Assembly: GCA_025602915.1 (NCBI GenBank)
Contig: JAHLJZ010000061.1
Span: 86,452-150,451, forward strand
DNA from: Paraphysoderma sedebokerense
Lineage: Eukaryota; Blastocladiomycota; Physodermatomycetes; Physodermatales; Physodermataceae
Reading direction: 5' to 3'
Length of the DNA stretch: 64,000 bases
The notes beneath the pieces were generated by a model. It was given only the letters and a program-made list of their open reading frames with translations. It ran no database searches and was not told the DNA's origin. The position numbers and the translations under genes are program-made. Positions 1-64,000 of the stretch are shown here, piece after piece (positions within the stretch are counted from its first letter, which is position 1; each line of letters begins with the position of its first letter).

Positions 1-1962
1 TTGTCTTTGGTCTCGATATAGAGGTTTCGAGATTTCAAATCTGCCAGAACTTTGATACGAGCATCGAAACGTTTCAAGCCCTAAAGTATTAACACATATT
101 TCGAAACAGAAACCCTGTCAGAAATTCTGGACAAAATAAACAGAAGTGAGCAAAGAATACAAACCTGATATACGCCACCATTTTCATTCACGGTACCATC
201 ATCATTGAAAATATTAATAAATTCCAAATTATGTCTCTTTCCAATGTCACAATCGTTGAAATCGTGAGCTGGTGTGATTTTAACAGCACCAGTACCAAAG
301 TTCATATCCACATAGTCATCACAGATAATCGGGATGCGACGTTGATTAAACGGATGAATTACATGTTTGCCATGTAAATGTGCATATCGTTGATCTTTTG
401 GATGAACCGCAACGGCAGTATCACCGAGCATAGTTTCAATACGAGTAGTAGCGACAACAATTTTTTCGTCTATCGGGATTTTGATATTAGAATTGTGAGC
501 TGATACGAGCATTTAAAAGAATTAAAAACAAAAATACATACCAGAATTTTCCACGGGGTATGCAAAACTGATCAGCACACCAAATTCGTATTTCTTGTTG
601 GGATCATGCCCAGGCACAGTCATTAATGTTCTGCCTTTCAATTCTTTGCTTTCAACCTCCAAATTACTCAGCGCTGTGTTCAGGTATGAGCACCAATTAA
701 CAAGTCGGTTGGCACGGTAAATAATTCCTTCGTCACGGAGAGTAACGAATGCTTCATTGACTGCTTTACTCAATTTCTAACATACACGTGAGATAATTGG
801 TGTCAGCTTTCTTTAGAACATAAAACTCAATTCGATCTGCAACACTTACAGGATCCATTGTGAAGCAAGCCTTTTCGAAGTCGCAACTAGCCCCCAATCG
901 TTTCAGCTGACCATAGATACGACCGCCGTACTGTTCTTTCCATGCCCACACTTGTTTCAAAAACTCCTCACGACCAAGATCGTGTCTTGTCATTTTCTTT
1001 TCTTTCCAAATTCGTTTTTCCACAACTGATTGCGTAGCGATACCAGCGTGATCGCAACCTGGGACGTAGAGTGTCGATTTTCCGTGCATTCTATGATATC
1101 GAGTCATGGCGTCCTGAATTGACACGGTCAGGGCATGCCCTCTACAGTTTGATTGACATGTAAGCACGCGGGGCAACGAAGTAACTTTATAGGAGTCTTC
1201 TCAAACTTACAAATGCAATGAACCTGATTCCATCACGAAAAACTAAGGTTATTCAGAGTTGACTACACGATTTGGAACAAAATCTAAAACGTACCAGTAA
1301 CATTAGGCGGTGGAATTGGAATCACATAAGTTCCTTCTTTCTTGGCCACTTTTTTTCCATTTGCATCAACATCAACTGCTGCCTTCATAAATCCTTTTTT
1401 CTCCCACCATGCCATCCACGATGACTCTACAACTTTAGGGTTATAACTTGATGACATGGCGGCTTTCATGTCCTTTTTTTCACCTAGCGGCACGACGGGT
1501 ATTTGTTGTTCTGGTTCTGGTGTAGAATTGGACGCTGACTTTGGTTTCTCTTTTTTTGATGGTGCTGGGGACGATGAACCTGAAGAAGGCGCAGAGGGTT
1601 TTTTGTTGGCCTGTACATTTAAGTTAAATCGCAATAACAGGTTAGCAAGATCATGAAGGATTAGACCAGAAGAACTTAATCGGACGATTTAATTAGATAT
1701 TAACCATAGCAGCTTGTTTAGCCAAAAACTTTTCCATCTTTGCCTTCTTTTTGGCTTCGTTCTTTGCAGCATTCTTGGAGAGAGCCTTTGGCGAACCATT
1801 CTCATTATCTCCAGAAGGAGCGGCCTGTTGTTCCTGCTCAGGCTTTTGAGGCAAATTCGAAGTATTCGGTTGTGATCCGGTCATTGCGTAATATGATTTA
1901 CTAACTGAGATACTGTTTATCCTCAACGGATACGATGGGTACTGATACTGTATTCGGGACAA
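1..1962 (-). CDS. VAS1: Valyl-tRNA synthetase, N-terminal part (truncated by window edge)
   Basis: Charges tRNA-Val with valine. Class I motifs are visible: the HIGH-type segment PPPNVTGSLHLGHAL, then [10 protein letters not shown], and editing-domain blocks [19 protein letters not shown] and [14 protein letters not shown]. Exons on the minus strand are 1705-1962, 1295-1610, 1211-1223, 850-1141, 542-776, 165-499 and 1-80. All junctions keep frame with GT-AG introns, the shortest being 42 nt (500-541). The 13-nt exon 1211-1223 encodes the centre of the HIGH motif. Two in-frame starts exist. ATG at 1962 gives about 26 residues rich in S/Y/R with no acidic residue, like a mitochondrial presequence; ATG at 1884 starts MTGSQPNTS. 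Yeast VAS1 makes mitochondrial and cytosolic forms from two such starts, and the same is inferred here. A lysine-rich N-terminal appendix follows. The KMSKS half lies outside the window. Confidence 0.95.
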
Positions 1963-2326
1963 GAGAAATTCCGTTTATTTATCGTGTCCATGGTGACTCA
2001 TCCACGTGACTGGAGGAATGTCCTCGGCACCGCAAGAGTCACCGATGTCCGATACCCATCAATAATAGAAGCAGTATTTCGAAATATAAACTAATAATAA
2101 ATCAGTTTGGCATAAACATTGGTTTGTGCGAAGTCAAGCTCTCCGGTAAATTATCTGCTATTCACGCCAATCGACGAATGGTCAGTTTTTCCGAAGTTAC
2201 AAAGGACCGAATGTTCAACTTTTAAGAGTTTTATTGTTGTTGGATGGATAACCACGGAAAAACCCAAACATATTTTCAACAAATTATCTTATTACACATG
2301 TATTTGTTTTGTTGCGGAAAACAAAT

Positions 2327-3166
2327 TTATTGGGCTCGGCCACGACCTAATCCTCTGAATTCGGGCCTATTTAAATTTGAAGAAAAATCAATCAATAAAT
2401 ACATATTCACAAATGGCTAGTCCTCTGGCACAGAAAGGGTACACTAGCAATAAAGAAATTGTAAGGGACTTACTTGAAATCACCAGAAGCACCTTCTTTC
2501 TTGGAATCATCACGACGACGGTAATCTTCACGGTCACCACGGGGAGCTCTGTACGGACGTTCTCCTTCTGTATAATAAAATATTACGAGAAAAAACGAGT
2601 TTAGTATATGTTGAATCGCCACGAGTTGACTCGAAAGAAGAGCATACCGGCACGGCCAGGTCGGATACCGGCGGGTCTGGCGGTCTTCTTGAATGTGGCG
2701 GGAACGATTTCAGCGGGTAAGTGCAAGTATTCTCTCAAGTATTCAATACCACTATCGGTAAGATAGTAGTAGAAGTATTGCCAAGAGAATTGAGTTTTAA
2801 CGTAACCACGGGAATCGAGGGACTGAAGAGCTTTGATGACTTGGAGGTTAGGAACATCAAGATCTTGATGTTTGGGGGCGTTGAAGTCTTTCTTGGCTAC
2901 AAGAACTCCCTCTATTATGTGACAAATAGAAAATTAAATTTAGGTCAGCTGGAATGTATCGGACGCCGTGTCCCTAGCAAATCCTCTATTTAACATAATT
3001 TCCGGTCTCTAAAAATTATTCCTTTTCTCAATCTTCCAGCCTTTCATTTTATCTTTTACTTTATTTTCATCCTCCGTCATCAAGAAAATGTATCGGACAG
3101 CCATAAAAACTCACCTTTGAAGAGGTATTCGTAGATGGCTTTTCTGTTTGCTTTAGGGATAAGCAT
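2327..3166 (-). CDS. RPS10: 40S ribosomal protein eS10
   Basis: Small-subunit ribosomal protein eS10 (RPS10), 149 residues, the normal size. Four coding exons on the minus strand (3115-3166, 2648-2911, 2474-2567, 2327-2366) sum to 450 nt in frame. The protein begins [16 protein letters not shown], has the winged-helix core ([36 protein letters not shown]), then the basic tail with [19 protein letters not shown], and ends [13 protein letters not shown] 3166 was chosen because it matches the universal N-terminus; the open frame upstream is probably 5'UTR intron. A good donor (AAAG|GTATG) near 3600 and an acceptor-like TAG just upstream of the start suggest a leader intron of about 430 nt. Confidence 0.97.
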
Positions 3167-3600
3167 GATTGGATCTACTATGTATAAATTCGGATTGATT
3201 GCAGTTGCGAAGATATGGGGAATTAAGTGGGATTCGGATTCAAAGAGCAAAGCGTAATCAAATGAAAACAAATAAAAACAAAAAAGGTCAGTCTGCGTCC
3301 GTTACACGATCAACACCTTAACAACATTCCCGACAAATTTCGACAACAATGTAGAAAAGCCAATTCGATCTTCCATCATGAAATTTCATTTTAATTCTCA
3401 TATGAACGAAAGTCTGCTCCGTATCAATACCGTCCCTCATCCTAGAGTTTTTCCTTTTGAACACCAATCACCATCCGACTCCTTACTGCAGCCAAGATCC
3501 GACATTAAAACTATCCATCCATCCCATCGCACCACCGTTATCACAGATTTTCTACCCTTAAAGTCTCTAAATGCGCATAAAATGGACAGAAACATACCTT

Positions 3601-3842
3601 TAGGTTCCTAGTCGGTCTTGTAATATGCCGTTCGGAGAAAGAGAGGGAATTTTGCCATCTCGACTGGGATTTTTTGGGCAGGGGAGTGCGGGAGGGAACG
3701 GCCATGTGTAAGTCACGTGTGTGTGGAAATCGCGTTCCCTCTTCAAGAGTGGATGCGCAGAGGGAGTTTCGTATGGAAGAAAACCTATAGATATAAAGAT
3801 TGGGATATTCAGACGACGAAGATAAAGCTTCAGACAAGTAAT
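3601..3842. promoter_or_regulatory. Divergent promoter between eS10 and the CXorf65-like gene
   Basis: If the inferred eS10 leader exon near 3601 is right, only about 240 bp separate it from the plus-strand start at 3843. The interval holds a CACGTG E-box at 3714-3719, the site type bound by Cbf1/bHLH factors. Assigning it to either gene is inference; no TATA box is obvious. Confidence 0.4.
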
Positions 3843-4851
3843 ATGCCTTTTATTATCGTCAAGCACGGCGGTGTGTTATTTCGGTTTTTTCTAGTTCTTC
3901 TCTTGTTGCATTCATATTGACACCACCCCATCCCTAATGTGATTGCTCCTTCACTCGCTGATATGCAGCCCAAGAAGAGCACGTCTTCAATCCAAACTGC
4001 CTAGTTCCCGCACTTCTTTCGCATATCAAATCCAAACTCAACCTCCAATTCCCCGACCCAATTGATTTAGCCACTGAATCGGGCGAAATCGTGGATCTGA
4101 ATAACCCAGCAAAGTATAAAGAATACGCTAAAAAATGGTTGGATGTACGAGGAGTCTACGTTGTTGTGAAAATTGTGAATGGTAAGCTGCAGAGTTTTCA
4201 GTGCACTGGGTGCAATCGACTGAAGTGATCTGTCTGGTCACCTTATCAAACCTGATTTGCTGATAACATTTGGGTTCACTATTACCTTTATCTTTGTAAA
4301 ATTGTTAAAATTAGATGAACAAGGCGATACGCCATCGTATATTCCGTTATTGGATTCGATGACGGAAAGGTTGAAATTAAATCGTATGTATAGATAGCTT
4401 TCTCATACCATCTCTCGTAGATTTGCTATCCATACAAACATCAATCCTTTTTTCTTTCCATCGACATACATTAGAGCCCGCAAAACCGAAACCTTCCGTC
4501 AATTCAAAGAAACCTACAACTTCTTCAAATACCACATCTTCCACGACGTCTTCGAATGCAACGACAAACCAAAATCCAACAGCACCATCGGTTTTATCCT
4601 CGGGCAATACCTATTTGTCGGAACCCAGGGGCAGGGCATCCATAGACTCGAATAGCAATGAGAATGATAGTTTCGGAGACTTGGGTAGAAACGGGATTTT
4701 GGACAGAAATAAAAATGAAAAAGGAGAAAAAAGCAAAGACTCAAAGACAAAAAGTGGAGAAAAGCCAAGAAGTCGAAAAAGTTTGATGGTTGATAATCGA
4801 ACTACTGGAAAAGATAGTAGACGGATGAGCGAGGGGCAATCTCGAGTGTGA
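3843..4851 (+). CDS. CXorf65/C22orf15-family protein
   Basis: Four exons (3843-3870, 3969-4181, 4315-4383, 4475-4851) give 687 nt in frame, 228 residues. The first ~100 residues match the small CXorf65/C22orf15 family: start MPFIIVKHGG, then FNPNCLVPALLSHIK, DPIDLATESGEIVDL, WLDVRGVYVVVKIV and YIPLLDSMTERLKL. This is a ubiquitin-like-sized domain of unknown biochemistry, found mostly in ciliated organisms, hence a candidate flagellar gene (inference). The C-terminal ~125 residues are low complexity: a T/S/N-rich stretch and then a K/R/S-rich basic tail. It is divergent from eS10. Family assignment rests on remembered motif order, so a profile search should confirm it. Confidence 0.7.
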
Positions 4852-5138
4852 TATCCAGTCTATTGCTGATCCGAGGGAAGTTTCAATAAATCAGAAAGAG
4901 GTCTGAAATAATGCTCATCGGAACTTATAGTGGGGTCTGTCCCCGCCACCTCATTGTACTGGTTTATTTTATTGAATGCAACTGCAATCCTAGCAGTCCA
5001 ACATCAGGCAAAGTCTACCAAATCTGCGTGACGTCATTCCTTTACGAGACTTCGGACATTCCATAGTTACGATAGACCCAATACTTTATATCTTCTTCAC
5101 AAAAACTGAGCAACTTATTTGAACAAGGATAAAGAATA

Positions 5139-6070
5139 ATGTTATCTTCACTTACAGAAACATTTACGTCAACATTTGCTCCGCCGGCTAATCCAAATGA
5201 TCCTCTTATCTCGCCGGTGTCACCGCTGCTTACACTATCTAATCTGCTTTCTTCCTCGGTGATGTTCCTGAGACAGCTAAAAATTATTCTGCTAGAAATC
5301 GAAAAATTATTAACATGGTCGAATCCTACTCATTCGTTATTTTTGATGATGGTCTGGTGCATTACATGTCTGTATAGTTATGAGTTGTACCTATACGGTC
5401 CGATTCTTGCTCTGGCGACAGTCATCGGAATCAAATGTGAAGAAAAGTGGCATGGAAATGACGGTATAAAAGGGCTTCTTTATTGATATTTTCTTATGTT
5501 TGGTAATAACAGAAAACGTCTATTCGTTCTTTTTATGTGTCAGATTCATTATTGAAACGACTTCAATGTACTCTGTTAACTTGTGCCGCGCCAAACTCGC
5601 TTCGAGAATCAGTAGACGATTTGTTAACCATCCGGTCTATCCTACTTTCATTCACTTCCATTCTCACCACTCCTTTATTCTCATTCAAATCGTACCTCGA
5701 TAACACTCCGCCTCGTATGCTTTTCGGCCATTTGATTTTTTTAGTTCTTTTCGCCCTTCCGGGTTGGATCATCAGTCATAAATTGGAGATGCTGAATCCA
5801 AGGTGGGTACTCATGATGGCTGGTATCGTGGGTGTCATTTGGGGAGCAGAATGGTGTAGGGTATTCAGATGGGAGATCGGAAGATGGTTGTGGGGTGTTA
5901 AAGAGACTTTAGAGGGCCAGGTGTGGGAGAGAATTGTGGAAGTTGTGGATATTAGCGATCGTGGATTTAGAGTGAAGAAATTATGGAGGCGATCGGAAAT
6001 TGATGGGAGTGGGGGAACAAGTGATATTCAGATTTCGGGCGAAACCGAAGTTACGGAAAAAGAGGAGTGA
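5139..6070 (+). CDS. Pex24/Pex30-type membrane peroxin, short form without DysF domain
   Basis: Two exons (5139-5463, 5544-6070) join in frame to 283 residues. The order is a P/S-rich N-terminus, an amphipathic stretch, a hydrophobic block (SLFLMMVWCITCLYSYEL followed by GPILALATVIGIK), a second hydrophobic region (MLFGHLIFLVLFALPGWII, then VLMMAGIVGVIWGAEW), and a short charged tail ending VTEKEE. The hydrophobic pattern and the start SxLTETFTS match the other two peroxins in this window (37205, 43159), but the DysF region is absent. Such proteins shape ER and pre-peroxisomal membrane through a reticulon-like region. Loss of DysF could mean a membrane-only paralogue. Family is by similarity within the window and to fungal Pex24p-type peroxins. 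Confidence 0.7.
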
Positions 6071-6149
6071 GATGCATTTATTTGAGTTTTATGCCACATT
6101 CTTCAATATTTACGGTAACATACAGTAATACACATTTCCTTGGTAATTA

Positions 6150-6903
6150 TCATGGCTTAATATAAGGATCAACGAGACATATAGTGCGTTCAACACCTTT
6201 ACCTTTATAATTTATGAACTGGCATTCAGCAGTCTGAGCGTTGAAAATCAATTCGCACCCAATCCCGCCGCGCCTCGCTGTCCTTATGTGGATATCCAAA
6301 GACTGCCTACTTGAAACGTGCCATGGTGCTACATTCATGATGTGAGACGAGGCCGGACAAAAGTTAAAAATCGCTTGATTCTTCATTTTCCCCGCGCAAA
6401 GTTATTTGTCCGCAACGACAGAAAATTTGCTACGATCATGGTCGCTAGAGTGATGGAATCATCTTGCCAGTGACAATTGAAGCGGTTATTACTTAATCTT
6501 ACGTGAATGTCTTGAGGCATTGTCGCTGAGTGCGTGGGAAATGATAGTTAATACTCAACAGTTTAATCCGTCTCCATGATCCAATGCGAGGCATGTCTAC
6601 GGCAGCATTGGAATCGCATCACAACTCAAATTTCAATTGATTAGGCTGAGGGCAAAGGCGCGTTGGCTCCACAGAGGGAACAAGACGAGTGTTGAATTCA
6701 AGCCTCATTATCACGGACGGATCAATGAATGGGATGTATTGTTGAGCCCATGATATTGTTGTCGGATGTACGATTGGCCATGTCAATGTGGAGTGTGGAT
6801 TGCGGAGATATCGAAAGTCTGCATTTGACAAATTCCAACTCATTCCCTCATCTATAGTTGTCGCTTCTTGCCTTCCCCTGTATATCGACGCCTGGTCAGT
6901 CAA
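6150..6903 (-). other. Two short minus-strand open frames, uncertain gene
   Basis: Open frames 6619-6903 (94 codons) and 6150-6386 (78 codons) face away from the alcohol oxidase. Neither resembles a family I know. They could be two exons of one small gene, but I found no convincing splice pair in 6387-6618, which otherwise holds nothing I recognise. Confidence 0.2.
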
Positions 6904-7018
6904 GTTCTTGTATCATTGCTGAAGTTATTGCTAGCTAGTTTGGGAATATTGAGATATCTCAACTTGAAATCACTTCCTCTCTCGCCAAACCCTCTCTATT
7001 TTGGTATAATCACTACAG

Positions 7019-9720
7019 ATGGATGCATTCAATCGTTTTCTTCCAGCAGTCCCGCCAACCCCTTCCGAGTTCGAACTTGCGACACTTGCTGCAATCTCTG
7101 ACACTCTTTTTGCCCAACTCACTCCAGAAGAGTCTTCTATCCTTTTGAAAGAATCTAAATCACCTCTCATTTCATCTTCCGATCTCTCCGTCTACAGTCA
7201 ACTTTCAGGGTCGCAGTTAACACCACCACAACAAATCTTTGAGTTGGCAAGAAAAACGTTACCGGACACTGTGTTGAAGAAGCTATGGCTCGCAATAAGA
7301 CTGCTAAGTAGCAGTGCTGGAGTTTTGTTGCTCACTGCAAAATATGCAAGACCATTCCCCGAATTGAGCAGAGAGGAGAGAGAAGATGTTTTTGCGATTT
7401 TGTCTAACGTTGGTATTTTTACTTCTTGCCGTCTTGAAATTCGATGACACAATGACTTACCAACCTTTCAATCTCTCAAGTCTCCACTGCTGATCAAAAG
7501 GCTCATGTTTAAAGGCCTCCAATCTGTATTTCTCTTGAAAACATACAGTCCTCCAGAGACAACATCGCAACACGAATCTCTTCACAAACTGCTCAAGTAT
7601 TCGACCTACGCACCTTCTTCCTCACCCGAGATCAAACCGTCTGAAAATCTCGATCATGATTTCAACTTTATCCACATTCCGGACTCGAATTCTGTAGTAG
7701 AGTTATCAACCGACGTTGTCATTGTAGGTTCTGGTGCTGGAGGGGGAGTAACAGCTAGCATTTTGGCTAGAGCTGGATTGAATGTCATTGTGGTAGAAAA
7801 AGGAAAATACTATAAAAGTCATGAAATTCCGGGATCAGAAGGGAAAGGATTTGATTCGTTGTACCAAAACGGTGGGCTCTTTACCAGCGACGATGGTGGT
7901 ATCAACATTCTGGCTGGGTCAACTTTTGGTGGTGGGACAACGGTAACTACTCAAGTCCCAGCCACATCTCGGCTCTTTCACTTCCTAACATTTTATTATA
8001 GGTCAACTGGTGTGCTTCTCTAATTCCGCAGCACTTCCTACGTCAAGAATGGGCATCGCAGGGTCTAGGACATTTTCTTTCACCCGCGTTCCAAAAATCA
8101 GTGGAAGCTGCAGTATCCGGGATTGGGGTATCGACTTCTGGTATCGAGCATAATCGTGCAAATCAAATGTTCATGGATGGCTGCAAGAAATTAGGGATGC
8201 ACATTGTGGACATACCACAGAATACTCGAGACGAAGGACATGCGTGTGGATGGTGTCCTTGGGGATGCAAGTTTGTGTCGTCTTTCATAACCTCTTCTAT
8301 TTCTCATTATATCATTATAAAGTTATTAACGATGGTTCATTAGGCAAGGACGAAAGCAGTCATCTGCTCAAACATTTCTCGTCGATGCGGATAAACACGG
8401 TGCCAAGTTCATTCAAAATTGTTACATTGATAAGATTCTTATCAGTGAGTTATTCCGTACACTTTGACACTGCCAGGCGTTTTCAGTTCTAACTTTCTAT
8501 TATGTGCTGATTCTGCTTTTCCTCTCATTCAGAAAAAAACACAGCTGTCGGTGTTGTCGGTCGAGTCAATTCTACTCCTATTAAAATCAATGCTAAAATA
8601 GTCGTCTCATCCGCCGGTGCGCTCAATACACCCGCTCTATTGCTACGAAGTGGCTTAAAGAATAAAAATATTGGAAAGAATTTGAGATTGCATCCTGTAG
8701 GTTTAGCGATGGGATATTTCCCCGATCAAGAAATCAAAAGTTGGGAGGGTGCCTGTATGACCACATTGAGTTGTGTAAGTCACGGTTGATTTAATTCTGT
8801 TTGCTTGTTCATCTGAAGCCTAAACTTTTGTGCAGGATGTAGAATCTCGGTCCACTGCTCGCTGCACTCCGTATTACGGTTCGAAGCTCGAAGTTCCTTC
8901 TATTCATGTCGCAGGCTATTCCGTAAATCTTCCATGGCAATCTGCACTCAACCATAAAATTGAAATGTCAAGACTACCTCACTTGTTACCCATCATTTCT
9001 CTCTCAAGAGATCGCGACAGTCTAGCAAGTGTTGAAATTGATGAAACCGGATCTCCGAAGGTCCTATTCGACATTAGCGATTACGATAAAGGCAGTGTAT
9101 TGGAAGGTATCGTGAAAGGAATAGAAGTTCTTGTAGCGTTAGGAGCCAAGGAGGTCAAAACTAGTCAGGTAATTTCACTTACTTTTATTCTTACTGTATT
9201 TCGTCCACTACATGACCAGTACCTGAACTAAACTTTACGATATTCTCTAGTCTACCATTCCATGGTTCAAACCAACATCTACTTCACTCTCCGATCCAAA
9301 CTTCGTTAAATACATCAACCACGTTAAATCGGTTGGCGTTGAACCTATCTATACCGGACTTTTTTCGGCTCACCAAATGGGAACAGCTAAAATGGGCGTC
9401 AACCCTAAAACTAGCGTCATTGCTCCCAACGGCGAGTGCTGGGAAGTTAGCGTTAGTATTCTTCCATATTTTCACTTTCCCATGATTTCACTCTAACCTT
9501 TCTTGTATTATTTCTCCTTCAACAGAATCTTTTTGTTGCCGACGCTTCCACATTCCCTACTGCTTCAGGAGTCAATCCAATGGTCACCATTTACTCTATC
9601 TGTCATTCTATTGGTAAATTTATCCTCGCCAAACAAGGATTACTTAAAAGCAACGACGTATTTTACGACGATGCAGTTGAAGCGAATAAAATCAGATGGA
9701 GTAAAGGCGTGAGATTATAA
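7019..9720 (+). CDS. FAO1: Long-chain fatty alcohol oxidase (GMC flavoprotein)
   Basis: Eight exons (7019-7408, 7481-7942, 8002-8270, 8344-8444, 8533-8774, 8836-9168, 9251-9451, 9526-9720) sum to 2193 nt, 730 residues, normal for the family. It oxidises long-chain alcohols to aldehydes with O2, making H2O2, at the ER or peroxisome. Visible features are an N-terminal helical region with a hydrophobic segment (LLSSSAGVLLLTAKY), the FAD dinucleotide fold VVIVGSGAGGGVTASILA, the family block FGGGTTVNWCA, the cysteine-rich CGWCPWGCKQGRKQS, SSAGALNTPALLLRSG, and the C-terminal HQMGTAKMG plus DASTFPTASGVNPM with a histidine downstream. It converges on FRA10AC1. Together with the peroxins it suggests active fatty-alcohol metabolism. 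Confidence 0.95.
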
Positions 9721-9959
9721 AAGGCGAGAATAGAAGTGTTCAAGATTTTGGAAAGCAAGAACAAGAATTTGAAAGAACGAGTATGCTCAAACCAAAATGT
9801 TCTGAAATCGTTCTTTGATTGTATAATTATGTATTTATCTTAATAAAGTCCTACTTTTGGCTTGGTCACAACAAATGAGGAAATAGTTCTATAATGTATA
9901 GTGGTTTATTCTTGTCATGGCAGACATAACCTGAAATATTAGAACTATAATACAATCAC

Positions 9960-11396
9960 TCAACCAAACAAACCACTAAAGTATTCGTCCATTTCTTCTT
10001 CAACAGTTTTCTCATTCTCTATCGTTACCGGTTGTTTCCAAACATCTAATCCTTTTGGTTCTCTCCGTCCTTCCATATCCTCTTCTACTTCTCTCCTCCT
10101 CGGCTCTCCTTCTTCAGCAATCTCCTCTTCAAACTCTTTTTCTTTGCCTTTTTCCTTCTTTTTATCTCCTTTTCGACTATTCCGAGCGTTATCATCATGA
10201 TCATCATCAGACGATTCAAGCGATAATGATTCATCACGGTTGTCATCGCTGCTGTAAGATTCAGAACCAGAGTCAGTGTCGCCACCACTTTTATGTTTTC
10301 GTTTCCTTTTTGACCGTTTTTTAAGTAATTTCTTTTGTTCCCTTCGTTTTCGCTTTTTGAGTTCTTTTTCCGCTTTTTTAGCTGCTTTGTGTTTACGGTA
10401 GTTAAGTTTGTAACTACATTTCTGAATGAATCAAGCCCCAAATAGAAATAAAACTGTTAGATTTGGTATTGATTTTGGTTAAAAAAAAAGGGGTGTAGTA
10501 CCGGACACAATCTCAGTTTGACTAAGGCGTTCTTTCGTTCTCCATTTTCCATGTAGGCAAAGTTGACTTCCCATGATTTGAGTTTTTCTTTTACCATACA
10601 AGGAACGTTACCACACTCTAGTTGTCCTTTCCCCTCTATCACTTCTTTCTCTGTTCTCCATCTTAAAGCAACCTACATAATCACGATAATTCAGAAGTGA
10701 GACTCAAATCGAGAGGTACCAACAACCAACACCCATGGTGTCCACATCTAAACTTGAGGTCACAATCAAATGAATCAATGAAGTTACCTTTCCTTCTTTG
10801 TAACGGCTCAAATCAGCTAAACAATACTCTTTAAACAACCGATCATAATATCGTTTAGCTAGTTTCTTTTCCCACTGTAACTGTCTATTTTGATCTTTCT
10901 TACTGCCGTCTGATTCATCTTCTGAATCTGAATGGATAAATCTCATTAAGGTCATGTCAAACGGGTAAGATCACATCATGAATCGAAATCAGCAGCACAA
11001 AAAGAAAAGAAGAATTTAATTAAATTGAATCAATTGTTTGGTTGTGCTATTTAATCCAACTAGATGAATGTATAATAACGGCATAAAAGAATGGAAAAAC
11101 AGAGGTAAATAGAAAACCCGTACTTGTGATGTTTTTTGATTAAATCGTATTCAGTCTCAAAATGAGATGGTAAAGACGGTTGAAGGAATTTCCGTTTCTG
11201 TTCTGATGAACCATAATGAAGTAAATAATCGTTGACGAATTTCTTGTGTCTGTCGTACTTTTGTGTTGGATTTGATTTTGAATGTGTTAGTTGAAGAGAA
11301 CGTACGGAAAGATGAATTAGAGAAAGGTAAATCAAAACCACTTACGGCGTTCAATCCCATTAGGTTGTTTCTAAATAGATCATTGTTTGTTGACAT
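9960..11396 (-). CDS. FRA10AC1: FRA10AC1 homologue (spliceosome-associated nuclear protein)
   Basis: Five exons (11346-11396, 11124-11257, 10788-10941, 10502-10672, 9960-10421) sum to 972 nt, 323 residues. The conserved core is clear: YDRHKKFVNDYLLHYG, WEKKLAKRYYDRLFKEYCLA, ADLSRYKEGKVALRWRTEKE, GKGQLECGNVPC, KSWEVNFAYMENGERKNALV and KLRLCPKCSYKLNYRKHK. The paired cysteines in the last blocks suggest a zinc-binding site. In human the protein is associated with the spliceosome. The tail is lysine-rich, then D/S/E-rich, and ends DEYFSGLFG. The start at 11396 gives a short N-terminal MSTNNDLFRNNLMGLNA like that of relatives. Confidence 0.93.
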
Positions 11397-11879
11397 TTTC
11401 GACTGTCTTCATTCGCTTTGATATGTCGGGCCTGACTCTGATGTCAATTAGGTGGAGGCTTGGAGAACCGTTAACGTATTTTAGCAAATTATGGGAAACC
11501 AAAGTGAAAATTTCTTTGAAATGCGTACTTATTATTTTGAGTACACTATTTATTTGCTTTGTGAATACGGATGTCTATTAATTCAATATTTTGACCTTCA
11601 TCATAAATTCATTCAATTCACTTCCAACAAGGTGTTGATAAATGTGGTGAATGTAGAACCGGTACCGACAAAATTGATCGATACAAATCATGATGTTTGG
11701 AATCAACGATAACATATATATTGAGAAGTGCGAATCACCCTTCATTCGCATCACGTCAATAATAATTTAATCGCATTTTAGAAATCTCAATTGCCTACGC
11801 CACTTACCCGAACAAATAATAATTACATGGATAGAATATGATACAAAACAATACTCTGAAGCAGAGTTTAAATATTATG
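11397..11879. other. Intergenic, no gene seen
   Basis: AT-rich spacer between the FRA10AC1 start and the stop of the next minus-strand gene. Two small plus-strand open frames overlap each other here and lack any family resemblance. Confidence 0.5.
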
Positions 11880-13070
11880 TTACATAAGGTAAAAGAAAAC
11901 CGATAGAGTAACCGATAAAGTGATACCCAAGAATTTTTCAACCGTACCAGCTGAACTCTTGACCTCATCCTCACCGGCTTCCTCAAAATATTGCTTTACA
12001 GGACCAAGATCAACATTAGCTACCGCGAATTCAGACTGATTTTGACCGCCTAACAATTTATCCAAATGGGCTTCCAAGACATAGAAGGTATTCTGTCCGT
12101 TTCGACGACCTAGTTTACTGTTGAAACCAGAATCGAAACCGGGTTTGGCTAAAAGTCCAGCAACCGGAAAAGCGGAACCGTCAATTGGAACTTGACGAAC
12201 CAAATCTACCTTTTGAAAGGAACCATCCGCAGATTGGAGATAATGAAGAACCGGACCAGCGACGACAATTAATTCGTTCCTATTTCGTAAGAAGATACCA
12301 TCGACGAATCCGCCGCTTTTGAGAATATCCGCTGCCCCTTCAATTTCAATTGACTTTCTGGTTTCAATATCAATCTTGAATAGCTTTTTCGCACCGAAAT
12401 TACCTATGATTAAAAAGTTATCCGGATGATACTCAATTCCTTCAACATTGAGCGCCAAAGGACTCGGACTGAAATCGACACCAGCTTTAAGGATAGGATC
12501 ATTGGCGAAAACCTCGGATTTCGACCCGTCCTTGGAGACTTTCCATACAAGTCCCTGTACATTATCAGTCACGTATGCATTTCCTTCTTTGTCAACCGTG
12601 ACGTCGTTGGACATGTGCGTTCCGGGACCAACGTTGCTTAAATCGGCCAAATAGATCTTGTCGCCAGTTTTGAGATTGTAAGCACCGAGACCGACGAATG
12701 GGGAAGGTTTTCCGGATGTGGCACCAGTAAAATCAGAATAGGTGACGAGGAGTCTACCGTTACGACTATCAATTTCCATACCGAAACTGGAGTTTCCGAG
12801 GACAGAGGTGTCATTGATGAAGGTAGAGATTTTGCCGTCAAAAGTGAGTTTTGAAATGACAGATTGGGTGATGGAGGACAAGAGGAAATCTTTTCCGTCA
12901 AATTCAATAGTTTCCGGGAACAGATTGGGAGCGTTGAATTTGATTCTGTCGGTGATGCCGGCTTGATTAACAGGCGCGCCAACCCGAGATGAGTTGACCA
13001 AGGGCAAGGCAACACCAAGAACAGCCATCATGGCCATGATAATAGATGGACGATTCAAGACGAAGGGCAT
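11880..13070 (-). CDS. Secreted, probably GPI-anchored SMP-30/NHL-like beta-propeller protein
   Basis: Single exon, 396 residues. The N-terminus is a signal peptide (basic start, then IIMAMMAVLGVALPLV). The body has repeated propeller-blade strands typical of the SMP-30/gluconolactonase-like six-blade fold, for example GMEIDSRNGRLLVTYSDF, NDVTVDKEGNAYVTDN, GIEYHPDNFLIIGNFG and VDGIFLRNRNELIVVAG. The C-terminus ends with a small-residue patch SSAG followed by a hydrophobic tail (LGITLSVTLSVFFYLM), the layout of a GPI-anchor signal. It is probably a cell-surface protein. Substrate is unknown; some fungal relatives are annotated as lactonase-like, but I cannot confirm metal ligands. Confidence 0.75.
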   Translation of the reverse strand: MPFVLNRPSIIMAMMAVLGVALPLVNSSRVGAPVNQAGITDRIKFNAPNLFPETIEFDGKDFLLSSITQSVISKLTFDGKISTFINDTSVLGNSSFGMEIDSRNGRLLVTYSDFTGATSGKPSPFVGLGAYNLKTGDKIYLADLSNVGPGTHMSNDVTVDKEGNAYVTDNVQGLVWKVSKDGSKSEVFANDPILKAGVDFSPSPLALNVEGIEYHPDNFLIIGNFGAKKLFKIDIETRKSIEIEGAADILKSGGFVDGIFLRNRNELIVVAGPVLHYLQSADGSFQKVDLVRQVPIDGSAFPVAGLLAKPGFDSGFNSKLGRRNGQNTFYVLEAHLDKLLGGQNQSEFAVANVDLGPVKQYFEEAGEDEVKSSAGTVEKFLGITLSVTLSVFFYLM

Positions 13071-14135
13071 TTTTGTTTTTGAGTTTTTTTCGTAGAGTTA
13101 GAGTAGCTGAAGAGTGTTTAGTACAGTTTAGTGTGGTTATGAAATGCAGGCCAGTGCAGAGGCCCCATTTATAGGGCGCCCTTAATACTACGTTCCCCTT
13201 CTAGCTGAGTAACCAGTCCAAGTGTTATGTCAGTGAGCTGATTAATTCGTTCTTGACACTTTAGTCATCCCCTCTTGGTAATTCTTTGTATTAGTTATAG
13301 ACAAGCCACCATTGCGGAGCGCGTAATATAATGCAGGCGGCATGGGGGCAATTGTTCGGAAAAATAATTATCTGCACATTGCAGGTCACGGTGGGTGAAC
13401 TTTACAAACCGTATTTATGTCATTGGGGAAAGAGTGTCGTATTTTCAGTTTTGTGGTTTTAGCGGCGGAAGGAGGAAAAACCGTCGACAGAGGGATTTGC
13501 ATGTGGTGCGCAAATATTCCTTCATCGGCTACCTTCAACTCATCAGCGGGATGTCTGATTCTTTAATAGCCTAAGCAATTATAAATATATCTTGTGTTCT
13601 GTTGTAAAGAATGAAATTACGGAGGGAATGGCACCAGCAGGGGATAAAGGGAGTTGTGAGGGACATCCGGTTAGCGGCTACTGTTACGCGAAGAGAGTTG
13701 GTTTGACTCGGGTCTACCTTTTGACCTGGGAATTTATTGCATGTTCTTATGAAGCAATAATTGGATCCGACTGTTCCACTGGCCAAGGATAAAGAATTAA
13801 GTTGAAATCTTGCACCTTATGAGACCGCACTTAATGTCTGGCTGTATGCCACATGTAAGGCCCAACGAAGGAAATCGAGTAACCACTGAATTGTCATGGT
13901 TAATATGAAATAATGCCGCATCAGTTTGGTAGAGCTAAGCACCACAGATTAAAGTTCTTCTTTCATACTTGAGGGAAATAGCGTATTAATCAGTCTGGCA
14001 CTAAAAGTAGCTGGATTTTCAAAAGCACCAGAGTAAGGCCCGAGGTGAGCCATCGTACGACGGAAAACAAGGCTTCCTTCAAAAAACCGTAAACTCTGAA
14101 TAATACACGACCATCAATCACATATAATCACAATA
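13071..14135. promoter_or_regulatory. 1.06-kb divergent intergenic region
   Basis: This region separates the propeller gene (minus) from the CFAP92-like gene (plus) and must hold both promoters. Small overlapping open frames on both strands around 13571-13792 look like chance. I see no repeats or RNA gene. Confidence 0.5.
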
Positions 14136-17100
14136 ATGGATACAAATATTTCATTGCAAGATGCTGCAGAGTCATCTCTCTCACTCAGTGACGAGAGTCT
14201 TGCTTCAGACTTCTCAATAGATACGGCCGCCCCAGATCATACGGTTAAATTCACAGTTTCAATTCATTATTTCTTACAGAAAGGTTATTTGAGCGGTGTG
14301 CTTAATTATGAACGGGTAGACAATACATTAACGAGTTCGCTAAACTATTTTTATTCCCAGATCTGAACTCTGTCAAAAAGCAAGGTGCAAAATCAATACG
14401 TAAAAACCAGAACCCTTCTGAAGTTCCACGATTTTATATTACTTACAAAATCGCAGACAAAGTAGTGAATAAGGTGGGATGCTAAATTTGTTTTCACATA
14501 ATGGAGCATATATGATTTAGTTAACGTCGAAGTTTCGGCTGCTTCCAATAGACAAACATTCTACATGCAACGAACTCTCATTTCACCGCATCTCACGATA
14601 TTGACATCAGCTTGGTATAAATTTTAATCAGTCAACTTTTCTACGTCAATCTCTTTAACATGAACTTATGATTGTGCGCTTTTATTTGTTGACGGGTCCA
14701 GGAATTTCTCGCCGATTTGTACCAAGATCCTATTGAGTTCAAAATTTTCAAAGTAGTAAAAGCAGTTTCGGAAAATGGCCAAGACTCTAACAGCGAACAA
14801 CCTGCTCCGTCGCAGCAGACTCTCATGTTTCGAAAGGCTTCTCTTGACGCTATTACGAAAAGATTGATCACTCTATCGAAGTGCCAAAACGTTTCTCCTA
14901 GAACCAGGCGTAAACTGGAAGCTTACAGAGCTTTTGTGTTGAACAACTACAAATCATTGCCGCCAACCGTCAGGGTGAAAGCTTCAACTGAACCTCCTAT
15001 AAGTAGAAGTACAGATTCCGTAAAAATACCTGTTCAACCCCACCAATCTGGATATCAAACCGACATTAAACGGAATCTTAAAAATCTTGAAGATATCTTC
15101 AAGGATTCTTCTGCTTCCAGAAGGAATAGCACTGTTCAAAATTCAACTGAAAATATTTCAAATTCCTCATACGGGATCGCTTCTACGTTTAATCCCAAAA
15201 GTAATAGTCGGATAGGATCAGCGACCAGTACGAATAATTCAATTAACCAGAAACGGCGGCATTCAACTTCCGCAACTGATATCTCCGAGTTTTGTACCTT
15301 TATCCGTCCTAAGACTCCACCGCAACCCCATCACTCGGAGGAGCCAGGTAAAACTATCAAATTGGTTCCCGACTTACCGAAGCGAAAGGTAAAAGTAGCC
15401 GAAGACGAACATTTGCACGTTGGATCAATTTTTGTGGATCCCTCTCTCTTATTTCTAGGTGAATTGCATGTGAGCAGTTCGTTAGATGAAAGTATCGACG
15501 GACTAGTGGAAGTGGAGGTAGGGATTACATTGAATGATCATCTCTTATCCATTAGCCAAGAAGAAAGGTAAACATACATTACAATTCATATCAACGCTCT
15601 GCCTTTGTTGCTTGACTCTTTCGTTTTTTTTATTTAAATTGAAACAACTAGCTTAAACCCTCTTACAATCACCATTCTTCAAGCCGAAAACCTTCCTTCC
15701 CAACCAATATCATATTCCGACCTCTCCAAATTGTGCCAACCAGTTTTCACACGATTCTCATTCCTTGACCAACCAAACACGCGACACAAATCTCGGAAAC
15801 CACAACCGCATGCAAGGACATGTAGATTCGACAGTCGACATGTTGTTCTGACAGGATTGCATGATGCAAAGAGATTGAAAGAATTGTTTCTGTATGGTAA
15901 TTTGGAGGTGGAAGTTCATGATAGAGATAAAATTTTGATTGGCGGGAAGGACAAGCTGACTGTAGGCAAGGCTACCAGTTCTAGTTACATTGCACCTTTG
16001 AGTACACTGTGAACGACTGACTTATTCCATTTTCAGGCAGTCTAAAGTCGCAAGATATACATGGGACAAGTCCGTATGGGGTGGCACGATTCCGTACGTT
16101 TGATGTCTTTCGAATTTCCGGTGACCTCATATTCACAAATCAAACTGAAACAGGTTTGCCAGAGTTGGTCTCTGGTGTGAAATCATTGAGTTTAAAAGCA
16201 CCGATTGTTCCAGCTCGAACTGGTACGCAAGTTCCCACCTCTTTTGTCTGAACATTCACTCAATCATTATTTGCTTTGTCATTCATTCAGATCCGAGTTA
16301 TGAGTTACAAAACGAAATCTCTCCTGGATTTTACCTCGAATCGGATTCTCTGTTGAAAATAAAAGTAGAGTCGAAGTACCCGATATTTGGAATGACAGAT
16401 GAAGTAACCGGAAATTTTTTAAGGATGGTCATTTCATCAAAGTTCGTCTCTTTCGATACTCTTTTTGTCCGCAAAATTGATTGAAATAACGAGTTTCGTT
16501 ACTATTGATGTAGACCTTCCGATTCTCGTATCTTCAAAGACATTCTGACTCGGATTGAAGCACTGAATATTTTCGGTTTAGAATTGAATACACAAGATTC
16601 TGACATAGCAAAGAGAACTCTTGGCGAATACAAATTGTCGCCCGAACAAAGAAAAGACAAGCATTTGGTTTGTCATTTTTACTTTGTCCAGTCTGCAAAC
16701 TTTCGAGTATCACCGACAACCGAGTTTTGCTTCTACTATGTTCAACCGGGCTTATTTTGAATGTGTGCTTGATTGGTTCATCGCAATAGGATATAATAAC
16801 AGGTAACCTTATTTCAGATGACAATTTCGCTTGTCTGTTTATTGAAGGACGAGCCGATGGTGCAATGAAGTCATTGGGAATAGATCTTGCAAGGTTTTGT
16901 GTCCACCCTTATTTTCTGTTATTGAATACCGCTCCCTTACCATTTCAATTTTTATTCAGCCTCAATCTTCATCAGTACTCCCATTTGAACGTTTATTACG
17001 ATCCACAAATAACCTTTCAAGAACGGATTTGGCAAGGAGTTTCACCTAATATTCATTGGGTACATTTAAAAAAGCCAGTCGAAGAAGTTATGAAAGACTC

Positions 17101-18277
17101 AAAAACTTACATTCGAAATAAATTGCCCTCTGGTGCTTTTGATGCGTTAAGGATATTAAGCGAGGTTTGAGTATTCATTTATCGTTGTCAGCCTTTGATG
17201 TTTCAGTGTGTTCGTTTCTGATAACGTTATTTTACGATACAGATTTATAATCGTGACGCTGCTACAGTCTTCAAGAAGTTCTCGCATCTGTTTCTCCTTC
17301 AGCATCAAGTAGGAGCACTGGCGTGCGCGTACGCCCATTTTAAAACAGATTCGACCGTCGACAACAAAAATTTAGAACGGTACTTAAGTGAAGTCCAAAC
17401 GAACGATTCAGTGGACAATAAGAGCGACGATAATAAAAAGTGCAGAAAGAAAGGAGACGATAGTAAAGTAATCAGTGCGAAAGTAGAAACTAAGAATACA
17501 AGCTTTGAGAAATTTCTTAAGGATCGCAAAAGTCTGAACATTGATTTCGTGAAGGAATATGCCGTATGTTTGTTAATGATTTTAGAGATTTCTACACCTT
17601 CGTCATCATATGAGTGACCGTTTCAACGATTATAGTCTCAGTATCCGAGTACTTCGACCCCATTACCGCGATCACCTGTTCTTTCGGAACCGATTTATAT
17701 ATACAGTACTCAGCATTTAAACACCACAGAGCGCGAACGTAAAACGTTGTTTGAAAGGCTAAGTAAAGATAAATTGTATTGCTACGAACACTCACCTAGC
17801 CAGACAGTGGTGTTGGTCGACGCGAAAGAGTACGAAAGGAATAAGGAAAACGAGAGCAAAAAATTATGGATTGATAAAAAAGGCTTTCGAGTCTTGGAAG
17901 GAGAAAAATTGAGTATCAGGTAATACATTGAAATTTCATAATTATACTTTGCCTTCTACTATTATTTCATACTAACTCATTCTTCCATTAACAAAAGCAA
18001 TCTTAATGCTCCATCAACACGGATTACGAGACCCTACATTCCACCAAATGTGTACGAAGTGATTCCACTCCGATTACCAGAGAAACGAGATTCAAATGGA
18101 AAAATATTATTTAATGCGTTCCCGTCTCAACGGAAACAAATTTACGAAAAGTCAGATCTTAGAGTCATATTCTTTGCCGCCGATGTAAAACATGATTTAG
18201 AGAAAAAGGAGAATGAGCATAAATTGACTCAAAGAATCACCTGGGATGGGCAATTTGGGGTGACTAGAAAAACTTGA
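14136..18277 (+). CDS. CFAP92: CFAP92 (KIAA1257/FAP92)-like flagellar protein
   Basis: A long multi-exon gene, start ATG 14136, stop 18275-18277. Blocks resembling the flagellar protein CFAP92, in order: RFYITYKIADK (14361-14473); VNVEVSAASNRQTFYMQR (~14521-14614); FLADLYQDPIEFKIFKV (from 14702); a C2-like segment LTITILQAENLPSQPISY to LEVEVHDRDK (~15652-15960); SPYGVARF; ISPGFYLESDSLLKIKV (~16291-16441); YKLSPEQRKDKHL; DDNFACLFIEGR (~16817-16894); then exons at 16961-17166, 17243-17563, 17634-17921 and 18000-18277. Residues between the N-terminal blocks and the C2-like segment are S/N-rich. Two spots do not splice in frame with GT-AG sites I can see: the exons around 14473/14521/14702, and those around 16665-16820. 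Either I missed small exons or there are sequence errors. Function is inferred as axonemal. Confidence 0.65.
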
Positions 18278-18579
18278 TTTTGGTTTGATTTGTCCCTAGA
18301 TTTCTGTTCGTTCAATCGATGTTTTGCTCATCGGAGAGTATGGGTTATTTAATTTGCGATTTGTTAATGTCATTTGTCCACCCGAATGAGTTTAACCACT
18401 GAATTGTGTTCTACTCTTACAATTCGCGTTTGGAATGTTCATGTGTAGCAAAGCGGAAATATTTGCGAAATAAATTCAACCTTCGGTGAAGCTACATTAG
18501 AAATCAAACTATTATATTCTAAACCCATCGCAAAACTTGCAGCCCCCATTCAAACATCCTCCCGAACAAATTAATATAA
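18278..18579. other. Convergent 3' spacer
   Basis: Short AT-rich interval between the stops of the CFAP92-like gene and DRC3. Nothing else is seen. Confidence 0.5.
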
Positions 18580-20869
18580 TTAAGAACTTTCCTCTTCGGT
18601 TTCTATCTCGCTATTACATCTCCCAATAAAACTTAGTACTTCAATCACTCTTTCCCTATTTCGTTTAATTTCTTCCTGTTGAACTTGTTGAATCATTGAT
18701 TCAAGATGTTTGGCAATTCCTGTTTGTAATTGTTCCTCCTGGTATTTTAATTAGTTCAGTTTGAGATTGTGAATTCCATCATATGTAACAATAAATAGAA
18801 CAGGAGTAGATGGGTATAAATGAGGGTGAGGGTGTCAGTAGTTGTGCATAGGTTTTGCGAGGATTTGTATGCTATAAATTATACCTGTTGATCTAATTTA
18901 CTTAGACGAAATTCGTGCGAAGTTGTAAGCATATTTGAGACCATGTCTTTGTCTTGCAGCAACTACATGATTGTATTGTGGTTTGGAATAAGAATGTGAA
19001 AGTGACAAAGTAGAAAATGAACACGTCAATCTCAGATGAGATGTGCAGAAGAAAAAAGTTACGTACGTCTTTAACTTCTTCATTCAATTCATCTGTTTCC
19101 ATTTTTGAGAGTTTATCAAACGCCGTCATAACAGCTTCTATGAATTTCTCGTGATATTCGTTTTCTAGTTCCCTCATTTTGGTGAAACATGTTTGCGAAT
19201 ATTCCGTAACGCCGTGGCATAAATCAGTATAGTTGCGTTCAAACTCTTTGATTAACTCCTGTAATGTTGTAATATAGGTTGAGCTGAGAGGATAAAAATG
19301 GAGGACCAAGAAGAAGTTTGGGTACTTCAAATTGTTCTGATATTTTTAGTTCCTGACCGATTAAAGTGTCCCTTAACTCTTGTGTTATCGATTTTAATGA
19401 TTTGATGGTTGCATCCACTTCGCCTGGGATCCGGCTAGTGCGGATAATGTGGAGTTTCTTACATTGTATGAAAGTGAACAGAAAATGTCAGTACCTTGGA
19501 GGGAAGAAGCGTAATTCGACGAATGTACCAGTTTCTTCTCATGCATAAACTGGTTAATTTGTCTGATTCCCAAACTATCCACCTCGTCTTTCGCATCTCC
19601 TATGCATTGCTTGAAAAACGAGTACTCATCACTCCTCAAATGATGTTGCTTTAGAATTGCATGCTTTAACTCATTCAATATAATTTCAAATCTCGCACGA
19701 TAATTCTCAATTATCTCTGTCACGGCGTCTTTTGAGAGTGACTGCAGTTTTCGAAATTCGTTATCTTGGCTGAACATGTTTTGGAATAATCTGTCGATAT
19801 CAGGGATATGCGCATCCTATAAACTGTTAAACTCTTCATTACAGAGCAATGATTCGGAAACCATGCTTACTGTATACAATTTGGAAGAAGATTTCTGTTG
19901 TTCTAACTCCGCTTTCTTCTTCTGGATGCTCTCCTCTTGTTCTTTCAAGGCCGCAATATCTGCTCCGAAATGATCTCTCGCTTCTTTCACCTGCAATACC
20001 ATACAGCATAAGCGCAATGTTAAATATGCTGTATCGATGAAACCTAAAATTTACCATATCAGGCTCTACTAATCTGTAATCCAGATAAGACAAATTTTTG
20101 TTTCGAGCTAAAATGAATAACTTGTAATTCGGATGTTTACAGACTGGATTACCGGATATGTTGACACAACGCAAATTGGAAAATTGGCTGAGGTATCCTA
20201 GCTTTACTGATTGTCAAAAGAATTCGCATGAGAGAATTCATTTCCAGAAACGAGCATACATCTTCTAAATTGTCTAACCCATTGTTGCCGATAGAGAATA
20301 CATTCAGATTCACCAATGCCTCCATATTTTCAAGTTTTGTGATTCGATTGTTGAATAAAGACAAATCCGTTAACTTTGTCAATTGGTCCAGTCCTTCGAT
20401 GACAGATATGTTGTTGAATGATAGATCTATAATTGAAATCGAGAGTCATTGATAGATCAGTCGCCGATCATATACTGCCATCGCTATTGCCACAGCCATC
20501 ATTGAGGACGATATTCTGTTATCAACGGACCCAGCCATACAAGATGTTTGAGATGTCCCAGATTTTCAATCTTCTCTATAATGTTGTTGTCAAGCTGTAG
20601 CTTGGTGAGGTTTTCGAATGCCCACAAGTTGTCAATCTTCAATACATCTATCACAATTTCCAGGATTAATGTTAGCTTGACACATTCTAAATACTAGCTG
20701 TTCAATTGAAAAACGCACTTTTATAATCCAGGCGCAATGAAGTTACTTCCGACAACTCAATGCCTTCACTTTTCGCGATCTCAGCAACCTCTCCATTAGC
20801 TTGATCATTAATGGCCTTCTGAAGCAATTCGTCATCGATAACAGCTGGTTCAATAGTGTTGTAGCTCAT
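18580..20869 (-). CDS. DRC3: Dynein regulatory complex subunit 3 (LRRC48/DRC3)
   Basis: A leucine-rich-repeat plus coiled-coil subunit of the nexin-dynein regulatory complex of motile flagella. About ten exons run from ATG 20869 ([19 protein letters not shown]) to stop 18580. Conserved stretches: [28 protein letters not shown]; the LRR series [34 protein letters not shown]; the capping motif [16 protein letters not shown] with YLDYRLV; then a long coiled coil ([53 protein letters not shown]) and the C-terminal block [14 protein letters not shown]. The order and length (about 500 residues) match DRC3 throughout. Its presence, apparently intact, implies that the organism builds a motile flagellum. 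Confidence 0.95.
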
Positions 20870-21339
20870 AACGCAATCGCACTACTGTCAATTTATGAAA
20901 TGATAAAGTGACGGTGATTCATTGATTTTCTCCTCATGCAACTTGCAGAGTCGAACGTCAGTCTGCCAATCCGAAGCCAACGCCTCGGAAAACTGACTAA
21001 TGGCTCACAACCCCGACAACAGTCGTAATTGCAATCCCGCAGGCTCCTTTGGCGGTCCATTTATGAAGACTATATAATCTTTGCTGATGAGATCATCATC
21101 TATGTACAAAATTTGAATGCAGTTCATGGCAAAACTGGTCAGGAACAAGCCAGCCAGTGCGAAAATGGTCAAGTGAGGTTAATACATCCGATGTTTTGTC
21201 ACTTGAGACATATAAGCTGTGGTTTGTAATGGCATGGTAGTGATAAATTTATATATTACTGGAGATATCAGTGTAATTAGGATGAAAATTACTAAGAATT
21301 GGAAGCATATAAATTTAACATTTTCAATGCAAATATCAA
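20870..21339. other. Upstream region of DRC3 and tRNA, no gene seen
   Basis: AT-rich interval containing the DRC3 promoter. I looked by eye for a clean RFX X-box (GTTGCC-type inverted motif) and did not find one. Confidence 0.45.
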
Positions 21340-21422
21340 TCCGCAATGGTCTAGTGGCTAGGATTCCTCGCTCTCAAACTGAGAAGCACCGAGGCGGCCG
21401 GGGTTCAATTCCCCGTTGCGGA
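21340..21422 (+). tRNA. tRNA-Glu(CTC) with a 12-nt intron
   Basis: Acceptor stem TCCGCAA/TTGCGGA, D-arm GTC/GAT, anticodon stem CCTCG/CGAGG, T-arm CGGGG/CCCCG with loop TTCAATT. The anticodon CTC sits after T33. The intron AACTGAGAAGCA lies at the canonical position between 37 and 38. Intron bases TGAGA can pair with TCTCA of the anticodon loop, as in other eukaryotic pre-tRNAs. The A box is at 21347-21357 (TGGTCTAGTGG) and the B box at 21402-21412 (GGTTCAATTCC). Confidence 0.95.
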
Positions 21423-21435
21423 AAATTCTTTTGAC

Positions 21436-21444
21436 TTTTTTTTT
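21436..21444 (+). terminator. RNA polymerase III terminator
   Basis: A run of nine T residues 14 nt downstream of the tRNA 3' end, the standard Pol III stop signal. Confidence 0.9.
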
Positions 21445-21832
21445 GGCGCGAGGCCTTTTCTTTCTGTCGGAACTTTCTTGTATTTACTTTCTTCGATATC
21501 TTAGATTAATATTTTTTTTCCTTCTGAAATCTAATTAATCTGTCTATACTATTGTTATGTTTTACATTCAGTGTCTTTAAGTTACGACCCTTGTAATGGT
21601 TCATCCATTATTTCCATAATAATATTGTTATAAAAGTAGTAAATGTTGCGTTCCAAACTTGTCTGATGAAATATATTGATGATATGAATCCCTTGAGAAA
21701 CGAAAATATGAGCTTTAAAATAGTCGCTATCTCAATCCCGACCGAAGAAACTCCCTCAACTCAATTTTTGAACTGAACGTTTAAGAATCGTCATCGTCAT
21801 CTCGACAGAGCCTCCACATTCGAACGAATGTA
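21445..21832. promoter_or_regulatory. Promoter region of the HEATR6 homologue
   Basis: T-rich interval between the tRNA terminator and the HEATR6 start. No other feature is seen. Confidence 0.4.
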
Positions 21833-24800
21833 ATGACCTCGACTGCAAATGTTATTCCTCAGACGGATGTAGACTCTGAAGCATTCGTATTGTCTTTTAT
21901 ACAACAAGTTTGTAGCTTGCTCTTGTCACTGTGTCCTGTCGGTTGGTCGCCTAATGTGCTGGATTAGATAGACATGTCGGATAAATGATTTACGGCGGTG
22001 TACTAATGGTTTATTTTTCAAATCCTGTATGCTTGTTACTCATATTATTTCACATACTTATAGTACAGAGCAAATTCGTCGAAGGCCTCTTCCAATACAT
22101 CGTCATCGGCGATTTCACAATTTCAGTTTGACTTGCCTAGCGTTCAATCATCGGCCAAGGGTGCAAAAAAAGTTTACGATGCTAATGAAGGATTGGAAAG
22201 TGAAGGTCTTCATGGAAGGGGAATTGTCAATGTTCTAAGAAATTTGAGTATGATCGTTTTTGAGAATGGTGCCAAATTGAGTCAGGTTTGTTTGCTACCT
22301 TTTCCTAATTCTTATATATCTTTGTTTTCAGATGCATTGTTGGCTATTCTGTTAAATTGTTAATAATTGGCTGGTTTATGAATTGCCAAGTGGTGGATTC
22401 ATGATGTAGTGAGTTTTTGGCTTTCATCGTCATGACAATTCAACCGACCGTCCATTACATTTGATTATCTATTCTAACACTTTGAAAATTCACTAGTACC
22501 ATGATCCGCTGTTATCCTTACTTCTGCCACTCCTCAGTACCCAATCCTCAAATAACTTGCCCTATACCGATGTGAATTTTAAGAACACAATGGATTTTCC
22601 GCCTGAGATTACGAGAATGGTTGTCAATACACTCGGGAATCTTTGTTACAGGAGCGGTCCAAAGGTTTCGGAGCAGAATTACCACAAAATGATGAACGTT
22701 GTTAAAACCGTGATGATAGAGCGTGTGGATAGCTACGTAAAAGGAACAGCATCCGTCGAAGAGAAAAGGGTATGTCTGCTGCTTCAAATGAACATTGAAC
22801 TTAGCGCAGGTATGCTAATCCTCTTATAGACGTTATCTTCCTGTTTGCGCTCTCTTCAAATCATATTGGCAGAAGATAAATCTGCATTTGTTATATTGGA
22901 AGATTCCCAAGACCCGTATTCAACGTCTAACGTGGCCTCCAAGTCAAAATCAAAACCTTCTATGATTAGAATAGATGCAGATTCTATCACTGCTATTGTA
23001 GATTCACTCTATTGGTGTCTTTTCCGCAAAACCGGCGAGACTTGGGTGTCGGGTACCTTCCGCTTACCTTCTCATTCATCAGTCCTTCCTACAACTCCAT
23101 TTCGACAGTCAACAAGTTCGCAGCGGACATCCAATACAATGTTGTCGTCTACAGATCCTTATATCGCCGACTCACTTAAGAAAATTCGTATTTCGACATC
23201 AGATTCTGAAGTGAGTGATATCGAATCGTCAAGACGGCACCGAGCACCACCTTCCCATTCTGAGTCAGTCTCTAGTCAGGGTGAAACGAAGTCAAAAGGT
23301 ACAAGAAATGAAGATCATAAGATAAAAATTAATGCTCTGAATTTGTTGCTCACAATGGCTAGAGTCACTGGAAAGCATCTCTACAGTCATTGGCAGAAAC
23401 TCTTGGCTTCATCTTCGACCTCTTCCGCCTCAACATCAGTGTTATCGCAACCCTCACTTCTGTCTCTGATCCACTCCGACCCACACCATAAAATTCGAGC
23501 TTCAGGGTTAGTCTGCATTGCTGCGATGTTGGATGGGGCAAAAGGTTACTTGGGTATCGCTGAAGATAGAGTGTCCTTGTCTCCGAGAAGCAATGACACC
23601 GAAAAGACTGGGAAAGGGAAGAAATCTAAAGGACAATCTTCCTTTACCTCATTATCCGAAAGACTTGGCGAATTGGTTAGGGATTGTCATTCCGAGATTT
23701 GCGCAGTCTTAAAAGACGAAGGTGTGACAAGTGTACTATACGAGGGGCTGAAGGTAATGTCTCTCTGTTCTTAGCATTATAAAAATATTTCCGTCCGAAT
23801 TTAAATTCTGATATTATTTGATTGCATTAGTGCGTAAAAGTATTAGTCAACAATTGTTCTTACGAGCGCTTACCACAAGGATACCTTACAAAGCTGTATG
23901 AGTCATGTACACCACTTTTAAATCACTCAGGTAATAGTTCCCGTCTGCTTCTGCATTCCCTCTCAATGGGTTATCTCTAACACGCATCCTTCTCTTTCAC
24001 CGTTATATTCATAGATTCCTCAATCCGATCTCTCGCTCTATCATCTGTTGCTTCCATCGTTGACGTCGAAGCCGGAATCTCACAATTATCTTCGGTATTG
24101 CTTCTCCCAAATGTCAGTCCACCCAACCCTTCGAAATCACAAGATCCGGGGAAGGTAGATTTGATGACGTTCTTAACCCTTTCGTTACGAGCCCACACCG
24201 AGGAAAATGAAGGGCCGGAGAAAGAAGAGATATCGAATGTTGTGGTTGAAAGCTACGGATTGTTGAGTGTAATTGCCAGAAGACACGTCCGGACGGTCTG
24301 GTATGTCGCATCTACCAGTCGGCTTTATTTTTGCATTTTCAACAATTGCCATTGAAAAATGTTACGAGCGATAACTGAATCCTTTCTCCCTATCGATTTA
24401 TGCTTCTGTAAATAGGCAACACTGGGACAGAATTGAACGGGTCTTATCTGCGCATTTGTTATCAATCCCCTCGTCTTCATCTACCCGCCACCCTCACCGC
24501 GCTTCTGAATCAGACCACCTAATCAGACTATCAGCGATTAAGTTCTTGAACGAGTCAATCAAGTCGCTTTCCACGTATATAACCGCATCTTTATCAGCCC
24601 CCGTTAATTCCCCTACAATGACACCTGAAGCTCCTTCGACAACACTATCCATTGTCAATCATATTACAATCACACATGTGGTCCAATGGTGGATTGCAGT
24701 TTTAGACAAATATATCACTTGTCTGACGAATTCTGATAACAAGGATTCCGTAGTGAAGTCTGTAGCAATTGATTGTTTGAGTGACATGACGGAATTTGTT

Positions 24801-26447
24801 GCGGGTGAAGTGGACGTACGTACATGTTTTTCCAAAATTCAAAAATTTCCGGTCAATCCTTCGTTGGACCATTATGTTGATTTTGCTAACTTCGTTTTCC
24901 TTTCCTGCCATGATATTAGATTCGAAGACGGTTATTTTGTATGACATTACTTCTTGCACTAGCAGCCGGTGAAAATCCGGAACAAGATCTTGATGCTACT
25001 AGTGTGATGGCAAAAGAAAAAGATGTTGACGTTGGGACAGCCTCGGTTGTGCGATCAGCAGCTTGTAGAACTTTGGGTATCCTCGTAGGCTGGAAATGGT
25101 TGAGAGATGTAAGTCTATTTGATGCTCTCCACACATTACATCACACCACTTTCTTGCCATTCCTCCCTGGTAGTAATACCCATATGAATATACATGATAC
25201 TGGGTTCCTTTGATTTATTATGACACTGATAAACAATTTATTGCTCTCGTTCATATAAATACAAACAGGATTCTCAATATCTATCTGACGCCGCCACGAC
25301 GCTCATTTCTGCGTGTAGTGACTCTACCTTGACAGTTCGGGTCAGAGCCAGTTGGGCTTTGGCAAATTTATGCGATACCTTAGTTTTGATTTGTTGTGGA
25401 GAAAAATTGCTTGAAGGCGAAGATCCGTATGGACAGCATATTAACACAGAGGTTTCAACTCCGGAAGCTGAAAGAGTGCAAAGTGGAATAGAAACTATGG
25501 ACAGGGGTGCTGGCAAGAAGAATTCCGAAAATGGGCTACCCGAGGGGATACCTGCTGAATTAATTTTAAAAATTATGAAGACAGGAGTAATGATGGCCAA
25601 AGATAACGACAAGGTATCCTGTTCTTTTACGTACTAAGTGGAGCGTTTGGACAGTTTTGCTCATTCGCTTTAACATATTTTTAGTGCCGGGTGAATGGGG
25701 CACGGATTTTAGGGTCCATAATAAGAGTGTCTAATTCAGATGTATTGTCTGCTGAACGGGGGAAATTGTTGGAAGAATCGGTGCAGCTACTGTTGAAAAA
25801 TGTTAAAAGCGGCTCGTTAAAGGTAAGTGAGAAATTTCAATTATTACACAATCTTTTTTGCTGTCGGATTCTGAGAGATGCATTATTTTCGATAATCTGA
25901 CGAGAGCTGACGAGAGCCTTACTAGACCCGGTGGAATGCGTGTCATGCAATCACGAATTTTTTGCATAATCCGGTACTTCCGTTGTCAACGTGTGGGTGG
26001 ACAATTGGCCTTTACGAAACATTAACGTCGATCTTGAGTCACAAGAATTACAAAGTGCGGATACACGCTGTGAAAGCGTTGAGCGTGCCCAGTCGGCGGC
26101 AAGATTATGTGAACGCCAATGTATGGAAGAATGTTGTAGTTGGTATATTGGAGATGATGGAGAAATTAGAGAATGAACAGGTAGATTTCAATGAAGGAAG
26201 GTACAAGGCGCAATTAAAGGAATGCGGGATTTCTGCGTTGAACAAGTTAGTTGTCGTTGGTATCGGTTCTACTCCTGGAGATGATGATGGCAACATAGAT
26301 GGGGGTGGAGAAGGAGTGTCTAAAAGAAACGAAGTGGGGTCCTTAAAGCTGAATGCTGTGGTCGAGCAAGTGTTGAAGATGATTGTGAATAGTGAGGATG
26401 AAAGTGTAAGGTGTACCGTACCGGAGAGGATCAGACAATCGCTGTAA
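21833..26447 (+). CDS. HEATR6: HEAT repeat-containing protein 6 homologue
   Basis: Eleven exons (21833-21907, 22064-22285, 22497-22769, 22830-23753, 23831-23930, 24015-24300, 24416-24815, 24920-25108, 25269-25613, 25685-25822, 25926-26447) sum to 3474 nt with every phase consistent: 1157 residues, close to human HEATR6. The DUF4042-like region spans exon 4 (HKIKINALNLLLTMARVTG, RASGLVCIAAMLDGAKGYLG) after an S-rich linker. C-terminal HEAT repeats follow: VRVRASWALANLCDTLV, GARILGSIIRVSN, RWNACHAITNFLHNPVLPL and VRIHAVKALSVPSRRQDY. The role is poorly known, probably a scaffold. The start at 21833 yields MTSTANVIPQ and is the first ATG that splices in frame. Confidence 0.93.
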
Positions 26448-26767
26448 CAGCAACAGAATATATCGGCCATGAAAACCTACAAAGAATTATTCGCTATGAG
26501 TTTAAAATAGTATGCAGACAAGTTCATCATGTTAATATAGAAATTGCGAGGAGTTCTTAATTTAATTGGGAATTGTAGGTGATATGGCATTAGAGCGAGA
26601 CACGTCGGAAGGAACGCATTTCCTCTCCCTTCGAACATTCCTCAATCATCTCCCTTTTTCACATTTCTGACTTCTCTCCGTCGCTCTTTTTGATAAGTTA
26701 ATTGCCGCATTTATTTGCTCGCTCATCTAATCTGTACCAAGCACCCTCTAATCACGTCGAGTGTAAT
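26448..26767. promoter_or_regulatory. Promoter region, CT-rich near the start
   Basis: Spacer with a pyrimidine-rich leader at about 26630-26690 before the next ATG. The frame is open upstream to 26702, but no ATG precedes 26768. Confidence 0.4.
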
Positions 26768-28452
26768 ATGGCCACAGCGGTATCTTTTCCGTCCTTCGAG
26801 GATTCTTTCGGGACTCAGCAGACTTCGCAAAAACGACGACCTAACTCAAAGCGGAAACGAGGTTCAAATGGTTCCATGGATATGGGTATGAACGGGGGAA
26901 TGCAGCTTGTTAATCTAAACATGGTTCATGGTCATGGCAATAACGCAGGAGATATTGGAAAATCTAGAGTAGAAGAACTGGAAGACATGATCAGGCTGCA
27001 TTTGGGCACTGGAAAATTTTTCATCGTTGGTAAGTTTCTTTCCCTTTCTTCGAAAAAGAATACCTTTTGTACCTCTTTCTTCTTAGGGGAGTACTGATTA
27101 TGAGGGTGGAAAAAATGGTGTCTATGTCATGGTGCGACATTCAGCGCAAGTCCCTCGTCGTCTCCCCTTCGCGAGAATTATCTTTCTTTCTCGGATTCTC
27201 TCTCTGTACAAAATTTTCGTGGAAAAGTCACTAAATTCTCTGCCTTTACTATCAAAATTTACTTTGTGCATTTGCATTCATCCCGCCCCTGTCGCCATTC
27301 TATCGACCGCCGACCGTTTTGGGTTTCTTCCGACTTCATAGCTGCGGCATTGCGAGAGATCGATGAAGACAAATTATACGAACCGTCGACAAAATCAATC
27401 TATTCTTATGCAAAAGCAAAGTTTCAGTTTTCGAGGCGAACGACAAACACATATCTATGTTCAGCGTCCGTTTACGAATCGATAGTCGAAGACTACGGCC
27501 TCCCCATTCCTTGTTCCATCTCCCATATCCGATCACTACACAAATTTTCAGAGGACACGAGAAGACATATCTGGAAACTGATATGCAATTCAGGAACCAA
27601 TATCACCGAAGAAACAGTAATGAGTATGATACTGAAATTTGAAACCGGTGTCTCCTTCACCGATCTCGGTAATGAACTATACGTTCCAAAGTTGGTTATA
27701 GATGCTGCTAAAAAAGTCATTGGGAAATGTCAATTTGATTTGGATCCTGCTTCATGTGCTTTTGCCAATTCAGTTCACGCTAGTAACCTGTCGAATATGA
27801 ACCGATCTATGTCGTCTGCGACGCAGTTAATTGCCACCACTTTCTTTGACGAATCGATGAACGGACTCCATCAGAAATGGTGGGGTGATGTTTGGATGTT
27901 TCCGCCATTTGGTAGTGACGGTGATGGAACAGTAAGGCAACGAGCGTGGTTCGAGACAGCCGAAAACAAATTCAGGGACGGCGAAATCAATAGCTGCCTT
28001 GCGTTACTTAAAGTCACCAGTTCGTCATCATCCTCATCATCCTCCACTACACATCCTAATATGCAAAGCAACGTCGGAATGGGAATGAATAATATAAATA
28101 AAATAAACGCGACAATTGGCAATAACTCAAATGGCGGAAATAATACCTGGATGAAGTATCCTTGGTGTATGCTAAATTGCAAGTTAGATTTTCTTACTCC
28201 GACAGGGAAAGAAAAGAATGTCAACGATGAAAGTTATGTTGTGGTGTATCTGTAAGTTTTGCTAATTTCTTCGCACTTGTGAACTTTTCCTGTTCTGCTT
28301 AAATTTGCAATCTTCCTTACTGTTAACTAATGACATCTTGTACTTCACACATCAACAGTGGCCATAATCCAGACTCCTTCTGTCGCGAATTTTCCAAAAT
28401 TGGATTCATTCCTGGTTACAACTCCTGGTCCGGTCATACATATTCTCATTAA
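26768..28452 (+). CDS. Phage/ParB-like N-terminal region fused to a degenerate Dam-type adenine methyltransferase domain
   Basis: Three exons (26768-27029, 27342-28251, 28359-28452) sum to 1266 nt, 421 residues. Residues ~1-75 are low complexity with a basic cluster KRRPNSKRKRG (possible nuclear signal). Residues ~80-190 (GKFFIVGAALREIDEDKLY, then SYAKAKFQFSRRTTNTYL and DTRRHIWKLICNSG) follow the pattern of bacterial/phage N-terminal domains of the 'GraLREIrd.rLY...YCrerwGfsRsraYqli' type. Residues ~220-415 resemble phage Dam-type N6-adenine methyltransferases: VPKLVIDAAKKVIGKCQFDL, DPASCAFAN, WWGDVWMFPPFG, LDFLTPTGK, VVVYLGHNPDSF. Motif IV reads FPPF rather than (N/D)PPY, so activity is doubtful. 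A poly-serine/asparagine insert lies between the blocks. Identification is by pattern, not search; origin by ancient transfer is inference. Confidence 0.6.
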
Positions 28453-29620
28453 GCGACATCGATAATCACCCTGTCCTATTTTGCCATCAGCGTTTGTTAG
28501 GTTATAGATTACAAGTTGCCTTTTGGAGTTGGTAGATTAGAATATATGTAAAGCGTTTTGAACAACTTGTATTTATATCTATTGAAATTGCCGATTCTCT
28601 ATTCATTTGCTTTTAGTCGTCTTTATTCTTTCGTTTTCGAATTCAATTCGCGTTCTCTTAATACATTCAATCGCAGGAGAAACCTTAAACTTTAATTTAT
28701 TTTTTAAATTTATCTTCAACTATCTCTTTCTTTCTCTCTTCTTGAACTAAATTTTTTTGTATGATAATATTGAAGGAAGAGAGAGTGAGAAATTAAACCT
28801 GAAAACAGAACGAATGAGTAAACTTGGCAGATTTTTGAGTGTCCCTAATGATGTTAGTACGACGATATTTTTTACATGCAGTGCTGACTCTTGAGTGTAG
28901 AATCTACAGTACTGGTCCTCCCTATTTTGAGATAATTTGTTGAAAACAATACAGAAGATCGTGAAACGCTTTTCTGCCGATTCTAGGTGGTGCGATTGGA
29001 GTTTTAGATCTAGAACGTGATTGTGAATACCGTCTTCGCTCTCGGTAGTTGGAAACAAGGGTAATATTCATTAGAAAGGGGCCAAACAAATTGTAGAATA
29101 AAGATCCACCCGTAATCTAACTTGCTTAATAATTAATCTGATTTTACGATTTTCAAAGAGAGCGTATAGCCAAATCCTTATTAGTTGTGAATTCCCAACT
29201 GCTTTCGACCAACGCGATAAATAAATGGATGCTGAGTGTAGGCATTTATCGGCCATGTTGTCGATTGGCATGCATCGCAGATTCTATTAATATGGAGTTT
29301 AGATAAACACTCTGTGCCCTGTGGAGTGTGGCACATGAAGAAGTCTCGAACGCATTTCCCACACTCGAGTCTCGATCGTGCTAGTCTGCTGGAAATGTTC
29401 TCGATTCAATCCTTTATTAATGTTCGCCGTTTTTTCACTGTTTTTTCACCTAATTTCCAATATGCAGATATTTGAGCTCCGACCTGTGACTTGAGAGTGA
29501 CTTGAGTCTTCTGGTCTCTTCGAGTCCCACTGTCTGGCTCCCGAACCGCGCCTGAGGCAAGCATTTTTAGCGTCTAGAATGGCCGAGACGGGTACAGAAG
29601 TATTGTGTACTGATCGCGGA
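28453..29620. other. Gene-poor spacer
   Basis: AT-rich DNA after the methyltransferase-like gene. Minus-strand open frames at 28747-29058 and 29071-29271 are short and without family resemblance. Nothing else is recognised. Confidence 0.4.
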
Positions 29621-29756
29621 CCATGCCCTTGAATTCAGATTGGCGAAGGAATACATAATTTATAATTACAGAATACAAACTATTTATGTTAAGGAGTACT
29701 ACATACAATTAAAATGTCACGTGGTAATAACCATTGGCAAATCATGCCCTCCTTAT

Positions 29757-30480
29757 GTCTTCCCTCCTCAGCTGAGTTTGCAGTTGGCATTCACTCCTCC
29801 TACCGTCTACATTCTACCATACAAGCGCAGTACACTAGAATTGAGCGAACAGAAGGGATCCTGTTTTTGTTAATCGGTATGGCTGACTCCTAAATCCAGA
29901 ACGTTGAATACCTTACTTACCAGACTTTTCGATTCCATCGATCAACGCTGTAAATCTCTGAAAGGAACGGTTCAATCCATACAAGAAGAAATCAATGATA
30001 ATGCTAAAAAAATAAACAACAAGATCGACGTGATTCAAGCGGAGCTCAAGAGGGATGTTGGGAATGTATATGAGCTCCAGTGGGGCCCTCAATTGCCAGG
30101 TACTGCCAGCAATTCATAACCTTTGTAAGTTTGTGCGTAGGCGATTGTTAAAGGTCGGCTCTTCTGGCGGCTTCCGAATTTAATGTCTTCCTTCAACGAT
30201 ACTGACAGGGAAGATGTCCTCACTGTGCAAGACGAGCATTCAAAAACACTAATAACATCAAAGTACGTTTGAATTCTTTTTTGCTCCGTCATGCATATAG
30301 ATTTCTGGTAACGATGGCTTTTCTAGGATGGCAATTTGATGGATAAACTGAAAGACTAGGCCACGAGCTACAATCGAAATCGAGGGATGGCCAAAATGAA
30401 GGCGGAAGACTCAAATGTTAGATACAAAAAGTTTTTCGAACTCATCAAGGATGCAAATTGTCTGATGATCAGTATAGGTA
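29757..30480 (+). pseudogene. Dead copy of the multicopy family whose intact member is at 61782
   Basis: Shares the conserved 5' flank (29757-29850, CTGAGTTTGC then a CTACCGTCTACATTCTAC-type stretch) and the start GGTATGGCTGACTCC at 29877-29890. ATG 29879 is followed by a stop codon at 29891-29893. Later segments still match the intact gene: the coiled-coil exon (CTCAAGAGGGATGTTGG region ~30047), GAAGATGTCCTCACTG (~30201), the donor region AAAGTACGTTTG, and exon 2 GATGGCAATTTGATGGATAAA with an in-frame stop after CTGAAAGAC. Beyond 30480 only the shared 3' flank remains; the nuclease-like C-terminal exons are missing. Confidence 0.75.
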
Positions 30481-32243
30481 ACTAAGTCCGGAATAATACG
30501 CGTTCTTCAAAAAGGCGATCCTACGAACATACGAACATGTTGTGAAAAAGAAAAGCTAGAATATAGTCGCATCATCAAGGGATTAAACGGGATGCAATTA
30601 TCCATAATATAAGTAGATAAGAACTGAATCTGAACCCACATTGTAACGATTCTTCATCCTCCGTCTCTACTTCGATACTTATCGACGCATTTTATCACTT
30701 GTTTCACGGTACGAAGAAGTTCTTTTGTGTGTATACTCACTTCATTACTATTGCGATTGATAGAAACGGCTGTAGTAATGCCACTTCAACAAATGCGTCT
30801 GGTTATGTTACATCAACGATAACAAATCTGTAGAACTTCCGCTTTATTCTTCATTACTACTCTTTTGGCTTCTTCTGGAGACAGGACAAGCAAATCCGAA
30901 TCTTGAATACATATCTTGGAATTGAAAAACGGCATTTTAAAATTGATTATCGTAAGTTTTTTCCTTTCAATGCTGCTGTATCTGAACTAATATGACGAAG
31001 AGTCAGTGAAAGGATACCAAATATATGGTCTGCAAGGGGACTAAGAAAGGTCCGACGGAAATCTAGTCTTCCTCTGCGTCGAAACACGGACTTCTTTTAA
31101 TCTGGTTCGACTAAAACCTAAGTCGATTCAACAGAGAGTAGGCCAGAGTCGCGACTTTCCTCACGGATTCGAAATATCAACTTCAGGAAGTCGGTTTCCT
31201 ATTAAATAGGTGCGAGTGATATCAGAGTACCAAAAATATTAGGAAGAATTGAAAGAATCACAATAGTCGAATCCATGGACGGCTTGAGCAAAAGTCGAGT
31301 ACTGGTTTAAATTTTTAATTAATCACTCAAGGACACGATTGACGCTTGAAGTTACGTCAGGGGTGTGAGTGTGACCCTCTCATGTTTACCCAATTTGGTA
31401 GAAGTATTTTTTTTGTTCAATTGGACCAAGCCTTTATCTTCCCTGATGCTCCTCATATTGGGACAATCTGGTTTTCAGCTTGTACATGACCACAATCGTC
31501 GGACCTCTTACAATCTTCCAATGTCGATGGTATTTTAAGATTCCTCTACCGAGATTGTCCTCTTTGGATAATTACTTGCCACGTTCATGATATTGTCGAC
31601 GGGAGTAGATTTCTTTTTTATTCTAACGCTTACTTAACGTCTTGTTTCAAATTGTTTCAAACACGACTGACATTAAAGGCGGATCTGGAAACCAAGACAA
31701 CTTAGAATCTGAACAGCGAACAGGAAAAACAAGCTATTAAGTTGGAGGATATGTTGTCAAAGAAGATATCTTGAAGAATATAGGAATCAAGGGAATCAAT
31801 ATGCATTGGTTTAAGGCGTCGAAATATCTGGTAAAGCGATTTAGAAGATACTGTAACACATTTCGCGTATGATAATAGATGTGATTGCGTTCGCCTTATA
31901 TAATCTACTAGACAAAACGCATTAGATTCTGGATAAGGAGGTGATGAACGAGCTCTTTCTCCGGCCCCAAAATTTGGAGTACTCATTAAATGGAAGGGTT
32001 CGCTTCGCTGGTTCATTGATCAGGAGGTGAACATATAGCCTTACGACGAATACGTCAGACCTCGTAACTGAAGAGGGAGCCGCAGAATTTGTAAATGATT
32101 TTACACTGTATAATGAAATTATAAAGAATTATATTTTTAGTAAGGTTGAAGATATTCCAATCTTAGAAAGTCCGACATCCGCGACGGGTGACACCGAAAA
32201 TTTACATCAAGAGATAATAATTACAAGGGATTTAAATCAAATA
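30481..32243. other. Degenerate spacer; 30481-30840 matches the 3' flank of the multicopy family
   Basis: The first ~360 bp (GTAACTAAGTCCGGAATAAT, then CATCGACGCATTTTATCA and GCGTCTGGTTATGTTACA) recur at 63080-63420 after the intact copy. The remaining 1.4 kb has scattered stops in all frames and no gene I can support. Confidence 0.55.
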
Positions 32244-33300
32244 TTACATGTTCAAGCTGTGTTTTCGGTGTATAAATGTATCATTTTTCGGTTGCTGAAT
32301 AGGGTTACTATTTCTTGTGGGTTGAGGCTTCGGATTAGAGAACCGATAATGGCCATCTGCAACTTGAAACAAGGTGGTGACAGGAGGCAGTTTCGGTTTG
32401 TCGAGAATTTTAGGTTGTGAATCGTTTGAATAAAAAGTATTGTAAGGGTTTATTGGCGATTGAAGCTTATCTAAGTCTTTGTAAAAGTTAGAAAGTGATC
32501 TGATTATGCCGAACTCTCGGGAAGTCGTAATGAACACGAATAAGATTGTACCTTGTCGCTCCGATGACGTACTACTGTCGTCCGGATTATCTCGTGATGT
32601 AAGTTCAAGAGGTCTGTTATGTCTTAGTCTAGAGTAATAATCGGTCGGTATGTGGACCAGATTGTGAGGCGGAAGAGGCAATTTCCCATCACTGATGTCT
32701 TTTGGGGTGTAGTATGAAGCCAAGTGAAATCGACGTTTATCTGCCGTCACAACTGATAATACTTTCTTGTGTAGCAGTTCTGAGAAAGGTATAAATTCTT
32801 CGGCATTATCGTCTTCTTTTTGAACATATGCGACAAAGTCACCAAAGTCCTTTGAGGAAGACCATCCTGCAAAAAGCGTGTCAGTGAATGAGGTTCGCCC
32901 ATTTAATATTAATATCAATGACAATTCGTACTCAAGCCATCAGTCCACCTTATTATACCAGCTTCTTCCTCATCCCAGACAAAAATTGCACCTGGAGAAG
33001 TTCTCGTTAATATAAAACGCCTATTTGCCGTTGGGTAATTAAAGTTATGAGCCCGAATACCTGATTTTATAGAGCGTCTATCAGTTTCCCTTAGTCTTCG
33101 TTTGATGCGAGGCAACACCCCCTGCCTTGCAGCTTTGTAGTAGGAGTGATTAGTGAAAGCAGTCGTTAAAAACCCGTTGAGGAAATCGTTGATGAATGAG
33201 TTCACCAATGCATGCAGGAGAAAAGAGATATCACCATACCTTCAATTAAAATTAGAGCTTGCCATATAGAGTTCACATAGCCAAAAAATGTTTCTTTCAT
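32244..33300 (-). CDS. WOPR (Gti1/Pac2/Wor1-type) transcription factor
   Basis: Four exons (33240-33300, 33061-33132, 32932-32991, 32244-32866) sum to 816 nt, 271 residues. The WOPR DNA-binding fold is recognisable: ETFFGYVNSIWQALILIEAA, RQGVLPRIKRRLRETDRRSI, KSGAIFVWDEEEAGIIRWTD, GLRWSSSKDFGDFVAY, and the second half KKVLSVVTADKRRFHLASYY, then TPKDISDGKLPLP. Known members (Candida Wor1, Histoplasma Ryp1, Gti1, Pac2) are master regulators of morphological switching. The C-terminal ~110 residues are P/N/S-rich, as usual. The second intron (32992-33060, 69 nt) is a multiple of three without stop codons. The start ATG 33300 places the domain at the extreme N-terminus, as in relatives. Confidence 0.85.
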
Positions 33301-36300
33301 CTTAACTACTTAATTTATATGGACAGAATTATGTTGGCACCTAACTAGAGACTAAAAAGGACTAAAAAAGTTTGAACCAGAATATCTCCCAAACGGAAAG
33401 ATGAGTTTGAAATGGGGCCACGGAGTTTGAAATGGTGGCGATCTGTACAGGTATCAGAATAAAAAGGTATGGATGTTGATTTGATACAGGATAACTTCTT
33501 TTAACCCCCTTTTCATTAGGGAAGAGGGCTTTATTTCTTTGAATGGAGTGGTCGGACCAAACAAGTTAGGGTTTACCGAACATGGATCTAGATCATGCGT
33601 TCGGACATGACAGATTGCATGAGATACGAGATTTTCTCAAGGATGGGGATAGGGACTTTTGGGAGGCTGGTAAAAGGGACGCAAAAAAAAATTCCCGATA
33701 TTAGCAATGGGGATCTCAAAACAAAAATGAATGTATTTCCCAACTTCTAAATGCTAAAAACAAGAGTCACAATGTAGCACCAGCTGTCGCCAGGTTTGTC
33801 AGCTGCAACGCCTTGCTTCACTGAAGTCAATATGCACCAACGCTATCAACTTCTGTTTATATCAGCACAATATGGAGTACAATAAATTTTAAGAAGATAA
33901 TTGCATCTCCAGTGGCTATTGGACCAATGCCATGCTTGAAACCTCAGATGCCACTCCCGGTCCGATATTCTTTGATAGCCAAATGCTTTTAACATGACGA
34001 CTGTCTTCATGCTAAGTCGAATGTCCGCTTACGCCGTTGCTTATTCGCTTGTTTAGCAATATGCTGTGGCCGAATAAGATGCCAAGTATTGTTTTGTCAT
34101 TCCTCGCCATGTTGGCTTGCCCCTGAGCGGTGGGCAGTACTCGGCCAGTATCGTGTAGTACAATAGGCATCCAAATCTGCCCAGACCCATAGAGACCGGA
34201 TGACGACAAAGCCAGGAATAACTTATGAAAACGATTATTATCTAGAACAGCGAAAAAAAACTCACACCATCTTTACGTCGAATATCGATGGAGGAATGTA
34301 TCCCAATTAATCCCAGTTAATACCATTGATATCAACTCCAAAAAATATAATGCAGGTATTGGAACTTTGATCATTTATCAGCTTTCAGTCACAGTTTTAT
34401 TTTTTTCGTGCAAGTGTATTTTTGATTAATTTAGGGACGAAAAGAAACAAGAAAATTGCAAGTTGAATGAACATCAATCACTGAATTAGAAGCCGATACC
34501 TTCTATATGACGAATTCTCGAATCGAAACCGAATTACAAGTGCATATTAGGTTTCAGTTGTGGGACGGTGTTGTACACCTATCGCAACATTATGTCGTGA
34601 AAGAGGAATGTGTTCTCTGATACCAGACAAAAAGTATGGCTATTCGGTAGAATGAAGTGCATCCATAGTATTGAAGCATCTGATACCTTTTCGATTACCA
34701 ATAGGCAACACCTCAGATCTATACCGCGGTCCGCTATACGCATTACGCAAAATCTTTTCGTCAGAGAAAACCATTGCGTTGATATGTAAGAGTTCGGAAA
34801 CTTTGGAATCTATTTTTTCTGCTGCATATGGTGGTATAACCGCTAACGTTTTGTATATAACTATATATGCAGTCGCATTAGGCCACAAACTAGAACCTGG
34901 GTCGAGTTCTGGCTTCCGCGTTTTCACCAAGTGACGCATCATGTGTCAGGTTTCTTTCTAGTTACATGATCTATATTGCAATAGCATATCAGTGAATACA
35001 GTGCATTCATTTTCAATTTATTTAATATCTAATGTTTGAAAACTTTTCAGACAATATCGATCATCGGGCGGCAGAAGCACGAAATTTATGGCTCGCAATT
35101 GCGAAACTGGAGCTATCAACCTACCCTTAGCCAATCCCACCAGCGGTTATATAATCGTAGGTCGAAGATCGGTTTTAACATATATAAAAGGAGCATAAAA
35201 ACGAGTTGTGTAAACTGTAAAGCCGGCTCCCATTCTAACAGCGCTCCTTACGGAAGGTACAAATCAGAATCAAGGCGACACAAAATCCCCCCAGTGCGTC
35301 ACCGTCGACTGGCCTCGAATACCCCACCCCTTTCATCAATGTCAACACGAGGAGACATGCAGCATGGAACGATCGCACAACGCCTGTGTCAAAGGTTTAA
35401 CCGACCGTTATGTGTAATAGGCTAAACTCTAAGTGCTAATGTCTTACCCTGGCATGGTTTGCCCGACGAGCGGAGGAAAGAGTTTACCTCTCCGTTCAGA
35501 AGGCTCTGGCCGGTTTATGGTAGGGACTTTGTAGGGCAGTCTTGGGTTTCCGGTCGAATACTGCTTTACGAAGTTTTGTGATCAGCCATAGAATGGTTCG
35601 CCCATTCAAGTATTCAAAATTTCACAGGGCCTCGATTCTAATTCCTCGATGGGAGTGTAGATAGTAAACCCTCCTCCGAACCGCCGATTAGAGCATCCTG
35701 TAGTGTCTAGATTCAGAACGGAAGGGTCATATGAGCCGATACCAATGGGTTATATTGTCAGTCGGAGACCCTGGGAGAACATAAGATGCATACGAGTCTC
35801 GACTCTCTGTTTCTGGAAGGAGAGTACTGTACTTTGCAACATTTTATGGATCGCGCAAGGAGATGTGGTTTGGAGATGCTTTCAAGCCGGAAGGTTCAAA
35901 ATCGGATTTTGGTGTTACAATTCACTATCTCGCTTAGTCTACTTATTTATTACTAACTTATAGATAGGAGTGTAATTGTGTGAATATTTATTCGATCAAT
36001 ATATGTCTGTTTATTTTAATATTTACGGACATTCGGTCACGGATGTTTCCCAGCTCCCTCGACATATTCGGATGCCAACTTAGAGTTGCCAACTCATGTT
36101 TCAGTTGATGCATTAGGTATTCACTTTATCTTCATTCATTGAGTTTTCGTTGGATATATCATCATTCAAATTTTCTCACGCTTCACCCCAGCTGGCCCCT
36201 TCCTTCCCTGGCTCGACAGACAGCAAGACGTTTATTCCGGCGACATGATCAACCGAGCATACATTTAATCACTGTCCGTTGAATCGAAATCCCCAAACAT

Positions 36301-37204
36301 TGTCGAGGAGATGATTAAAGGAAAGCGGCTCTCCATTTCGAGTTCGATTGTATTATATGTATTTACTCAGTCTGTATTTTGGTAGACTGTAAATTACAAT
36401 CGTCGAAGATGGATAGTAGATAATATTTTCAGGTGAACTTAAGAGAGGTTTTCTATAATCCGTTGCATCCAGGAAGCTTAAATATCTGTCCATCTTCAAG
36501 AGGGTTCCGTTTCGATTCAGTCGTTCTCCATTTTGTCCTAGGTCGATGTAATTCTCAACACCGTCGCATATTCAGCATCTCAAATCCGTTGATACACTAG
36601 CGCCACTTTTCACTCTCCTCTCCATCCATCTTTCGCCATCTGAAGAAGTTGACTCAGAAGCGAAAGAATTGGTCATTTTCACGCGTGTCAAGGCTTGACG
36701 GTGGAGAATTCAGAAGAACTATCCCTCTACATAGGTGGCTTGATTGGTTTATCTAAACCCGCTGCGTTCAGCAATCCATGAAAGAGCTATTTGATGAGAC
36801 TACACTTCAATATCTGGAAGTCTGGTCAAACCCAAATTCAGAACAGTATTCGCGAAGTAAACGGCAATTGGTATTATTCCGTAAGTGCAAATTGACTTAA
36901 CCCGCAACACTTACCTCGGCTTTCTTGTCAACCTCTTGCGCAGTGAGACAGCATATAGGAAGTTACTTCCCCTCAAAGCCGACACAGTGCTAATCCTCAA
37001 ATTTCTCCCAGTTCTCAGAATTGCTGGAACTTAAATCAGCGAGAAATTGACAAATCTTGCAGCATTGCTGCGAAAGCTCACAAAACAGGGAAATTCAAAA
37101 TACATCTGTGATTTTCTACCTCGTCCATCCATTTTCATATCCCCATATCAACATCAAATTGTAAACGTAAAACTGATCGTTTATCGCATTGCGAAGTAGT
37201 CATT
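33301..37204. other. 3.9-kb gene-poor region
   Basis: Frames are broken throughout. The longest open frames (34640-34942 minus, 34671-34934 plus, 35036-35425 plus) overlap each other or lack any motif. It may hold decayed mobile DNA, but I find no transposase, reverse transcriptase or clear terminal repeats. The last ~100 bp is the promoter side of the next peroxin. Confidence 0.45.
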
Positions 37205-38782
37205 ATGTCATCGTTTAACCTTCCCAGCATGCCACAGCTCCCAAATCTTGAATTCTCGACATTAACTCGTTCACAAGTCTCTATTCATCTTTTGAACAAA
37301 CTTGTTCTTCAACTTCATCGTGCGCTCACGTGGGAGGACATCTCTGCATCATTGCTACTCTGTCTATCATGGATCTTGGTTTGCCTATATATTAGAGAAA
37401 TGTTTATGTTTTTACCCCATGCGATGATGTTGGGCTTAATGGCTGGGATAAAGTATTGCAAAGACAATGCAGACGTGAGGAGTAGGGTAGTAGAAGTGGG
37501 TAAGTTTAGCGGAATCTTGATTTGCATTGATTCTTTATACTGTGTCAAAGAATTAATTTTATTGTCTGATCCTTTAGTACAGGAAATATTATTACCAGAA
37601 TTCCCGGGTTTGATGACTACAGTGAACGACGCCCAGTCACTAGTGACCTATTCCACGACCCGAACACTTCGTCTCCGACATTGGTTGGCTGTGCATGTAT
37701 CGAAAATCGACTGGTCAAATTACGAGGAAACGCTGCGGATCTATATGATTGTCGCCGCGACATATCCTGCTTGGTTATTGATCAATCATATTGTTCCTGG
37801 AAATTACATCATTATGTTCATTGGATTGACCATTTTGTGCTGGAAGAGCCCCATTACTGAACTGATTCTGGACATATTAGAGAAGGAAGTACCACGAGGC
37901 TTGAAAATGATGGAAGGCAATATGAATAGGTGGGCAGACTTTGCCAGAGACCAGAAAAAGAGAATGTTGAATCGGTGGAATAGGTCGATAGAGATAGTGA
38001 GGTCGTCGAGGAGAAAAGTTGTCGACTTTGTGGATTCGGCGGTTTCTAGTGAATCAGAGATGTCCGACTACTCCGACAGTCGTCCCACAAATTTTCGGTC
38101 GAGCATATATAGTATCAAGAAGAGAAGAGGAACGAAAGGGTCACAGAAAGGGGAGAACAAAGTGACACAAAAACGGTACAAAGTCGATGAAGTGGTTTCG
38201 AAAATTGAGTTGTCTACCTTCGAATTTCAACGGTACAGATTTGCGATCGGCTGGTCGCCATTAGTGAATACGGGCGAATATGCCTGGTGCGACGAAACTT
38301 CCCAGGGAATGTTGACGAAAGAAACGATCGAAAATATCATCCCAATGCATGATGAAGAGAAAATGGAACATAGTAGGGGAGGAAGCGATCTGTTTTTAAA
38401 CTTAAAGCAATTGCACGACGAATCGGCCACAATTGGAGGAACGGACTCTTTCAAAAAACTGGTTACAGACAATGCCAGTTTAGTTGGTTTAGATTTAGAG
38501 AAAAGCGGGAATAAGTTTAAATGGGTATTTGAGAGTGAGTGGGATATTGAACGACCTGCTGTGGATGAATGTAAGACACAGGAGAATGGGTATTTGTCTA
38601 ATCGCTGGGATCGTGTCTCTATGCGAGATGTGGAGGGTTCGGTGGACCATCGTGACGAGGACGGTTGGGAATATGCTTGTGACACTGACAGATCGGAGAG
38701 GGACTGGGGAAAGAGTGGCTATAGAAGTAGTGTCAGGAGGCGGAAGTGGAAAAGGGTCGCGACATTGATAGTGGTTGAATGA
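37205..38782 (+). CDS. Pex30-type peroxin with DysF domain
   Basis: Single exon, 525 residues. The N-terminal half is reticulon-like membrane: SASLLLCLSWILVCLYIREM, FLPHAMMLGLMAGIKY, IYMIVAATYPAWLLINHIV and YIIMFIGLTILCWKSP. A basic linker follows, then the DysF module: STFEFQRYRFAIGWSPLVNT, GEYAWCDE, FKWVFESEWDIERP, DEDGWEYACD and the closing RRRKWKRVATLIVVE. Family members sit in ER/peroxisome contact regions and regulate peroxisome number. The aromatic/arginine C-terminal signature is typical of DysF-C. It is paralogous to the minus-strand gene at 40933-43159. An intronless structure is unusual in this window. Confidence 0.88.
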   Translation: MSSFNLPSMPQLPNLEFSTLTRSQVSIHLLNKLVLQLHRALTWEDISASLLLCLSWILVCLYIREMFMFLPHAMMLGLMAGIKYCKDNADVRSRVVEVGKFSGILICIDSLYCVKELILLSDPLVQEILLPEFPGLMTTVNDAQSLVTYSTTRTLRLRHWLAVHVSKIDWSNYEETLRIYMIVAATYPAWLLINHIVPGNYIIMFIGLTILCWKSPITELILDILEKEVPRGLKMMEGNMNRWADFARDQKKRMLNRWNRSIEIVRSSRRKVVDFVDSAVSSESEMSDYSDSRPTNFRSSIYSIKKRRGTKGSQKGENKVTQKRYKVDEVVSKIELSTFEFQRYRFAIGWSPLVNTGEYAWCDETSQGMLTKETIENIIPMHDEEKMEHSRGGSDLFLNLKQLHDESATIGGTDSFKKLVTDNASLVGLDLEKSGNKFKWVFESEWDIERPAVDECKTQENGYLSNRWDRVSMRDVEGSVDHRDEDGWEYACDTDRSERDWGKSGYRSSVRRRKWKRVATLIVVE

Positions 38783-39089
38783 TAGGACCGTAGATATAGT
38801 CGAAGTAATTAGTTCGCAAGGAAGGTGTTGTTATAGCTTGCTTGTTTGTGTAATTTAGGTAGTATATTTCTATAAAATAAAAATGATTTTGGATGTCATT
38901 TACTTATTTAACTTTCATGCGAAGTATTCACTGTCATCATGATCAGATTGTAATATGAAATAATAGATCACGTGATAATTAATTCATTTCGCACCGTCCC
39001 TCGCTCAATAGCACACCGAGGCTTCAGCGTTTGGCATCACTCCATCACATCTTTATTAAGGAACTATCTATTTTTAAACGACACCACAA
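38783..39089. promoter_or_regulatory. Spacer before PPP4R2
   Basis: AT-rich interval holding the 3' end of the peroxin and the PPP4R2 promoter. No gene is seen. Confidence 0.4.
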
Positions 39090-40654
39090 ATGATGGGAAC
39101 ACACGATTTATCAGCTTTAGAAGGTAGTATATTCTAGTCATGTGTCAAACAGTCGTATTGGGTAACTAAAAATCCCGTTCGACTTTCGTAGAATTCGCAG
39201 CTGCCCCTGAATCAAGTCGACAATGGAGATCTGGTTAGTTATTTCTGACAGTTATTTGATTCAAATCAAGCTGTGGAATTAAACTTTATTTGTCTGCGCT
39301 GTTGTTTGTTTGATTAATGAAAACTGTTGTGTTCACGCAACTAAACGGTTTTCCCTCTCACCCCTTTGTCATTCATATTTGTTTGGATCGTCGCACTTTT
39401 ACCCTATGCGGAAAATTAAACTATGGTGTTCAAATTATTCACTTTTGATCTTATTGAATTGACATGGAATTCTGCAATCAATGTGAATCATGATATAAAT
39501 TGTCAGAATTTACTGAAATATTGGCGCATACTGCTGAATCGAGTCATGTTTTGTATGTTTGCTCCGTTGTTCAGTTCTTCATTCATCGTTTTCAGTTTTC
39601 ACTACATCATGGAATACAAAACGCTGACTCTTGTTTCCTTTATAGACACTCGTGGTCGTTAACCAAGGAACTCATCAAGTTCAAAATCCTAGAAGTAAGA
39701 CTCTTCGACCGTTCTTTGGCTGGTCTTCTCAGATTTTAACTTTATGACTTCCTCTCATATACCTATCAACTCTTATCAAATTACCTTGAAATTATTACCT
39801 CGTTTTGCCCCGCACCGTCTGATTAATCATGGACACTGTAACTGAACAACACGTAGAATGTCAAATCCGAATATGCTAGACTTCAATCTCTTGGGTTAGC
39901 CGAGAATATCAATAGTAGTGAGTTAGATGAGCAGCTACTGTCTATTGGACAATGTTTCGAGAGTCATACTGAGTAAGTATTGTTATTTCACTCACGCAAG
40001 CTACCTCGAAAAGTTGTCCGATATTTTTCGAATGACCAGTGATGCAACCATGAAGAAAGCTAACGGTACATGGCGCATATTTCTTTTCGAATTCGAAATC
40101 TTTACTCTACCTACTGTTAGGCCTCCATTTACAGTTCAGCGTTTATGTGAGTTAGTTCTTGAACCCAATAGATGCCATAAATCTATCCCGAAGTATCTGA
40201 GGGCCGTGGAGAAGGTAGGTTCCTTATCTACTCTGCTTTATCCTTTTCACTCGTTAACCTTACATATGTGGTTGTTGCTTAGGTTCTACGAGTCACCTCC
40301 CCCCAAACGAAATTATCATCACCACAAATCCAATCTAATGCCTCCGCTTCTTTCATAAACCCTACTTTCTCGATGGAGGCATCACAACAGCAATATCTGC
40401 AGCCGTCTCAATCGCTGCCGCCATCATCATTAGCTGCTAACATAACTGACACAACAGCCACCTCTCTACAGACACTACCAAGTGGAACAGTAACGCCTGA
40501 CGCAAGCCTGAATGGTATCGGAGCAGCAGGAGGTGGGATCGTGACGACTGCCCCGTGGGTAACCGCAGCACCCGCTGAAGGTGGTAAGGTCATTGGCAAT
40601 AGCGATGGAAAAGAGGCACAATCTACTTCGGAAGTTGATGTCATGGAAATGTAA
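39090..40654 (+). CDS. PPP4R2: Protein phosphatase 4 regulatory subunit 2
   Basis: Regulatory subunit of the PP4 phosphatase complex. Exons 39090-39123, 39192-39233, 39507-39552, 39646-39694, 39857-39972, 40001-40214 and 40283-40654 sum to 873 nt, 290 residues. Diagnostic segments: LHSWSLTKELIKFKILE (like the human WSQFKGYFIFKLE region), IFRMTSDATMKKANG, and the hallmark RPPFTVQRLCELVLEPN with KYLRAVEKVLRVTSP. The tail is A/T/G-rich and ends in acidic EVDVMEM, comparable to the human acidic end. Exon 40001-40214 contains a 55-nt intron-like stretch (40070-40124) that is open and in frame; left unspliced it adds 18 residues inside the conserved core. Confidence 0.85.
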
Positions 40655-40932
40655 TTATTAGGGTGTCCATGTTAACGGGTTTCTTTATTTCGAAATGAAT
40701 CTGATGGGATTTATGTATGTTACTTATCATCTCTTGTGTGTATAATCAAAAGCATACTTGCTATCGAATCAAAATGTATTGAGTGGATGAACGGTGAACA
40801 GTCAAAGTATTGTAAATAAATTAAAGAAGCATTATCTATCACGTGGCATTTCAATGGGCAATACCACACTTTCCCAAAATTCGAGACAGTGGCGTAAAAT
40901 GGTTATACAGAGCGTTTAGGTTGCTACAAAAC

Positions 40933-43159
40933 TCAGTTTACGGCAACCAATTTTACAGTCCTCGTCCATTTTCGTCTTCTTAGCATTGTTTTTCGCGTCT
41001 TTGATCCCCACTTCAATTGAGTTGCATCATAGTACTGCCATCCATCTTTAACTTTAAATTGACCTGTACAAGACGAATGAGATTTCCAAACAGAACCCAA
41101 TGGATCAACATATCCCGTTAGAACATTAAAATTTCCATGACATTGACTAGGCTTGACATCTGAATCCAGTTCGATTGTCCAATTGCCTTCAAATTCCCAC
41201 CTAGATAACGTTGAATTTGCACAATCAAATTGAATACTCCGATGAATATTTTGGTGCAGAAACTTCAGCGGTTTCAATACTTCACTTTCTTCGTCTTCGC
41301 TTCGATTCGCAGTTGTCAGTGCACTCAAGTCAAGAACACCATCCACAACCAAAGAATCGAGTGTCTCTCGTGTTAAACTCCGGCCAATTTCATCACCCCA
41401 TACAACCTCGCCTGTGTTCATCAATGTACTCCAACCGACTGTAAATCTGTATCTCTGATACTCGTACGTGTGAAGATTAAAAGAAAGAATAGTTTTTACC
41501 GAGGATAATGCATGATTAGCATCCAGGAAAGATGTATCCGCGACGCGACAGGTTAGTTTCTCAATCTCTGGAATGTCTGTTATGTCCTGCCGATCTGTTG
41601 ATTTGACGAAAGGTACATCGTCATGGACAGCTTCAGATAAATCAGCAGAAGAATCGAAGGTGTCATGATTGCGAAGGATGATCCGATTAAATAGCGAGAC
41701 AGTCTGTATGAACAAAGGGCTACCGCGGAGCGAATGCGACGTTGATAGTGAAAGTGGTTGATTAGACAAATCTACCTGATATTGCTGCGCAAAACCTGAA
41801 AATCGATCAAGTATGGTGTTGCGAAGGGCGGAGGCGCAATTGATTTTCGCGAGGGAATTGATTTCATCCTGAACACATCGAATACAGTCGCCATTGCTAC
41901 TACTGCACATATTATGTGGTTTCTCTGCATACTTGACTGAACCTAGTAAGCATGGTCTCAGCCTTAACAGCGGCGAAAACATGGCGTATGGAAGGAAAAA
42001 ATTCAAAATGACAAAAGGAAATTGATTAACGGAAAAAGGATTTAGTTTGTCAACTAATGGAAACGAGAAGGTCCTCTCTATATCTAGGTTAATGTCAAAA
42101 GGTAGCTCATTAATATGCGGAACAACTAGTTCAGCTCGCTGAAGTACATCCAAGTAACCGGATTTAGATTCGTCAAATCCAATATTTCGTGGAGATCTGC
42201 TGAAGTCCGAGTGACCAGCCTTTTCTGTTTGATCAGTGCCTCTTGGAAATAAGCGTGATTGAATTTCATCCGGAAGTTTGGCACTCCTCATATCATCTGT
42301 ATTTTGAGCGCATTGTGTCGACGTAAGAAGTGGCGAGGTTGAGCAGCAGGTTGTATCTCGATATTGATCGGAAGTTGCCAGCGTTTGAGAGCTCTTTGAG
42401 GTTAGTAATGTTCCTGGAATATTTTCGGACGAGATTTTAATGCATCGAATCTCTTCTTCTTTAGATATTGTCGATAGTGTTGATTCAACTTCACACCGCC
42501 GAGCTGTATCACCCCCAACACGAGCTGTTGACTCTATCAAACTAGTTGTCTGCAGATCAGAAGGACCACCTTTTGGAGAAGCGATTTCTACTCAGAACTC
42601 AGATTAGGAACCAAAAATTTAATATGTAGCAAAGTTGCTGTCTTTAATCACCTTGGGATTCATTCCCACTCACCGATGGGCAACAGCACAATATCATTAA
42701 CCCTAAGACTGATGTCACGAAGGTTGGTTGTGACGAGTTGTGTCCAAGCATACATTGACTGCTTAATATTGCCCCAAGTATGAGGATTCGAATGCTTTTA
42801 TAATTTTTCTGGTTGTAAAAATGCTTAGCTGCAGCTAACAAAGTAAGATACATGGTTAATGATATTCGTTCTGATGTCGTGATGGGAAAATCTGTATTGA
42901 AAATCATACCGTCATTCGTTTTCTGATTGTGAAGTTCAACTGGGGAAACTATTGTATAGAGTCTAACAAAAGCAAACACTAATAGTAGAGATATATGGAA
43001 ATAGACAGGTCTGGCATTTCGGCAACCAAATACCCAAGCAATGCATAGCAAAGTGGAAAATTTGGCAGATTTCCATTGCAGTAAATCAATGAATATTTGA
43101 ATTAGGGTGGCAAGAATAGTTAACCGGACCGCCGATGAATTTCCTTGCTGCAACAGCAT
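40933..43159 (-). CDS. Pex30-type peroxin with DysF domain, long paralogue
   Basis: Two exons (42652-43159, 40933-42587) sum to 2163 nt, 720 residues. The N-terminal ~165 residues hold several membrane segments (LTILATLIQIFIDLL, FHISLLLVFAFVRLYTIV, ISLTMYLTLLAAA, VLGLMILCCCP). A long polar insert of ~350 residues without recognisable domain follows. The DysF module is at the C-terminus: HTYEYQRYRFTVGWSTLMNT, GEVVWGDE, WEFEGNWTIELDSD, VKDGWQYYDATQLKWG and RRRKWTRTVKLVAVN. The closing signature is nearly identical in layout to the gene at 37205. It is tail-to-tail with PPP4R2, 278 bp apart. Confidence 0.85.
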
Positions 43160-43418
43160 ATTTGGGCATTCTACTTTCCTGTTAATGATGCGACTGATAC
43201 TTTACAGGAGGATTCGAAAAAGTTGATTAACTGTTAAAACGTGATTTGGAGGAAATAGAAGACGGAGGCTGCCGATTTCGCCGTCACGGGTCATTTTAAA
43301 CTGATTAAATGGTCTATCATGTGTATATTCATTTTACAAATATCCAGAGTCTATATGTGATCCATATAGGCTACCGTAAGCTTTATCAGGCAGACATGTA
43401 ATAAAAAGTCGCAAAACC

Positions 43419-43775
43419 ATGCGACAATCATCTCTCCTACCACTTCTAATCGTGATCGCATCTCTGCTAGTCAGATATAGTGTATATTTAACTTTGAAAT
43501 CAATGTGCGACAGCACTAAAATTCAAAGGGTGGGTGAAAATAGCTTTGAATTTTCACTCGAAGTGGAAATCGGAAATTGCGCTCGAATTAGCTATGACGT
43601 CATTGGACAAATTTCCACCAATGTCTACTGGAATTCTTCGGGATGGAGGGCCGAAGAAAAGCAACAATCGGATGAAATTCGGGGGATGAAATACCTTAAT
43701 ATATTAGTTGAGGATTATTCATCCAATGACAAACTCTTCGGGACCGCCAGATATAAATTTCAGCACCCAAAATGA
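43419..43775 (+). CDS. Possible small secreted or membrane protein, overlapping the next gene
   Basis: 118-codon open frame beginning MRQSSLLPLLIVIASLLV, a plausible signal peptide or anchor, followed by a polar region with two NxS/T-like sites. No family recognised. Its end overlaps the start of the rolling-stone-like gene (43726) in another frame, so one of the two starts may be wrong, or this frame may be a long upstream ORF. Confidence 0.3.
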   Translation: MRQSSLLPLLIVIASLLVRYSVYLTLKSMCDSTKIQRVGENSFEFSLEVEIGNCARISYDVIGQISTNVYWNSSGWRAEEKQQSDEIRGMKYLNILVEDYSSNDKLFGTARYKFQHPK

Positions 43776-45253
43776 GTCTATCCCTTCTCCTACCTCACCT
43801 TCCCTTTCGACCCCAATGCGCCAGAGATACGTTGAACCGACGTCACAGCAATCATGGAGGCAGAGAGTATTCCGGAACTATTTCCAATGGAATCTAATCA
43901 ATTCACAGATAATTACAACCAGTTGGATTCTGCCGATTGGGTTATTCTTTATCGTACGATTCGCCCTGGCTGCATGGAGTACAGCTGTCTTCGTCAGTAA
44001 GGGCATTTTGGATGGTGACAATGGGACATTCTTCAAATATTACACGTACTTGTCTTTTTTGCTGTTAGTGATATATTTCTGGGTAATTTGATAGTTTTTA
44101 ATATAGTGTTGGACGCCTGGACTGCCGTTATAATAACTGAACTTCGTAGATTCTCGTTTTCAAGATGCTATGGACGCTGGGTATATCTATCCTTCGGCCC
44201 CGTAATATCTTCCGGGCACACTACGATTTTAGTGTTCCGAAGCCCATGGATGGTCAATCACACGAAAGGGCAAAGAGAAATGAACACCGTCATCAATCTT
44301 CGGCTGCGTCGATATCTGCTGTCGCTCCAACACATACATTACCCCAACCTTCGCCTATTCATTCAGTTCACTCCACTAGAGGTGATGCCGTTCAATACGC
44401 CGATAATGTGCAGCTTCGTAGATTACAAGTTCAAGAACGAAGTCCCTCGACAACTTTCGATTGGCGAGCCAGTTTTGAATCTGGAGTTGACAGACATCCC
44501 AATGTTAATCCTGCCGGCTGGTTTGACAGATTCATATGGTAAGAGTCTTTATTTATGCTTTTACTAAAAGAGTTAGAAATTTACGCGTAGCAATCTTATT
44601 TCGTCCATATTATAAAGGGTCCTTCATACCACAGTTGCAACTAATGCCTTGGTCATTGTAATCGTGGTCTATTGTGTCCTTGTCTTCTTCTGGGACGGTA
44701 CAGAAGAAGGAGCTGACCCGACTCCACTGTGGATAACGATCCACGTTCACGGGTTAAACTTGGTAATGATGGCCATTGAGATATCACTAAGTCGATTTGT
44801 ATGGGTTTGGAGCCACACATTCTGGCCCAGTATGTTCATGTTGCTCTATCTGTTTTTCTCGTGGATTTATTATGGTGCAACGGGAGAGTATGTAAAATTT
44901 TTTAATTCTGTACCAAAAAGATGTTTCTAACATGGCGAGATGCGATTAGGTGGATCTATCCGATCCTGGATTGGCATGATGCAGCTTTCGTCGGTTATTA
45001 TATTCTAGTATTTGTTATCTTAATCCTATGTTTCACTTTTTGGTGGGCGGTATCGAAGCTTCGCGACTATTTAAGTGTAGTCTTAAGACGAGTAGTTTTA
45101 AGGCGAAAAATGAAAAGAGTTTGGAACAGTGATCTGAACTTGATGGCAAACAATGGTTCGGGAGCACCAGGCCTCATTGAAATGAGAGCCGTAGAAGGCG
45201 GTGCAGGGATTACGGGACAAGAAGGAATACATACCGGCGAGAATGCGGCGTAA
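43726..45253 (+). CDS. Rolling-stone-like multipass membrane protein
   Basis: Exons 43726-44082, 44165-44538, 44618-44887 and 44950-45253 sum to 1305 nt, 434 residues, all phases consistent. Topology: polar N-terminus, two membrane segments (TSWILPIGLFFIVRFALAAW; YTYLSFLLLVIYFWMLWTLG), a ~100-residue H/S/P-rich loop with no domain, then four more segments. The later part has the family pattern HVHGLNLVMMAIEISLSRF, SWIYYGATGEWIYPILDW and GYYILVFVILILCFTFWW. This resembles Drosophila Rolling stone and related FAR-17a/AIG1-like proteins. Biochemical role is unknown. Family assignment is by residue pattern. Confidence 0.6.
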
Positions 45254-45379
45254 TACCTAGTGTCTACATTCTGCACATACCAAATATATTTAAGACAGAC
45301 TATGTCTAATATTAAAATTCTAAATGTCGCGTGATTTTTGAATTCCAACATCTTTGATGCATTGCTTCACATTCACTTC

Positions 45380-48304
45380 CTACATATCAGTGTCATTGAG
45401 GCTGCTAACAGATATATCGAATGCATCTTTTCCACCTATGTCCATTGCACTCGAAGTTTCAATGCTTTTGGTATTCCTCTTCTTTAATCTCAATAACTGA
45501 GTCAAGGAACCGAAATTTCCCTTCTTCATGGATAAAATGCTTTTCTTCTTTTCAGATTTTGTTGGAGACTTCGACGTCTCTCTCATATGATCGGTATTCT
45601 CTGCACCGTGAGCGAAACTAGAATGATGCAGTACGTGTTCCGGCTGGTAAGCTGTTGAAATACGTAATTTTGATGGTGATGTCAATTTGGTCGAGATGCT
45701 GGGGGAATCTTAGAGTTGACGAAAGTGAACATCAGCAGATATGCATTTAATAAGAGATGACTTAATACAACATACCGATAATCCGCAAATTCTCGGGTGT
45801 CTTTTCGAGATCCCTTATCTCTACGTTTTCGGGTTGACTTCCACTCAGAACTTCGATGTCACTAACTTTATCATTTAGCTTGCGAGCGACGTTGGCATCG
45901 TTCGCAGCTGATATGTCTGTGTTAGAAGCTTCATTTTGTTCAGGATGCGCTTGAAGTTTCGGAGAATTCGATCCAGCTGACACAGAATTTGGTTGCGCCA
46001 TCGCCTTTGGAGAAGGTTCGATAGAGTGTCCTTGAAGAGGTGACATGTCATCTACAAGAGCACAACTTAAATATTCGGCAATCTTATATTGAAAACATTA
46101 ATTAGACATAATTCCAAATTGAAAACATTAATTAGACATAATTCCAAATTGAATAATCAAAAGTAGCGGAATAATAATATAATACCTTCTTGATAGTTTC
46201 TCTCTTTCTCGGCCCAATATCTTCTCCGCAAGCAGAACAATCCAGCAAAACGCTGGAAAACGCTACCGCCAAGTTCTGTGGGCTCTGAATTTTGTGTCGA
46301 ACTAACTTTGATAGATGTGGTATCAACGTGTCGTAAAGCTCTACGCATAGTTGATAAGAAATTGTGAACAGGCCGTTATAAGATTTGGCGAGAGAAGGAA
46401 AAACTGCGATACCTAGTGCATTCTTCGATAAAAGGTTTCTGGAAACAATGCAACTTTTTAGACTAGAAGAAGATAACCTTTGCATCATATCTGGAGTAAA
46501 GATTCCTAGATCGAATATGTAAGCATTCGGTTTTGATAAATAGATAACAGATAGATTCAATATAACGAGACGTCATGTTACCTCGTGTTGCTGTTTTAAT
46601 CAGATACAAAATCGCATCGCTGACATGTCCTGGGTCCAACCGATCTAAGTCTTTATTGTTTTGGATCGACCTGCGCAAAAATTCATAAGCACTAAAGTCA
46701 GTAGAATCCCTGCTTTTATTAAGTGATTCTTTCTATTCACTTTACTGTTTCTTTCACAAGATCAATCCCAGTCAAACCACTGTAAATCAAGCTTCTTGAG
46801 ACTCCATTGTTCCCTATTGTTATGGATTCTAAAAGGCTGATCATAATTCTGAGTAAGTCGATGATACGATTCTCATTTTGATATTCTGGATCACTCGGTG
46901 CCCGTTGTTTTTCAGTAGAGTTTGTTGTTCTGACATCGAGTTCCGCGTTCGTAGGTGACACAATAGATGAGGCATGTTGCCAAAGGACTGGTTTTGAGAC
47001 ACTCTCTGGCTTAGGTTTTGATGGTGTGGGTAGTGGTGATTTCTGAAGTAGTGCAGTCTTTGGTCGTTCTTGATCTTTGAAAATTGTAGACTGTTCTTTC
47101 GGGCATATTGCTGCGTGCTGGACCTGTGATGGTTGACCCTATGACAATGAAAATGGTTAGCTGCGTACCAGCTTTGCTTACCCGCTTTCCCGTCTAAGAT
47201 ACAACCTTGTGAACATCTAACCCGCTAGCATGTGTAGATCCAGTTTGACTTATAGCCGCAACTAGAAGCCAACACTAAATGAGAACATGTAGTTTTAAAC
47301 ACCATCAAACATGATGCTTCAACACAAACCTTCATTTTCTTTTGTATCTGTAGTCTGCTTCCCGTGCTTTTGGAGCATTTCATCTTCTTTCATTATCAAG
47401 TCCGAACTCTAGATGATCCCCTGTGAGCCAGCGACCCCAACATACGAGTTTTTCAAACATTTAGAAGACTAGAACACACCTTATTTAACCCTAACAACTG
47501 CCGCTTCAACAACATATCTCTCTCCCATTGCCTCTTTAGTTTTGCATTCTGGAGGTTAATCTTTTCGATTTCGTTTTCGATTGACAACAACTTTTTCATG
47601 TTCATATTGTCGACGGCTGATTTATAATTAGGGTACTGCATGAGGACATGGTTCATATATTTGCTCTACATATGACGGATTCAATATAAATTTTAAACTA
47701 TGCATCAAAGAAAATGAACCAAAGTGAAATAGAGGAAACCTTTAACTGTTGCAGAATGGTCTCCCTTGACGGGTGGTCCCTCGTACAAAAACGTCTATCA
47801 TTCTCAGCCAGGCGGTTACTGAATTCATCGAGTAGTTTTTTATTTCGAGTTTTGGCGTTTTCAGCGTATTTACGCTGTTGTAGCAATTGATTCTGAAGTG
47901 ATCGTTGGCGAATTTGGAGTCTAAATGTTTATATTTGGATCGCGGCGATGACGTGTTGATTGGCAAAAAGACAAAATATGGTTTAGTTAAAGTACTATGG
48001 ACATCACCAATCAAAACCCAAAAACAATTACACTCTTTCGTTGGTGTCTCTCCTAATTTTGCTGTTTCGAACAAGTAATTGTCGTTTATTCCGGCTGCAT
48101 ACAATCAAAGCAATAAGGTAGAGCAAGGTTAACATTAAACACTCAATTCCAATAACCAATTGATTCGTTCAAAGAAGATACCGCAGAACAGTCACAGAGA
48201 AGAATAACATACAGTTTTAATCGTTTTTTCTCCAGTTCTTTGGCTGGATCAAGTAAATTGATCGCTTCAAGTTCAAGTGCCAACAACTCCTCTACAGTTG
48301 TCAT
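45380..48304 (-). CDS. Kizuna-like centrosomal coiled-coil protein
   Basis: Start ATG 48304 (MTTVEELLALELEAINLL). Exons I could phase: 48213-48304, 47740-47920, 47480-47665, 47330-47408, 47206-47261 and one starting 47138. Later coding blocks lie near 46590-46675, 46180-46520, 45770-46060 and 45380-45710 (stop). The N-terminal coiled coil (ELEKKRLKL, then QNQLLQQRKYAENAKTRNKK, LLDEFSNRLAEND) resembles vertebrate kizuna, including the TRN heptad. The middle and C-terminal parts are S/P/K-rich and unconserved to my eye. A possible extra exon at 48032-48088 fits by alignment but breaks phase, and the junction between the blocks ending ~46192 and starting ~46050 is unresolved. Confidence 0.5.
46091..46150. 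repeat. Perfect 30-bp tandem duplication
   Basis: Two exact adjacent copies of a 30-bp unit (beginning GAAAACATTAATTAG) at 46091-46120 and 46121-46150, within an intron of the kizuna-like gene. Confidence 0.95.
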
Positions 48305-49060
48305 GACTCTCCAAGCACGACAAAAAAATCAATTGTTAAGGCTGCGGTAAAGAGTCAGAGATATCTTCAAGCAGTTGTTACTGCGTTACTAAAAGCCTTT
48401 GCTTTAATGGTGCGATTGAAGACGGAACTCCAGAGAAATACCGTGGCGGCCCATGCAGCGTTTTCGCGTAGATGATTTTGCGGATCTGAATTAAGAGGTG
48501 TCGGACTTGGAATCTCGGCATTTTTGTGTTACACATCACTAGAGACCTTATCCCCCATGCGATCTATGAACAAAAACAAAATTAAATTATTAGGTATCGA
48601 GAAGACTAGCAGACTAATCTGGACCTGTAATCAGAATGGAACGGCGTAAAAATGGTGATGTCGCAGCATCAATTTAGCACGTCTTTGTGAAGGATAGGTC
48701 GGAATCTTCTTTACAACGTTGATCATACATTATGAATGCAGTATCATACGGCAAACAATTACAAATATTCACATATATCACATCATATTCACATAAGAGA
48801 CATTACAACATACAGTGCATACACGAGGTGATCATTAAGGTCACTAATATATTTAGTATATAACAGTAGTAACACCGTACAATATTTAAAGGTCGAGGGT
48901 CTATATCGTACAATTCCGTAACGGTGTTTTAAGCAACAATCTTTAGTCTTGTTTTCTATTGTGGCGCGATTCCGTAATCGATTCCTGTTGAGGATGTTTC
49001 GATCGAAATTCGAGATACCGAGCAGCGAGACCTAAACCCTAGCATGTTCAGGCCACGGTC
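48305..49060. other. Intergenic region, no gene seen
   Basis: Promoter side of the kizuna-like gene, then AT-rich DNA with a short imperfect CACATATATCACATCATATTC-like repetition around 48770. Nothing else is recognised. Confidence 0.4.
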
Positions 49061-49083
49061 AGATCACCGTTGGCGCTGGTAGG

Positions 49084-49501
49084 AACTTAATCGGTTAAGC
49101 GGAGGAACAAATAATAAATATACCGTATCCAATGACGCTAAGCCTAAATCCGTGGCAACATATAAGAGAAGAATCCTCAGAAATCTTGTATATTCCCACG
49201 ACCATGCTTGCACCGGATATCTTAAGGATGCCAAGCCGAAGACAGCGGAAGGAAAAAAAGTTCGGACGAGTGACTTGCTAGTCAAGCTGAAAGTAAACAA
49301 TCCAGACGCCCTACCAACTACGTGGAGCCTACTCGAGGAGGAAGACGGTGACGAGTTGTTGTTCCTTAAAGGTGACCCTCCTGGAAGGTTTGTTTGATCT
49401 CTTGGATCTTCTGCGGCGTTTTGCTATTGTTAGTACCAATATTTATGTACAGATTAAGAAAGCGTATCCAGAAGGCGGATAAATATCCAAAGGGCGGATA
49501 A
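49084..49501 (+). CDS. 3' part of a small basic protein gene, family unknown
   Basis: An open plus-strand segment (about 49085-49388) rich in K/R/D/E encodes a coding-like sequence including SVATYKRRILRNLVYSHDH, GYLKDAKPKTAEGKKVRTSD and LLEEEDGDELLFLKGDPPG. A donor GGAAG|GTTTGT at 49388-49389 and an acceptor TACAG at 49452 join in frame to a final exon 49453-49501 encoding LRKRIQKADKYPKGG and a stop. The 5' end is unresolved: no good start is visible downstream of 49040. The opposite strand is also open here, but its composition is less protein-like. Function unknown. Confidence 0.4.
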
Positions 49502-49595
49502 AAGGGAAGGGAAAGTAGAAAGAAAGTGATAAGAGTGAAATGACAAAATGATGCACAGATCGTTAGAGCGCAAGGAAGAGATGTAGAAACATTAA

Positions 49596-49910
49596 CTACT
49601 CACCAGAAAGTTCAGCGATTTGATTTTGCAGTTGCAAACCTTGCTGAGCCAAATGACCCGGCGTGATACTTTGTCGGCCGACAGACATTTGTAGTTGAGA
49701 ACCTTGCCGAGACACTTGTTGAGTCAGGCTTAGTACTTGTTCAGCCAGGCTTTGTAGCTGAGAACCTTGCCGAGACACTTGTTCAGTCAGGCTTTGCAGT
49801 TGGGAGGAAGGGACAAGGTCGCTCGCTGTTTGTTGATTCGCCATGAGTGTGCACAGTGTGAGGAGGAGTAGCAAATGTGGGGGAGCAAGGGAAAAGGGAA
49901 AGACCTGCAT
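49596..49910 (-). CDS. Small secreted Q/S-rich repeat protein
   Basis: ATG 49910 begins MQVFPFSLAPPHLLLLLTLC, a strong signal peptide. The mature part (~80 residues) is built from variants of a ~13-residue unit, SRQGSQLQSLAEQV / SSQLQSLTEQV, that could form a coiled coil, and ends AELSGE. Short, secreted, repetitive and without relatives I recognise: the profile of a candidate cell-surface or effector-type protein (inference). The frame is open further upstream to 50048, but the internal ATG gives the better signal peptide. A GTGAGT at the end of the frame could be a donor to a further exon. Confidence 0.45.
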   Translation of the reverse strand: MQVFPFSLAPPHLLLLLTLCTLMANQQTASDLVPSSQLQSLTEQVSRQGSQLQSLAEQVLSLTQQVSRQGSQLQMSVGRQSITPGHLAQQGLQLQNQIAELSGE

Positions 49911-50211
49911 TTTATATGCAGGCGGGATGTGGCTGAGCACAACCGCGTGACTACGTGACCTTCCAGAGAGGAATGCCTCAATGACCAATCCAGCATTCCA
50001 GCTGAATCGTGCAATGTTGCCAATCCAAAAAAAGACGCTAAAAGTCATGGCTATATCATATACATGGCATATTCTATTTTTGCCGAATGATCATGTCTTT
50101 GACATAGACGACGACTTTGGTGAGGTGATATGCCCACGCCCAAGTATGGTAGTTCTAGTCAGAGCGAGTAAAGAATGGACACCTGTACTAACTACGTCAT
50201 CGTATTGCCAT

Positions 50212-50690
50212 TCAACTACGAAATGTGATGAATTGGGGGATATCCAAAATAAGTGGACCCCCAAAACGAATCAATTGGCGGGTTCGCGTAGAAGATTGGA
50301 TGACACGTTTTTGAATTAACGGGATCATTCGTTCGATTAAAATGGCATAAAGACAGTAAGAGTAAATTAAAAAGAACGAAGCAAAAGGTGTCACTCGAAA
50401 GTCCATCGGTGATACGCTGATATGAACGCTGTAAAGCGAAAAAGCGACACACGCAATAGAGCCACACGCGATACAAGCGAAAATAAATGGGTTGGCTCTC
50501 AATGTGTAGAACGTCGGGGAAGTTAATATTCATAGTCAAGCTCATAGATATTCCCGCCATACATGCGACTGTAGCGATTCCTTGAGCAATACTGACTGGA
50601 CAAATTGAAGCCATTTTTTCCGTTTTGTTTTGTGGGGTGTATGAGTGATATTTGCTGACAATCCTATAGACCAGCAAGCTTTTCCTTTGC
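50212..50690 (-). pseudogene. Frameshifted small multipass membrane protein
   Basis: The frame from about 50614 (MASICPVSIAQGIATVACMA, then GISMSLTMNINF) and an overlapping frame that ends at 50212 (NPFIFACIACGSIACVAFSL, FFLIYSYCLYAILIERMIPL) together make a plausible four-helix membrane protein. The switch by one base falls near 50502-50515. No intron of usable phase is visible, so this is either a pseudogene or a sequence error. The hydrophobic layout is loosely like DUF1772-type proteins, with low certainty. Confidence 0.4.
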
Positions 50691-50800
50691 CCAATTAGTT
50701 TTTTCGAAATTTGACAAGTATTAAATTCATCGATTTTTCTCTTCATACCTCTTATACTGAAAATTGCAAAAACTACCTGCCATTTCCACGACAACACCAT

Positions 50801-51140
50801 TTATATCCAATTTGATCACGGTCTAGATCCAAGGGGTGTCCCAAGAGATATCTCCGTGACAATCACCAAAAATTATCCGATTATGCAAACACAGTAACAC
50901 CATTACAGAAATTACCTCTGACTCCTCATACCTCATACTTTGTACCAATTTTCAAAGTCTTTCCAGTCTCTGGTTCTCCCCGGTTGTCATTTTTTGAACG
51001 GTTTCGTTGTTCTCTGGTTTCTCTCTGCTTGGAATATTTTGACGGGTCCCGTTGTTGGGAACGGTCAATTCCTGTCAATTCAGAATAAGTAAAATACCTC
51101 TGTATACGTAGTACCCCTTTTGTCCCTTGAATTTCTCGAG
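50801..51140. other. Spacer, no gene seen
   Basis: AT-rich interval with pyrimidine tracts. Nothing is recognised before the left inverted repeat at 51141. Confidence 0.4.
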
Positions 51141-51377
51141 TCGAGATTCACTCGAGATAGGACCCCGGACAGCGTGTGGAAGGCCACTTATGACTATTTG
51201 GGAAAATCAATCTTTTTCAGCGCCTCTAATTTGGATTCTCAGCTATAGGAATATAAGTGACCCTGTGAATTTAAGCAAGATTCAGCTCTCTTTGTTAAGT
51301 ATCATCTGATCTTTTTCTCCCTCCATATTTGCACTGTTCTATCACAATTATAACCGTTAATACAATGGTTGCCGCAA

Positions 51378-51965
51378 TTATTGCCTTTGCTTTTCCGCCC
51401 TCAACTTCTCGCGCTCTGCTTTCTTCATTTTCTTCGCATCTTTTACTCTTCTTTCCAATTCCTCCTCCCAAAATTTTAGAAGCTCTGGTTTTCCGAATGC
51501 CTCTAATATCATTGCTATTACTCCCGACGGAAAACTGATGGAACCATCAGGCAAATCACAAATGCTTTGGGAATCCGAATTTGGAAACAGATAGAGCATA
51601 CGATTTTTCTCAAGATGGCAGAAGGTCTGTTGGTTAGGGATAGAACAAATTGGCGATGCTGTGAGCTGATATCGACGGGGATTATAAAAAAACACTTGAA
51701 GTGTGACATAGGATATATTTGGAGAGGAGGATGAGGATTTCCAAAGATGATTGCCGTTTGAAGATTCAAAAACCGAAAGAACTTTTCCTATATACATTTT
51801 CTGATAGATGTAAGGGGAAAATTGCGTTGACGTTCTGACGGAGACGAAGGTTGAAGTAAAAAATTTATTGTCATTACCTGCTTCACAATAAAAATGCAAA
51901 ATTTTCCATTCTCTACAGGATTTGCTTCGGATATTTGCCGAAAACGATCTAAGTACCACTCTCAT
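51378..51965 (-). CDS. Hypothetical protein, 195 residues
   Basis: Single-exon frame starting MRVVLRSFSANIRSKSCREW, basic and S/R-rich with no acidic residue for 18 positions, compatible with mitochondrial targeting. The middle is S/N/F-rich. The C-terminal ~55 residues look well folded and helical (SFPSGVIAMILEAFGKPELL, KFWEEELERRVKDAKKMKK, ending in a K/R/E coiled stretch). No family recognised. It lies inside the inverted-repeat-bounded segment. Confidence 0.45.
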   Translation of the reverse strand: MRVVLRSFSANIRSKSCREWKILHFYCEAGNDNKFFTSTFVSVRTSTQFSPYIYQKMYIGKVLSVFESSNGNHLWKSSSSSPNISYVTLQVFFYNPRRYQLTASPICSIPNQQTFCHLEKNRMLYLFPNSDSQSICDLPDGSISFPSGVIAMILEAFGKPELLKFWEEELERRVKDAKKMKKAEREKLRAEKQRQ

Positions 51966-52086
51966 AATGCGACTTAAGATTTCGTGCTCTACTTATGTTA
52001 GCTTCCCGCCCACAATGACACTTTAATTTGTAACAGCTCTTTCCATCTTCAATACCATGAAATACTTTACAATTCGTACATGATTT

Positions 52087-52269
52087 TCATTGCTTTCGCA
52101 AGTGGACAGGCATCGTTGACATTTGTTGTCGTGTCTTGATTCCTTCTTCTACATTTTCATCGTTCAGACGCTTCGAAGAATTGCTAAAAGGTTGCTGCAA
52201 AGATACTGTAGCAGTATTGCTACTCGCAAGCAAGGATGGTTCATGATCTGTGGAAATATTGCTATCCAT
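52087..52269 (-). CDS. Hypothetical 60-residue protein
   Basis: Short S/T/N-rich frame (MDSNISTDHEPSLLASSN to MPVHLRKQ) within the inverted-repeat-bounded segment, upstream of and on the same strand as the 195-codon frame. It may be a first exon rather than a complete gene. No family recognised. Confidence 0.25.
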   Translation of the reverse strand: MDSNISTDHEPSLLASSNTATVSLQQPFSNSSKRLNDENVEEGIKTRQQMSTMPVHLRKQ

Positions 52270-52625
52270 GCTTGGACATTGGCATTGGAAGCAGCTGATA
52301 TGATGCTGTGGGACCGTGGGAGTTGACAGACGTACGCGTGTGGTGTGCTTTATATAGATCTTACCAGACTAACCAGGCTAAGCTGCAGTTTGATATCCAG
52401 TGAGTCAGTGACCAGTCTCACCGAGAAATAAAATATATAGGATCCAAAAAATATTTTTTTCAATTTCAGCTATATCCTCATAAGTATCGCTATTTTTCAT
52501 TTCAAAACTTTCAGCCGAAATTTCGGAATCCCATGTGCATCAATTTGGCCATTTTGAGGAAATTCAGCCCTAAACCATAAGTGGCCTTCCACACGCTGTC
52601 CGGGGTCCTCTCGAGATTCTCGGTA

Positions 52626-53415
52626 CTTGAAAGCGGCGGTGAAATATTTAGCATTAACTACCTGTGAGAACTCATTTTTGGTATTCTCGACTCTCGGAAT
52701 ATGATGGTCCTTGTCCCTGGTCCCTAGAAACTCACACTTCCTTTCAAATATTTCAAAACAGTGTCACCACAAACCACTAACCAGAACGAGAACCCAGGAG
52801 AACCTTCCCATGTCCCAGACTCCCAGGGGTGACTTTGAAGTCTTGAACGCGGTTTCGCGAAAATTATTAACGAATAACGAATCACGAAAACCGGAATTTG
52901 AAACTAAATTCAGGATATATCATATACAGTGTTACACTCCACTTCATCATTTTCGTGTTCGTTAGAATTTATTAATGTCGGGTACTGTAATTGTATATAT
53001 TTCGCTCGTCATTTTGTTAATTCCTCAATGGTAATGAAAAGATATATTGAAATCTTTGGGGGTTTATATTTAATTCGTCTAAACTACAAACCATTAACAA
53101 ACATGGCATATAACAAACGATGTACACATGAAAATTTGATTTTATTCACACCGTTTCTTTTCTTTTCTTTCGGTTTTTTCTTTCTGTGCGGGATTTCGAT
53201 TCATAATGATGTTACAGAGGTTACTTATTTTTGCGTTGTAACCTGGGACGCTCGTTCTTGTAACTGTTTTTCTCGACCACCGAAACTATCGAGGGTATCA
53301 CGTCAATTTACGGTATCCTTTCAACCCACATCATCGCCTCCGACAGAAAAATCACCAAACAGAAAAAGAGAAATAAAGAGAAACGGGCAAATGGAAGGGT
53401 AAATGTGACAACTTA
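52626..53415. other. Spacer downstream of MPC1
   Basis: Overlapping open frames (52711-52965, 52929-53402 plus) show biased low-complexity residues and no motif. I treat this as noncoding and 3' flank of MPC1. Confidence 0.4.
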
Positions 53416-54623
53416 CTACCAATAATTCAAAAACCTCGAACCCTGAACCAACTGTGCTGTTTCATTCGTAGCGTGACAAGCTAGTAACAAGTGATTCCTG
53501 GGTTTCACCATCCACGCAAATCTCATGAAAAGAAGGGAGTAAACCGACAACGCTATCACATTTCACATTGAACAAACAAAACACACGAAAATACGAGAGT
53601 CATAAAAAGGTGGTGAGTTAGGCGGGAGTTAGAACGTGATGGAGGATTGAGATGGGAGGAAAAAAAGACAATACCCATCGTCATTTTACCGGAAATATAT
53701 TCCGGATCTTTCTTCATATCAGCAAACGCCGCCAACGGGAGTCCCCAATTCGCCACTATTTTTGATATTTTCGAATCATTCAACATTCAATACCACGTTT
53801 TACATTCCACAATAAACATTCGTTCGATAATTCGTTTAATACAAAATTTTTAAGTATTTCAGGTAACAGTTATCATACCGTGTCGTTCGGATAGAATCAA
53901 ATTAAGATTAAAAAGAAAGAAAAAAGTTAGACCCAAAAAACCGTAAAAACGAAAACATAGAAACATAAAAACAAGAAGATTGAGTTACCTGGACCCCAAA
54001 AATGCTGTTGATTGTTTTCAAAAGATTCACACAAAATAGAACACAAATATCCAATTAAACCACCCAATAATCCCACCCCAACAAATCAAAATCAAATAAA
54101 CCAAAAGCGAATACACAGAATCCACCGAATACATTCATCAAAAATACGTCATACAGAGAATTTGTGAAATCGTAAAATCGTAAAGTCGTATAGTTCAACC
54201 AATATTCAAAAATCAAACGTGTTAATTTTCCGTCTCGTTTTCGTTTCGTTTTCGGTATCTTATTACCATCGAGATCGATACACAAAAGAAAATTTGTAAT
54301 CTTACCGTACTATTCCATCAACCGAATCAACGGATCATCACAACATAACATAAACACAACGTAAACAACACAACGTAACAGTACCAACCACGAAACGAAA
54401 CAGTGCAAACGACAAACGAGGGTGGTGAATGAAGGATGACACGGATGGTATTGTAACGGGTACAGATAAAGACAAAGATAAAGATAAAGATAGAAATGGA
54501 AAGCATGTTAATAGGTTAGTAAGTGATAAGAGTTCATTTGGAAATTGGAACAAACCTCATGAGGTACTCTCTAAACTCCTTGCTCCCCAGTTTTTGACCT
54601 ATCGTTCTTGCCCATGATGCCAT
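53416..54623 (-). CDS. MPC1: Mitochondrial pyruvate carrier subunit MPC1
   Basis: Inner-membrane pyruvate import subunit. Exons 54552-54623, 53989-54004 (16 nt), 53675-53755 and 53416-53552 sum to 306 nt, 101 residues. Sequence blocks: [20 protein letters not shown], the core [57 protein letters not shown] and [20 protein letters not shown]. The 16-nt microexon encodes the HFWGP core. To keep frame, exon 1 must use the weaker donor GTTCC at 54551 rather than GTTTG four bases upstream; otherwise the phase fails. Intron 1 (~550 nt) carries a short (GATAAA)n-like tract near 54465-54495. Confidence 0.93.
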
Positions 54624-54926
54624 TTTCGTTTGAATTTCTTTATCTCGTCAGTAATTGTGATCAATAAGATTTAGAGAAAGTGGTGATTGGTGAAGGGAGT
54701 TCAAATATGAAGAATGGAAAAGTGGAAAGTGGGTTCAAGAGTGGTGGGTTGAGTCACTCGAGTTGCCTGGGCTTGTTTGTTTATTGTCGCGGGTGGACGG
54801 GTGCAGGGTGCAAAACGATATTTTAATATTTTCATGGTTACAGTATTCTAGCTAGAACAAAGACCAATAAACTTAGGAACCTGATTTCCGGTGTTCCCAG
54901 TACAATACATACGACTTGAACAAACT

Positions 54927-55115
54927 TTGGAGAATCGATTCGCATACAAGACATGCATAACCCCATGCCGATGATGGTAAGTTACATCCCATTAAAGGAA
55001 TTTGAGCTGTCGTTGTCTATTTCGTCTTGTTGAGGAATAACGCTAGCTATTGGGATGTAATCTACCATCATCAGCATGGGGTTATGCAGTTTTGCATGCA
55101 AATCGATTCTCTGAA
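54927..55115. repeat. Inverted repeat with ~65-bp arms
   Basis: Left arm ~54927-54992 (GAGAATCGATTCGCAT, ..., GCATAACCCCATGC, GATGATGG) matches the reverse complement of ~55050-55115, with ~58 bp between them. Identity is high by eye, with a few substitutions. No open frame spans it. It would form a long stem-loop in RNA or DNA. Confidence 0.8.
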
Positions 55116-55739
55116 TTTTGTGACTGGGAAGTGAAGAATTTGAGCAGGGGAGAGAGTGAGTGAGATGATTGTGGTGATTAGAATTTGGATTTCGGTTGGA
55201 AAGAATAGAGATCAAAAGTATATTAAATAAATAATTAAACATCATGTTTCCGTTTTTATTATTATATCATTTATAATGAATAAAATACACAACCGTAGTT
55301 TATACAAATACGCAATACGTAATACGCAACCCAACATATTGTAACCAGCGAAAAGATTCCACTCGTTGAGGTACGTACGGTTTGATAAAACTACGGATAC
55401 TACGATACATACAAAACTAGGATACCGTCGATGGTAGTTGTAACAAAATTGAATATACACAAGCTGGCGAATACTATTCGCTAGTTTTATTTACAAATTA
55501 ATAAAGATAAAACTAAAGATGAGATAGATAAAAATAAGAGATGAGACAGGTTGAATGTAGGAAGGACCAGTCCGTAGTTTTTGTCAACCAGGAGGTGATC
55601 AAGATAAAATATAGTAAAATATAGAAAAAAAGTTCAGGTAATATAGATGTGATGTGTTTCTCTTCGAATCAATTAGGGGTTTTTAATCAATCGGACGACG
55701 CAAAGGCGAGTTTTGGACATGAAGTTTTACGAGATTTTT
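55116..55739. other. 3' region of the zinc-finger gene, no gene seen
   Basis: AT-rich DNA downstream of the zinc-finger stop codon. Small open frames here have no resemblance to known proteins. Confidence 0.4.
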
Positions 55740-57491
55740 TTACATGATGCCGGCGTGACCGTACAACATTTGATTCTGTTGCTGCTGCTGTTGCTGCAAA
55801 ATGTTGACGGGACCGATACCAGCACTGGGACTGTTGACCGATAATCCTTGTAATTGAGCTTGTAATTGCGCGGCCTGGACTTGAGCCTGATGCTGTTGCA
55901 CTGCCTGTGCTTGTGCCTGTGCTTGAGCCTGCGCCTGCGCATGAGCTTGCATTTGGGCATGATGCACTTGGGCAGCTTGAATTTGTTGCTGGTGGTTCAT
56001 TTGTTGAGCGTGGGCCGCAGCTTGTTGGTGCTGTAATGTCGAGAGGAGGGCCACGGCGTGCGCTTGTTGTTGCAAGAGGATATTGGAAACGCAAGCTTCG
56101 ACTTTTAAGTGACGACGGAGAGCGTCAGAACGGGAGAACCGTTTATCACAGCGAGGACAGACATAGGGCTTGATACCACTGTGGAGTCGGTAATGTCTAT
56201 TGAAGTTCAAAGGTTTTTAGGTTAGAGCCAAAGTTTAGAGGTAGACAAAAAGAAAAAAGACATTTGAAGCACATACCTTCGTAAATCGTGGTTTCTTCGG
56301 AACGCCATGTCGCATTTGTCGCACTTGAATGGTTTATCTTCGCTATGTATCAAACTATGACTTTTCAAGTTGTGGCTCCTGGCAAAGACTTTACCGCAAC
56401 CCGGGTGAGGGCACACGAATTTCTTTTCCTCGTCGTCATCGCCGCTCTTGTCGTCGCTGGTATTACCGTTGCTTGCATCGTTATTCGCATTTGCCGTTAT
56501 CTCTTGTCCCGTAGGGGAGGTAGGGGAGTTAGAGTTATTGGATTGAGGCGAGAGCAATAAAAAGTTGCTTGGGTCATTGGGGTCCAATTGGGTTTGTTGA
56601 GATTGACCGAGCCAGAGGTTGACTTTTTGGTTTGGGTCCATTTGTTGGAACTGAGTTTGATCAAAGTTGAGGCCGAGGCCGCTGTCCGGGAGTTGGACGG
56701 GGTTGGAGAGAGGTGTGGTTGGCAAGTTCAAGTCATAGGATTCAAAGCCAGCTGGGGAGGAAGGGACGGAAGAGTAGACGGAGGAAGTGTCTGAGAAAAA
56801 GTCGAGTTGATTTTGTATGGCGGGGTTGATGCCGTTTCCGTTGAATGAGATGACTGGCAGAGAAGATCGACGTTTCATGTGGTTTTGGAGGTGGTAAGGT
56901 GCGGACTTTCTGTACAAGTGTTCTAGGGCAACGGAGGATCGACGCATGACGGAGACTTGCGGGGAGCCGCCGACGGAGGAGAGGTTGGTTGCGACGCTGT
57001 GGACGGAGGGTGTGGGCGAGTCTACCGGAGACGTAGCGCAAGGAGAACTCTGCGTTAAGTCTACATAATGTATGAATGAGGTTAGACGTTGGTTCAGAGT
57101 GAAGGAGGGGCTATGAAGAATGGAAGAGTGTGTGGCGTTTGAGGGAAAGAGTGAACTGGATGGACACCCTCAGCTCGACTCGACAAGAAAGAAAGAAGGG
57201 CTGCAAGAAGAGCAGCTGAAGAAGAGCAGCTGTTCCCAGAGACATAGTGACCATACCTGTGGGTGAAGTGATGTGCAAGTCCAAGGGTGCGGAGGTGAGG
57301 GGTTGCTGGAGTTGGAGAGGGTTCATTGCGAGGGGTGAGGACATTGTGTCGTTGACTTGGAACTGCTGGCTGACAGCAGCAAAGAGGTTGTTGTTGTTGG
57401 AGTGATCCGAGGGTGAGAGTGAGGAGGGTTGGGAGTGCTGCTGCTGCTGGTTGAGATCGTTCATAGAGGTGAAGACATGGAGTGTGTCCAT
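55740..57491 (-). CDS. C2H2 zinc-finger transcription factor, Crz1-like
   Basis: Three exons (57257-57491, 56277-57060, 55740-56196) sum to 1476 nt, 491 residues. The N-terminal ~270 residues are Q/S/N/P-rich with RRSS and KRRSSLP sites (possible kinase sites). Three tandem fingers follow: CPHPGCGKVFARSHNLKSH (C-x4-C); CDKCDMAFRRNHDLRRHYRLH; and CPRCDKRFSRSDALRRHLKVEAC, whose last ligand is C instead of H. An atypical C2HC third finger with RNHDL and SRSDAL tips is typical of Crz1-type calcineurin-responsive factors. I see no clear PxIxIT docking site, so calcineurin control is not shown. The C-terminus is an A/Q/H-rich low-complexity tail. The 5' flank has a GTGAGTGTA microsatellite (~57520-57560). 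Confidence 0.85.
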
Positions 57492-59700
57492 TTGAGTGCG
57501 GTAGGGTGTAGAGTAGAGTGTAGTGTGAGTGTAGTGAGTGTGAGTGTAGTGAGTGTAGAGCGAGGACGCAGCAAGAGGGAACAAGAGGGAATAAGGGGAA
57601 CGGCAAGACAGAAAAGAGAGAATGCGGATTCTTTATCAAGTGGAAGAGGAACGCGGGTTCATTGCCTGCCAATCCACGGAACCAATCACCGCGCGCGTTT
57701 CATGAAGACGCATTCACCCTCCACCCAATCACCGCACCCCTGCCGATCCCTGCCCTCCAAGCCACTTCTACCAGAGAATTTCTCCCGTAAATTCCACCTC
57801 TACCACTCTCTACCATTCTCTACCACTAATCTGCCCACTGCGACGCACGCGCACACAACCTCTTAATTCCTCTCTTAATCACACCCCAACCTCTTAATCT
57901 CTCTTCACGCCGCTTCCTTCTTACTCACTCAACTCACAATCACTCCCTCTCCCCAACAATACACCAAAAGCCTCACTCTCCTCTCTCCAATCGCTAGAGC
58001 CTATTCCCTCAATCCCTTCACCCCCACAATACCATCTACGGCACTCTACGTTTATCCGTGCCACACACTCACCTCTTAAAAATTTTCCTGCCCCTTTTAC
58101 CGCCCCAAGCCCCCCAACGTCGGTGGCTGCCTACCACTCGCTCCCACACACCCTGACCCTAAATTATTTCAATCTCTGCACAATGCCCTAGAGCTTGTGG
58201 CCACACAACCTACCCTGTCCCTTATTCACTTTTTCACTCTGTCCGATTGTCCGCCGCGGCCCGCTGCGGTGAAGTGTCCCAAAATACACTACAAGTTGTG
58301 CCCCAGACGCAATCTGCCTTCCGAGATGTCGATATCCCCCAAGCCCATTCTCGGCATTGCAGGTGCCACCCGCATGCCAAACCCAAGTGTCCCAAATGAC
58401 TGCATGTTTTTAAATGATCCCCCTATTGTCAGCAACATTCTCTTCAATGGTGTCACTCTTGAATCATTTCTTCTTGTTGTTGTTCTTGCTCAGCCAACAT
58501 GGCGCATTTTTTTTAAGTTTGCCCCCCACATGTACCATCATGAATTACCAATCATGCATTCTTTTTACATGTTGTACTATGTCCCACACTATACCCAATA
58601 TATCATTTTTATGAAAAGTACTTATATGCGGCTACGCTTATCAAACACTTCATGCCTCTTAATTTTAATTTTGCCGAGTGAACCTTAAATGATTATACCA
58701 TGTCCCACACTACACCTTGTTTATAGCAAGTACTTTATCGATATCGTATTGCATGCATTGATGCTATTTGTTTTGTGCTCATGGAACTCAATATACCATT
58801 CTTTCATTTTGCCAAGTCATCATCAACTGGCTGAACCCACCCCAAAAAACACATTAAACTGAACCCAACTTTACAGTGCCCGTACTGTTTCCCGACCCTT
58901 AAATCATCACCTAGCCATCCGAAAAATCTGATTATCAAAAACCACAAAATCCATGCAATTCAGCTCGACAGCGCGGTCGGCGTTTGAGCATTCAAAATTT
59001 GGTTTACCGAATGACTTTAATAATACAAAACAATAAACATTTATTCATTCGTTTGCCTTAATTCTGAGATTTTGCCATATACTTGTGGAATGTCATTTCA
59101 ATGAGATTTATAAGAGAGTAGTGTAATAGAACTATTGGTTTTTCCGAATGCGTATTATATGTAAAACTCAATTAACTCAACATAATTAAATCAGCAAAAC
59201 CGTAAATTGAATCAACCGATGCAAAGAGTCCAAAGACGAGTTTTATTCCACAGAAGCAATTTTGGGCGAAATGTGTCGAAAAGTTACACAGACATTGCAG
59301 GGATCGGACAAGTTTTTCGGTATCGGTGGACAACCTGGTATTGCAACGGTCGTTGGGAATGGTAGGCTTTGTCATCGAAAGAAAAGCTACTATACCACTC
59401 GCCAGAACGACAATGTTGGTTGAGTCCCATTGCAAAGCACGGGATAAAGTGGGATCATCTGCATAAATTCGTTCGGCCTGTGAGTAGTATCCTTCTGTTT
59501 AGTTTATGTCTGTCCAATCACCAGATCATACACCAGCGTAAAAAATCAAGGAATTATGTATATTAGTTTCTCTATGATGCTTCTTCGACAAATATTCCAA
59601 GTCCCTTCTACGGACGACGGGTGCACGCGTATGCCGCCGTGAACGCCAGTTGGGGGCAAGTCTTGGGTACTCGAGAATCTTCAAGACCTTCAACAATCCA
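57492..59700. other. 2.2-kb upstream and intergenic region
   Basis: Starts with microsatellite and CT/AC-rich promoter DNA of the zinc-finger gene. Around 58560-58740 the phrase ATGTCCCACACTA recurs in diverged copies, hinting at an old repeat. A 163-codon frame (58197-58688 plus) lacks an ATG start and has unusual composition; I do not call it a gene. Confidence 0.4.
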
Positions 59701-59710
59701 CGCCTCCCCT

Positions 59711-60560
59711 TATCTACTTCCTCATCAGCTCAGTTTGCTGTTCGCATTCACCTCTCCCACCGTCTACACTCTACTGCACTAGCGCCGTACACTTGGATTG
59801 ATGGAATTGTCAGAGTTCCGTCTTTGTGGAGACCTTATTCACCAAACATGCTGCTAAACTCGATTCCATCGATGACCGATGTGAATCGCTGGGAGGAATT
59901 GTTCAATCCATCCAAGAGCTAATCAATGACAATGCTAAAAAGTTCGAAAAAGTTCGCAAGGAGTGGTACCCATACTTTCTCGCAATTGAGAGTCGCACAG
60001 CAACCTCATACACATTTCCGATATCACTCTTGACCTCCTTGCGAACCTCCTCGACCTGGGTGTAAAGTTTTTGAGAATTGTCAGTTTGTCATTGATTTGT
60101 TTTTAAATGAATTGAACAGTTCCTTGATCCTTCCAGCGATTTACATCGTTCATCGACGGAATCGACTTTAGCAGCATGTTTAGTGCATAAGGTTTCCAGT
60201 GTGATCAGGATTTCCGAATCAGCAAATGGTGACGATGTTCTCACTGTGGAACTACGACGAGCATTCAAAATTACCAATAGCAATAAAAGTAAGTTTGAAT
60301 GCCTTTTTGCTCCGCATTCATATAGGTCTCTGGTTGAGACGGCATTCCTAAATCTTAGGATGGCAACTTGAATCCTTGATGGATAATCTGAAGGACTAGG
60401 CCAAGAGCTTCAATCAGGATATGGCCAGACCCAAGGCGAGACTCAAATTTTTCATACAAGGACGTCCGAAGAACTCACCCAAGGATGCAAATTGTACGAT
60501 AGTCAGTATAGGTAATCAAGTCTGGAATAATACCTTTCTATATGAACATATTTTGCAAAA
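59711..60560 (+). pseudogene. Broken family copy with an internal inverted duplication
   Basis: Begins with the shared 5' flank (CTCAGTTTGC, CCGTCTACACTCTACTG). The ATGGCTGAC start region is missing; sequence resumes in the coiled-coil exon (59829-59966, GAGACCTTATTCACCAAACA). It then runs into an inverted copy of the same exon (59967-60199), after which forward sequence returns with GACGATGTTCTCACTGTGG (60229) and exon 2 (ATGGCAACTTGAATCC, ~60359). It ends at the 3' flank GTCAGTATAGGTAATCAAG (~60500). No full-length product is possible. Confidence 0.8.
59829..60199. repeat. Foldback of family exon 1 (copy b)
   Basis: Arms 59829-59966 and ~60033-60199 are reverse complements with roughly 80% identity by eye, for example AACATGCTGCTAAACTCGAT against the complement of ATCGACTTTAGCAGCATGTT. 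The loop is ~66 nt. Transcription across it would give a hairpin containing family exon 1. Confidence 0.85.
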
Positions 60561-60728
60561 GGAGAGCTTGTTTATAGTTGTATCATCAAGGGTTCAAATT
60601 ATATGCAAATATCAATTAAGAAGACGGTGTAGAACTAAATCTAAACCCACATTGTAACTGATTTTACTAGGTTTTACCTTACGTGACCTTATTATGAATC
60701 TAAAATCCATCGACACACAATGCCTCCC

Positions 60729-61175
60729 CTCATCTCTTTCCCCCCTCGGCTCAGTTTGCACTTTGCAATTCCCATTCACCTCCCCTACAGTCTACATTCT
60801 ACCGTAGAAACACTGTACCCTTGCATCGATCAAACAGTTAGAGTTCCGTCTTTGTTGATCGGCATGGCTGATTCCAAAATGCAGGGAATATTCCAAACCT
60901 TATGCGAAAATGTGGCCTGCTTCGACAAACTTGCCTGTAAACTCGATTCCATCGATCAACGCTGTAAATAGATGGAATAAACTGTTGAATTCATCCAAGA
61001 ACAAATTAATGACAAAGTCGTACAGCCCACGACTCAAGGGCAATATCGGAAATGTGCATGAAGCTTGTGCGACCCCCAATTGCAAAAAGATCTGGATCCC
61101 GCTCATACACGTTTCCGATGTCGCTCTTGAGTCTTGGCCTCCTCGACTTTGTCATTAATTTGTTCTTGGATGACA
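60729..61175 (+). pseudogene. Broken family copy with a second internal foldback
   Basis: Shares ~135 bp of 5' flank and the start GGCATGGCTGATTCC with the intact gene. ATG 60864 opens a frame that ends at TAG 60969-60971. Coiled-coil exon sequence continues (ATCCAAGAACAAATTAATGA, GCAATATCGGAAATGTG) and is then inverted from about 61100 to 61173. The downstream exons are gone. Confidence 0.8.
60991..61173. repeat. Foldback of family exon 1 (copy c)
   Basis: Arms 60991-61064 and ~61100-61173 are inverted copies: TCATCCAAGAACAAATTAAT against its complement at 61154-61173. Identity is near 85-90% by eye over ~74 bp, with a ~35-nt loop. Confidence 0.88.
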
Positions 61176-61781
61176 ATTATACAAGCAAGAATTACTTGTT
61201 GAAACCACAGGATTCACCGATTGTTTTTACAGGCTTTTTATACGATGGAGTATCTAATACAGTTAGCTAATGAGAAACTATTATTGCATCATATCAATAT
61301 AATAAATTCCGAATGTCTTAAACTTTTCTTCACTATGTTCGCCTGATTCCTTACACTAGCAGGAAAACCAAGTCATTCAGGCGAAGGATATGTTGTGAAA
61401 GAAGCTATTATACAATATAAAAGAAACTGGAATCAAGGGAATAAGTAAGCATTGGATTAGGGAGTCAGAATAGCTCGTTCGGCTATTTGATGAATATATT
61501 AACGACATATATATACTATGTTAGACATATAAACACGATATAAATTTTGCGCTTTCCAGAGGTGGTCACGTCTGGTCACGTTTGGACACCTCTTGTCACG
61601 CCTTCAACACGTGACGTTATTATGAATCTTCAATCCATCGACACCCCCCTCGTCTCTTCCCTCCTCGGCTCAGTTTGCACTTTGCAATTCCCATCACCTC
61701 CCCTACAGTCTACATTCTATCGTAGAAACACTGTACACTTGGATCGATCGAACTTTTAGAGTTGTGTCTTTGATAATCGGC

Positions 61782-62995
61782 ATGGCTGACTCCCAAATGC
61801 AGGAAACAATGGAAACTTTATGCGAAAATGTGGCCTTCTTGATAGAGACCTTGGACAAACGCTTTAAATCGATGGGAGAAACTGTTCAGTCCATGGACGG
61901 ACGCTTTAAAGCGGAAGGAACTTTTCAATCCAGCCAAGAACAGATCGATACCTTTACTCAAAACATTTGTAACAATCTCGAGGAGGTTCGCAAGGAGCTC
62001 AAAAGCGAAATCCGGAATCTGTATAAAGCTGTTGTGCGGCCCTCAATTGCAGAGAAATATGGATTGCGCTATGCGGAATCACTCTGCTTGGAAGACTGCT
62101 ATGGTCTGGCACGTCTGGTTGCACCGACATCACAAACTTCCCTAGAAGAGACAGAAGCTGACGATGTCCTGACTGGGCACCAACAGCGAGCGTTCAAAAT
62201 TGCTAATCGCGTGAAAGTAAGTTTGAATATTTTGCTCCAACATTCAATTAGAACTCTTGTTAACATGACTCTTTTAGGATGGCAACTTAATAAATAAATT
62301 GAAAGATAAGGTCGACAGCTACAATCGAGAGATGGCCAAATTGAAGGAGAGTGACCCAACAATTACATACAACGAGTATTTCAAACTCACCAAGGATGCT
62401 GAGAAATTAATTGCAGAATGGGAGACCGGCAAAGGTAACTTCGTAGGACTTTGTGAAGTCTAAAGTAAGGTCATTAATCAAAAATAATTACTATTAATAG
62501 ATATTAGATGGCTGGCCACCAGTGATCTTTTAATTATGGCCATCACGGCTCATTTTTCGGATCAGGAAAAGATTATCGAGTACAAGGAGGTTCGTATCTG
62601 ACTAAAATGAATTCTAGATATGAAATCTTTTCAAAAACTGACCAACATGATTGTTTTCATAGCCACCATTTTATAGCAGACTGGATATCGATGTCCGCGG
62701 CAAGGTCAGCACGACGGTTGATGGTGACAAAAAGATATATGTTCATTTGGAACTAGGAGAAGTCAGAAGCTCTAATTCAAACGATGAGATAAGACATGGC
62801 TATCGTCAGTTGGCGATTACCTTGCGCTGCATTGAGTATGCATGCAAGGCTATATTTGGTGATAACGGCTGTTGTGCCTTCCGTGGTCGTCTCTTCGTAC
62901 CAAAGAAAACCAGCGAATGCATTCTCAAGGAAGAGTGGATTGAAGATATCATCAAAGAATCAAAGTACTCCTTGGACTTTGAGGCTGCGCAGTGA
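61782..62995 (+). CDS. Intact member of a lineage-specific multicopy family (coiled coil plus nuclease-like C-terminus)
   Basis: Exons 61782-62216, 62278-62434, 62501-62589 and 62663-62995 sum to 1014 nt, 337 residues. Start MADSQMQETMETLCENVAF. Residues ~1-90 are a coiled coil with repeats of the kind DKRFKSMGETVQSMDGRFK. The middle is helical (KLKDKVDSYNREMAKLKES). The C-terminal ~110 residues (RLDIDVRGKVSTT, VHLELGEVRSS, YRQLAITLRCIEY, FRGRLFVPKK) show the D...ExK-like spacing and flanking pattern of PD-(D/E)XK nuclease folds, but with R for K in the ExK position. The fold call is inference. Three broken copies (29.9, 59.8, 60.8 kb) share its flanks. Confidence 0.7.
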
Positions 62996-63069
62996 GTCGA
63001 TGGTTAATTGGTGATATTACATGTCGGATGATTGATGTGGTTTGGGTGTTGGGAGGTGTACAAATTGTA

Positions 63070-63420
63070 CGGTGGTCAGTATAGGTAACTGAGTCCGGAA
63101 TAATATTTTACTTTCTTTAAAACGGCGGTCTTTTTACATATACCGAAAAAGGAGAATTTGACTATATAATTGTATCATGAAGGGTTTAAACGGATGTAAA
63201 TATCCATACGATAGGTAGATAGTGTAGAACTAAATCTAAACCCACACTGTAACGGATCGTCACTCATCTTTACTTAGTTAATCATCGACGCATTGTATCA
63301 TTTGTGTCACAATACAATGTAACTTCTTTTTATATCCACTTAACTATTGTTGAGATTGATGTAAACGCCTGTAGCAATCCTAATCCAACAAATGCGTCTG
63401 GTTAGGTTACATCAACCATG
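63070..63420 (+). repeat. 3' flank repeat of the multicopy family
   Basis: Matches the sequence after the dead copy at 30470-30840: GTCAGTATAGGTAACTGAGT, CATCGACGCATTGTATCA and GCGTCTGGTTAGGTTACATC. The order is the same in both places, so the flank moved or was duplicated together with the gene. Confidence 0.75.
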
Positions 63421-63840
63421 CTTATGATACCGGCGTGACTTTGGAATTTGGACAATTGCAAATCTGATCACGTGACAGCGCTCAAAATCCCATCCCATGT
63501 CCATTCCACCGCCAACAGACCATCTTTAACTTTTCATCTGTTTTCTACATCGATCGAAATCTATTCCTCCCAACCTAAATAACCACCATCATCCTCCCTT
63601 CCCTTACATTCCCAAATCACCCGAAGACCAACGTTCCATTTGTTGTTTAAACTTTGGCCCGAACACTAGCCATCACAACAAGGAAAACATAACACCAAAC
63701 AACCCGCTTCAAAAGGATTAGTAGTCACTACTCATTCTTAAACCGTTACCACCGATCCGAAAGCACCCGTAAACATCATTGTCCTTTGTTTGGATCGTTC
63801 TATTCGATTTGAATTATTTTCTGTGAAACAGTAATTTTAT
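63421..63840 (+). promoter_or_regulatory. Promoter and leader of the gene starting at 63841
   Basis: Upstream DNA becomes C/A-rich with pyrimidine tracts from ~63520 to 63780, then AT-rich just before the ATG. No other feature is seen. Confidence 0.4.
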
Positions 63841-64000
63841 ATGGCTGGTACAAGAACAGACGAAAACGGAATGATGGTGGATGATGGTATGTATTATTTA
63901 TTGTGTACACATCTCTTTCTATGAGTCAGAGTTTTGTTCAGTCGATTGGTTTTATTGGTTTGTGATTTGTTCGTGTGGTGATTATTTGGGGATTAGGTTA
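63841..64000 (+). CDS. First exon of an unidentified gene (cut by window edge)
   Basis: ATG 63841 opens MAGTRTDENGMMVDDG, and a good donor (GATG|GTATG) follows at 63886-63887. The rest lies in intron or beyond the window. No family can be assigned from 15 residues. Confidence 0.5.

What the first reader, a model, noticed from the sequence alone, without database searches (positions are those of the whole stretch)
26768..28452. Nuclear fungal gene that looks like a phage/plasmid Dam methyltransferase with a ParB-like N-terminal region and a broken motif IV
The order 'FFxVGxALREIxxxxLY ... FSRRTTxTYL' followed by a Dam-type core (WWGDVWMFPPFG, FLTPTGK) is a prokaryotic/phage layout, yet the gene has three phased introns, a basic N-terminal nuclear-type signal and no phage neighbours. 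Motif IV is FPPF instead of (N/D)PPY. Early-diverging fungi are known to carry abundant N6-adenine DNA methylation, normally credited to MT-A70-type enzymes, so a domesticated Dam-type protein could be a reader, regulator or inactive relic.
Basis: partly seen in the sequence, partly recalled or inferred. Interest (0 to 1): 0.78.

Follow-up and report, generated by a model that had tools for sequence, protein, structure and literature searches.

The report
Captured bacterial methylase, catalytically rebuilt, in fungi
A fungus, like its swimming-spore relatives, carries a nuclear gene made from two parts otherwise found on bacterial plasmids and phages (a probable DNA-grip and an adenine methylase) whose catalytic motif differs throughout the fungal family while much of the rest is kept, so it may now act by binding DNA instead of marking it.

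Summary
The gene is real. It lies at 26768..28452 (+), with three exons and two introns (not three), encodes 421 aa, and equals NCBI's hypothetical protein of Paraphysoderma sedebokerense (Blastocladiomycota). It is a member of an unannotated fungal family whose other named members found here are chytrids. Residues ~196-410 are a Dam-type domain (PHROG_111 E 8.6e-8; profile-profile 99.7% against prokaryotic Dam). Residues ~60-190 are an all-helical domain shared with unnamed cyanobacterial and Spirosoma plasmid proteins (profile-profile 98.2%); one of these sits directly after parA and another is fused to a cytosine methylase. Its predicted fold resembles Spo0J/ParB bound to parS, but no sequence kinship with ParB was found. 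The 'broken' motif IV is a family trait: NPPY in 30 of 31 prokaryotic relatives; none of 29 fungal relatives has N or D at position 1, and position 4 takes 12 different residues in 26 aligned rows, while SAM-site residues stay invariant. Best reading: a captured, domesticated DNA-binding pseudo-methyltransferase, probably a nuclear regulator. DNA binding, SAM occupancy and inactivity are inferred, not shown. Eight library searches turned up no earlier report; Iyer 2016, a likely place, was not held.

The parts
26768..27029 (+). exon 1, codons 1-87 and the first base of codon 88
   Evidence: ATG start, GTAAGT donor; the splice reproduces the NCBI model exactly
27030..27341 (+). intron 1 (312 nt), phase 1
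   Evidence: GT..AG; NCBI model
27342..28251 (+). exon 2
   Evidence: open frame 27104..28255; splice
28252..28358 (+). intron 2 (107 nt)
   Evidence: GTAAGT..CAACAG; NCBI model
28359..28452 (+). exon 3 with stop codon
26831..26860 (+). basic cluster KRRPNSKRKR (residues 22-31), possible nuclear-type signal
   Evidence: basic runs were found in the N-parts of 20 of 29 fungal-family sequences, several of the others being fragments; nuclear import not tested
26939..27649 (+). N-terminal all-helical domain (residues ~58-190, interrupted by intron 1), shared with cyanobacterial/Spirosoma plasmid proteins; ParB/Spo0J-like predicted fold
27428..27469 (+). FSRRTTNTYLCSAS (residues 117-130), putative recognition-helix segment
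   Evidence: RRxTNTY in 24 of 30 fungal-family sequences; five of the other six lack the stretch (fragments or gene models without it) and one, P0016, a second B. salamandrivorans model, reads other letters there. DNA contact is inferred
27665..28416 (+). Dam-type (PF05869-like) methyltransferase domain, residues 196-410 (interrupted by intron 2)
27674..27718 (+). ELYVPKLVIDAAKKV: motif-X-like SAM-site segment; E199 and Y201 in 27 of 27 fungal and 13 of 13 prokaryotic rows
   Evidence: motif name recalled
27734..27769 (+). FDLDPASCAFAN: motif-I-like SAM-site segment; D222, P223, N230 in 27 of 27 fungal and 13 of 13 prokaryotic rows
   Evidence: motif name recalled
27899..27910 (+). motif IV as FPPF (residues 274-277); NPPY in 30 of 31 prokaryotic relatives
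28016..28147 (+). low-complexity insert (residues ~313-356) after strand 305-312, where relatives read VDxGxxWFxR; seen only in the window row of alignment A1

Best explanation
A bacterial plasmid-type helical domain joined to a Dam-type adenine methyltransferase became a conserved nuclear-genome protein of zoosporic fungi. In it the methylation chemistry is lost or strongly altered (N/D of motif IV never kept; Y, F or W at position 4 in 2 of 29), but the fold and SAM-site residues are kept. Likely working: imported to the nucleus by its basic N-tail, it grips a specific DNA site with the helical N-terminal domain (segment RRxTNTY nearly invariant); the dead Dam domain adds DNA contacts, dimer or partner contacts, or SAM/SAH sensing. 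In short, a DNA-bound regulator or scaffold, much as an inactive partner serves in MT-A70 complexes. Shown: gene, domain kinship, family-wide motif IV change, conserved SAM-site residues. Inferred: transfer from prokaryotes, DNA binding, SAM binding, inactivity, nuclear location, regulatory role.
Confidence: 0.6

Rival explanations
1. It is still an active methyltransferase, on adenine or N4-cytosine in DNA or RNA, using an unusual motif IV (SPPx/FPPx).
For: SAM-site residues invariant; fold of active amino-methyltransferases; PP kept in 29 of 29; SPPY in Chytridium, FPPF here.
Against: Position 4 takes 12 residue types in 26 aligned fungal rows and is among the most variable columns of the domain; position 1 is never N or D; the prokaryotic NN(A/C)TET segment at and after the end of strand 305-312 is also replaced.
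Confidence: 0.13
2. SAM or SAH sensing is its main job: the dead domain reports SAM levels to a DNA-bound regulator (for example at zoospore-sporangium transitions).
For: SAM-site residues invariant while the chemistry site drifts.
Against: Conservation may serve the fold only; no ligand data.
Confidence: 0.17
3. Decaying relic without function, at least in Paraphysoderma (long branch, two inserts).
For: Inserts at residues ~236-250 and ~313-356 seen only in the window row of A1; end branch 0.61 and 0.85 in two trees.
Against: Intact frame and splice sites; relatives at 38-53% identity with invariant residues.
Confidence: 0.05
4. It stems from a DIRS-type retrotransposon methyltransferase rather than from a plasmid or phage gene.
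For: DIRS elements carry a PF05869 domain and occur in the blastoclad Allomyces (PMC3783388, passages).
Against: The N-terminal domain matches plasmid proteins; the same paper reports no such elements in Batrachochytrium and Spizellomyces. A PF05869 search of this genome found nothing, but it missed the window gene too and so says little.
Confidence: 0.08

Closest known systems
Dam family PF05869 / PHROG_111 (phage and plasmid DNA N6-adenine methyltransferase)
   Same: Domain fold and SAM-site segments E-x-Y-T-P and DxDPxS...AN; the W-x-G frame before motif IV and its PP
   Different: N of motif IV replaced in 29 of 29 fungal-family members, Y or F at position 4 kept in 2; the NN(A/C)TET segment replaced; a different N-terminal domain; nuclear gene with introns
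ParB-Dam fusion proteins of bacteria (P0056-P0058, L101)
   Same: Partition-type N-part followed by a Dam domain
   Different: Their N-parts (ParB-like by eye and, for P0056, by source name) show no profile similarity to the fungal N-domain; they keep NPPY
Unnamed plasmid domain of cyanobacteria and Spirosoma (L005-L013, L016)
   Same: Profile-level homology to the fungal N-domain over 104 columns
   Different: None of the ten fetched has a Dam domain; one is fused to a cytosine C5 methylase (L009)
Inactive MT-A70 partners (Mta9, named inactive in PMC13297926, passage; METTL14 recalled)
   Same: Catalytically dead methyltransferase kept in a DNA/RNA-acting context
   Different: Different methyltransferase family; no active partner known here
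MetB (PF02384) of early-diverging fungi
   Same: Bacterial N6-methylase gene captured by early fungi, also reported in Paraphysoderma (PMC11258239, passages)
   Different: Different family (type I/IIL-like), reported to write asymmetric 6mA in Mucor

Membership tests
Dam (PF05869 / PHROG_111) | significant profile match of the C-terminal domain | tested here: met
   PHROG_111 E 8.6e-8; hhalign with prokaryotic Dam 99.7%. Against: PF05869 gives no hit for the window protein and 26.1 bits, below its 28.1 cut-off, for Powellomyces
Dam (PF05869 / PHROG_111) | catalytic motif IV (N/D)PP(Y/F/W) | tested here: not met
   FPPF here; 0 of 29 fungal-family members with N or D; 30 of 31 prokaryotic NPPY and 1 NPPG
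Dam (PF05869 / PHROG_111) | SAM-site segments | tested here: met
   E199, Y201, D222, P223, N230 in 27 of 27 fungal rows; binding itself not tested
Dam (PF05869 / PHROG_111) | adenine methylation activity | not testable with these tools
   needs an assay
ParB/Spo0J | central helix-turn-helix DNA-binding fold | tested here: inconclusive
ParB/Spo0J | sequence profile kinship | tested here: not met
   hhalign of the fungal N-domain with four ParB-Dam proteins: 0.5%; no Pfam ParB match
ParB/Spo0J | N-terminal ParB nuclease/CTPase domain | tested here: not met
   no Pfam domain in the window protein; residues 1-56 have pLDDT under 50 and no predicted strand or helix
Unnamed plasmid N-domain family | homology over the domain | tested here: met
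   hhalign 98.2%, E 3e-14; tblastn E 3e-5 and 5e-8
MT-A70 (AMT1/METTL) | PF05063 match and DPPW | tested here: not met
   no Pfam match; FPPF; the MT-A70 locus found in this genome is elsewhere (C37)
MetB / N6_Mtase PF02384 | PF02384 match | tested here: not met
   no Pfam match; PF02384 matches lie on C12 and C38
DIRS retrotransposon methyltransferase | flanking RT, RNase H, tyrosine recombinase | tested here: inconclusive
   none among the 10 of 26 ORFs of at least 150 aa that were scanned; no tree with DIRS domains was made

The most novel reading that the evidence does not exclude
Zoosporic fungi run a lineage-specific DNA-binding factor built from a plasmid-maintenance-type DNA grip and a dead Dam domain that still holds SAM: a SAM-responsive, site-specific chromatin or transcription regulator with a fixed DNA target across Chytridiomycota and Paraphysoderma.
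Probability: 0.25. Interest if true: 0.8.

Novelty: new variant of a known kind. Interest (0 to 1): 0.6.

Why it matters
It looks like a clean case of a prokaryotic DNA-modification enzyme kept by a eukaryotic lineage after its catalytic motif was lost, with the change visible family-wide against prokaryotic relatives that keep it. It warns against counting fungal 'Dam' hits as 6mA writers: three family members carry a precomputed PF05869 label. Spizellomyces punctatus has genetic transformation (a paper title in the reference list of PMC12695648) and published 6mA data (passages), so the role can be tested. It also points to an unnamed plasmid domain that sits beside parA in one case and is fused to a cytosine methylase in another.

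Tried and rejected
Pfam and NCBIfam on the window protein gave nothing useful; PDB by sequence gave nothing meaningful. N-domain against phages by tblastn: three matches, best E 4, none significant. Fungal family in viral contigs: 28 pattern matches, 0 relatives. Search for a prokaryotic protein with both domains: of 292 cyanobacterial-phylum genomes three had matches at E <= 1e-5, none spanning both domains; among the ORFs of the 106 loci then held only the window's own had both. These are limited by sampling and first-look filters, so absence is not shown. The second structure job, on the plasmid domain (L017), came out at pLDDT 43 and was not used. Foldseek alone on the PDB gave no match at E <= 0.001. 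The trees do not resolve where Paraphysoderma sits inside the fungi; the other fungal rows as one clade without it are not rejected (p-AU 0.175), so vertical descent and chytrid-to-blastoclad transfer both remain open. N- and M-domain tree lengths are alike (18.18 for 25 rows, 18.46 for 26 rows), so a rate contrast between domains was dropped, although mean column entropy is lower in the N-domain (0.91 against 1.48 bits). The 'third intron' was not found; the low-complexity insert was considered as an unspliced intron but I saw no GTAAGT donor there and the NCBI model keeps it. A PF05869 search of the own genome was uninformative, as it missed the window gene. Paper searches showed no report of this family; Iyer 2016 is not held, so priority is not proven.

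Full report
What is there. The window lies in a 27.3 Mb genome. One gene occupies 26768..28452 on the + strand with exons 26768..27029, 27342..28251 and 28359..28452. The 421-aa product is identical to the NCBI hypothetical protein BKA69DRAFT_1090297 of Paraphysoderma sedebokerense, a blastocladiomycote. There are two introns, both with GTAAGT donors, not three. A protein search of the own genome found one place. Of the 26 ORFs of at least 150 aa in the window (the gene's own included), ten others were scanned against Pfam: upstream pieces match DUF4042 and, weakly, HEAT; downstream two ORFs are weakly Pex24p-like; one has zinc fingers; five have no match; none looks phage-like.

A fungal family. 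The first protein search gave 25 proteins: the window's own, named ones from chytrids (Spizellomyces, Powellomyces, Batrachochytrium, Rhizophlyctis, Geranomyces, Cladochytrium and others), several unnamed ones at 38-51% identity, and one prokaryotic Dam-type protein, P0025. A profile search listed 58: 27 of the fungal family (five of them new; P0018 and P0020 were not listed there) and 31 Dam-type proteins outside it, 30 of those 31 with a precomputed PF05869 label. A search with the N-domain of a chytrid member found family members only, one of them new, P0061, so no fungal paralogue with the N-domain alone was seen. That makes 30 fungal-family entries, of which B. salamandrivorans and Rhizophlyctis rosea each supply two. 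Three names were checked in the taxonomy and are Chytridiomycota; the other genera are placed from general knowledge, and unnamed entries are called fungal by similarity. No other blastoclad appeared in these searches; it was not tested separately. In a tree with 13 prokaryotic rows the 26 fungal rows form one side of a branch, 99/98; where Paraphysoderma sits inside is unresolved.

Motif IV. Counted over all 61 proteins in hand, 30 of 31 prokaryotic ones read NPPY and one NPPG. Of 30 fungal-family ones, one is a fragment; the 29 others read SPPL 9, SPPV 3, SPPS 3, SPPG 2, SPPI 2, SPPQ 2, and SPPA, SPPH, SPPY, FPPF, FPPT, FPPG, APPE, HPPN once each. In the alignment of 27 fungal rows (26 with this column) column 277 (entropy 3.18 bits) ranks 10th most variable of 166 columns of the domain, while E199, Y201, D222, P223 and N230 are invariant in 27 fungal and 13 prokaryotic rows. 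The window's FPPF is therefore not an oddity of one gene but one outcome of a family-wide change of the catalytic motif. That this means inactivity follows from general knowledge of amino-methyltransferases (the N/D and the aromatic hold the target base); it was not assayed.

How it may work. Basic runs occur in the N-parts of 20 of 29 entries and a C-tail of over 60 residues in 14 of 29, though not in the window protein itself; both are common in nuclear regulators (inference). The most economical reading is a DNA-bound protein whose Dam domain no longer methylates. Conserved SAM-site residues allow, but do not show, SAM or SAH binding. In published 6mA work, chytrids and blastoclads mostly have under 0.3% 6mA, while Powellomyces hirtus and Fimicolochytrium jonesii exceed 1% (PMC11258239, passages). 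Both carry the family, with SPPL and SPPV, so its presence does not simply track 6mA level. The writers named in the passages seen are MT-A70 complexes and MetB (PMC12695648, PMC11258239, PMC13297926). This genome has an MT-A70 locus (by eye METTL4-like) and two PF02384 loci (MetB in this species is reported in PMC11258239).

Origin. Dam domains behind ParB-type N-parts exist in prokaryotes (P0056-P0058; L101), and a ParB-methylase of Bacillus cereus is mentioned in PMC5512222 (passage). No prokaryotic protein with this N-domain plus Dam was found. So the fusion may have been captured whole from an unsampled plasmid or phage, or assembled in the fungus. Direction of transfer is inferred from the two domains being widespread in prokaryotes and, in these searches, confined among named eukaryotes to these fungi.

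Print check. Eight library searches, and passages (term searches, not whole texts) in seven papers, showed no description of this family. Iyer 2016 on eukaryotic adenine methylases could not be read.

Noticed in passing
window 29600-33300 and 59708-63419: The stretch downstream of the gene has eight diverged partial matches (68-74% identity) clustered at the other end of the same window; nature not determined.
   Followed up: partly
window 37112-38779 (+) and 40936-42591 (-): Two ORFs in opposite orientation, both weakly Pex24p-like (E 9e-6 and 2.7e-5, each below Pfam's cut-off).
   Followed up: no
L009 1891-3828: Gloeothece plasmid protein with a C5-cytosine methylase followed by the unnamed N-domain of this finding: the domain travels with different methylases.
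   Followed up: partly
L005 2063-3633: Spirosoma plasmid: parA followed directly by a protein with the unnamed domain, possibly an unrecognised ParB substitute.
   Followed up: no
L002 (G000:C37): The only MT-A70 locus found in this genome reads METTL4-like by eye (DPPWENASASRSGAYS); an AMT1-type gene was not seen, but the six-frame search is weak for split genes.
   Followed up: partly
L104 1145-3562: Calothrix plasmid open frame of 805 aa with a Dam domain inside a long protein; the annotated CDS there (1739-3562) is called a C5-cytosine methylase.
   Followed up: no
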